Below are positions 1 through 36,676 of a DNA stretch of 36,676 nt, one piece after another. Under the pieces are notes generated by a model that saw only the letters and a program-made list of their open reading frames with translations, had not been told where the DNA came from and did not search any database. Source of the DNA: Tyzzerella sp. (GTDB taxonomy: Bacteria; Bacillota; Clostridia; Lachnospirales; Lachnospiraceae); the NCBI GenBank assembly GCA_017416155.1, contig JAFQDE010000010.1:65476-102151 (forward strand), given 5' to 3'. The position numbers and the translations under genes are program-made. Position 1 is the first letter of the stretch; every line of letters starts with the position of its first letter.

Positions 1-355
1 CAAACCACAATACAAGGAGTGGTGCAATGGCAACTGTCGGAATTGTCTGTGTCAAAACCATCAGCGGGTAGAGTGCTTTATAGAGTCCGTCGAATTGATC
101 CATCAACACTGCTGCAAGAAACCCCAGCGAGATTCCCGCCAAGAGTCCGATGAATGCTTCTGTCAAGGTAATGACAGAATGCTGTATCAGAATCGGAAAC
201 TCCATGATAAGTGCCTCTATCACTTGAATTGGTGACGGCAACATAAAACTCTCCACTAACCCTACAGATGAAACCACCTGCCACACGATTAAAATCAATA
301 CAATTGCGGAACATGACCAGATACTACTGGTGATGTTTGGTAACTTTCTTTTCAA
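1..355 (-). CDS. ABC transporter permease, partial (thiamine-precursor type by context)
   Basis: This is the N-terminal part of a binding-protein-dependent ABC permease that runs off the left edge. The frame reads through a hydrophobic first segment (VLILIVWQVV), then LPSPIQVIEAL, then a membrane-rich stretch with TLTEAFIGLLAGISLG, which is typical of the SsuC/TauC/ThiX permease family. The likely start is a TTG at 355, because GGAAGGAG lies about 10 bases upstream and the frame overlaps the end of the thiamine-binding gene by 32 bases; an ATG at 244 would remove the first membrane segment. The overlap implies translational coupling. The TPP riboswitch upstream suggests that the substrate is thiamine or a pyrimidine precursor. 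The family is seen directly; the substrate is inferred from context. Confidence 0.75.
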   Translation of the reverse strand, partial: MKRKLPNITSSIWSCSAIVLILIVWQVVSSVGLVESFMLPSPIQVIEALIMEFPILIQHSVITLTEAFIGLLAGISLGFLAAVLMDQFDGLYKALYPLMVLTQTIPTVAIAPLLVLWF

Positions 356-620
356 TGCTCAGTACTTCTCCTTCCGGACGGTATGTAATCTTGACATATG
401 CAGACACAGACTCTGCACCTGCTCTTACTGCTACTTTCTGACATTCCTTAATAATGTCCATAAGTTCATCATAATCCCCCTCAATTGAGGTCTCGCATGG
501 TCCTACATAGTAGTTTAGACCAGTGGATTTGATGTAATCAATCACCTCATCCACGATGCGAATAAGTTCTTCATCATTCTCTGCCTTCGGCAGAACTTGA
601 ATTGCTACACTTGCGTTCAT
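324..620 (-). CDS. Thiamine-binding protein, MTH1187/YqgV (DUF77) family
   Basis: A 98-residue soluble protein of the MTH1187/YqgV family (Pfam Thiamine_BP). Visible family features are an N-terminal beta strand (ASVAIQVLP), the motif ETSIEGDYDELMDIIKECQ, and a C-terminal strand ending in VSIEKK-like residues. It probably binds thiamine or a related molecule in the cytoplasm and helps or regulates the ABC transporter that starts inside its 3' end. The start at 620 is supported by AAAGGAGAAG 6 bases upstream. It is the first gene after the TPP riboswitch and its terminator, so expression should fall when thiamine pyrophosphate is plentiful. Length matches the family. Confidence 0.85.
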   Translation of the reverse strand: MNASVAIQVLPKAENDEELIRIVDEVIDYIKSTGLNYYVGPCETSIEGDYDELMDIIKECQKVAVRAGAESVSAYVKITYRPEGEVLSIEKKVTKHHQ

Positions 621-705
621 AATTTGCTTCTCCTTTTTCTGTTTTGACTTGCGACCTGTTTCCTAATTTAGATACTTTCTAGAATTTGCCCTATTCCCCT
701 CTGCA

Positions 706-738
706 ATACCCACACTTTTTAAAAATTGTGGGTATTTC
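706..738 (-). other. Leader hairpin between TPP terminator and thiamine-binding gene
   Basis: AATACCCACA and TGTGGGTATT form a 10-base-pair stem with an A/T-rich loop. No U-run follows on the minus strand, so it is not a standard terminator. A second GGGTAT/ATACCC pair lies at about 809-848 around a GGAGCTCC palindrome. The 240-base leader (621-860) otherwise contains no gene that I can support. Confidence 0.5.
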
Positions 739-853
739 ATGCGCCTAAAGGCTATCCTATAGAAAATCACGCCATAAAACCACCGGAATTGAAGATTTTT
801 TGCTTACTTCTGGGTATGGAGCTCCATGTTATACGTTTTGATACCCATTCCAA

Positions 854-885
854 CAAAAAATACCTAGGCCTCAGCCTAGGTATTT
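854..885 (-). terminator. Intrinsic terminator of the TPP riboswitch
   Basis: An 11-base-pair perfect stem (AATACCTAGGC / GCCTAGGTATT, 859-884) closes a CTCA tetraloop. On the minus strand a run of U follows directly (A-run at 855-860). It lies immediately downstream of the riboswitch aptamer, as expected for the expression platform. Confidence 0.9.
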
Positions 886-891
886 AATAGT

Positions 892-1000
892 CTTCTCATT
901 TCTCGCTTCCTACGCTGGCATTATCCAGATCAGGTTCTCGGGTTTAGGATGACCACATCCCATCTCAGCCGGATCAATTACCAGCGCCCCTTCAATTGTC
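892..1000 (-). ncRNA. TPP riboswitch (THI element)
   Basis: The minus strand carries the conserved THI-box pieces in order: GGGGCGC, then GGCTGAGATGGG, then GAACCTGATCTGGATAATGCCAGCGTAGGAA in two adjacent conserved blocks. These form the two helical arms that bind the pyrimidine and pyrophosphate parts of thiamine pyrophosphate. A promoter lies just upstream and an intrinsic terminator just downstream, so control is by transcription termination. The regulated genes are the thiamine-binding protein and the ABC permease. Exact ends are approximate. Confidence 0.95.
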
Positions 1001-1006
1001 TTCCTC

Positions 1007-1035
1007 AGTTTACTACGCAAATTTCATAAAGTCAA
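1007..1035 (-). promoter_or_regulatory. Promoter for the TPP riboswitch operon
   Basis: TTGACT at 1035-1030 and TAAACT at 1012-1007 are separated by 17 bases. This places transcription start near 1000, immediately before the first conserved base of the THI element. Confidence 0.65.
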
Positions 1036-1140
1036 TATTTTTACTTAACTTGTTGGAAAAATATGTTATACTATTCAAGCAGGCCACAGACAACCATAAC
1101 TTGTCATGGCCCCTCGAATACCAGAGAAAGGAATCAAGTT

Positions 1141-1704
1141 ATGTTATTCAAATTATTTTATACATTTGCCAAAATCGGCCTCTTCACCTTTGGTGGCGGT
1201 TATGGCATGATTGCCATCGTGCAGGACGAATGTGTGGACAAAAAGAAATGGATTACAGACGATGAATTCGCAACCGTGCTTACCATCGCAGAATCCACAC
1301 CGGGACCAATCGCCATCAACTGCGCGACCTACACTGGATACGCACAGGGTGGAATCCTAGGTTCCATTGCTGCAACCTTCGGAGTGGTACTCCCATCCTT
1401 TGTGATTATTTATTTAATCTCATCTTTCTTCAACAACTTATTGGAAATTGAGATTGTTGCAAATGCTTTCAAAGGAATTCAAGTTGGTGTCGGCATCATC
1501 ATCCTTCGCGCCGGCTACAATTTATATAAAAAAATGGAGAAGAACGCATTTACCATTGCGATACTTATCGTCGCATGCTTGCTTATGTTGGCAATTAACT
1601 TCTTTGGCTGGAACTTTTCAACCATTTACATGCTTCTGATTGCAGGTGTGGTTGGTGCAATTTTCAGCCAGATTCAGAAAATCAAAGAAGGAAAGAAGGT
1701 GTAA
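1141..1704 (+). CDS. Chromate transporter family protein (short CHR), first of pair
   Basis: A 187-residue membrane protein of the short-chain CHR family. It has the amphipathic start followed by TFGGGYGMIAIVQDE, then DEFATVLTIAESTPGPIAINCATYTGY, the conserved CHR-domain core, and several hydrophobic segments up to a basic C terminus. Short CHR proteins occur as adjacent pairs that together make a transporter; the second half follows after 2 bases. The start at 1141 follows GAGAAAGGAA with good spacing; the frame is open further upstream to 1063 but without a suitable binding site. The family name comes from chromate efflux, but the physiological substrate here is not known. Confidence 0.85.
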   Translation: MLFKLFYTFAKIGLFTFGGGYGMIAIVQDECVDKKKWITDDEFATVLTIAESTPGPIAINCATYTGYAQGGILGSIAATFGVVLPSFVIIYLISSFFNNLLEIEIVANAFKGIQVGVGIIILRAGYNLYKKMEKNAFTIAILIVACLLMLAINFFGWNFSTIYMLLIAGVVGAIFSQIQKIKEGKKV

Positions 1705-1706
1705 GT

Positions 1707-2270
1707 TTGATTTACTTAGATTTGTTTTTAGGATTTTTAAAAGTCGGACTCTTCTCCTTCGGCGGTGCTTATGGTGCTATTCCCGTTATCCGAGAAGTGG
1801 TTATGGAAAACGGTTGGGTGGCGGAATCAAAATTCGCCTACCTATTAGCTATCAGTGAAAGTACACCAGGTCCGATTATGGTTAATACTGCCACTTATAT
1901 CGGAAATGAAGTAGGTGGAATTCTAGGTTCTGTACTTGCCACATTTACCGTTTGCCTGCCTGCATTTATTATCATCCTGGTTCTCTCTATGATACTGAAA
2001 AACTTCTTGAAGAGCCCTTATGTACAAGGAGTTTTGAACGGAATCAAACCATGTATTATCGGTATTATCTTGGCAACTGGTCTTCACATGATTATCGAAA
2101 ATGCGTTTGCTGAAGGCTTGAGTATACCAAAGAACTGGCAGTCATTTGTGATTATGGCAGTTATTATTATCGCAATGTTTATTTACAAAAAATTGAAAGA
2201 AAAAGCAATTTCTCCGATTATGCTGATTGCAGTTGCGGCTGTAAGTGGAATTGTTATATATGCGATTTAA
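1707..2270 (+). CDS. Chromate transporter family protein (short CHR), second of pair
   Basis: A second 187-residue CHR-domain protein, similar to its upstream partner. It shows SFGGAYGAIPVIREVV and FAYLLAISESTPGPIMVNTATYIGNEVGG, followed by five or so hydrophobic segments. It starts with TTG at 1707, two bases after the first gene stops, with AAGGTG just upstream, so the two are cotranslated and probably form a heteromeric transporter of opposite topology. A strong hairpin terminator follows at 2278. The substrate is not shown by the sequence. Confidence 0.85.
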   Translation: MIYLDLFLGFLKVGLFSFGGAYGAIPVIREVVMENGWVAESKFAYLLAISESTPGPIMVNTATYIGNEVGGILGSVLATFTVCLPAFIIILVLSMILKNFLKSPYVQGVLNGIKPCIIGIILATGLHMIIENAFAEGLSIPKNWQSFVIMAVIIIAMFIYKKLKEKAISPIMLIAVAAVSGIVIYAI

Positions 2271-2277
2271 TCAAACG

Positions 2278-2310
2278 GGGAGATAGCACATCGTAGATGT
2301 GCTATCTCCC
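2278..2310. terminator. Bidirectional terminator hairpin between convergent genes
   Basis: A perfect 15-base-pair stem (GGGAGATAGCACATC / GATGTGCTATCTCCC) with a GTA loop, followed on the plus strand by ATTCTTT. It separates the CHR pair from the convergent 2H phosphoesterase. Confidence 0.85.
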
Positions 2311-2315
2311 ATTCT

Positions 2316-2840
2316 TTACCTCAATTCCCACGTCGCAATGTCATGATGTGGGTTTGGTTTTGCAAGCCCTATTCTTACCACTTCACCTTCAAACATTCCA
2401 AAACTATTCTGCAGAACCTCGAACGCGGTCTGCATCTGCTCTTTTGTGAGTTTCTTTGCTATCGTCGTGTGAGGTAGCCATTGAAATGGTCGGTAGTATG
2501 GACTGATTTTAATCCCATTCGTATTCGAAAGTTCATCATTCACTATCGCAGAGATTTCATGCAAATACTCGTTCAGAACCGGAATTAAGAAAATCACATA
2601 CGGAAAAAACTGCCCAACCGAAGCCCACTCTAATGTACCTTGTCTTAATCTTGCCACCGCACGCTCAAGCGCATCAATTACAGCCTTCTCATTCTGCGTC
2701 TCAAATGCCGAAATCGTAATATGCGGTGGTACACTTCCATCCAACATAAAGGTATTTCCGGTGCACTCGGCCACTTTATCTATATATTGCTGAATCCTGC
2801 GATTCGTCTTTTCATCAAAATAAATAGATATCAAATACAT
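2316..2840 (-). CDS. 2H phosphoesterase (2'-5' RNA ligase family)
   Basis: A 174-residue protein of the 2H phosphoesterase superfamily. The two hallmark motifs are present: PPHITIS with His40 and LPHTTIA with His124, which together form the catalytic pair that acts on 2',3'-cyclic phosphates or 2'-5' linkages. The family includes LigT/ThpR and YjcG. Its ATG at 2840 overlaps the end of the upstream symporter gene by 10 bases, so it is translationally coupled. The natural substrate cannot be read from the sequence. Confidence 0.8.
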   Translation of the reverse strand: MYLISIYFDEKTNRRIQQYIDKVAECTGNTFMLDGSVPPHITISAFETQNEKAVIDALERAVARLRQGTLEWASVGQFFPYVIFLIPVLNEYLHEISAIVNDELSNTNGIKISPYYRPFQWLPHTTIAKKLTKEQMQTAFEVLQNSFGMFEGEVVRIGLAKPNPHHDIATWELR

Positions 2841-4279
2841 GTACTATCATCCACCCAAACAATTGCATCAACATTCTTGTACTTCTTCTTTAAAATTTTT
2901 CTGCGGAACAAATATATAGTATATGAAAGCCATAACACAAAGAAAATAGTACAAGCAATCACAGCATTCTTAGGAGAACCTGCCGCAAAGCTCAACAAAA
3001 ACAATAATGGTGCAATCATTACCATGGCAGGAAAATTGGAAAGAATGTATAAACTAGATGTAGGAGTCCGCAGACTCGGGTCAATCTCCTTCATCAGAAT
3101 CATTCCGTTTGATGCAGTCCCTGTCAGAGTACCGTAACACATCAGGAACATTTCATGTTCAAATCCTTTGAAACATTCTTTGGATACAAGACGGATGTAA
3201 ATATAAGTAATTACTGCACCTGTCACGCTAAGAATCAATACCGGTATAATATAATTCTTGATATCATTAATTTCGATAGCTGCTACACCTGCAACAATCA
3301 TCAAATCAAAAGAAAATCCTGATATACGATCCATCTGATAATTATTAATATACTCTCGATGCATCAGATTTTTCTTGCGCAACTGTTTCACGACCACTTT
3401 AATCAACATGGCAAATAAAGAAGCCCACAAGAAGTTAAAGCCCCATGCAATACTGTTTGTAAAGTCAGAAAGAATGCCCAGTAAATACATAAATCCAAAA
3501 GAAAGCGCATAGGACAAAGCCACAAAGCCTGCCTGAATCGTAAATTTATCTACCGATTCACTATCTGGAATCTCCTGTCCACTTGGATTAGTTAAATCAA
3601 TCGCATCGCCATCTATTCTGGCCTTGCGAACGTAAAGTTCCCCACGCGTTTTATAAATATTAATATACAACACTCCCAATACAGACGCCACAACGAAGCC
3701 TATCGATGCCAAAGATAATCCAAAACTGCCATTGCCCGCAAACTGTGCAGCCGGAGTATTTGTAAAATTAATATCCCAACTCAATGCATTACCCGGTCCT
3801 TGTCCATATGCCAACGGCAAAATCAAACCACAGATATACGAAATAACCTGATCCCCATGACGAGTCAATAGAAAAAGAACCAAGGTGATTCCAAGCCCCA
3901 CAAAAGCTTGCAGCATATAACATCCTCCCTGCAAGGCACCAAATTCCAGAACCTGAACCTTATTGGTCCTATGTGTACTTTTCTCTGTTTTTAAGGACAT
4001 GGATGCAAAACCAATAGCCAGGCAATGATATGTAATAACCTGCATGAGCCGATTATCAACTAGTACCAGCCCAAACTGTTTTGTAATCAAATTAACAATT
4101 AACAGAAGCGCCCCGCCCAACAGTGCAGATGGAATCAGACACTTTCTGAACAACGGAACTGTCCTTCCAAGAATATTTCCTAACATTAAAAATAAAAGCA
4201 ACAATCCTAGCTGAACCAAAAAGCCCCAAACTGCATCGTAATTTGCCATAGTAAAATCCCAACTGGATGCGTAATTCAT
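2831..4279 (-). CDS. Sodium/glutamate symporter-like membrane protein (GltS/ESS type)
   Basis: A 482-residue polytopic membrane protein with about eleven hydrophobic segments. The LILPLAYGQGPGNALSW stretch followed by GSFGLSLASIGFVVASVLG resembles the paired re-entrant regions of the GltS/ESS sodium:glutamate symporters, and GTLTGTASNGMILMKE near residue 400 is a plausible second discriminator region. It is longer than E. coli GltS (about 400 residues). The ATG at 4279 is chosen because AGGAGG lies 7 bases upstream; the frame extends to 4324 without such a signal. A TTGACG-N17-TATAAT promoter lies upstream. Family assignment is moderately sure; the substrate is inferred. Confidence 0.65.
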   Translation of the reverse strand: MNYASSWDFTMANYDAVWGFLVQLGLLLLFLMLGNILGRTVPLFRKCLIPSALLGGALLLIVNLITKQFGLVLVDNRLMQVITYHCLAIGFASMSLKTEKSTHRTNKVQVLEFGALQGGCYMLQAFVGLGITLVLFLLTRHGDQVISYICGLILPLAYGQGPGNALSWDINFTNTPAAQFAGNGSFGLSLASIGFVVASVLGVLYINIYKTRGELYVRKARIDGDAIDLTNPSGQEIPDSESVDKFTIQAGFVALSYALSFGFMYLLGILSDFTNSIAWGFNFLWASLFAMLIKVVVKQLRKKNLMHREYINNYQMDRISGFSFDLMIVAGVAAIEINDIKNYIIPVLILSVTGAVITYIYIRLVSKECFKGFEHEMFLMCYGTLTGTASNGMILMKEIDPSLRTPTSSLYILSNFPAMVMIAPLLFLLSFAAGSPKNAVIACTIFFVLWLSYTIYLFRRKILKKKYKNVDAIVWVDDSTCI

Positions 4280-4332
4280 AAATTTCCTCCTCATATGTAA
4301 CAACTTTATGATACAACTTTTCACTCCTGTTA

Positions 4333-4361
4333 ATTATAATCTTGCCTATCATTTTCGTCAA
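4333..4361 (-). promoter_or_regulatory. Promoter for the GltS-like gene
   Basis: TTGACG at 4361-4356 and TATAAT at 4338-4333 with 17-base spacing. The -35 box overlaps an inverted repeat TCAAC-TATT-GTTGA (4358-4371) in the divergent region shared with the acyltransferase gene. Confidence 0.75.
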
Positions 4362-4439
4362 CTATTGTTGAGAAAACTCATTGCTTAAATCATACTTTTG
4401 TTATAAACTATAGTTAAGTTTTTTATAGAGGTGTACAAT

Positions 4440-5573
4440 ATGAAGCATCAAATAATATGGAGCATCCTTCGTCCATTGGTATACCCTTATCTAAAGATAA
4501 AGTTTGGTTATACCTACGAGAAGGCAAAAAATCTTCCGGAGACATACATTGTGCTCTCCAATCACACTACAGATTATGACCCAATTTTTGTATCCATGAG
4601 TTTTTCGAAATTCATGCACTATATTGCTAGTGAGCATGTGGCACGATGGAATTTTCTATCCACACTAATCAATTTCGCATTTGCACCGATCTGGCGTTAC
4701 AAAGGTTCCATAGCCGCCTCGACTGTCATTGACGTATTTAAAAAAGTTAAAGATAAGAAGAATGTGGCTCTCTTTGCAGAAGGTGCCCGCACTTGGGATG
4801 GTGTCACAGGTCCGATTCTTCCTTCTACCGGAAAAATGGTAAAAAAGGCAGGTTGTGGTCTGGTTACATATAAAATTGTCGGTGGTTACTTTGCAAGCCC
4901 ACGTTGGAGTCAATCCAATACTCGTAAAGGCTATGTACACGGTGCACCGGTTAATATCTATACAAAGGAACAGCTACAAGAGATGACTGTAGACGAAATA
5001 AATGAAGCTATCAATCGCGACTTGTGCGAAAATGCTTACGAACGTCAATTGCAGGAACCGAAAAAATATACTGGCAAAGACCTTGCAAAATATATGGAAA
5101 ACCTTCTGTTTATATGTCCGAAATGCGGCAACATTGACACTATACAGACATCTGATAATAAAGTAACATGTTCTGCATGTGATCTCTCGTTTACATATAA
5201 TGAATATGGTATGTTGGAAGGAAGTAGATTTAAGACCGTCAAGGAAATCTCTGACTGGCAACGGTTAGAAGTGGCGAACATCGCCAAGACAGACGTGGTA
5301 TATACTGCATCAGGTGGTCGCATGATTACTGTAAAGAAGCATGTGGAAACACTGGTTGCCGAAGGCCCTGTGACTCTCTCCCGAGCATCCTTAATTTGTG
5401 GTGACAGAGAGATACCACTTAGCGAAATCAGCGATATGTCCATTCATGGTCGTCGTGGCCTTGTATTCACGGCACAGAAGCACTATTATGAATTGGTACC
5501 TTCAAAAGAGGCAAATGCACTCAAGTTCCTTTGGCTCTACGAAGAATATGCAAAACAGAATGCAGATATATAA
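4440..5573 (+). CDS. 1-acyl-glycerol-3-phosphate acyltransferase-like protein (PlsC) with zinc ribbon
   Basis: A 377-residue acyltransferase of the PlsC family, which moves an acyl chain to lysophosphatidate in membrane lipid synthesis. Motif I is NHTTDYD (His42, Asp47, the HX4D catalytic pair) and motif III is EGARTW (Glu114-Arg117). After about residue 220 the protein departs from typical PlsC: a four-cysteine zinc ribbon (CPKC at 226-229 and CSAC at 244-247) is followed by about 100 residues of mostly beta character. The start is the ATG at 4440, because AGAGGTG precedes it; a GTG at 4431 lies within that binding site. It is divergent from the GltS-like gene and ends at a shared terminator. 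Confidence 0.8.
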   Translation: MKHQIIWSILRPLVYPYLKIKFGYTYEKAKNLPETYIVLSNHTTDYDPIFVSMSFSKFMHYIASEHVARWNFLSTLINFAFAPIWRYKGSIAASTVIDVFKKVKDKKNVALFAEGARTWDGVTGPILPSTGKMVKKAGCGLVTYKIVGGYFASPRWSQSNTRKGYVHGAPVNIYTKEQLQEMTVDEINEAINRDLCENAYERQLQEPKKYTGKDLAKYMENLLFICPKCGNIDTIQTSDNKVTCSACDLSFTYNEYGMLEGSRFKTVKEISDWQRLEVANIAKTDVVYTASGGRMITVKKHVETLVAEGPVTLSRASLICGDREIPLSEISDMSIHGRRGLVFTAQKHYYELVPSKEANALKFLWLYEEYAKQNADI

Positions 5574-5586
5574 ATTTGTTCAAAAA

Positions 5587-5618
5587 GGCGAGACTCACAA
5601 AAGTATGTGAATCTCGCC
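5587..5618. terminator. Bidirectional terminator hairpin
   Basis: GGCGAGACTCACA pairs with TGTGAATCTCGCC (one C/A mismatch) around an AAAGTA loop. On the minus strand TTTTT follows, giving a good terminator for glgB; it also ends the convergent acyltransferase gene. Confidence 0.8.
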
Positions 5619-5625
5619 ATTATTA

Positions 5626-7611
5626 TTACTTCTTCTTCAATACAATTGCACATCTCGACGGCACATAACACTGGAATCCATACCAGCCCTCCGGCGTCTT
5701 CTTTGCCTTGTAAATATATTCCTTGTCCACTCTCTCCGGTCCGCCAAACTCACCGTTATCACTAGTGAGAATCACCTCATATTTACCTTCCTTCGGTACA
5801 GGAATAAAATATCCATCAAAAGATTTTTCCGGATGGAAGTTGAAGATAAATACTACATTTCCTTTGTTGTAAATGAGCATTTTATCATCCTGATGCATCC
5901 ATCGGTTCTCCGCCTGCTTCTGCAAAATCTTTTCGCTCTGAAGCAAATGTACCATTGCCTCATCAAACGCATTCAGTTCGCTAAACCTTAATTTGTCATC
6001 ATCCACGAGGCTCCACTGACGTCTGCAGTAGTGGTAACTCCAATTATTTCCCTCTCTCGGAAAATCAATCCACTCCGGATGGCCAAATTCATTTCCCATG
6101 AAATTCAAGTATCCTTCTCCTGCCAAGGATGCCGTGAGAAGTCGAATCATCTTGTGAAGTGCAATTCCTCGGTCTACCACCAGATTGCCGCCAAACTTCA
6201 TCATGCCGTTATACATTTCTGCATCGCAGAGACGGAACATGAGCGTCTTATCTCCCACCAGCGCCTGGTCGTGGGATTCTGCATAGCCAATGTTCTTTTC
6301 CTGCGGTCTACGGCCAATCAGTTCATACCATAGTCTCAGTACATCCCAGTCTTCGTCTTTACACTCTTTTAATGTCTTAATCCAAAGGTCTGGAACTCCC
6401 ATCGACAAGCGATAGTCAAATCCGATACCTCCGTCTGATATCTTAAGACACATACCCGGCATTCCTGACATATCCTCTGCTACTGTAATAGCATTCGGGT
6501 TAAACTTATGAATCAGTTCATTGGCAAGTTGCAGGTAAGTAACTGCTTCTGTATCCGTATTCATAGAAAAATACATATCATAGTTGCTGAATGCACTTCC
6601 AAGTCCATGGTCGTGATATAACATGGAGGTGACTCCATCAAAACGGAAGCCATCAAAATGGAATGTCTCCATCCAGTATTTCAGATTTGAAAGCAGGAAG
6701 TGAAGCACCTCATTCTTACCATAATTAAAGAGTTTTGTCCCCCATTCTCTGTGATTTCCCTTTTCTCCTTCATGGAAGAACTGATAAACCGTTCCGTCGA
6801 ATTCATTTAATCCCTCATTCGTATTATTGACCGCATGGGAATGAACCACATCTAAGAGAACTGCAATTCCCATCTCATGTGCCGCGTTTACGAGCGCTTT
6901 CAGCGCTTTGCTTGTACCATAACGCGATGATGCCGCAAAAAAATTCGATACCTGATATCCAAAGGAGCCGTAATATGGGTGCTCCATAATCGCCATAATC
7001 TGAATGGTGTTATAACCTAACTTCTTAATACGCGGTAAGATATTTTCACGAAATTCATCGTAACTTCCGATATCATATTTATCCTGTGCCATACCAATAT
7101 GACATTCGTAGATGAATGGTGTCTTAGATGGTTTGAAACCATCGTCTGTCCATGAAAAATGCGAAAACGTGTCTTCTATCTCCGCACACCACAAATATGT
7201 ATCAGGATCTTGTACAACTCTCGTCGCATACAATGGAATTCGTCGAAGCATCTCTCCGTTATGAATCACGATTGCCTGAACCTTTTGTCCTACTTGAAGC
7301 GCTTTTTCACCTTTGAGATGCACTTCAAAAACACCGTTGTTCAGTTTTTCCATCGGACAGGACATATCCTCCCATCCATTAAAATCCCCGGTCAGATACA
7401 TTGCCTCGGCAGCCGGTGCCCACTCGCGGTATACCCACCCAGTCTCAGTGCGATGAAAACCGAAGTACTTATGTCCGTTGGCGAAATCCACAATGTTTTT
7501 TATCTTCCCCAACAGGTCTTTTCTTTTGTTTTTGTACAAATTCATTCGAAGATTGATATCTTCTTCATAATCTGCCAAATAAGGATCTATCTTTAAAATT
7601 TTATAAGACAT
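5626..7611 (-). CDS. glgB: 1,4-alpha-glucan branching enzyme (GH13)
   Basis: A 661-residue glycogen branching enzyme that makes alpha-1,6 branches in glycogen. An N-terminal carbohydrate-binding domain (TGDFNGW near residue 75) precedes the GH13 barrel. The conserved regions are DVVHSH (254-259), GFRFDGV with nucleophile Asp325, AEDMSG with acid/base Glu379, and AESHDQ (444-449). The C terminus carries the all-beta domain. Overall it resembles the eukaryotic-like branching enzymes (GH13_8) rather than the E. coli type. AAGGAGGT lies 4 bases before the ATG. It stands alone, without other glg genes beside it, and ends at the hairpin at 5587. Confidence 0.93.
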   Translation of the reverse strand: MSYKILKIDPYLADYEEDINLRMNLYKNKRKDLLGKIKNIVDFANGHKYFGFHRTETGWVYREWAPAAEAMYLTGDFNGWEDMSCPMEKLNNGVFEVHLKGEKALQVGQKVQAIVIHNGEMLRRIPLYATRVVQDPDTYLWCAEIEDTFSHFSWTDDGFKPSKTPFIYECHIGMAQDKYDIGSYDEFRENILPRIKKLGYNTIQIMAIMEHPYYGSFGYQVSNFFAASSRYGTSKALKALVNAAHEMGIAVLLDVVHSHAVNNTNEGLNEFDGTVYQFFHEGEKGNHREWGTKLFNYGKNEVLHFLLSNLKYWMETFHFDGFRFDGVTSMLYHDHGLGSAFSNYDMYFSMNTDTEAVTYLQLANELIHKFNPNAITVAEDMSGMPGMCLKISDGGIGFDYRLSMGVPDLWIKTLKECKDEDWDVLRLWYELIGRRPQEKNIGYAESHDQALVGDKTLMFRLCDAEMYNGMMKFGGNLVVDRGIALHKMIRLLTASLAGEGYLNFMGNEFGHPEWIDFPREGNNWSYHYCRRQWSLVDDDKLRFSELNAFDEAMVHLLQSEKILQKQAENRWMHQDDKMLIYNKGNVVFIFNFHPEKSFDGYFIPVPKEGKYEVILTSDNGEFGGPERVDKEYIYKAKKTPEGWYGFQCYVPSRCAIVLKKK

Positions 7612-7721
7612 GACTACCTCCTTGCATCGCTTGCTTTTGTTAAATTCTATTATACTCCTTTTTTTACGAATTTGCTATCCTTCTTTCGCATGTTTCCTAG
7701 ACATAACATTTTTACAACAAA

Positions 7722-7751
7722 TTGACAAACAGGCCTTACTAGAGATACAAT
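7722..7751 (+). promoter_or_regulatory. Promoter for the Ktr potassium uptake operon
   Basis: TTGACA (7722-7727) and TACAAT (7746-7751) are separated by 18 bases, 31 bases before the ktrB start codon. Confidence 0.65.
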
Positions 7752-7782
7752 AAAAATACTTATATTAGACAGAGGAAATGTT

Positions 7783-9144
7783 ATGAAAAAGAAACGTTTA
7801 TTTAAGTTCTCCACCTCGCAAATGATATTGCTGAGTTTTCTCTTGGCAATCCTTATAGGAAGCATCCTTCTTGCTCTGCCTATCAGTTCTGCGAGCGGAA
7901 AGGCGATTCCATATATAGACGCTTTGTTTACCGCCACCACCGCCACCTGCGTGACGGGACTTGTTACACTGCCGACAGTTACGACCTGGAGTGTATTTGG
8001 ACAAATCGTCCTCCTGATTCTGATTCAAATCGGAGGACTTGGAATTATCACGATTATGTCTGCATTTATGATAATGCTTCACAGGAAAATGGGTATCGGG
8101 AATCGACTCTTAATTCAAGATGCATTTAATCTCAATACTTTGTCCGGTTTGGTCAAATTTGTAAAAAAAGTAATCTTTGGCACCTTCATTGTAGAAGGCA
8201 TTGGCGCACTGTTATACATGTTGGTATTCATCCCGGAATATGGAGCAAAAGGAATCTGGATATCCGTATTCAATTCCATTTCCGCTTTCTGTAATGCGGG
8301 AATTGATATCATCTCAGAAAATAGTTTGTGTGATTACGCCACCAACCCGATTATCAACACCGTAACTTCTCTCCTGATTATTTCCGGAGGTATTGGTTAC
8401 ATTGTATGGTGGGACATCCTGCGCGTGACAAAGAATGCAAAAAAGCAGAAATGGAGATGCTTCCAAAGCATGACACTTCACAGCAAGATTGCATTGACAA
8501 TGACTTTTATCCTAATTATTGGCGGCGGACTGGCCTTTTTCATTTTTGAATACAACAACCCGCTGACCTTAAAGGATTATTCGTTATTCGACAAAATCCA
8601 AGTGGCGTTGTTTCAATCGATTACGACAAGAACTGCCGGATTCGCGACGATTCCGCAACAGAATCTGTCCAACGCCTCTTCTATCGTGGCCCTGCTACTG
8701 ATGTTTATCGGTGGTTCACCGGTAGGCACAGCGGGCGGTGTTAAGACTGTGACCTTTGCTGTGCTGATTGCATCGGCATTTTCTACCGTTAAAAGCAGAA
8801 ACGAAGTCGTTTTGTTTCACAGGAATATTCCGAAGCAGGCGCTTAACAAAGCAGTTGCTGTAATGAGTACCTCATTTGCCATTCTGTTTCTCTCGACCGT
8901 TTTACTGTCGGCCGCGACAGATGCACATGCTCTTGATATCATCTACGAAACAGTGAGCGCTACTGCGACCGTCGGGCTTACAAGAAACCTAACACCGATG
9001 CTAAACACCTTTGGAAAACTGATTATTATTGCCACCATGTATCTCGGAAGAGTCGGTCCGATTTCACTGGCAATTGCATTTAACTTAAGAAAAGATAATC
9101 CAAATATCATCAAAAACCCTACCGAAGAAATCAGTGTCGGTTAG
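7783..9144 (+). CDS. Potassium uptake membrane subunit, TrkH/KtrB family
   Basis: A 453-residue membrane protein of the Trk/Ktr/HKT superfamily, the ion-conducting subunit of a potassium uptake system. The four pore-loop repeats are visible as TATCVTGL, SAFCNAGID, TRTAGF and SATATVGLT, each with the glycine of the selectivity filter. A GGSPVGTAGGVKTVTF segment matches the conserved region around the third repeat. The ATG at 7783 follows AGAGGAAATG. The regulatory RCK subunit starts 23 bases downstream. The size and partner fit KtrB better than TrkH. Confidence 0.9.
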   Translation: MKKKRLFKFSTSQMILLSFLLAILIGSILLALPISSASGKAIPYIDALFTATTATCVTGLVTLPTVTTWSVFGQIVLLILIQIGGLGIITIMSAFMIMLHRKMGIGNRLLIQDAFNLNTLSGLVKFVKKVIFGTFIVEGIGALLYMLVFIPEYGAKGIWISVFNSISAFCNAGIDIISENSLCDYATNPIINTVTSLLIISGGIGYIVWWDILRVTKNAKKQKWRCFQSMTLHSKIALTMTFILIIGGGLAFFIFEYNNPLTLKDYSLFDKIQVALFQSITTRTAGFATIPQQNLSNASSIVALLLMFIGGSPVGTAGGVKTVTFAVLIASAFSTVKSRNEVVLFHRNIPKQALNKAVAVMSTSFAILFLSTVLLSAATDAHALDIIYETVSATATVGLTRNLTPMLNTFGKLIIIATMYLGRVGPISLAIAFNLRKDNPNIIKNPTEEISVG

Positions 9145-9167
9145 GAATGCAGAAAGGAATTGAAATT

Positions 9168-9818
9168 ATGAGTATTCATCAAACATATGCCGTATTCGGA
9201 CTTGGAAGATACGGAAGGGCAATCGCAAAAGAACTGGTCGACAGTGGTGCGGAGGTGCTTGCAGTAGACACTGACGAAGAGATTGTAAACGAGGCAAGCG
9301 CAGACATCCCGTTATGCAAATGCGCAGACATTACAGAACCGGAAGTCATCAAACAGCTTGGCATTTCCAATATCGATGTCGTCATTATTGCAACAGCGAG
9401 TAATCTGGAAGCAAGCGTAATGGCCACCATGCTCTGCAAGGAGGCTGGAGTAAAAACTATCATTACCAAATGTGCTAACGAAATGCATCAAAAAATTTTA
9501 AGCCGTGTCGGTGCAGATAGAGTTGTATTTCCGGAAAAAGAGTCAGGTACTCGACTTGCAAAGAATCTGTTGAGTTCCGGTTTTGTAGATATCATCGAGC
9601 TTTCAAAGGATGTGTCTATGATTGAACTCGATGTTAGACCGGAATGGATTGGAAAGACCTTAGTGGATTTAAATCTCAGAAAGAAATATTCTATCAACGT
9701 TGTTGCAATCAAACAGAACGGCGATGTCAACATTGACATTGACCCACACACCATATTGACTGACGATATGAATTTGATTGTCGTTGCAAATGTATCAAAA
9801 TTAAGTAAATTGAAATAA
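9168..9818 (+). CDS. Potassium uptake regulatory subunit, TrkA/KtrA family (RCK)
   Basis: A 216-residue cytoplasmic protein with an N-terminal RCK/Rossmann domain (FGLGRYGRAIAKEL, with acidic Asp in AVDTDEE for nucleotide ribose) and a C-terminal TrkA-C domain (about 135-216). KtrA proteins bind ATP/ADP or NAD(H) and, through TrkA-C, cyclic di-AMP, to gate the membrane subunit. The ATG at 9168 is preferred because AGAAAGGAA precedes it; an in-frame ATG at 9147 lacks a spaced binding site. It ends at a strong hairpin. Confidence 0.9.
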   Translation: MSIHQTYAVFGLGRYGRAIAKELVDSGAEVLAVDTDEEIVNEASADIPLCKCADITEPEVIKQLGISNIDVVIIATASNLEASVMATMLCKEAGVKTIITKCANEMHQKILSRVGADRVVFPEKESGTRLAKNLLSSGFVDIIELSKDVSMIELDVRPEWIGKTLVDLNLRKKYSINVVAIKQNGDVNIDIDPHTILTDDMNLIVVANVSKLSKLK

Positions 9819-9834
9819 AAGCTCTAAGATAGTC

Positions 9835-9863
9835 AAAAGGGGATTCGCAGTGAATCCCCTTTT
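9835..9863. terminator. Bidirectional terminator between ktrA and cotJC
   Basis: A perfect 12-base-pair stem (AAAAGGGGATTC / GAATCCCCTTTT) with a GCAGT loop. The A-run on one side and T-run on the other let it work in both directions. Confidence 0.9.
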
Positions 9864-10472
9864 CTATGAAAGAATTCCTTTGTCAAACTCAGGGTTTGTA
9901 TAGTAGAAATTCTTTGCATCTAATGAGTCTTTCGTTCGTTCCAGCGCCTCTCCAAATCTTTGAAAATGCACAACCTCCCTTGCTCTTAAGAACTTCAGCG
10001 GATCGCGAACTTCCGGGTCGGTGATAACACGCAGGAGGTTATCGTATACCGTTCTCGCCTTCTGCTCTGCAGCAAGGTTCTCTGTCAAGTCAGTGATGGC
10101 ATCACCCTTTGACTGAAACTCTTTCGCTGTAAACGGGATGCCGGCTGCAGCCTGCGGCCAAATGCCTGCCGTATGGTCGATATAGTAGGCATCAAATCCT
10201 GCTGTTTTCGCTTCCTCCGGTGTCAGGTTCTTAGTCAGCTGATATACCATCGCACAGATAATCTCCATGTGCGCAAGTTCTTCTGTACCAATATCTGTGA
10301 GAAGTCCGCCCACACGCTTGTCCGGCATCGTGTAACGCTGTGACAGATATCGCAGGGAAGCTGCTAATTCACCGTCCGGACCGCCGTACTGGCTAATAAT
10401 AAGCTGCGCTGTCTTCGGGCAGGTCTTTGTGATGTTTACCGGATACTGTAATCGTTTCTCATATACCCACAT
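9864..10472 (-). CDS. cotJC: Spore coat protein CotJC (manganese-catalase family)
   Basis: A 202-residue protein of the CotJC/Mn-catalase family. It starts with the CotJC signature MWVYEKRLQYPV and contains the four-helix ferritin-like core with metal-ligand glutamates in GELAASLRYLSQRY, GTEELAHMEI and AAEQKARTVYDNLL, and the later EVVHFQRF. It sits in the spore coat, where it may break down hydrogen peroxide. Its ATG overlaps the stop of the upstream CotJA-CotJB gene (TAATG). It is the last gene of the run and ends at the hairpin at 9835. Confidence 0.92.
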   Translation of the reverse strand: MWVYEKRLQYPVNITKTCPKTAQLIISQYGGPDGELAASLRYLSQRYTMPDKRVGGLLTDIGTEELAHMEIICAMVYQLTKNLTPEEAKTAGFDAYYIDHTAGIWPQAAAGIPFTAKEFQSKGDAITDLTENLAAEQKARTVYDNLLRVITDPEVRDPLKFLRAREVVHFQRFGEALERTKDSLDAKNFYYTNPEFDKGILS

Positions 10473-10912
10473 TAGCTACACACTCCTTCCCATGGAATCC
10501 GTCCCTCCGGCCAGCAATAGCAGTCCGAATCCGGATTCTCCTTGTAGATTACACCCACGCATACTTCTGCTAAAGGATAGAACTGTAAGGCGAACTCCCT
10601 CATTAAAGAAATTTTTCGTTTTAAGGTTTCCTTATACAAGCTCAATGCATTTTTATCATCTGGATGTGTGTCGAGATAAAGTCGCAAATCATCTACCACA
10701 AATGCTGTCTGCTGAATCTGCTGCATCATTGTCTGCTCACGATTTAACTCTAACTTGGCATTCGGTGTATCACTGTCCGTTGCCGTCACGAAAAACGGCT
10801 TGTTTAATTCCGGAAATATGGTTCCCGCTTTAAACGCCTGCTCTTCATCATAGACCGTTTTCCACTCCTGAATCGGAACGGACGCAATTGCAAGATGTTT
10901 GTTTGTATCCAT
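10472..10912 (-). CDS. CotJA-CotJB fusion, spore coat protein
   Basis: A 146-residue protein joining two spore-coat families that are usually separate. Residues 1-45 contain the clostridial CotJA pattern (ASVPIQEW, then EEQAFKAGTIFPELNKPF). Residues 60-146 are CotJB-like (QQTAFVVDDLRLYLDTHPDD, then LMREFALQFYPL, ending in IPWEG). A polar linker of about 15 residues joins them. The start at 10912 follows GAAGGGAG; an upstream in-frame ATG at 10951 overlaps the previous gene's end and has no good site. CotJA, JB and JC depend on one another for coat assembly, and CotJC follows directly with TAATG overlap. I see no frameshift at the joint. Confidence 0.82.
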   Translation of the reverse strand: MDTNKHLAIASVPIQEWKTVYDEEQAFKAGTIFPELNKPFFVTATDSDTPNAKLELNREQTMMQQIQQTAFVVDDLRLYLDTHPDDKNALSLYKETLKRKISLMREFALQFYPLAEVCVGVIYKENPDSDCYCWPEGRIPWEGVCS

Positions 10913-10951
10913 AATAAAACTCCCTTCTAAAAGAAATTGCGTTTCGCCCAA

Positions 10952-12097
10952 TTAGTATGTGTAAATAATCTCTCCGTCAATGATGGTATATAATGTTCTG
11001 GTAAAAATTTCCATTGGATTGCCGGAAAAAATGGCAATGTCTGCATCCTTTCCTTTTTGAAGGCTTCCAACTCTATCATCTACCCTGCAAATGCGCGCCG
11101 CATTGATTGTGATCGCCTTTAATCCCTCTTCCATCGGAAGCCCACATTTTACAGCAAGTCCTGCGCAGATTGGCAGATATTGTACCATCGTTACCGGATG
11201 GTCGGTTGTAATGGCAAACAGAACTCCCGCTTCATGCAGCACTTTATTTGTCTTAAAATTCATATTCTTGACTTCAATCTTTGACCTGGAAGTCAAATCC
11301 GGCCCTACAATCACCGGGAAACCGGACTTTTTTACCTCATCGACTATTAAATGGCTTTCTGTCCCGTGGTCAATTGTGATATCCACGTTAAATTCGTTCG
11401 CAATACGAATCGCTGTTAGAATATCATCTGCACGATGTGCATGGACCTTCATTGGAATCTCTTTATTCAAAACCGGAATCCACGGTTCCATGTCGAAATC
11501 TTCCTGATTCAGATTGCCGGCATTTTTATCATTTTTATACTGCACAGCTTCCGTTAGCGTTTTTCGAAGTATTGCTGCGATAGCCATTCTTGTCGCCGGC
11601 GACTGATCTTTATCTCCATATGAAGTCTTTGGATTTTCACCAAATGCCACCTTCATCGCTGCCGGGAATTTTACAATCATATTGTCTACACATCTTCCCT
11701 GCGTCTTCATAAAAGCAAACTGTCCCCCAACTACATTGGAACTTCCAGGGCCTACCATAACCGAAGTAATTCCGGCCTCAATTGCTTCGTGAAACCCGGG
11801 ATCCATCGGATTGACCGCATCAATCGCACGGAGAGTCGGCGTCACCGGATTCGTCTGCTCGTTGCAGTCATCGGCAATAATCCCCCACTTCTCCTCCGTA
11901 ATTCCAATGTGGGAGTGGGCATCGATGATACCCGGCATCACCCATGCTCCCTGCACATCTAACACTGCTTCGTCTTTTTGCAATTGAAAAGAGGACATAT
12001 CACCTATGTCCTCAATCACTTTATCCTTTGTACGCACATACCCATTTTCTATATTTTTTCCTTCCATTGGAAAGATTCTGCCATTGATAATAACCAT
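10952..12097 (-). CDS. Metal-dependent amidohydrolase (imidazolonepropionase-like)
   Basis: A 381-residue member of the amidohydrolase superfamily. The metal-site signatures are DAHSHIG (HxH near residue 61), KVHAHRADD, TIDHGTESH and ITTDHPV (catalytic Asp). The protein has the usual small beta sandwich at the ends (VIINGRIFPMEG at the start; GKDADIAIF near the end). Such enzymes hydrolyse cyclic amides, dipeptides or similar compounds; the substrate is not predictable. The ATG at 12097 is chosen because GGAG lies 9 bases upstream; an ATG at 12112 is possible but has no near binding site. It stops 39 bases before the CotJA-CotJB gene with no promoter that I can see between them. Confidence 0.82.
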   Translation of the reverse strand: MVIINGRIFPMEGKNIENGYVRTKDKVIEDIGDMSSFQLQKDEAVLDVQGAWVMPGIIDAHSHIGITEEKWGIIADDCNEQTNPVTPTLRAIDAVNPMDPGFHEAIEAGITSVMVGPGSSNVVGGQFAFMKTQGRCVDNMIVKFPAAMKVAFGENPKTSYGDKDQSPATRMAIAAILRKTLTEAVQYKNDKNAGNLNQEDFDMEPWIPVLNKEIPMKVHAHRADDILTAIRIANEFNVDITIDHGTESHLIVDEVKKSGFPVIVGPDLTSRSKIEVKNMNFKTNKVLHEAGVLFAITTDHPVTMVQYLPICAGLAVKCGLPMEEGLKAITINAARICRVDDRVGSLQKGKDADIAIFSGNPMEIFTRTLYTIIDGEIIYTY

Positions 12098-12170
12098 TGT
12101 CTTACGCTCCATTTTGAAAATTCATTTATAATATCTCCAAATTGAAACCTTTTATGTGCTTTTTTGAAAA

Positions 12171-12971
12171 TTATGGTCTTAATCCCATTCCACCCTCAAG
12201 TGTCAATGTCTCTCCAGTCAAATACTTCATATCCGGTGAAGCCAAGTGTACACATACGCTTCCAATCTCTGTCTCAGGATCCCCATAATGTCCTGCCGGC
12301 GGCATCTTCACGTTTGCCTTAAATGCATCCGGATATTCTTTCTCGAATTTCTCAAGCTGAGCTGTCCATGCAAGCGGACAGATTACATTTACATTAATCT
12401 TATCCTTTGCCCACTCAGTAGCAACAACACGGGACATACCGCGGATACCCTCTTTTGCTGCTGCATAAGAACATTGTCCATAGTTTCCAAATAAACCTGC
12501 ACCGGATGCAAAGTTAATAACAGTTCCTTGTGTCTCCTTCAAATACGGATAGCATGCTTTCATATAATAGAATGCTGCATAGAGTCCTGAATACATTGCA
12601 AGATTGAATTGCTCTGTTGTGTGTTCTGCAATCGGCACGCCTGATGCAGAAGCCTGTGCATTGTTAATTAGCACATCAATTCTTCCAAACTCTGCAATTG
12701 CTTTATCCACTACATTTGCCACTACTGCTTCATTGTCAGAATTGGCACTTACATCTGCCTGCACTGCGAGAACTTTGATTCCATATAATCTCTCAAGTTC
12801 TTCCTTTGCATCTTCGAGTTTCTTCACATTACGTCCTGTAATGACGAGGTTGGCTCCCTTTTTCGCATATGCTGTCGCGATACCATATCCGATAGAACCA
12901 CATCTTCCATCACTTAATACGGAACGTCCTGCTCCTGTAATAATCGCTGTTTTACCTTTTAAATATCCCAT
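12171..12971 (-). CDS. Short-chain dehydrogenase/reductase (SDR) family oxidoreductase
   Basis: A 266-residue classical SDR with NAD(P)-binding and catalytic elements: NNA (103-105), Ser156 in INFASGAG, Tyr169 and Lys173 in SYAAAKEG. The glycine-rich turn is unusual: after TGAGRS comes an insertion (VLSDGRCGS) before IGYGIA, lengthening the cofactor loop by about nine residues. The C terminus has YLTGETLTLEGG, typical of the family. AAAGGAGG precedes the ATG. A palindrome (13028-13045) overlaps its promoter. The substrate is unknown; I compared it with remembered BaiA and hydroxysteroid dehydrogenase sequences and it does not match them closely. Confidence 0.85.
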   Translation of the reverse strand: MGYLKGKTAIITGAGRSVLSDGRCGSIGYGIATAYAKKGANLVITGRNVKKLEDAKEELERLYGIKVLAVQADVSANSDNEAVVANVVDKAIAEFGRIDVLINNAQASASGVPIAEHTTEQFNLAMYSGLYAAFYYMKACYPYLKETQGTVINFASGAGLFGNYGQCSYAAAKEGIRGMSRVVATEWAKDKINVNVICPLAWTAQLEKFEKEYPDAFKANVKMPPAGHYGDPETEIGSVCVHLASPDMKYLTGETLTLEGGMGLRP

Positions 12972-12996
12972 GTTACGCCTCCTTTACCATAAGATT

Positions 12997-13050
12997 TATT
13001 ACTTTTATTATATTATAACACATATTCGGTTAGTTGTAACTAATTATTTT
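12997..13050 (-). promoter_or_regulatory. Promoter and palindromic operator of the SDR gene
   Basis: On the minus strand a TATAAT box (about 13015-13010) is preceded by a -35-like TTACAA about 16 bases upstream. The palindrome GGTTAGT-TGTA-ACTAATT (13028-13045, plus strand) covers that -35 element and also overlaps the stop codon of the iron-binding lipoprotein gene. A near-identical palindrome lies before the iron permease at 16794. This placement is what a repressor site would show. Confidence 0.5.
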
Positions 13051-14030
13051 ATTAAACTTTTTTCAAGATCAGCCAACATCACATCTAACGCCTGAACACC
13101 ACCTGTAGAAGTGTACCAAACATTTGCATGTTCGATGAAGTACACAATCTTACCTTCCTTATATACATCCATTTCTTTCACAAGTTCATTTTCAATCACT
13201 TCACGCACACCCATTACGCCCGCATCTGCTGCTTCCGTCGCTGTACTACGGTCTAAGATAAACATATACTCAGGATTCAAGGTTATAATTGTTTCCCATG
13301 ATGCTTCTTCCCCATGTGCCGCTTTCTCCTCTTCCCCAACAGATTCGCCAAGGTTAATTGCACCAAGTTCATTTACGATCAGGTTTAATTGTGATGTAGT
13401 ACCCATAAGTCCTAATGCATTAGAATTATACATGCCAAGTACTACTTTCTTGCCTTTCAGAATATTACTGAGAGCATCAATGCGAGGCTGGAAATCCGTG
13501 AACATGGTAGCCACTTCTGCTTCTTTCCCAAAGATTGTTGCAATCGTTTTAGCATTTTCCTTCGTGCTTTCTACGATACCTTTTTCATAATCTACACCCA
13601 GATATACAACAGGCGCAATTGCTTCCAAGTCAGCATATACTGATGCAAGGCGCCCTCCAATAAAGATAATATCAGGATCGCATGCTGCAACCTTTTCTAA
13701 GTCTGCAGTTTTTACAGTCCCAAGGTTCATAATAGCACCGTCAGAATCATCCGGATTATAATCAGTCAAATATTCAATTGTAACCTTTGCACTACCAACT
13801 ACACGGTCACCAACACCTAATGCATCCACAATGTCAAGAGCAGGCATATCTAAAATCGCAATACGCTCTGGATTATAAGGAACCTCAAGATCAACCATTT
13901 CTTTGTTTGCATTCAAAGCCTCTATTTTGACTGTCTCTTTTTCATAAGTATCGTCTGTCTCTGCTTTTTGGCAAGCTACTAAACAAAATGCCATTGCCAT
14001 AACCATCATAAATGTAATCATTTTTTTCAT
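13044..14030 (-). CDS. Iron-siderophore ABC transporter substrate-binding lipoprotein (YclQ-like)
   Basis: A 328-residue lipoprotein of the FecB/FhuD/YclQ type. A signal peptide ends in a lipobox with Cys20 (LVAC). The Fe-B12 periplasmic-binding domain begins with VPYNPERIAILDMPALDIVDALG, followed by GTVKTADLEKVAACDPDIIFIGGR. It captures a ferric siderophore outside the membrane and hands it to the two permeases encoded upstream. It is the last gene of the permease-permease-ATPase-binding protein order, which matches Bacillus yclNOPQ. Its stop codon overlaps the palindrome at 13028. The exact siderophore is not known. Confidence 0.88.
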   Translation of the reverse strand: MKKMITFMMVMAMAFCLVACQKAETDDTYEKETVKIEALNANKEMVDLEVPYNPERIAILDMPALDIVDALGVGDRVVGSAKVTIEYLTDYNPDDSDGAIMNLGTVKTADLEKVAACDPDIIFIGGRLASVYADLEAIAPVVYLGVDYEKGIVESTKENAKTIATIFGKEAEVATMFTDFQPRIDALSNILKGKKVVLGMYNSNALGLMGTTSQLNLIVNELGAINLGESVGEEEKAAHGEEASWETIITLNPEYMFILDRSTATEAADAGVMGVREVIENELVKEMDVYKEGKIVYFIEHANVWYTSTGGVQALDVMLADLEKSLIK

Positions 14031-14053
14031 AAGTTTTTACTCCTTTTTTATAA

Positions 14054-14806
14054 TTAATAGAATACTGAAAGTGGTTTCCCATCCACATAAATGATTTCAA
14101 AATCAACCTTATAGATTTCTGCAAGTGTTTCCTTGTTAATTACTTCTTCTACCGTTCCAAATTTTGCAATTTTACCATTTACCAAAGCACAAACATAATC
14201 CGAATAGAACGCGGCATAATTGATTTCATGCAAAACCAGAATCACTGTTTTCCCCAACTCGTCGCACAAACGACGTACTGTACGCATCATATTAGATGCG
14301 TGGTAAATATCTAGATTGTTCGTCGGCTCATCTAAGAGAACATATTCTGTATCTTGCGCAATCACCATTGCAATGTAGGCACGTTGGCGTTGACCACCGG
14401 ATAATTCGTCAATAAAACAATCTTCATATTCCTGCAACTCCATGTATGCGATTGCTTTATCAATCATTTCATTATCTTCTTTTGTTAAGCGATTGCCTGA
14501 GTATGGGAAACGCCCAAAGGCAACCAACTCTCGAACAGTAAGTTTCATTTGGATATTATTATGCTGTGTAAGAATCGCCAGTTTCTTAGCAAGCTCCTTG
14601 CTTTTCCATTTCGCTAAATCTTTATCCTCGAAATGGATTACGCCCGAATCTTTCGCAATTAACCTGGAAATCATGCCCATAACCGTAGATTTCCCGGCAC
14701 CATTTGGGCCAATCAATGATAATACCTTTCCTTTTGGAATTTCAAAGCTAACAGAATTTACAACCTTTTTCCCGTCATACTTTTTATTCAAATCAACAAT
14801 AGTCAT
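14054..14806 (-). CDS. Iron-siderophore ABC transporter ATP-binding protein (YclP-like)
   Basis: A 250-residue ABC ATPase of the FecE/FhuC class. Walker A is GPNGAGKST (33-41), signature LSGGQ (135-139), Walker B VLLDE (156-160), and the switch His follows in VLHEINYA. It powers siderophore import through the permeases encoded just upstream, whose stop and this start are 2 bases apart. A single-domain cytoplasmic subunit of normal length. The binding-protein gene follows after 23 bases. Confidence 0.92.
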   Translation of the reverse strand: MTIVDLNKKYDGKKVVNSVSFEIPKGKVLSLIGPNGAGKSTVMGMISRLIAKDSGVIHFEDKDLAKWKSKELAKKLAILTQHNNIQMKLTVRELVAFGRFPYSGNRLTKEDNEMIDKAIAYMELQEYEDCFIDELSGGQRQRAYIAMVIAQDTEYVLLDEPTNNLDIYHASNMMRTVRRLCDELGKTVILVLHEINYAAFYSDYVCALVNGKIAKFGTVEEVINKETLAEIYKVDFEIIYVDGKPLSVFY

Positions 14807-14808
14807 GA

Positions 14809-15765
14809 TTAAATTCCTCCTTTTGTGAACAGCAGCAAATAAAGGAAATAAACACCGCCGCCGATCGTAATAAACGTGCTAATTGGCACTGCATAACTAA
14901 ATATGTGCTGAGAAACGAATTGCCCGGCAATGATAGCAAGCATCCCCATTAGCGCAGAACCTAAAATCAAGTGATTATGCTTATGGGTTTTTAAAAGTTG
15001 TCTTGCTAGATTTGCAATAATCAAACCAAGGAAGGAAATCGGGCCAACCATAGCTGTCGCAACCGCAATGCAAAGAACGACACCAAGCAAAAGTCTACGT
15101 ACAGTCCGGTCATAATCCACACCAAGGTTAATCGCCTGAGCTTTTCCAAGTGTAATAACATCTAGTAGCTTCAAATCTTTCCATAGGAAAATCGTTAATG
15201 CTACCAGCAGTATCAAGGAAAAGTAAATTACTTCCACATTGATATTATTAAAGTCCGCAACTAGGGTAGTCAGAAGTGCATCATACTCATTCGGGTCCAT
15301 CACACGTATCATTGTGGATTGAATACTTCCAAAGAAAGAGGCAAGCACCGTACCAATCAGCAATACATAGAGCACATTGTTTCCTGTCTTTTCAAACATA
15401 AAGGAATAGACAAATGTTGCAACAACCGACATTACAATCAAGTCTACTGTAAAAGACAAGTTTGCGTTCGTTGCTAAAATGCTTCCTGAACCTACCACAA
15501 ATATCACCGCCGTATGCACCAAAGTATACATGGCGTTCATACCCAATAAGCATGGTGTTACGATACGGTTATTGATGATGGATTGAAAGATCAGTGAAGC
15601 GCTACTAATAGAAAAGGCAGCTATCATCATCACCACCAACGTCGGTATACGGAGCGATAATATATACCGAAACAATTTTGGATTTTCAGGGTGAGAATGA
15701 ATGAACAAATACGCCGCACAGACTCCAATCACAAGAGTTAAGAGGATGATTATTTTCTTATTCAC
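14809..15765 (-). CDS. Iron-siderophore ABC transporter permease (YclO-like)
   Basis: A 318-residue permease of the FecCD family with about nine hydrophobic helices. Family features include LRIPTLVVMMIAAFSISSASLIFQSI near residue 35, the VDYDRTVRRLLLGVVL segment, and the coupling-helix region GPISFLGLIIANLARQL. It overlaps the first permease gene by 8 bases, so the two are cotranslated and probably form a heterodimer in the membrane. Confidence 0.9.
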   Translation of the reverse strand: MNKKIIILLTLVIGVCAAYLFIHSHPENPKLFRYILSLRIPTLVVMMIAAFSISSASLIFQSIINNRIVTPCLLGMNAMYTLVHTAVIFVVGSGSILATNANLSFTVDLIVMSVVATFVYSFMFEKTGNNVLYVLLIGTVLASFFGSIQSTMIRVMDPNEYDALLTTLVADFNNINVEVIYFSLILLVALTIFLWKDLKLLDVITLGKAQAINLGVDYDRTVRRLLLGVVLCIAVATAMVGPISFLGLIIANLARQLLKTHKHNHLILGSALMGMLAIIAGQFVSQHIFSYAVPISTFITIGGGVYFLYLLLFTKGGI

Positions 15766-16774
15766 AGCAAGTTCCCTCCTTCGCTTTCCTCAAACGAATG
15801 GCTTTTTTTCCATGATTGAGTTTATAAATCAGCATTGCAATAAACAAGAGGCTCCCAATAATACCAACGATTAATTCGATTGGAAGTTCATAAGGCATAA
15901 TCACACTTCGTGCAATCACATCACAACCCAGAACAAATAGCGCTCCGAGCAGCGCAGTGTCTATTAACGTTCCTCTTATTTTGTCCCCCTTAAACAGTGC
16001 AACAATATTAGGAATAATGAGACCAATGTAAGAAATTTGTCCCACAATCGTCACAACACTCGCTGTAATCATAGCCGCAATCGTCAGCCCAAGGAAAAGT
16101 ACCAGTTTATAGTTCACGCCTAGATTCTGAGAAAAATCTTTTCCCATACCCACGATGTTAAAATAATTTGCAAAAATAAATGCGATGATTACGAGCGGAA
16201 CAGCTAACCAAACTAGCTCATAGTTTCCTTTGATGATAAGAGAGAAAGAACCAACAAAGTATGTGGATAACTGCTGTGTCACTTCAAATTTATAAGCGAT
16301 AAAACTTGTGATACCACCCAAAACATTTCCGAACATAATTCCAATCAAAGGTACCAGTACCGTATTCTTAAATTGAATCTTCTGAACGAACCAGACAAAA
16401 ATCCAGGTCCCTAAAATCGACAGTCCAAATGCTAACAACACTCTTCCCCACAATCCGATTCCGGGAACAAACACAAGAGACAATAAAATACCAAACTGCG
16501 CAGACTGAATCGTTGCACCTGTACTTGGAGATACAAACTTATTCATACAAAGCTGCTGCATAATTAAACCTGCAACACTCATTCCCACGCCAGTACACAA
16601 AATCGCAAGCAATCTCGGAATTCTGCTAAACAGAAATATTTTTAGTTCCATCCCTTCCCCACTTGATAACAGCGCACTTATATCAATATCAATCACACCA
16701 ACAAACAGTGACCAGATGGATATGATTAACAGCAAGGTTCCCAAGAGTATCGTTGATAAATATTTTTTTATAAT
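15758..16774 (-). CDS. Iron-siderophore ABC transporter permease (YclN-like), probable ATT start
   Basis: A FecCD-family permease, 338 residues if it starts at 16774. The core is typical: FSRIPRLLAILCTGVGMSVAGLIMQQL, then VNYKLVLFLGLTIAAM and GQISYIGLIIPNIVALF. No ATG or GTG gives a sensible start. The best placed codon is ATT at 16774, 8 bases after AAAGGGG, which would give M-I-K-K-Y followed by the first membrane helix. The alternative TTG at 16744 has no binding site and shortens that helix. It is the first gene of the iron operon and overlaps the second permease gene. Confidence 0.85.
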   Translation of the reverse strand: MIKKYLSTILLGTLLLIISIWSLFVGVIDIDISALLSSGEGMELKIFLFSRIPRLLAILCTGVGMSVAGLIMQQLCMNKFVSPSTGATIQSAQFGILLSLVFVPGIGLWGRVLLAFGLSILGTWIFVWFVQKIQFKNTVLVPLIGIMFGNVLGGITSFIAYKFEVTQQLSTYFVGSFSLIIKGNYELVWLAVPLVIIAFIFANYFNIVGMGKDFSQNLGVNYKLVLFLGLTIAAMITASVVTIVGQISYIGLIIPNIVALFKGDKIRGTLIDTALLGALFVLGCDVIARSVIMPYELPIELIVGIIGSLLFIAMLIYKLNHGKKAIRLRKAKEGTCCE

Positions 16775-16793
16775 GATACACGCCCCTTTCTGT

Positions 16794-16811
16794 GGTTAGT
16801 TTTGACTAACC
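16794..16811. promoter_or_regulatory. Palindrome GGTTAGT-N4-ACTAACC before the iron operon
   Basis: A perfect 7-4-7 inverted repeat in the untranslated leader, 20 bases before the probable start of the first permease gene. It matches the palindrome at 13028-13045 in 12 of 14 arm positions. It could be an operator for a metal-dependent repressor (half-site TTAG is seen in DtxR-type operators) or, as RNA, a small hairpin next to the ribosome binding site. Confidence 0.55.
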
Positions 16812-16852
16812 GTTCGTTTTAAAGAAAGTCCGCATTGAAGCGAACAATCTAC

Positions 16853-16858
16853 ATTATA
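16853..16858 (-). promoter_or_regulatory. Probable -10 box of the iron operon promoter
   Basis: TATAAT on the minus strand, with a weak -35-like TTGTTT 16 bases upstream. Transcription would start near 16846, about 35 bases before the palindrome at 16811. Confidence 0.45.
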
Positions 16859-16920
16859 TCTTTTTTATCCCAAAAAACAACAACCAAAATATGGAATCAA
16901 TGGAGTGGCAGCAGAACGTC

Positions 16921-16957
16921 AAAAAGGATATTTCCTAAATTTCTTTAGAAAATATCC
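16921..16957 (-). terminator. Terminator after lysS
   Basis: GGATATTTTCTAAA pairs with TTTAGGAAATATCC (one mismatch) around a GAAA loop, followed on the minus strand by TTTTTGAC. It lies 17 bases after the lysS stop codon and separates it from the iron operon. Confidence 0.85.
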
Positions 16958-16973
16958 TCTTCTTATTACTTTA

Positions 16974-18464
16974 TTATTCTGATTTCATCGTTGGGAACAA
17001 CAATACATCTCTAATAGCCGAACTGTCTGAGAACAGCATACACATTCTGTCGATTCCGTAACCGATACCACCTGTAGGCGGCATACCGATTTCCAATGCG
17101 TTTAAGAAATCTTCATCGGTTGTGTTCGCTTCTTCATTTCCCTGAGAAAGTTGTTCTTCCTGGTCTTTGAAACGTGCTCTCTGATCGATTGGATCGTTAA
17201 GCTCTGAGTAAGCGTTTGCCATCTCCCAGCCGTTCATGAAGAACTCGAAGCGTTCTACATATTCCGGATTCTCCGGTTTCTTCTTTGTAAGCGGAGATAT
17301 CTCGATTGGATGGTCCATTACAAATGTAGGCTGAATCAAGTGTTCTTCAACATACTCCTCGAAGAACAAATTAAGAATATCGCCTTTCTTATGACGTTCC
17401 TCAAATTCCACATGTTTTTCCTTAGCAATTGCTCTTGCCTCTTCTAATGTATGAATCTCATTCCAATCAACGCCTGCATATTTCTTAACAGCGTCAATCA
17501 TAGTGATTCTCTCAAATGGTTTTCCAAGATCCATCTCTACGCCATTATAAACGATTGTTGTTGTACCAAGAACTTCCTGTGCCACATGACGGAACATGTT
17601 CTCTGTTAAGTCCATCATGCCGTGATAGTCTGTGTATGCTTGGTATAATTCCATCAATGTGAATTCCGGATTGTGTCTTCTGTCAAGACCTTCGTTACGG
17701 AATACACGTCCGATTTCGTAAACGCGTTCCAAACCGCCTACAATTAATCTCTTTAAATATAACTCAAGTGAAATACGAAGTTTGAAATCTTCGTCCAATG
17801 CATTAAAGTGTGTCTCGAACGGTCTTGCTGCTGCACCACCTGCATTTGATACAAGCATTGGTGTCTCTACTTCAAGGAAACCTTGTCCGTCTAAATATCT
17901 TCTGATAGAGCTTACAATTCTAGAACGTTTGATAAATGTATCCTTTACTTCCGGATTCATAATAAGGTCAACGTATCTTTGACGGTAACGCAAATCTGTG
18001 TTGGTAAGACCATGATATTTTTCCGGAAGAATCTGAAGACTCTTAGAAAGAAGTGTTACTTCCTCAGCGTGGATAGATATCTCTCCCATCTTTGTGCGGA
18101 ACACTTCACCCTTGATACCAACGATATCACCGATGTCCATTCTCTTGAATGCCTTGTATTCTTCTTCACCGACGCAGTCTCTTGCAACGTATGACTGAAT
18201 GGTTCCTTCTAAATCCTGAACATGACAGAATGAAGCTTTGCCCATCACACGTTTGGACATAATACGTCCTGCGATTGATACTTTTTTACCTTCCATCTCC
18301 TCAAAATTGTCTTTGATGGATTGGCTGTGCGCGTCTGCATCATATTTTGTAATTTGGAATGGGTCCTGCCCATTTGCCTGCAATTCTGCTAATTTTTCAC
18401 GACGCACTTTTCTTAATTGATTCAAGTCTGGTTCTTGAACTTGTACATTATTTTGTTCTGCCAT
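16974..18464 (-). CDS. lysS: Lysyl-tRNA synthetase (class II)
   Basis: A 496-residue class II lysyl-tRNA synthetase that charges tRNA-Lys. The N-terminal OB-fold anticodon-binding domain spans about 60-140 ([23 protein letters not shown]). Motif 2 is [20 protein letters not shown] (255-274) and motif 3 is [16 protein letters not shown] near 465. Length is normal. AGGAGGAAGAG precedes the ATG. It follows greA by 25 bases and shares its promoter; no T-box leader is seen. Confidence 0.97.
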
Positions 18465-18489
18465 GTCTCTTCCTCCTCATTTACTGTAA

Positions 18490-18972
18490 TTAGATGCTTC
18501 TGTCGATCTTCAATACCTTATATTCCATTATTCCGACCTGTGTCTCTACGGAAACTTCTTCTCCGATGCCTTTACCGAGTAATGCCGCGCCAAGTGGAGA
18601 TTCATTGGAAATCTTGCCTGCCAAGCTGTTCGCTTCTGTAGAACCTACAATTTTGTATTCTACTTCTTCTTCGAATTCTACATCATACAACACTACCGTG
18701 CAACCAACGCTGATTTTGTCAAGATCCACTTCTTCCTCATCTACCACGTCCGCATTCTTTAGAATCTTTTCAATCTCTTCAATACGCGCTTCAATATCGC
18801 GTTGCTCATCCTTTGCAGCATCATATTCTGCATTCTCTGACAAGTCTCCCTGTTCTCTGGCTTCTTTGATTTTCTGAGCCACTTCCTTACGTTTTACTAC
18901 CTTCAGTTCCTCAAGTTCATTTTCCAATGCTTTGAGTCCTGTGTAAGTAAGAATGGTTTTCTTTGCTGTCAT
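18490..18972 (-). CDS. greA: Transcription elongation factor GreA
   Basis: A 160-residue GreA that rescues backtracked RNA polymerase by stimulating transcript cleavage. The N-terminal coiled coil shows the family signature [20 protein letters not shown] with the tip acidic residues, and the C-terminal FKBP-like domain shows [18 protein letters not shown] consensus promoter lies 86 bases upstream. lysS follows in the same transcript. Confidence 0.97.
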
Positions 18973-19057
18973 GTTTCGTACTTCCTTTCTGACATATTTT
19001 TCCTGATATATTTACTCTCGATTCCTCGATAAATCAATCTATTCTCACAATTTCAAC

Positions 19058-19086
19058 ATTATACATGAATCGGGAATTAATGTCAA
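19058..19086 (-). promoter_or_regulatory. Consensus sigma-A promoter for greA-lysS
   Basis: TTGACA (19086-19081) and TATAAT (19063-19058) are both perfect, with the ideal 17-base spacer. Start of transcription would be near 19050, giving a leader of about 80 bases. Confidence 0.9.
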
Positions 19087-19172
19087 TCTTTTTTCATTTT
19101 AGCAATGCTACTAATACTTGACATATGTCGCTCTGCCAAAGTAGAAATAACGTAGCGAATTCGGGCTTCATG

Positions 19173-20141
19173 CTAAACTGAAAGTCGATTCTCCAGCAAT
19201 TTTTCCAATTCCTCGTAATATTCAACAGCATTTATTTCCCCGCGAAGTTTCGCCGAGTTGGGAAGCCCTGTCGTATACCATGATACATGTTTGCGCATTT
19301 CGCGAATCCCCAGATACTCTCCTTTATACTGTATTTGAAGTCTCGCATGACGAAGCATCATCTCTTTCAGTTCCTCATTACTCGGTCTCGCCGGCATCAC
19401 TCCAGTCTTCTCATACTCCACAAGTTCTGAAAATATCCAAGGATTGCCCTGAGCACCTCGTCCAATCATCACGCCGTCGCACCCAGTTTCACGCATCATT
19501 GCAAGCGCGCTCTCTCCCGACACAACATCGCCATTTCCGATTACCGGTATGGAAACTACCTCTTTTACCTGACGTATAATATCCCAATCTGCTTTTCCGG
19601 AATAGTATTGTTCTCTCGTTCTTCCATGCACTGCGATTGCTGCCGCACCTGCATCTTCGATAATCTTTGCAATTTCCACTGCGTTTATACTCTCTTCGTT
19701 AAATCCTTTTCGAATTTTTACTGTGACAGGCTTTTGAATCGCTTTGGCCGTCTTACTTACAATCTCATAAACAAGCTTTGGCTGATTCATAAGCGCTGAG
19801 CCTTCTCCGTTTCGTACGATCTTTGGTACCGGACATCCCATGTTAATGTCTAGTATCGCAAATGGAAGTTCTTCGATGCGCTTTGCAATCTCGCTGATGA
19901 CCTCCGGGTCTGAGCCAAAGAGTTGAAGCGAAACCGGCTCTTCCTCCGGATGAATCTCTAAAAGAGCTTTTGTATTTCTATTATTGTATTGTATTGCTTT
20001 TGCACTTATCATCTCCATACAGAGAAGTCCGGCGCCCTGCTCTTTGCATAGCAAGCGAAATGGCAGGTCTGTTACGCCTGCCATAGGTGCTAAGATGTAT
20101 GAATTTGCAAGTTCAACATTTCCTATCTTCAACTTCTTCAT
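19173..20141 (-). CDS. dusB: tRNA-dihydrouridine synthase
   Basis: A 322-residue flavin enzyme that reduces uridine to dihydrouridine in tRNA D-loops. It begins LANSYILAPMAGVTDLPFR (FMN-binding start of the barrel), has the catalytic cysteine in DINMGCPVPKIVRNGEGSAL, AVHGRTREQYYSGKADW, and VIGNGDV plus GVMIGRGAQGNPWIF for the flavin phosphate. The C-terminal helical domain binds tRNA. It starts 2 bases after the coaX stop codon. The position next to coaX, greA and lysS is common in Firmicutes. Confidence 0.94.
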   Translation of the reverse strand: MKKLKIGNVELANSYILAPMAGVTDLPFRLLCKEQGAGLLCMEMISAKAIQYNNRNTKALLEIHPEEEPVSLQLFGSDPEVISEIAKRIEELPFAILDINMGCPVPKIVRNGEGSALMNQPKLVYEIVSKTAKAIQKPVTVKIRKGFNEESINAVEIAKIIEDAGAAAIAVHGRTREQYYSGKADWDIIRQVKEVVSIPVIGNGDVVSGESALAMMRETGCDGVMIGRGAQGNPWIFSELVEYEKTGVMPARPSNEELKEMMLRHARLQIQYKGEYLGIREMRKHVSWYTTGLPNSAKLRGEINAVEYYEELEKLLENRLSV

Positions 20142-20142
20142 T

Positions 20143-20916
20143 CTATTTTTCTGCCTTTTTGTGCTTTTCGTAAATCATGCGAAGACCTTCTAGTGTCAAC
20201 ATTGGGTCATAGATGTCAATTACATCTGTCTCCGGTACGATAATATTTCCGAGTCCGCCGGTTGCAATTACTTTTGCATCCGGATAGCCTGCTGCCTTTA
20301 GTTTATTTACAATATACTCAGTCTGCCCGATGTATCCAAAGACCAACCCCCCCTGCATGCTGGATACAGTCTCTTTTGCTACAACTGACTCTGGCTTGCG
20401 AATCTCAATCTCAGGAAGCATTGCAGCTCCGCCCCAAAGTGCTCTCGCTGAGGTTCTGATACCCGGCGAAATAACACCGCCTTCAAACACGCCATCCGCC
20501 GTCACAATATCATAAGTCGTTGCAGTACCAAAATCCACCACAATCACAGGACCACCATATTTCTCATAGGCCGCTACTGCATCTACAATACGGTCAGGAC
20601 CGATTTCCTTCGGATGCTCAGTGTTAATCTTAAGCCCCATATCCAAAGTGCTCGGCACAATCGGTTTTACATGAAAATACTTGATAATCGCACTTCCTAG
20701 TGAATGCATGACATCTGGAACAACCGAAGAAACAATGACATCCTCGATGTCCTTCACATCAAATCCTCTGTGCATTAACATGTCACAAAGCTGTATTCCG
20801 TATTCATCCGACGTTCTAGGTTGCTTTGCCGTCGCGCGAAACGTCGCTTTTAATTCTTTTCCGTCAAACACACCCAATGTGATATGTGTGTTTCCAACAT
20901 CAACTACTAATAGCAT
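20143..20916 (-). CDS. coaX: Type III pantothenate kinase
   Basis: A 257-residue CoaX, which phosphorylates pantothenate in the first step of coenzyme A synthesis. ASKHA-fold motifs are present: DVGNTH (6-11), GPDR (106-109), DFGTATTYD from Asp128, and GGVISPGI. Length is normal. Its ATG overlaps the stop of the small upstream gene (TAATG), showing coupling. Confidence 0.95.
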
Positions 20917-21245
20917 TAAGCTTCCTCCCCCAAGAAAAATACCTTGTAATACATCTGCAGTGCTTCTAAAAGCTCCTGCTTGGTTCTCTGAAGTTCTTTT
21001 ATTTTCAGATGACTTCCTATTTCGTCAAAGAAGAAGTCATTCTCTTCATTTGACACCTCAAAACAAAGTTCTCCATTTTCTTCAAATACAAGCGTCAGGA
21101 TTCCCCCTACATCTTCCGTAAATAGTACGCACATCACCTTGAGCTCATCCTTTACGCTGTCCGGAAGAGTCTCGAAATCTGGATTGAGATAATATTTTTG
21201 CTCATAAGAATTCGCGCCACACAGCACTATTTTTTCTTCGTACAT
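20916..21245 (-). CDS. Conserved small protein, DUF6145-like
   Basis: A 109-residue soluble acidic protein between birA and coaX. AGGAGGAAGT precedes the ATG. It opens with [22 protein letters not shown], continues with [27 protein letters not shown], and ends with a helical [16 protein letters not shown] recall this pattern as the Lachnospiraceae family DUF6145, but that is from memory. No known function; the tight coupling with coaX (overlapping TAATG) suggests it is made together with the coenzyme A and biotin enzymes. Confidence 0.75.
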
Positions 21246-21253
21246 ACTTCCTC

Positions 21254-22009
21254 CTAAACGTATCCATAAACACCTCGCACAGATACTTCTCCCGCATAAA
21301 TGCGTCTTTCTTCTCCCTCTTTCGTGTGAACCAAAAGTTCTCCCTCCGAGTTAATTCCCTGTGCGTAAGCTATATATTCATTTCCAGGTTCTAACACCCG
21401 TACCTCTTTACCGACATTGACCAACATGTCATTGTATGCTTCTTTTAGAAACGACAAATCCTGCGCCTCTAAAAACTGCCGATAGGATTGATCAAAATAT
21501 TTCGCAACTGATTCAATCAATCTTTCTCGGTCAAATATTATACCACTCTCTAGATAGAGGGATGTGGCAGTATCCTGTAGCTCCTTCGGGAAGCTGCTTG
21601 TGTTCACATTAATCCCTACTCCCACCACGACGTAATCCATCTCAGAATCTTTTAACTGCATCTCGGTCAGTATGCCACAGATTTTCTTGCCTGACAAAAC
21701 CAAATCATTCGGCCACTTAATCTGCACCTCTGAAAATCCCAATGCTTTTAAAGCTTCCCCCACACTGTATGCCATAACAAGTGTGAGCATCGGTGCTTTA
21801 TCCGGTACACAATTCGGTCTTAAAAGAATCGACATATAGATATTTTCTCCTGCCGGCGATTCCCACTGTCGTCCCCTTCGACCTTTTCCTGCAGTCTGCA
21901 ATTCCGCCACAACTACTGTACCATGCTCTGCCCCTTTTGTGGCGAGTCTTGCAAGCTCCGTATTGGTTGAATCTATTTGTTTGTAATAAATAATCTTTTT
22001 ATTCTCCAA
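21254..22009 (-). CDS. birA: Biotin--[acetyl-CoA-carboxylase] ligase (monofunctional)
   Basis: A 251-residue biotin protein ligase that attaches biotin to carboxylase carrier proteins. The biotin/ATP loop GKGRRGRQW (41-49), KWPNDL (98-103) and GVGINVN motifs are intact. There is no N-terminal helix-turn-helix, so it should not act as a transcriptional repressor (group I ligase). The start is a TTG at 22009 inside the end of the carbamoyltransferase frame (11-base overlap), followed by [13 protein letters not shown], the usual first strand. It is coupled to the patatin-OTC gene upstream. Confidence 0.92.
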
Positions 22010-24035
22010 GTGTAGCCACCATTACTGCCTTAATTGTATGAAGACGATTCTCCGCCTCATTAAATACAACATCCGCATGTTTTTCAAATACATCTTCTGT
22101 CACTTCGTTACCCTTTACTGCCGGTAGACAGTGCATAAAGATTGTTTCTGCCTTTCCTGTCTTATCCATCAGTGCCTGGTTAATCTGATATGGGTGTAAG
22201 AGTGCAATACGCTCTACTGTCTTGTCTTCCTCTCCCATTGAACACCAGACATCTGTATAAAGAACATCTGCTCCTTCTACAGCATCAACAGAATCTGTAA
22301 TTGTAACCGTTGCACCGGATTCCTTCGCATAGTTTTTACAAAGTTCTACAAGTCCCTCCTCTGGCCATAAGGCTTTCGGAGCAATAATTGCGAAATTTAC
22401 ACCAACCTTTGCACAGCCAATCATAAGACTGTTCGCCATGTTATTGCGGCCATCTCCAAGGTATACGAAATTCAAACCTTCCAAATATCCAAAATGTTCC
22501 TTCATAGTCAGAAAATCTGCAAGAATTTGGGTCGGATGATAGTCATCCGTAAGTCCATTCCAAACAGGGACACCACTATACTCTGCCAATATCTCTACAT
22601 GCTCATGCTTGAATCCACGGAATTCAATTCCATCAAACATTCTCCCAAGTACACGTGCCGTATCCTTGACACTCTCTTTATATCCCAACTGAATGTCATG
22701 TTGAGAAAGATATGTCGGAAATGCCCCCTCATCATTTGCACCAACCGTAAATGCACAGCGTGTTCTGGTAGATGGCTTTTCAAAAATCAGTGCAATATTT
22801 TTACCCTTCAAAGAATTGCCGGTAATTCCCTGCTTTTTCTTCGCTTTTAGGTCTGCCGCCAAATCAAGCAAATACAGTATCTCGTCTTTCGTAAAATCTT
22901 TGAGTGTCAAAAAATTACGTCCCTTTAAGTTCATCTCGTAGTCCTTTCTGAGATTCATCAGAATATGAACGAATCTCGGTAAATCTATTGTGTCTCTTTC
23001 TTTTTGATATTTTTCTCTTACTGCCTGCTCCAACTCTTGAATCGTATAGATTCGATACTTCGGGATGTGCAGAAGCTTTGCACTCGCCTCAAGCATGGCA
23101 AGATAGAATTCTTCGTCAGAACATTTTCGTGATAAACGCAAAATAAATGTAATCTCTGCCTTCTCGATATCACTCAAACCTTCCAGTATCTCTCTATAAT
23201 ACCATTCTTCGCGCGTTTGTTCAATATAATAAATTCGACCTGCAAGGCCATAAATCATACGTTTTGCATCAAAATATCCTATTTTTAAGTTCTGTCTGCT
23301 TCTTTTGCTCTGAAATTCAATAATACTTCCCAATTTTACTTTTGGCGCAATCTCATAGAGAGTTGTATCTTCATCCGCCTTCACTCTCGGTACTCTTCCC
23401 GGTCCGTAAATACGAATCTGAATAATATCTTTGTATCCTCTCTCAAGCAGGGAGTTAATTGGAAAGTTGTTCACAATCCCGCCATCTACATAGGTTTGCC
23501 CATGTAATTTCTCTTTTTTAAATCCAAAGAGATACGCACTTGCAAGGAGAAAATCTTCCAAAAGCCCCTCCGGAATATCGTGGATGCTGAGGTCCATTTC
23601 CTTCATCTGAGAAACCGAAAAAGTAAGAAGACATAATTCTATTCCACACTCCCGAATCTTCTTCTCATCCACATGCTCATGAATCAAGTTGCGCAGAGGC
23701 GCGATATCCACACCGCCATCTGACAATATCTTTCGGAATTCACTGACAATCTCACGTAAGCCGTTTTCTTTGTTAAAGAGACGTTCCATCCATTCATCAT
23801 CCACGTCCATGACATCGGAAAATGTCATGTCATACCATATCTCTTCCGCTTTTTGGGGGTCACCCATACAAATAAGGGCCCCATTCAAAGCACCCACAGA
23901 GGTTCCTGCAACTGCATTCACTTTTACCCCCGCTTCACACAGTGCTTTCCACGCACCTATCTGATATGCTCCCCTAGCGCCACCGCCATCTAGCACAAGA
24001 CCATATTCTTTTGTCAAATCAATTATCGGATTCAT
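21999..24035 (-). CDS. Fused patatin-like phospholipase / ornithine carbamoyltransferase
   Basis: One open frame of 678 residues with two complete enzymes. Residues 1-290 are a patatin-like lipid hydrolase: oxyanion loop DGGGARG (16-22), nucleophile Ser46 in GTSVG, catalytic Asp184 in DGG. Residues 291-367 are a helical extension. Residues 368-678 (311 residues) are a full ornithine carbamoyltransferase (argF type), with STRTR (422-426) for carbamoyl phosphate, HPTQ (500-503), SMGEE near 599 for ornithine, and HCLPA (635-639). An AAAGGA site lies 7 bases before Met368, so the second enzyme may also be made alone. The codon two before Met368 is TAC, one base from a stop. GAGGTG precedes the first ATG. 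The fusion in the sequence is certain; its biological reality is not. Confidence 0.85.
22932..22947 (-). promoter_or_regulatory. argF: Internal ribosome binding site and ATG for the carbamoyltransferase part
   Basis: AAAGGA (22947-22942), a 7-base spacer and ATG (22934-22932). The frame from here encodes exactly one ornithine carbamoyltransferase of normal length, beginning [14 protein letters not shown]. This would be the ordinary start of argF if the upstream frame had a stop. Confidence 0.7.
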
Positions 24036-24059
24036 ATGTTCACCTCGCTATGCAGTACA

Positions 24060-24100
24060 AAAACACATACAGGGGCATGCTCCTTGGCACACCCCTGTAT
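24060..24100 (-). terminator. Terminator-like hairpin after the SPFH gene
   Basis: ATACAGGGG pairs with CCCCTGTAT, with a further three inner pairs around CAAGGA, and the minus strand continues GTGTTTTTGT. It lies 11 bases after the SPFH stop and 30 bases before the patatin-OTC start. Because no room is left for a promoter, some readthrough is probably needed for the next gene. Confidence 0.7.
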
Positions 24101-24110
24101 CTTTTCACAT

Positions 24111-25031
24111 TTAATCTTCTTTTGCAACTTCCACAACAGATTTTGCAAGCCCTGCAATCCCCTGAAGTTCTGACGGAATAATAATCTTAGTAGCCTTTCC
24201 GTCTGCAGCACGTTCAAATGCCTCCAAACTCTTAATGGTAAGTACTGCCTGGTCTGCTCCTGCTTCCTTGAGGAATCGAATACCATCTGCATTTGCCTGT
24301 TGTACTTTAAGAATAGCTTCTGCTTCACCTTCTGCTTCTTTGATGCGTCTTTCTTTTTCAGCTTCTGCACGGAGAATTGCAGATTGCTTCTCAGCTTCCG
24401 CTTCGAGAATCACAGATTCCTTGTTACCTTCTGCGACAAGAATCGTAGATTTCTTTTCTCCTTCTGCGCGAAGAATAGCTTCACGACGTTCACGTTCTGC
24501 CTTCATCTGTTTTTCCATGGCATCTTGAATCGCTGCTGGTGGAATAATATTCTTAAGCTCTACACGATTTACCTTGATTCCCCATGGGTCTGTTGCCACA
24601 TCGAGAGATGCTCTCATCTTCGTGTTAATTGTTTCTCTTGATGTTAATGTCTGGTCTAATTCCAAATCACCGATAATGTTACGAAGTGTTGTCGCTGTCA
24701 AGTTCTCAATCGCCATAATCGGATTGGCAACTCCATAGCAGAATAACTTCGGATCTGTAATCTGATAGAATACAACCGTGTCAATCCGCATCGTAACGTT
24801 ATCCTTTGTAATAACCGGTTGTGGCGCAAAATCTACAACCTGTTCTTTGAGATCTACACGTCTTGCAACACGCTCAAGAATCGGAATTTTAAAATGGATA
24901 CCTACTCCCCATGTTGCCTGATAAGCACCTAATCTCTCAACAACGAGGGCCTGCGCCTGTTGAACCACTTTTACACAAGATACTAAAACTATTACTACAA
25001 TCACTGCCAAAATAATTCCAACTAATCTCAT
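24111..25031 (-). CDS. SPFH/Band 7 (stomatin-like) membrane protein
   Basis: A 306-residue protein with one N-terminal membrane helix (residues 3-20), an SPFH domain (about 25-190: VVERLGAYQATWGVGIHFKIP, then DNVTMRIDTVVFYQITDP) and a long coiled coil (about 190-260) made of repeated IL-xAE-xEK units. It resembles stomatin/QmcA proteins that form large oligomeric rings on membranes. It starts 2 bases after nfeD ends, the standard NfeD-SPFH pairing. Role is inferred as membrane domain organisation or protease regulation. Confidence 0.9.
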   Translation of the reverse strand: MRLVGIILAVIVVIVLVSCVKVVQQAQALVVERLGAYQATWGVGIHFKIPILERVARRVDLKEQVVDFAPQPVITKDNVTMRIDTVVFYQITDPKLFCYGVANPIMAIENLTATTLRNIIGDLELDQTLTSRETINTKMRASLDVATDPWGIKVNRVELKNIIPPAAIQDAMEKQMKAERERREAILRAEGEKKSTILVAEGNKESVILEAEAEKQSAILRAEAEKERRIKEAEGEAEAILKVQQANADGIRFLKEAGADQAVLTIKSLEAFERAADGKATKIIIPSELQGIAGLAKSVVEVAKED

Positions 25032-25033
25032 TT

Positions 25034-25468
25034 TTATACCTCCTGTTTTTTCACAATTAATTTTACGCCCTGTATACCTTCGATGATGACTACTTCACCT
25101 GCTTCAATAATCATATCTGCGTCATCCGTCTTGGCAGACCATTCCATTCCATTTACCTCTGCACGGCCAACTCCATGCAATGTGTCAATTGTCTCTAAGA
25201 CCACTGCATTTTGTCCAATCAGACTTTCCGCATTTGTTTTCTGACGTTCCTGATTGAAAAACTTCATCGCAATCGGTCTTGTGAGAACCAAAAGAGCGAT
25301 TGACACCAATAAGAAAACAATAATCTGAACCGGAAGTCCAAATCCAACATATGCAAGAACAAATGCTACAATAGCTCCGCCTGCAAACCATATCGTTGTC
25401 AATCCCATGGTAAGAATCTCAATCACTAATAAGACTGCAAACATAATTAACCAAAACATTGTTTCCAT
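25034..25468 (-). CDS. NfeD family membrane protein
   Basis: A 144-residue NfeD: three to four membrane helices (FWLIMFAVLLVIEILTMGL at the start, then two more by residue 63) and a C-terminal OB-fold domain (about 82-144, with IGQNAVVLETI and GRAEVNGMEWSAK). NfeD proteins partner with the SPFH protein encoded immediately downstream. GAGGCGG precedes the ATG, and a TTGCAA-N17-TAGAAT promoter lies upstream. Confidence 0.92.
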   Translation of the reverse strand: METMFWLIMFAVLLVIEILTMGLTTIWFAGGAIVAFVLAYVGFGLPVQIIVFLLVSIALLVLTRPIAMKFFNQERQKTNAESLIGQNAVVLETIDTLHGVGRAEVNGMEWSAKTDDADMIIEAGEVVIIEGIQGVKLIVKKQEV

Positions 25469-25505
25469 GTGCCCGCCTCACTTTCATACTATGATTTATA
25501 TCCCA

Positions 25506-25534
25506 ATTCTACTACATTCATTCTAATATTGCAA
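25506..25534 (-). promoter_or_regulatory. Promoter for nfeD-SPFH
   Basis: TTGCAA (25534-25529) and TAGAAT (25511-25506) with a 17-base spacer, 38 bases before the nfeD start. Confidence 0.6.
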
Positions 25535-25560
25535 CAAACAGAGAATTACAATATTGTTAC

Positions 25561-25590
25561 AAAAAAAGAGACAGAATGAATCTGTCTCTT
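25561..25590 (-). terminator. Terminator after the cell-wall hydrolase gene
   Basis: AAGAGACAGA / TCTGTCTCTT form a 10-base-pair stem with a five-base loop, and on the minus strand the stem runs into seven U. Confidence 0.9.
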
Positions 25591-25605
25591 CAAAACTCCC
25601 CTTTT

Positions 25606-26424
25606 TTAGCGGAAATAGTGGTCACCCAGTTTATAACCTTTCGTACTAACTCTTCCCGTATTAAAGAACAACGCATTTCCAACCGGATTTGCACCGTTCA
25701 TTGCATCCCTTGCAGCTTCATAACATGAAGCAGGAATACGATTGCTATTTAAGACTCTAGCAAGTTTTCCGTTCCTTGCAGGCGTAAACTGACCTCTCTG
25801 ATAAATAACACCTTCCAATGTGTTTGGAAAACGTTTACTTGCGATACGATTCATTACTACCGCACCAACGGCAACTTTTCCATCATACGGCTGATTACCT
25901 GCCTCACAATAAATCAACGCTGCCAACAATCTTACGTCAGCTTCTTTTTGCTGTGCCTTAATTGCTTCCATCGTCTGTGCATCCCTTGTTCCTGCTGCAC
26001 ATGTTGTCTTTGCTCTTTCCACAGCTGCACTTCCAAACAAAAGTGATTCACGTTTTACATAACCCGTAACAGAACCAGAAGAAATTTTACACCATTCAGA
26101 GCTTTCTTCTTCTACAGTAACAACTGTATTCTTGTACATCTTACCAATCACAGTACCATTTGCTTCTGCGTAAATATCAGCAGTTGAGTCAGTATTTGCC
26201 AAAGCTTTTCCGTACCATTCCTGGGTGTCTACCGCAACACTTGCCATTGCAGAAATCTGTTCTAACGCTGCTGCAAGCGGTCCTACATTAATCTCATAGT
26301 TGATAGTTTCAATTGCCTGAGTCTCAGATTGTGGAGCAGCGGCAAATGCTTGAAATTCTGATGTGAACAAAATACATCCAGCAAGCAAGAGACCAACGTA
26401 CACTCTCTTTTTCCCAAAAAACAT
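25606..26424 (-). CDS. Cell-wall hydrolase, SleB-like (Hydrolase_2) with SH3 domain
   Basis: A 272-residue exported protein. A signal peptide (about 1-29, ending AFAA) is followed by a bacterial SH3-like domain (about 75-130: TADIYAEANGTVIGKMYKNT, WCKISSGSVTGYVKRESL) and a C-terminal SleB/CwlJ-type hydrolase domain (about 163-272) with catalytic Glu174 in LIYCEAGNQPYDGKVAVGAV. It probably cleaves peptidoglycan as a lytic transglycosylase during growth or germination. Its own promoter and a WalR-like box lie upstream. Confidence 0.88.
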   Translation of the reverse strand: MFFGKKRVYVGLLLAGCILFTSEFQAFAAAPQSETQAIETINYEINVGPLAAALEQISAMASVAVDTQEWYGKALANTDSTADIYAEANGTVIGKMYKNTVVTVEEESSEWCKISSGSVTGYVKRESLLFGSAAVERAKTTCAAGTRDAQTMEAIKAQQKEADVRLLAALIYCEAGNQPYDGKVAVGAVVMNRIASKRFPNTLEGVIYQRGQFTPARNGKLARVLNSNRIPASCYEAARDAMNGANPVGNALFFNTGRVSTKGYKLGDHYFR

Positions 26425-26507
26425 AATAACCTCCTAATTTTGTAACAACTTGTTGACATGTTTCTATTACATTACTATGCCCAATTTACTCATTTTTATT
26501 ACAAATT

Positions 26508-26571
26508 GTTACGCAATTGTTACAAACATTGCAACTTTTGGCATGTTATCATGTTTTTTTTTGTGTGTCAA
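26508..26571 (-). promoter_or_regulatory. Promoter and WalR-like box upstream of the cell-wall hydrolase
   Basis: TTGACA (26571-26566) and TAACAT (26548-26543) with a 17-base spacer. Downstream, TGTAAC-N5-CGTAAC (26524-26508) is one base from the WalR consensus TGTWAH-N5-TGTWAH, and a third TGTAAT follows after four bases. WalR controls cell-wall hydrolase genes in Bacillus, which fits the gene that follows. If this promoter is used, the box lies just after the start point, the repressing position. Confidence 0.5.
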
Positions 26572-26607
26572 CCCTAAAATTGTATTTTTTTGAGTACAAT
26601 TTCAGGA

Positions 26608-27393
26608 TTACTGCCTTCTTTGTCTCGCAACTTCAAACATAAATACAGACGCTGCAATCGCTGCATTTAAGGATTCTACCTGGCCTTCCATCGGAATTCT
26701 CACCCAAATATCTGCCTTGTTTGACACCTCATCTCGAAGTCCATTGCCTTCATTTCCAATTAAAATTGCCGTTCCTGTTCGGTAGTCTTCTTTATCATAA
26801 GAATTCTGACCATCCAGATGTGCAGCATAAGACTGAATTCCTTTTTCTTTAAATATTTCCAATAATTTGACAGTATCTTCTATATATATAGTAGGCATGC
26901 GATAAATAGATCCCATCGTGGAACGAATCGTCTTTGGATTATAGATATCCACACAATCCTTACTCATAAAAACGGCATCCACTCCGGCTCCTTCAGCCGT
27001 TCGCACAATCGTTCCAAGATTACCCGGATCCTGCAGATTATCCAAAACAATAAAGTGTGGATTTTTTATGTTAAGAAGAGTATTTAAATCATATTTTTTT
27101 TGCTTTACAATACATAAAATTCCTTGCGGTGTCTGAGTATCTGAAACATGGTTAAACACGCTGTCTGACAGAATTTCAAGTGTTAATTTATCCCAATCCA
27201 ATTCGTGTTTCTTCTTATTATAGAGCGTCTCTGAAACATACACCTTTTCCATGCGCTCTTGTGGCACTTCTACAAACATTCGAAGTCCTTCTACCACAAA
27301 GACACCTTCTTCATTTCGCGCCTTACTTTTCCTCTGCAGTTGAAGCAAACGCTTCACCTGCGGATTGCTTGTACTTGTTATCAATTTTCTCAT
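26608..27393 (-). CDS. TrmH (SpoU) family RNA 2'-O-methyltransferase
   Basis: A 261-residue SPOUT methyltransferase. The N-terminal substrate-binding domain starts ITSTSNPQVKRLLQLQRKSKAR. The SpoU motifs follow: VLDNLQDPGNLGTIVRTAEG (motif 1), ILIGNEGNGLRDEV (motif 2) and IPMEGQVESLNAAIAASV (motif 3, knot). It methylates a ribose in rRNA or tRNA; the site is unknown. The ATG at 27393 is the usual start for the family though GAGGG is very close to it; a TTG three codons later has better spacing. It begins 17 bases after the response regulator stop and is probably in that operon. Confidence 0.87.
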   Translation of the reverse strand: MRKLITSTSNPQVKRLLQLQRKSKARNEEGVFVVEGLRMFVEVPQERMEKVYVSETLYNKKKHELDWDKLTLEILSDSVFNHVSDTQTPQGILCIVKQKKYDLNTLLNIKNPHFIVLDNLQDPGNLGTIVRTAEGAGVDAVFMSKDCVDIYNPKTIRSTMGSIYRMPTIYIEDTVKLLEIFKEKGIQSYAAHLDGQNSYDKEDYRTGTAILIGNEGNGLRDEVSNKADIWVRIPMEGQVESLNAAIAASVFMFEVARQRRQ

Positions 27394-27409
27394 TCCCTCT
27401 GCTCGTAAA

Positions 27410-28099
27410 CTATACTTTAAATCTGTAACCAACACCCCAGATTGTCTCTATATACTGTGGTTTTGAAGTATCAAACTCTATCTTCTCGCGAATCTTTTTA
27501 ATATGAACTGTTACTGTCGCAATATCGCCGATAGATTCCATATCCCATATTTCACTAAAAAGCTCATCCTTAGTATACACGTGATTTGGATGGGATGCAA
27601 GGAAAGTTAGTAAATCAAATTCTTTCGTTGTAAACGATTTTTCTTCTCCATTAATCCAAACACGCCTTGCAGTAATGTCAATCTTGATTCCTCGAATCTC
27701 AATGACTTTGTTTTCTTCTACGGCACTTCCTACCAAACGCTCATATCTCGCCAAATGTGCTTTCACACGTGCCACCAATTCACTTGGGCTAAATGGTTTC
27801 GTCATATAATCATCTGCTCCAAGCCCCAAACCTCTGATTTTATCAATATCATCTTTCTTTGCGGAAACCATAATGATTGGCGTATTTTTCTTTGCACGGA
27901 CTTGGCGACATATTTCAAATCCATCAACCTCCGGAAGCATTAAGTCTAAAATGATAAGATCATATTCTTCGGATAAGGATTTTTCTAATCCTGCCTGTCC
28001 ATCACTCGCAACCTCCACATTAAATCCACTGAGTTCCAAATAATCGCGCTCTAAATCTGCAATTGTACTTTCATCTTCTACAATTAAAATCTTACTCAT
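27410..28099 (-). CDS. OmpR-family response regulator
   Basis: A 229-residue two-component response regulator: receiver domain (1-120) with Glu9-Asp10 type acidic pocket, phospho-acceptor Asp52 in IILDLMLPEVDG, Lys in YMTKPFSPSEL, and a C-terminal winged helix (about 130-229) ending VTVHIKKIREKIE and WGVGYRFKV. Its start overlaps the histidine kinase stop by 8 bases when read on the minus strand, so kinase and regulator are cotranslated, with the kinase first. Target genes cannot be read from the protein. Confidence 0.93.
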   Translation of the reverse strand: MSKILIVEDESTIADLERDYLELSGFNVEVASDGQAGLEKSLSEEYDLIILDLMLPEVDGFEICRQVRAKKNTPIIMVSAKKDDIDKIRGLGLGADDYMTKPFSPSELVARVKAHLARYERLVGSAVEENKVIEIRGIKIDITARRVWINGEEKSFTTKEFDLLTFLASHPNHVYTKDELFSEIWDMESIGDIATVTVHIKKIREKIEFDTSKPQYIETIWGVGYRFKV

Positions 28100-29582
28100 T
28101 TACCGGTACCTCCTGATATTTTCTTATCACAAAATACATAATTGTTCCTGTTCCCTCTTTACTAGTAGCCCATATCTTACCACCATGCTCTTCAATAATC
28201 TTCTTTACGATTGAAAGACCAATACCACTTCCACCAGTTGCGGAATTTCTGGATGCATCTGTGCGATAGAAACGTTCAAAGATATATGGCAACTCTTTTG
28301 CACCAATTCCTTTGCCGTTATCCTCAATCTCTACTTGAACAAAATCACCGACATCCTTCACACGGAGGTGAATCTGCTTTTTCGATTTGTTCATATATTT
28401 TGCAGAGTTGGATACAATGTTGTTAATGACACGTTTCAACTGTTCTGCATCCGCAATAATTTTCACATCACGATTTACATAATTAAGATAATCAAACTTA
28501 ATACCTCTAGCCTCAATATCAATTTTCAAATCTTCTGCGCAATCATCGAAATAATCATTTACAGAAATCGTACTAAAATTATATGGAATACGGTTGGCAT
28601 CAATCTTGGAGTAAAGCGTTAACTCATTGATTAAGTTATCCATATCATTTGCCTTGTTATAAATGGTACGGATGTAGCGGTCCATTTTCTCAGGTGTATC
28701 TGCAACTCCATCCATAATTCCTTCCACATATCCCTTGATAGCTGTGATCGGTGTCTTGAGGTCATGTGAAATATTACTGATAAGTTCTTTGCTTCGCTTG
28801 TCGTACTCCACCTTCTCGCTGGAAGTCTCTTTGAGACGCAGACGCATTTCCTCAAAATCCCGACAGAGTTGCCCGATTTCATCATCAGTCTCTACCTCTA
28901 ACTCAAAATCTAGGTTTCCCTCCTTGATATTCTGTGTCGCAATTTTCATCTGCCCAAGAGGTATCGCAACGCCTCGATAAATCCAGATAATCATGATTCC
29001 TGCCGTCAAAGCTAAAATCAATACGATAGAAACCAGCATATTACTAATATATTCGCGCACCTCCGGTATCGCGTCATTTACATTGGTGACAATGTAGGCA
29101 CTTCCCTCTTGCCCATTCGGATAGAGAAAATCAATTTGCTTGATAAGTGCCTGAATATCGCCTCCGACATACACTCCATTTTCCGAAGAAGATTCCTTTG
29201 TACCGTACTCAGGAAGAACATTGACAATATCCTGTGAGATGTTTTCGCCTTGATACTCAATCTCACCGTCGCGGCGTGTAATCAAATATGCATTCATCAT
29301 CTCTAATTCTTTATTAATTTCTTCTAAATATGCATCCTCTTCCATTTGAGAAGTATCCCTATTCGCTGTGATGGACAGCTGATGAAATACTGGTTCCGTA
29401 ACTTGATTCAACGCACTGATTGGATTAGTTATAATTGTGTAGTCCGCTCCCGTGATGCCATAGTTGCGCTCGATAGAACGAATCTGCATTTGCCCGAAAA
29501 CGGTAATAACCATCAATGAGAGTATCAGCGGGAGTATCATTACCGTTACAAAGCCCATGATTAATCGTGTTTTTAACTTCAT
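28092..29582 (-). CDS. Sensor histidine kinase with HAMP domain
   Basis: A 496-residue membrane sensor kinase. Membrane helix 1 is about 9-30 and helix 2 about 180-201; the 150-residue region between them is outside the cell and is the likely sensor. A HAMP domain follows (about 202-255), then the H-box ISHDLKTPITAIKG with His273, and the ATPase domain with N-box VINNIVSNSAKYM, DNGKGIG and GGSGIGLSIV. The response regulator gene follows with overlap. No recognisable ligand domain is seen outside. Confidence 0.92.
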   Translation of the reverse strand: MKLKTRLIMGFVTVMILPLILSLMVITVFGQMQIRSIERNYGITGADYTIITNPISALNQVTEPVFHQLSITANRDTSQMEEDAYLEEINKELEMMNAYLITRRDGEIEYQGENISQDIVNVLPEYGTKESSSENGVYVGGDIQALIKQIDFLYPNGQEGSAYIVTNVNDAIPEVREYISNMLVSIVLILALTAGIMIIWIYRGVAIPLGQMKIATQNIKEGNLDFELEVETDDEIGQLCRDFEEMRLRLKETSSEKVEYDKRSKELISNISHDLKTPITAIKGYVEGIMDGVADTPEKMDRYIRTIYNKANDMDNLINELTLYSKIDANRIPYNFSTISVNDYFDDCAEDLKIDIEARGIKFDYLNYVNRDVKIIADAEQLKRVINNIVSNSAKYMNKSKKQIHLRVKDVGDFVQVEIEDNGKGIGAKELPYIFERFYRTDASRNSATGGSGIGLSIVKKIIEEHGGKIWATSKEGTGTIMYFVIRKYQEVPVNE

Positions 29583-29694
29583 ATATCCACACCTTTATTT
29601 CCAATAGTTATGTGTATTATAACATGTAGACAAACACATTACACCAAACCAAATGGAAATATTTATAAAGTTTTTCTAAAAAGATACTACGAAA

Positions 29695-29722
29695 GGCTCT
29701 GCAACATCACTGTCGCAGAGCC
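29695..29722 (-). terminator. Hairpin after metK
   Basis: GGCTCTGC / GCAGAGCC, 8 base pairs with a 12-base loop, followed by TTTCG on the minus strand. It lies 15 bases after the metK stop codon; a moderate terminator. Confidence 0.6.
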
Positions 29723-29736
29723 TCTGCCCTTTCTTC

Positions 29737-30924
29737 TTATAAATAAGATTTCATAACATCTACTTTGTCTAATTTTTCCCAAGGTAAATCTAAATCATTG
29801 CGACCAAAGTGTCCATAAGCTGCTGTCTGCTTGTAGATTGGACGTCGAAGATCTAACATCTTGATGATGCCTGCTGGCCTTAAATCAAAGTTCTCTCTAA
29901 CGATGTCCACTAACTTCTCTTCTGACAATTTACCTGTACCAAATGTATCAATCATAATAGATGTTGGCTGCGCTACACCAATTGCGTAAGACAACTGAAT
30001 TTCACACTTATCAGCCAAACCTGCTGCAACGATATTCTTTGCAACATAGCGAGCCGCATAAGCTGCTGAACGGTCAACCTTCGTGCAATCTTTACCAGAG
30101 AAAGCCCCGCCGCCGTGACGAGCCATTCCACCGTAAGTATCAACGATAATCTTACGTCCTGTAAGACCACTGTCTCCATTCGGTCCGCCAATTACGAAAC
30201 GTCCCGTTGGGTTGATGAAAAATTTAGTATTCTCATCTACCATTTCTGACGGAAGAATCTCGTCAAATACGTGTTTCTTGATATCTTCATGAATCTGTTC
30301 CTGTGTCACGTCCGGATCATGCTGTGTCGAAAGAACAACTGCATCCAGTCTCTCTGGAACACCATTCTCATCGTACTCTACTGTAACCTGTGTCTTCCCA
30401 TCCGGACGAAGATATGGAAGTGTGCCATTCTTACGAACTTCTGTAAGACGAAGCGCCAATTTATGTGCCAAAGAAATCGGATATGGCATATACTCTTCTG
30501 TCTCATTTGATGCGTAACCAAACATCATACCCTGGTCACCTGCACCGATTGCCTCAAGTTCCTCGTCAGACATCTTATTTTCTTTGGCTTCTAACGCCTT
30601 GTTAACCCCCATAGCAATATCTGATGATTGCTCGTCAATGGCTGTAATAACTCCACATGTATGCGCATCAAAACCAAATTTTGCACGATTGTATCCGATT
30701 GCATCAACTGTCTCTCTTACAATCTTTTGAATATCTACATAGGCACTAGTTGTAATCTCACCCATAACTAACACAAGACCTGTTGTAACTGCTGTCTCAC
30801 AGGCAACACGACTCATTGGGTCCTGTTCTAACAATGCATCTAACACTGCATCCGAAATCTGGTCACAAATTTTATCCGGATGACCTTCTGTTACTGATTC
30901 CGAAGTAAATAATAATCTTTCCAT
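29737..30924 (-). CDS. metK: S-adenosylmethionine synthetase
   Basis: A 395-residue methionine adenosyltransferase that makes S-adenosylmethionine from methionine and ATP. It begins [26 protein letters not shown] and contains the hexapeptide GAGDQG (near 126), the P-loop-like [19 protein letters not shown] and [11 protein letters not shown]. Length and motifs are normal. AGAAAGGAA precedes the ATG. The short leader (under 60 bases) has no SAM riboswitch. Confidence 0.97.
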
Positions 30925-30954
30925 CTCATTCGTTCCTTTCTGTATCTAACTTAT

Positions 30955-30982
30955 CTTATACTATAAAACCTGTTAACGTCAA
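30955..30982 (-). promoter_or_regulatory. Promoter for metK
   Basis: TTGACG (30982-30977) and TATAAG (30960-30955) with a 16-base spacer, about 30 bases before the metK start. Confidence 0.6.
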
Positions 30983-31000
30983 GGTGTATTTTCAATACCT

Positions 31001-31774
31001 TTATTTCCCTTTGTATGGTGCATCTGCAGGATAGCCTCCAACAATCTTCTGCATTGCTCTCTGCAACGCATCTCTGGAATTTTTCCAATCTTCTTCTTTA
31101 TAACGATAATCGAACTTCTTCTCCAACCAATCAACCTCTTCCAACACACGTTGCAGATTAGCTTCCATTTGCGGAAATAAGATATCCCTAAGACCTTTCT
31201 GTTCCTTATCGCTCAGATACAACGGCGCCGCATCCAAAATATCCGCCAAATGATGCAGACAAAGACCTTTCCCTTTCTTCACTAACTCTAAAAATTCTTT
31301 GTCACCCTTTTTATATAAGTAGAAAAATGTTGCTATGTATCGCTCGTAGTTGCGCTTGATATGGTCGCAAATATAACACGACTCCTCTTGCTCACGAATC
31401 CATCGACTCACATTATTATTCGCTTTCGACTTATCCATGTCCTTGGATAGTTTGTCAATCATTCCCACTTTAGCCAAACTCGAATAATGCTTTATTTCTT
31501 TTTTCATTTCTTTTAAAAGTAACTGCAGTCTTGTATCTACAATAAGTGCATTCGCCAAGGTCTCCCCATATGCAAACATCTTCTGATAATGTTCCCTACA
31601 AAAGCCAATCTTGTCCGTCTCTGCGCGAACATGGTCTTGCATATAAGAAGCCTGTGGCCCTAATACAAAATCAAGTGCATTCTGCTCAACATCTCTTTCA
31701 ATATAGCAGAATGGGCACTCATCCTCGGCGCAGAATGCGTCCATTAATGGAATTGTATATAGTTGTTCTTTCAT
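31001..31774 (-). CDS. Cysteine-rich conserved protein, DUF6062-like
   Basis: A 257-residue soluble protein with paired cysteines and histidines: CPFC (20-23), GFCREHY (Cys59, His62), CYICDH and LCLHH. Together they could hold one or two metal ions. The start MKEQLYTIPLMDAF is placed at 31774 because GGAGGG lies 7 bases upstream; the frame extends to 31825 without a site. I recall this pattern as DUF6062, common in Lachnospiraceae, without a known function. It stands between metK and a short open frame on the same strand. Confidence 0.75.
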   Translation of the reverse strand: MKEQLYTIPLMDAFCAEDECPFCYIERDVEQNALDFVLGPQASYMQDHVRAETDKIGFCREHYQKMFAYGETLANALIVDTRLQLLLKEMKKEIKHYSSLAKVGMIDKLSKDMDKSKANNNVSRWIREQEESCYICDHIKRNYERYIATFFYLYKKGDKEFLELVKKGKGLCLHHLADILDAAPLYLSDKEQKGLRDILFPQMEANLQRVLEEVDWLEKKFDYRYKEEDWKNSRDALQRAMQKIVGGYPADAPYKGK

Positions 31775-31809
31775 GTGTATTCCCTCCGAGATTTTCTTTG
31801 AATTCAAGT

Positions 31810-31962
31810 TTAATAGAATCTCCATGTTTTTTCAACTAACTGACCATCTATTTTTAAATAACTGTGATATTTCCCATCGAAACTAACCTCTATTGAATGT
31901 CCGTCAATATGCGCTTCAAGCGAGTGGGAAAACTCAACCAATGCCTCTATTTCATCATACAC
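31810..31962 (-). CDS. Possible small protein or gene remnant (50 residues)
   Basis: A GTG-started frame of 50 residues beginning MYDEIEALVEFSHSLE and ending in a beta-like stretch SYLKIDGQLVEKTWRF. The composition looks coding (alternating strands, acidic N terminus), but the ribosome site (AAGG four bases before GTG) is weak and a stop lies just before the GTG. Upstream on the same strand (about 32015-32095) another frame reads SSHYHKEEFELLKTEF before stopping, so this could be the end of a decayed gene. I do not recognise a family. Apart from these fragments, 31963-32103 holds nothing I can name. Confidence 0.3.
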   Translation of the reverse strand: MYDEIEALVEFSHSLEAHIDGHSIEVSFDGKYHSYLKIDGQLVEKTWRFY

Positions 31963-32103
31963 TTAACCTTATTAAGTTTATTCTAACGGTTCTGGCATTA
32001 TAAATCAATAAAACCAGTCTTCACCACCTCATGTTTTGTAACATTTTGTTAAATTCGGTTTTCAAAAGTTCAAATTCCTCTTTGTGATAATGTGAGCTTT
32101 TAT

Positions 32104-32832
32104 CTACTTTTCTATTGTACCGGTAGTAACATACTCCCTCAACAATTTTATTTGTTGTTCTGACACTTGACTAAATGATGTAGTTTGAGGAATTTCATTA
32201 AAAACAGCACGATATATCATATGTGCGCCTACATAGCCCGCAAGAGGAGTACTATGTTGATGTTGATCATCAATACAAAATTCGTAATAATCAATTCCTC
32301 TTATGATTAGTATGTTGATTTCCTTTTTCCAGTCGATTAGTACGGCATTGGGATACATAGTAGCAGCATCTTTAATCAGCGAAATATCTTCATTATGTGC
32401 CGGAAAAATAGCAATCTTTGTGTTAGAATACTCACAGGCATCAACAATCTTTTCCAGTTCTACAACATCACTATAACTATAGAGCCCGCATATAAATACA
32501 ACTGAATAGTCACCCCTACGAATATTTTGCAACATATAATCATCTTGGGCATATGTCGCCACACTGGCATATCCTCTTGAATGCGCTTCTACGAACAAAT
32601 CCGAGCCACACATAGTCTGCAATATATCGCCTACATTTGACGTGTTTATAAAACTGTTGCCTAAAATCAAAACCGTGTTCCGGTTATCCTGGATTGGCAG
32701 CACTCCCATATAGCTCGCTTCCGGTGACGCATCTGCTAATGTTTCCGACTCAGAGTCGGTATTATCATTTTTGCATGCCCACATTGTAAATACTATAAAA
32801 ACACATAAGAAAACTAATAATATTTTTTTCAT
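32104..32832 (-). CDS. Lipoprotein, SGNH/GDSL-like hydrolase
   Basis: A 242-residue probable lipoprotein. The signal peptide ends with Cys20 (MWAC, a non-standard lipobox with Trp at -2). After an acidic linker comes LILGNSF (Ser60 in the GDS-like block I position) and, near the C terminus, IDDQHQHSTPLAGYVGAHMIY (Asp188/His191 or His193), the expected catalytic Asp-His block V of SGNH esterases. It would act outside the membrane on an ester, perhaps of cell-wall polymer. The ATG at 32832 follows GAGGTGG. It follows the zinc-ribbon gene by about 90 bases. Confidence 0.65.
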   Translation of the reverse strand: MKKILLVFLCVFIVFTMWACKNDNTDSESETLADASPEASYMGVLPIQDNRNTVLILGNSFINTSNVGDILQTMCGSDLFVEAHSRGYASVATYAQDDYMLQNIRRGDYSVVFICGLYSYSDVVELEKIVDACEYSNTKIAIFPAHNEDISLIKDAATMYPNAVLIDWKKEINILIIRGIDYYEFCIDDQHQHSTPLAGYVGAHMIYRAVFNEIPQTTSFSQVSEQQIKLLREYVTTGTIEK

Positions 32833-32918
32833 AATAACCACCTCTTATCGTAATTTTACCATTAAGAATTAAACCATGAAAGATGTACACAGAAGTGACT
32901 AATCTTTTTTGCATCGTA

Positions 32919-33755
32919 TTATTTAAATATACGAGACGTAAGTGTTTGATTTGAATCGTCATGTTCAAAAATCACTTGTATCCCTGTAACATCAGGCGAA
33001 TATTCCTTATAAAGCGCAAGTTGGGAATTGAAGAACTCTACATTATCATCAAGATATTTCTCGAATTTTGCTTTTGCACCGGACACGTCCGCAAAATCAA
33101 ACCGAATCCGATAGGTATATATCATAACCTTATCTATATTACCACCCACTTCTAAAATATAATCACCATTAAATTGTTTATTATAATCAGAAACTATTCC
33201 GTCCATCTCAGAAGTTAAGAATATGAACGACAGTGGTCTGCACCAATCTCTGCAATGTTCAAGACCTTCTGTTGCATCGTAAAAAGTTGGCAGAGCAATA
33301 TCTTCTGTTTTGACACCACTGGTTGTGTTTTGCGGTATTTGCTTAATTGGCTTTTGTTCTTGCGGTTTGGATGTAGTAGCATCCTCTGATTCCGGCGTTG
33401 CCGAGTGATTACTCAGCTTGTCATCAGAGGATTCCGGTTTCGAGTCTGTAATTTCATTCTTGGAACTATCTAATTCTGAATTACTTTGTACAGCACCATC
33501 ATTGTCATTTGATTCATTTGATGAACTGTTTTGACTAACATCAGGCAACGCAGATTTTGATTCTTCATCCTTATGATCCTTTTTTGTAAATCCGATAACT
33601 ATTTCAACAATAGCAATTATTAAAACAGATGAAACCAATATAACGATACATTTGTTTAAAGCGGATAATGGGGCGCGCGTACCACAAAAAGGACAACGGG
33701 GCAACTCGTTACTGTATTTCTCATTACAATTTTTACAAATTATCCTTTTACTCAT
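32919..33755 (-). CDS. Zinc-ribbon membrane protein of unknown function
   Basis: A 278-residue protein with four cysteines at the N terminus (7, 10, 21, 24; CKNC and CPFC) forming a cytoplasmic zinc ribbon, a membrane helix (36-55), a long Ser/Asn/Asp/Glu-rich linker (about 57-150) and a folded outer domain (about 155-278, EGLEHCRDWCRPLSFIF and strands near DYILEVGGNIDKVMIYTY). The ATG at 33755 follows AGAGGAT; an upstream ATG at 33764 is too close to it. Domain order resembles Gram-positive zinc_ribbon_2 membrane proteins. No function is known. Confidence 0.7.
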   Translation of the reverse strand: MSKRIICKNCNEKYSNELPRCPFCGTRAPLSALNKCIVILVSSVLIIAIVEIVIGFTKKDHKDEESKSALPDVSQNSSSNESNDNDGAVQSNSELDSSKNEITDSKPESSDDKLSNHSATPESEDATTSKPQEQKPIKQIPQNTTSGVKTEDIALPTFYDATEGLEHCRDWCRPLSFIFLTSEMDGIVSDYNKQFNGDYILEVGGNIDKVMIYTYRIRFDFADVSGAKAKFEKYLDDNVEFFNSQLALYKEYSPDVTGIQVIFEHDDSNQTLTSRIFK

Positions 33756-33850
33756 TTCATTCATCCTCTACTGTAATTGGATTTGTTTGGTAAATTATAC
33801 TATAACACAATCAATCTCGAAAAGAAAGAAATGTTACTGTTTCACAACAA

Positions 33851-33885
33851 AAAAACAGCACAGTCGATTTGACCATACTGTTTTT
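33851..33885 (-). terminator. Terminator after first tRNA-Cys
   Basis: AAAAACAG / CTGTTTTT stem with a 19-base loop, then TTTT on the minus strand, directly after the tRNA 3' end. Confidence 0.65.
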
Positions 33886-33887
33886 GA

Positions 33888-33958
33888 AGGCGCCAACCAG
33901 ATTTGAACTGGTGATAGAGGTGTTGCAGACCTTTGCCTTACCACTTGGCTATGGCGCC
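33888..33958 (-). tRNA. tRNA-Cys (GCA), copy 1
   Basis: A 71-base cloverleaf on the minus strand: acceptor GGCGCC / GGCGCC, D arm AGCCAAGTGGTAAGGC, anticodon loop CTGCAAC giving GCA, T arm ACCAGTTCAAATCTGGT, discriminator U as expected for tRNA-Cys. CCA is not encoded. A second identical copy lies 875 bases away. Confidence 0.97.
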
Positions 33959-33963
33959 ATATT

Positions 33964-34024
33964 AACTATATTGCAGTTTATTCTGCGAATATAGTTATTA
34001 TAACAAAATTGTCATTTTTGTCAA
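33964..34024 (-). promoter_or_regulatory. Promoter of tRNA-Cys copy 1 with inverted repeat over the start point
   Basis: TTGACA (34024-34019) and TATAAT (34002-33997), spacer 16. Directly after the -10 box an inverted repeat (33964-33996: AACTATATTGCAG / CTGC-g-AATATAGTT) spans the likely start site. Confidence 0.7.
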
Positions 34025-34075
34025 TCCTTTATTAAAGAAGTTACAGAATCCATCAACAACTTCTACTTACTAATT

Positions 34076-34561
34076 TTACTTGCTCGCAATTACGTCTGCA
34101 AACTCAGCCTCCGTAGCCTTTAATAAATCGCCCGGATTTAATATTAGCTGCAATCCAATTCTGCCTCCACTCACGACCACTTTGTCATAGAGCATTGCAT
34201 CCTCTTGAATGACTGTCGGGAACTTCTTTTTCATTCCAATTGATGTGCAACCACCACGGATATATCCTGTTACAGCTGTCAAATCTTTTAGTGGTAGCAT
34301 CTCAAGTGCCTTCTCGCCAACTACACGTGCCGCTTTCTTAAAATCAATCTCCTCCGCCACCGGGATTACGAATACATAATAATTCTTGCTCTTGCCTACT
34401 GTAACAAGTGTCTTATACATAATCTCATAAGGCATTCCGAGCTGGTCTGCTATATGAATTCCGTCAATAAATTCATCACACTCATAGGTGCGCATCTCGT
34501 ATTCTATTTTCATCGTTTCTAAAATGCGCATGGCATTTGTCTTATTTTCCTTTTTCACCAT
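34076..34561 (-). CDS. ybaK: Cys-tRNA(Pro) deacylase, YbaK/EbsC family
   Basis: A 161-residue YbaK-type editing enzyme that removes cysteine wrongly attached to tRNA-Pro. Family features are IHIADQLGMPYEIMYKTLV with the conserved Lys of the active site, AEEIDFKKAARVVGEKALEML, and GYIRGGCTSIGMKKKFPTVI (the GGCSPIG-like loop). Length is normal. AGAGG precedes the ATG, and its own promoter lies upstream. It sits between two identical tRNA-Cys genes on the same strand. Confidence 0.93.
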   Translation of the reverse strand: MVKKENKTNAMRILETMKIEYEMRTYECDEFIDGIHIADQLGMPYEIMYKTLVTVGKSKNYYVFVIPVAEEIDFKKAARVVGEKALEMLPLKDLTAVTGYIRGGCTSIGMKKKFPTVIQEDAMLYDKVVVSGGRIGLQLILNPGDLLKATEAEFADVIASK

Positions 34562-34599
34562 AACTCTAATGCCTCTTTGCTATAAACTATGTTAGAACA

Positions 34600-34628
34600 A
34601 TTATACTCTTTTTCTTCAATACATTCAA
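34600..34628 (-). promoter_or_regulatory. Promoter for ybaK
   Basis: TTGAAT (34628-34623) and TATAAT (34605-34600) with a 17-base spacer, 38 bases before the start codon. Confidence 0.65.
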
Positions 34629-34719
34629 TGCGATTTCCATTTATAAGTTGCAAATCCCTAGACCCTCTTTTTTCCCATAACACTAACACCCCAGTTGTAT
34701 AGGTGGAAAATCAATTTAC

Positions 34720-34759
34720 AAAAACAAAAACCTCAAGAACTTACGATTCCTGAGGTTTT
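34720..34759 (-). terminator. Terminator after tRNA-Glu/tRNA-Cys
   Basis: AAAACCTCA / TGAGGTTTT stem with a 15-base loop that can pair further (GAA/TTC), then TGTTTTTG on the minus strand. Confidence 0.8.
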
Positions 34760-34762
34760 AAG

Positions 34763-34833
34763 AGGCGCCAACCAGATTTGAACTGGTGATAGAGGTGTTG
34801 CAGACCTTTGCCTTACCACTTGGCTATGGCGCC
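34763..34833 (-). tRNA. tRNA-Cys (GCA), copy 2
   Basis: Identical over all 71 bases to the copy at 33888-33958. It follows tRNA-Glu and a cluster of palindromes in the same direction, without a clear promoter of its own, so it is probably cotranscribed with tRNA-Glu. Confidence 0.97.
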
Positions 34834-34851
34834 ATATATAATCGTGTAATT

Positions 34852-34955
34852 GAATTTGCCTTGGCAAATTCACACGCGAGACGCGTTTGCGAAGCAAAAA
34901 TTACCTTGCGCGTCTCTGCGCTCCATGCGGAGCGTCGTTGTGCGTAGCACAATGA
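34852..34955. repeat. Cluster of four or five palindromes between tRNA-Glu and tRNA-Cys
   Basis: Within about 100 bases: GAATTTGCC-TT-GGCAAATTC (34852-34871); an outer stem CGCGAGACGCG / CGCGTCTC-t-GCG (34875-34920) enclosing TTTGC-GAA-GCAAA (34886-34898); CGCTCC-ATGC-GGAGCG (34919-34934); and TTGTGC-GTA-GCACAA (34938-34952), which reaches the tRNA-Glu 3' end. The GC content is much higher than in the flanks. No U-run follows, so these are not terminators. Confidence 0.7.
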
Positions 34956-35024
34956 CTCCTACGGGAATCGAACCCGTGTTACCGCCGTGAAAGGGCGATG
35001 TCTTAACCGCTTGACCAAGGAGCC
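34953..35024 (-). tRNA. tRNA-Glu (UUC)
   Basis: A 72-base cloverleaf on the minus strand: acceptor GGCTCCT / AGGAGTC, anticodon stem CGCCC / GGGCG-type with loop CTTTCAC giving UUC, T arm CACGGGTTCGATTCCCGTA, discriminator A. CCA is not encoded. Confidence 0.96.
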
Positions 35025-35067
35025 TCAATTGTATAGCCACTAGTTTCCTGTGAACCCAACGCAAATT

Positions 35068-35096
35068 ATAATAACATATCATTAGCTCTTTGGCAA
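35068..35096 (-). promoter_or_regulatory. Promoter for tRNA-Glu
   Basis: TTGCCA (35096-35091) and TATTAT (35073-35068) with a 17-base spacer, about 45 bases before the tRNA. The -35 box lies in the distal arm of the hairpin at 35091-35142. Confidence 0.5.
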
Positions 35097-35142
35097 GAAC
35101 TTTTTTAATTTTTTCAAGCTATTTTTTCAAAAGTTCTTACCA
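35091..35142 (-). terminator. Hairpin after the phosphodiester glycosidase gene
   Basis: TGGtAAGAACTTTT pairs with AAAAGTTCTTgCCA (one mismatch) across a 24-base A/T-rich loop. It lies 14 bases after the stop codon. No strong U-run follows, so termination may be partial. Confidence 0.45.
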
Positions 35143-35155
35143 AAGATTTATGTGA

Positions 35156-36355
35156 CTAATTGCTTTGAACGTCACTTGCAAACTTACAAATAAATGCGTT
35201 CGGTAAGTATCTTCCCAAACTGTTTTTGCTGGATGGTCTGCTAATGGTTTTTCCTCTATAATTCATGATAGAGGAACTTCCACCATCTAAATTCATGGCT
35301 TGGTATGCTTTATGTCTAAGCATAATTTCTGCGAGGTCATTTACAGTCGCCCCTATACTATGTCCCACTTGACGGCCATCCACTATCAGCATTAAAAATT
35401 CTCCACTCTGAGTTTGTCCAACTGCGCTTCTTGGTTGAAGCCCATAACCAAATGATCCTTGAACATATTTTGAACCATCGACTATTAGCGCCGGACTAAA
35501 TTGGATTCCCCATTTATAGTCTGTGATTTTCTGAGCATTATAATTCTCTATATATAATTTATTATCTTCTTTAAATCCGAAAAATTTCAGGCGTCCTATT
35601 GGGTTTCCGTATTCTACACCATCAAGCACCATACTTCCCATGACGGTACCGCCATTACCCTTCATATTTTCATCCGCAAACCCACTTGCATTGATTGCAA
35701 CAAGCGCTTGATTGTCTTCAGCAAACTTTGTAATCAAATTTCCATATGAACCAAGTGATTTTGATTTCGCAACCGTAACTTGCGCCGAATTCTTTATGAT
35801 TGCCAATAATCCCTTATATTGTTCCCCAGTCACCTCTACAATCAATAGATTATTTTCACTGTCTAACACTTTTATTTTTTCCCCGAATGTAGTTGTAATA
35901 TTTACATCACCACTCAAATTTTCTATCAGCAAGTCTTTATATGATGAAATTTCATTGTCAGACATATATGTTTCCAATGAGTTTTTATCTACTTCCCAGA
36001 ATTTTTCGTAGAATGCTTCCTCCTCTGTTTGCGACGTTGTATTATTAATGTCTATTTTGTCTGATTCCCACTTGCTTTCCAAACTTTCTTGTATAGCTTG
36101 CCCTTCCATAGCTTCTTGCATTACATCATCTATGATATATCCCGGAATAAACGCAGTTGCCAACCATTGGTGTCTTCCCGTTGTCATAGCAGTCTCGATG
36201 TATATGCCTCTCCATTTTTTAATAAATGGAATATTAGAAAACACTGCAGTGCAATATCCAAATACCATAAACAGCAGAATTGATACAATCCATATCACAA
36301 TTTTTTGTTTCTTAGACATCTTTCTTTTCTGATGTACCTTATTTCGTTTAGACAT
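35156..36355 (-). CDS. Phosphodiester glycosidase family protein (NAGPA domain)
   Basis: A 399-residue protein with a basic N terminus, one membrane helix (about 20-41) and a large outer part. The last 200 residues are the NAGPA-like domain: AINASGFADENMKGNGG, LQPRSAVGQTQSGEFLMLIVDGR and the hallmark MNLDGGSSSIMNYRGK. The family includes enzymes that uncover N-acetylglucosamine phosphodiesters and proteins linked to exopolysaccharide and teichoic acid metabolism. GGGG lies 6 bases before the ATG at 36355. It starts 40 bases after the tRNA-Asn terminator. Confidence 0.87.
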   Translation of the reverse strand: MSKRNKVHQKRKMSKKQKIVIWIVSILLFMVFGYCTAVFSNIPFIKKWRGIYIETAMTTGRHQWLATAFIPGYIIDDVMQEAMEGQAIQESLESKWESDKIDINNTTSQTEEEAFYEKFWEVDKNSLETYMSDNEISSYKDLLIENLSGDVNITTTFGEKIKVLDSENNLLIVEVTGEQYKGLLAIIKNSAQVTVAKSKSLGSYGNLITKFAEDNQALVAINASGFADENMKGNGGTVMGSMVLDGVEYGNPIGRLKFFGFKEDNKLYIENYNAQKITDYKWGIQFSPALIVDGSKYVQGSFGYGLQPRSAVGQTQSGEFLMLIVDGRQVGHSIGATVNDLAEIMLRHKAYQAMNLDGGSSSIMNYRGKTISRPSSKNSLGRYLPNAFICKFASDVQSN

Positions 36356-36389
36356 TTTATCCCCTTTTTCTTCTTTGGTTATAGTAATA

Positions 36390-36423
36390 TAAAAAAACCC
36401 ATAAATTCAATGATTTACGGGTT
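36390..36423 (-). terminator. Terminator of the rRNA-tRNA-Asn operon
   Basis: AACCCgTAAAT / ATTTAtGGGTT stem on the minus strand followed by TTTTTTTATA, 7 bases after tRNA-Asn. Confidence 0.88.
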
Positions 36424-36429
36424 ACATAG

Positions 36430-36502
36430 CTCCCCCTGTTGGACTTGAACCAACGACAACTCGGTTAACAGCCGAGTGCTCTACCGACTGAGCTAAGGAG
36501 GA
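36430..36502 (-). tRNA. tRNA-Asn (GUU)
   Basis: A 73-base cloverleaf on the minus strand: acceptor TCCTCCT / AGGGGGA, D arm TAGCTCAGTCGGTAGAGCA, anticodon loop CTGTTAA giving GUU, T arm GTTGGTTCAAGTCCAAC, discriminator G as in other tRNA-Asn. It follows the 23S rRNA by about 95 bases; no 5S rRNA lies between. Confidence 0.96.
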
Positions 36503-36596
36503 TTATCCTGAAAATATATCTTCTTATTTATATATCTTCAAAACTACACACAAATATACATATCTTTTCATCTTTTCTTGTTCCTATCACCTTACC

Positions 36597-36676
36597 TTGG
36601 TTATGCCCTCGACCTATTAGTAACAGTCAGCTACATGCATTACTGCACTTCCACCTCTGTCCTATCTACCTCGTCG
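36597..36676 (-). rRNA. 23S ribosomal RNA, 3' end (partial)
   Basis: The minus strand shows the conserved 3' end of 23S rRNA: AGGTGGAAGTGCAGTAATGC, then AGCTGACTGTTACTAATAGG, and TCGAGGGCATAACCAA. The gene continues beyond the right edge. The mature end is placed by comparison with remembered Bacillus 23S rRNA and is approximate. Confidence 0.95.

Follow-up and report, generated by a model that had tools for sequence, protein, structure and literature searches.

The window, by which we mean the whole 36,676-nucleotide stretch of DNA analyzed here, carries on its minus strand a single reading frame in which a patatin-like protein continues directly into an ornithine carbamoyltransferase (OTC). 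Translation from 24035 to 21999 gives 678 residues with no internal stop, and the joint between the two halves is open, which confirms the join described in a first-pass annotation of this DNA. The frame, its internal features and the genes on either side are as follows.

21999..24035, minus strand: fused patatin-OTC open reading frame (ORF), 678 residues, a patatin-like protein in frame with OTC, from translation and Pfam matches
22935..24035, minus strand: patatin-like half, residues 1–367; Ser46 (of GTSVG) and Asp184 (of DGG) do not vary among the aligned fusions
21999..22934 (stop included), minus strand: OTC half, residues 368–678, equal to the 311-residue product of the internal start, from TIGR00658 and motifs
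22942..22947, minus strand: AAAGGA, a Shine-Dalgarno-like (SD-like) site inside the patatin 3′ end, with an aligned purine-rich site in the fused genes
22938..22940, minus strand: TAC codon, the one freely varying codon at which a stop might often occur; the unfused locus L137 has TAG here
22932..22934, minus strand: internal ATG of the OTC; ATG in 30 and GTG in 1 of 31 representative fused genes
24111..25031, minus strand: SPFH/Band 7 protein, upstream (PF01145)
25034..25468, minus strand: NfeD-like protein, upstream (PF01957)
21254..22009, minus strand: biotin-protein ligase without a DNA-binding domain, downstream (PF03099, PF16917 and PF02237; no helix-turn-helix family in Pfam)

The Pfam Patatin family matches residues 13–196 at 111.4 bits, against a cut-off of 27.7. 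The Ser-Asp dyad in GxSxG and DG[GA], which we take to be the patatin active-site motif, is in place, with GTSVG present in all 37 fused ORFs described below and D184, G185 and G186 (the DGG at 184–186) invariant in 32/32 aligned rows. With the cut-off of PF01734 passed and the dyad motifs present, the first half is assigned to the patatin-like phospholipase family, and a lipid acyl hydrolase activity is predicted for it. In the second half, OTCace_N matches residues 373–513 and OTCace residues 519–674, both above their cut-offs, and the NCBIfam equivalog model TIGR00658 matches residues 373–676 at 434.3 bits (cut-off 280.85), which places this half among the OTCs; the corresponding enzyme activity is predicted. 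The motifs STRTR, HPTQ and HCLPA are present in 37/37 fused ORFs, and STRTR, HPTQ and HCLP are presumably those of the carbamoyl phosphate and ornithine sites. These domain scores, together with active-site motifs intact in 37/37 ORFs, agree with the earlier description of both enzymes as complete, and the positions it had given for AAAGGA, the TAC codon and the internal ATG are exact in the sequence. The window's genome, which is 84% complete, holds one patatin match and two OTCace_N matches; the second OTCace_N protein scores 139.4 bits on TIGR00658, under the cut-off, as an aspartate carbamoyltransferase would.

The biotin-protein ligase of the window begins at a TTG that lies inside the end of the OTC frame. 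By eye, the biotin ligases of two other genomes, G006 and G024, appear to have a DNA-binding domain. Genes for NfeD, SPFH, patatin, OTC, BirA, DUF6145, CoaX and Dus recur, with varying completeness, in both fused and unfused loci. The loci L089 (genome G001) and L004 showed no BirA between the fusion and DUF6145, and L089 showed no CoaX either. Accessible portions of the literature, searched for operons of SPFH, NfeD and patatin genes and for fused genes that have an internal start, offered no usable precedent for a patatin-OTC gene.

The same open joint occurs in 37 distinct patatin-OTC ORFs, the window's included, with lengths of 678–705 residues; the count was made after removal of identical copies, and a frame kept in so many distinct ORFs is beyond chance. 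Twenty-seven whole genomes from 18 genus codes carry the fused frame, a count that overlaps with that of the ORFs, and three of these genomes are single contigs (G110, G347 and G256). The genome scan kept 80 of 219 confirmed stretches. At 48 of these 80 loci there is no patatin in the fetched stretch, some stretches being short; of the 32 loci with a patatin, 19 have an in-frame join without a stop, 12 have separate genes and one (L027) is open to the contig end. Fused loci include those of Dorea sp. D27, Lachnospiraceae CE91-St61 (complete genome, AP025573.1) and Sporofaciens musculi, and separate genes are found in Lacrimispora, Hungatella and L. phytofermentans, among others. Within the window's genus, 8 of the 10 genomes searched (its own among them) are fused, G006 has a stop and G003 has no OTC.

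A sample of the family Lachnospiraceae yields a patatin match at E ≤ 1e-20 in 94 of 397 genomes. Of the 23 closest patatins of this sample, defined as matches that reach query residue 359 or beyond at 59% identity or more, 20 lie in patatin-OTC frames, that of G003 lies in a patatin-BirA frame, and those of G014 and G102 are unfused. The fused state is found in 27 of the 29 clade genomes that have an OTC beside the patatin, which suggests at least good tolerance of the fusion. A class-wide survey of 391 Clostridia genomes, scoring at most three candidates per genome, gave no other patatin-OTC frame among the matches listed, and of 641 matching plasmid records none held 80% of the query in one place. 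Two long frames in this survey, from G471 and G497, each resolved into an argD and an argF gene that share a frame but are parted by a stop. On this sequence comparison, the patatin-OTC join is old and common to many genera of Lachnospiraceae. The window's genome is a draft of 56 contigs and 84% completeness, which leaves room for a sequencing or binning artefact, but that reading has practically no chance of being right: it is refuted by the joint in independent records, namely the complete genome AP025573.1, Dorea sp. D27, Sporofaciens musculi and the single-contig genomes G110, G347 and G256.

Comparison of the locus across relatives for a stop ahead of the internal ATG, a check proposed in the first-pass annotation, bears also on how the frame arose. 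In the unfused locus L137 (G102), TAG stands exactly at the window's TAC codon and the patatin and OTC genes are separate; in L091 (G006), an out-of-frame TAA ends one base before the ATG. The first-pass annotation had put forward a recent stop loss at the TAC codon as an equally good explanation of the open frame. In view of the TAG of L137 the choice of codon was a good one, but the stop disappeared in an ancestor of many genera, so that neither "recent" nor the equal standing of this explanation is upheld, and the same joint in independent records rules out a recent event.

Phylogeny of the patatin half places all fused rows (37 patatin-OTC, L027 and the BirA fusion L092) in one clade of a 61-row tree, with support of 100/100. 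This clade, the base of which is poorly resolved, also takes in three unfused rows: L094, from which the OTC is gone, nests beside the fused L126 (support 99/87), and the placement of L091 and L137 within the clade is poorly resolved. Tree building left out identical proteins as well as L115, which duplicates the window's gene. On a 50-row tree of OTC-bearing rows, without eight distant unfused ones (L022, L023, L026, L046, L049, L051, L059 and L068), the fused state needs two changes. A single fused clade on this tree is not rejected (p-AU 0.36), a value above 0.05 being no proof of a single origin, and only 6% of bootstrap trees get by with one change. In the outgroup loci, patatin and OTC genes are adjacent and separate. 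The ribosome site for the OTC falls, in fused genes, within the end of the patatin coding sequence. We envisage an ancestral operon in a Lachnospiraceae subclade, in which a patatin-like gene was followed directly by the OTC gene and the OTC ribosome site lay in the patatin 3′ end; the patatin stop between this site and the OTC ATG would then have been lost, once as far as the data tell, to give one frame. In L148 (1700–3856, minus strand) and L149 (457–2583, plus strand), argD-like and OTC genes (argD identified by eye) abut in one frame and are separated by a stop; the patatin-OTC fusion may have passed through a similar state.

For analysis of the internal start, the 37 ORFs were thinned at 93% identity to 31 representatives, six fused ORFs more than 93% identical to another being dropped. 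The peak of synonymous constraint in these 31 genes lies at the internal start: ranked by their excess of codon identity, the top 15 five-codon windows, an overlapping set, begin without exception at residues 357–375. The first Leu after the internal ATG is encoded by TTA in 30/31 genes, whereas TTA makes up 12% of the Leu codons in the same genes, and the Gly that follows the ATG is GGA in 31/31. Among 56 invariant Leu or Gly columns, 370 and 372 are the most codon-uniform (0.97 and 1.00), the next reaching 0.74. At the same positions of 21 unfused OTC genes, which are more divergent, the Leu is TTA in 16 and the Gly GGA in 18; some of the codon conservation downstream of the internal ATG could be inherited from the time when the OTC gene stood alone. 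Residues 363–367 vary in amino acid, with 363–365 still purine-rich.

SD-like pairing at the internal starts has a mean dG of −7.6 over the 31 genes, compared with −3.3 for 676 other in-frame ATGs, 12.9% of which reach the median pairing of the internal starts. Pairing is stronger still at the 21 unfused OTC starts (−9.7), and stands at −8.5 at the patatin starts. RNA around the internal ATG falls in the least structured 10% of the ORF in 25/31 genes. The window's own copy is less distinctive. Its SD-like site is modest (dG −5.6), with 28.5% of synonymous recodings as good, and its RNA openness is ordinary, 31% of windows being as open; across the set, the site lies at or below the 5% mark of synonymous recodings in only 5/31 genes. 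As a group, the fused genes thus show the constraint peak, SD-like pairing and low structure of an internal in-frame start, although neither the recoding test nor the openness test reaches significance for the window's copy by itself.

Considered together, these comparisons indicate that the internal start region is under constraint and that the start has been preserved. With its inner OTC start kept, the gene probably makes two proteins, and the two products that the first-pass annotation had proposed, a 678-residue fusion and a 311-residue OTC, gain support from this comparative evidence. The opposite reading, in which the internal start is dead and the long chain carries all OTC activity, would be in keeping with the complete open frame and with the modest site of the window. 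We consider it very unlikely, however, given that the strongest synonymous constraint of the whole ORF sits at the internal start and that the RNA there is unusually open in 25/31 genes.

The OTC encoded behind the patatin is of two types. Seventeen of the 37 fused ORFs have an OTC of 311–314 residues like the window's, and 20 have a type of 328–333 residues that is ∼55%–60% identical to it. On the 50-row patatin tree, OTC type needs at least seven changes, and well-supported branches force four of these; if only the 37 fused rows are counted, it needs four, of which one is forced. Between close patatins with different OTC types, identity falls only after about residue 395, so the edge of the exchange may lie inside the OTC start region, or this region may simply be conserved. 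At L011–L018, L024, L117 and other loci, the OTC switches at the locus between the two types, and a switch is also seen among the unfused outgroups L140, L143 and L144, a repeated in-place replacement of a core enzyme.

In L092 (G003), positions 1501–3384 encode a patatin in frame with a biotin-protein ligase, 627 residues from the patatin Met, and by eye this ligase has no DNA-binding domain. In the genome of G003, where BirA has taken the place of the OTC, neither OTC nor argH is found above cut-off. In L094 (G014), there is no OTC between patatin and BirA and none above cut-off elsewhere, and argH is kept; either the arginine pathway lacks a step here or the assembly has a gap.

The fused OTC is the only one above the TIGR00658 cut-off in 26 of the 27 fused genomes. 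The remaining genome, G270, has a second, separate OTC beside an arginine deiminase gene; G129 has a partial OTC match of 158 bits, under the cut-off. A second OTC that could make the fused one dispensable was therefore found above cut-off in one of the 27 genomes; eight of these are only 65%–88% complete, so that a second gene could have been missed there. argH is above its cut-off in 27/27 fused genomes and arginine deiminase in 1/27 (G270), and the window's genome, at 84% completeness, has no match to arcA. An assignment as the catabolic OTC (ArcB) of the arginine deiminase pathway was rejected on the distribution of arginine deiminase. With a sole OTC in 26/27 genomes, argH in 27/27 and arginine deiminase in 1/27, the fused OTC most likely serves arginine synthesis.

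The reading that best accommodates these data is a gene with two outputs, and we think it probable that both are made: initiation at the first ATG would yield the long patatin-OTC chain, and initiation at the internal ATG a free OTC. OTC is a trimer. Chains of both lengths would be expected to co-assemble into the usual trimer, so that patatin arms would sit on part of the OTC in the cell, and the OTC of the fused gene would serve arginine synthesis. That both proteins are made and mix is what we infer from an open frame that is observed directly, as are its conservation, the sole-OTC status and the constraint at the start region. Two rival readings of what the long form is used for are nested within the two-output gene, and their likelihoods are not to be added to its own.

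The first, to which we give a little less than an even chance, is that stop loss has simply been tolerated. Nearly all useful OTC would come from the internal start, and the long chain would be a harmless patatin with an OTC tail; the open frame would persist because a stop at almost any position would damage the end of the patatin or the ribosome site. The codons of the SD-like site hold no T in their first place, and codon −2 alone has much freedom to turn into a stop. The base make-up of codon −2 predicts 0.081 stops per gene, or ∼2.5 in 31; the fused set has none by definition, L137, the one clade member with a stop (TAG) at codon −2, being counted as unfused. With a single codon much at liberty, the missing stops have little power as a test of selection for an open frame. 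Tolerance is also consistent with residues 363–367, which vary in amino acid while 363–365 keep their purines, with a partner that is not fixed (OTC of two types, BirA in G003) and with a fusion that is neither permanent nor universal in the clade (L094, L091 and L137). Against it stand the 27/29 clade genomes that are fused where OTC lies beside patatin, and the 50-row tree, which requires 7 changes of OTC type but 2 of the fused state.

The second reading, which we regard as unlikely, is that the long chain is a selected bifunctional enzyme. Its patatin part would dock OTC at the membrane near the SPFH and NfeD proteins, and citrulline synthesis would be tied to membrane lipid turnover, or carbamoyl phosphate would be channelled. 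Such a role is consistent with a fusion long conserved and intact at both active sites, with the adjacency of patatin and OTC also in unfused outgroups, and with the SPFH and NfeD genes upstream in the window. However, an SPFH relative lies directly upstream in only 17/37 fused loci, and in 18/21 unfused loci with OTC (counted by eye), and the partner half is swapped; with OTC exchanged or replaced by BirA, tolerance fits as well as a specific partnership. An AlphaFold2 model based on 32 aligned fusions (mean pLDDT 83.8, pTM 0.55) predicts two folded domains with a loose joint (pLDDT ∼66 at residues 361–370) and no confident docking of one on the other. The link between arginine synthesis and lipid hydrolysis at the membrane that the first-pass annotation had suggested is accordingly not borne out by a confident placement of the domains. 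More specific, and more doubtful still, is the idea that patatin-bearing subunits seed OTC trimers at the membrane, with the ratio of translation from the first and internal starts setting the membrane-docked share of arginine synthesis and the long chain under selection.

In at least 18 genera of Lachnospiraceae, an unrelated lipase precedes a core biosynthetic enzyme in a single frame, and for 26 of 27 carriers this enzyme is the only OTC above cut-off. The locus offers a natural test of how operon neighbors turn into fused proteins, with several stages on view: adjacency without fusion in the outgroups, a ribosome site inside the upstream gene, a lost stop, and a partner swapped with the joint intact. 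Automatic annotation may name the fused gene for one enzyme or the other, in which case gene counts for both could be misread.

The closest known arrangement is that of the separate patatin-like and argF genes of Lacrimispora celerecrescens, Hungatella hathewayi and Lachnoclostridium phytofermentans, which are homologous to the fusion (patatin 44%–47% and OTC 75%–79% identical) and stand in the same gene order. In these three species, in contrast, a stop and a spacer lie between the genes and there is no shared-frame product. The OTC half matches the Thermotoga OTC (PDB 1vlv) over its whole length, at 55% identity and a TM-score of 0.94 by target length, and the anabolic Vibrio enzyme (PDB 4jhx) is another known OTC that it matches. 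Unlike the fusion, the OTC chains among the best 60 of 89 sequences are single enzymes of 301–365 residues. For the patatin half, a sequence search at E ≤ 0.001 gave a single solved patatin, PlpD (PDB 5fqu), which matches over residues 10–214 (E 7.5e-13). PlpD, according to the part of its description that was available, is an outer-membrane protein of the Omp85 kind, whereas the fusion has no match to such a domain in Pfam and has a C-terminal OTC instead.

In CAD and other fused carbamoyltransferases, the carbamoyltransferase domain sits within a larger chain, and a CAD chain is among the best 60 of those 89 sequences. CAD, however, joins enzymes of one pathway, whereas here a lipase is joined to an arginine enzyme, and we know of no place for patatin in arginine synthesis. 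Our search for earlier accounts of a fused patatin and OTC, which covered accessible portions of the open literature, found none. Two starts in one frame are known from other bacterial genes. ClpB, AerR and SpaO, in the portions of the published accounts available, each give a long and a short protein from one frame by way of an internal start, as proposed for the patatin-OTC gene, and the short form is in each case a shortened version of the same protein. CheA and IF2 presumably do likewise, with an internal in-frame start and a long and a short product. In the patatin-OTC gene, by contrast, the short form would be a whole second enzyme.
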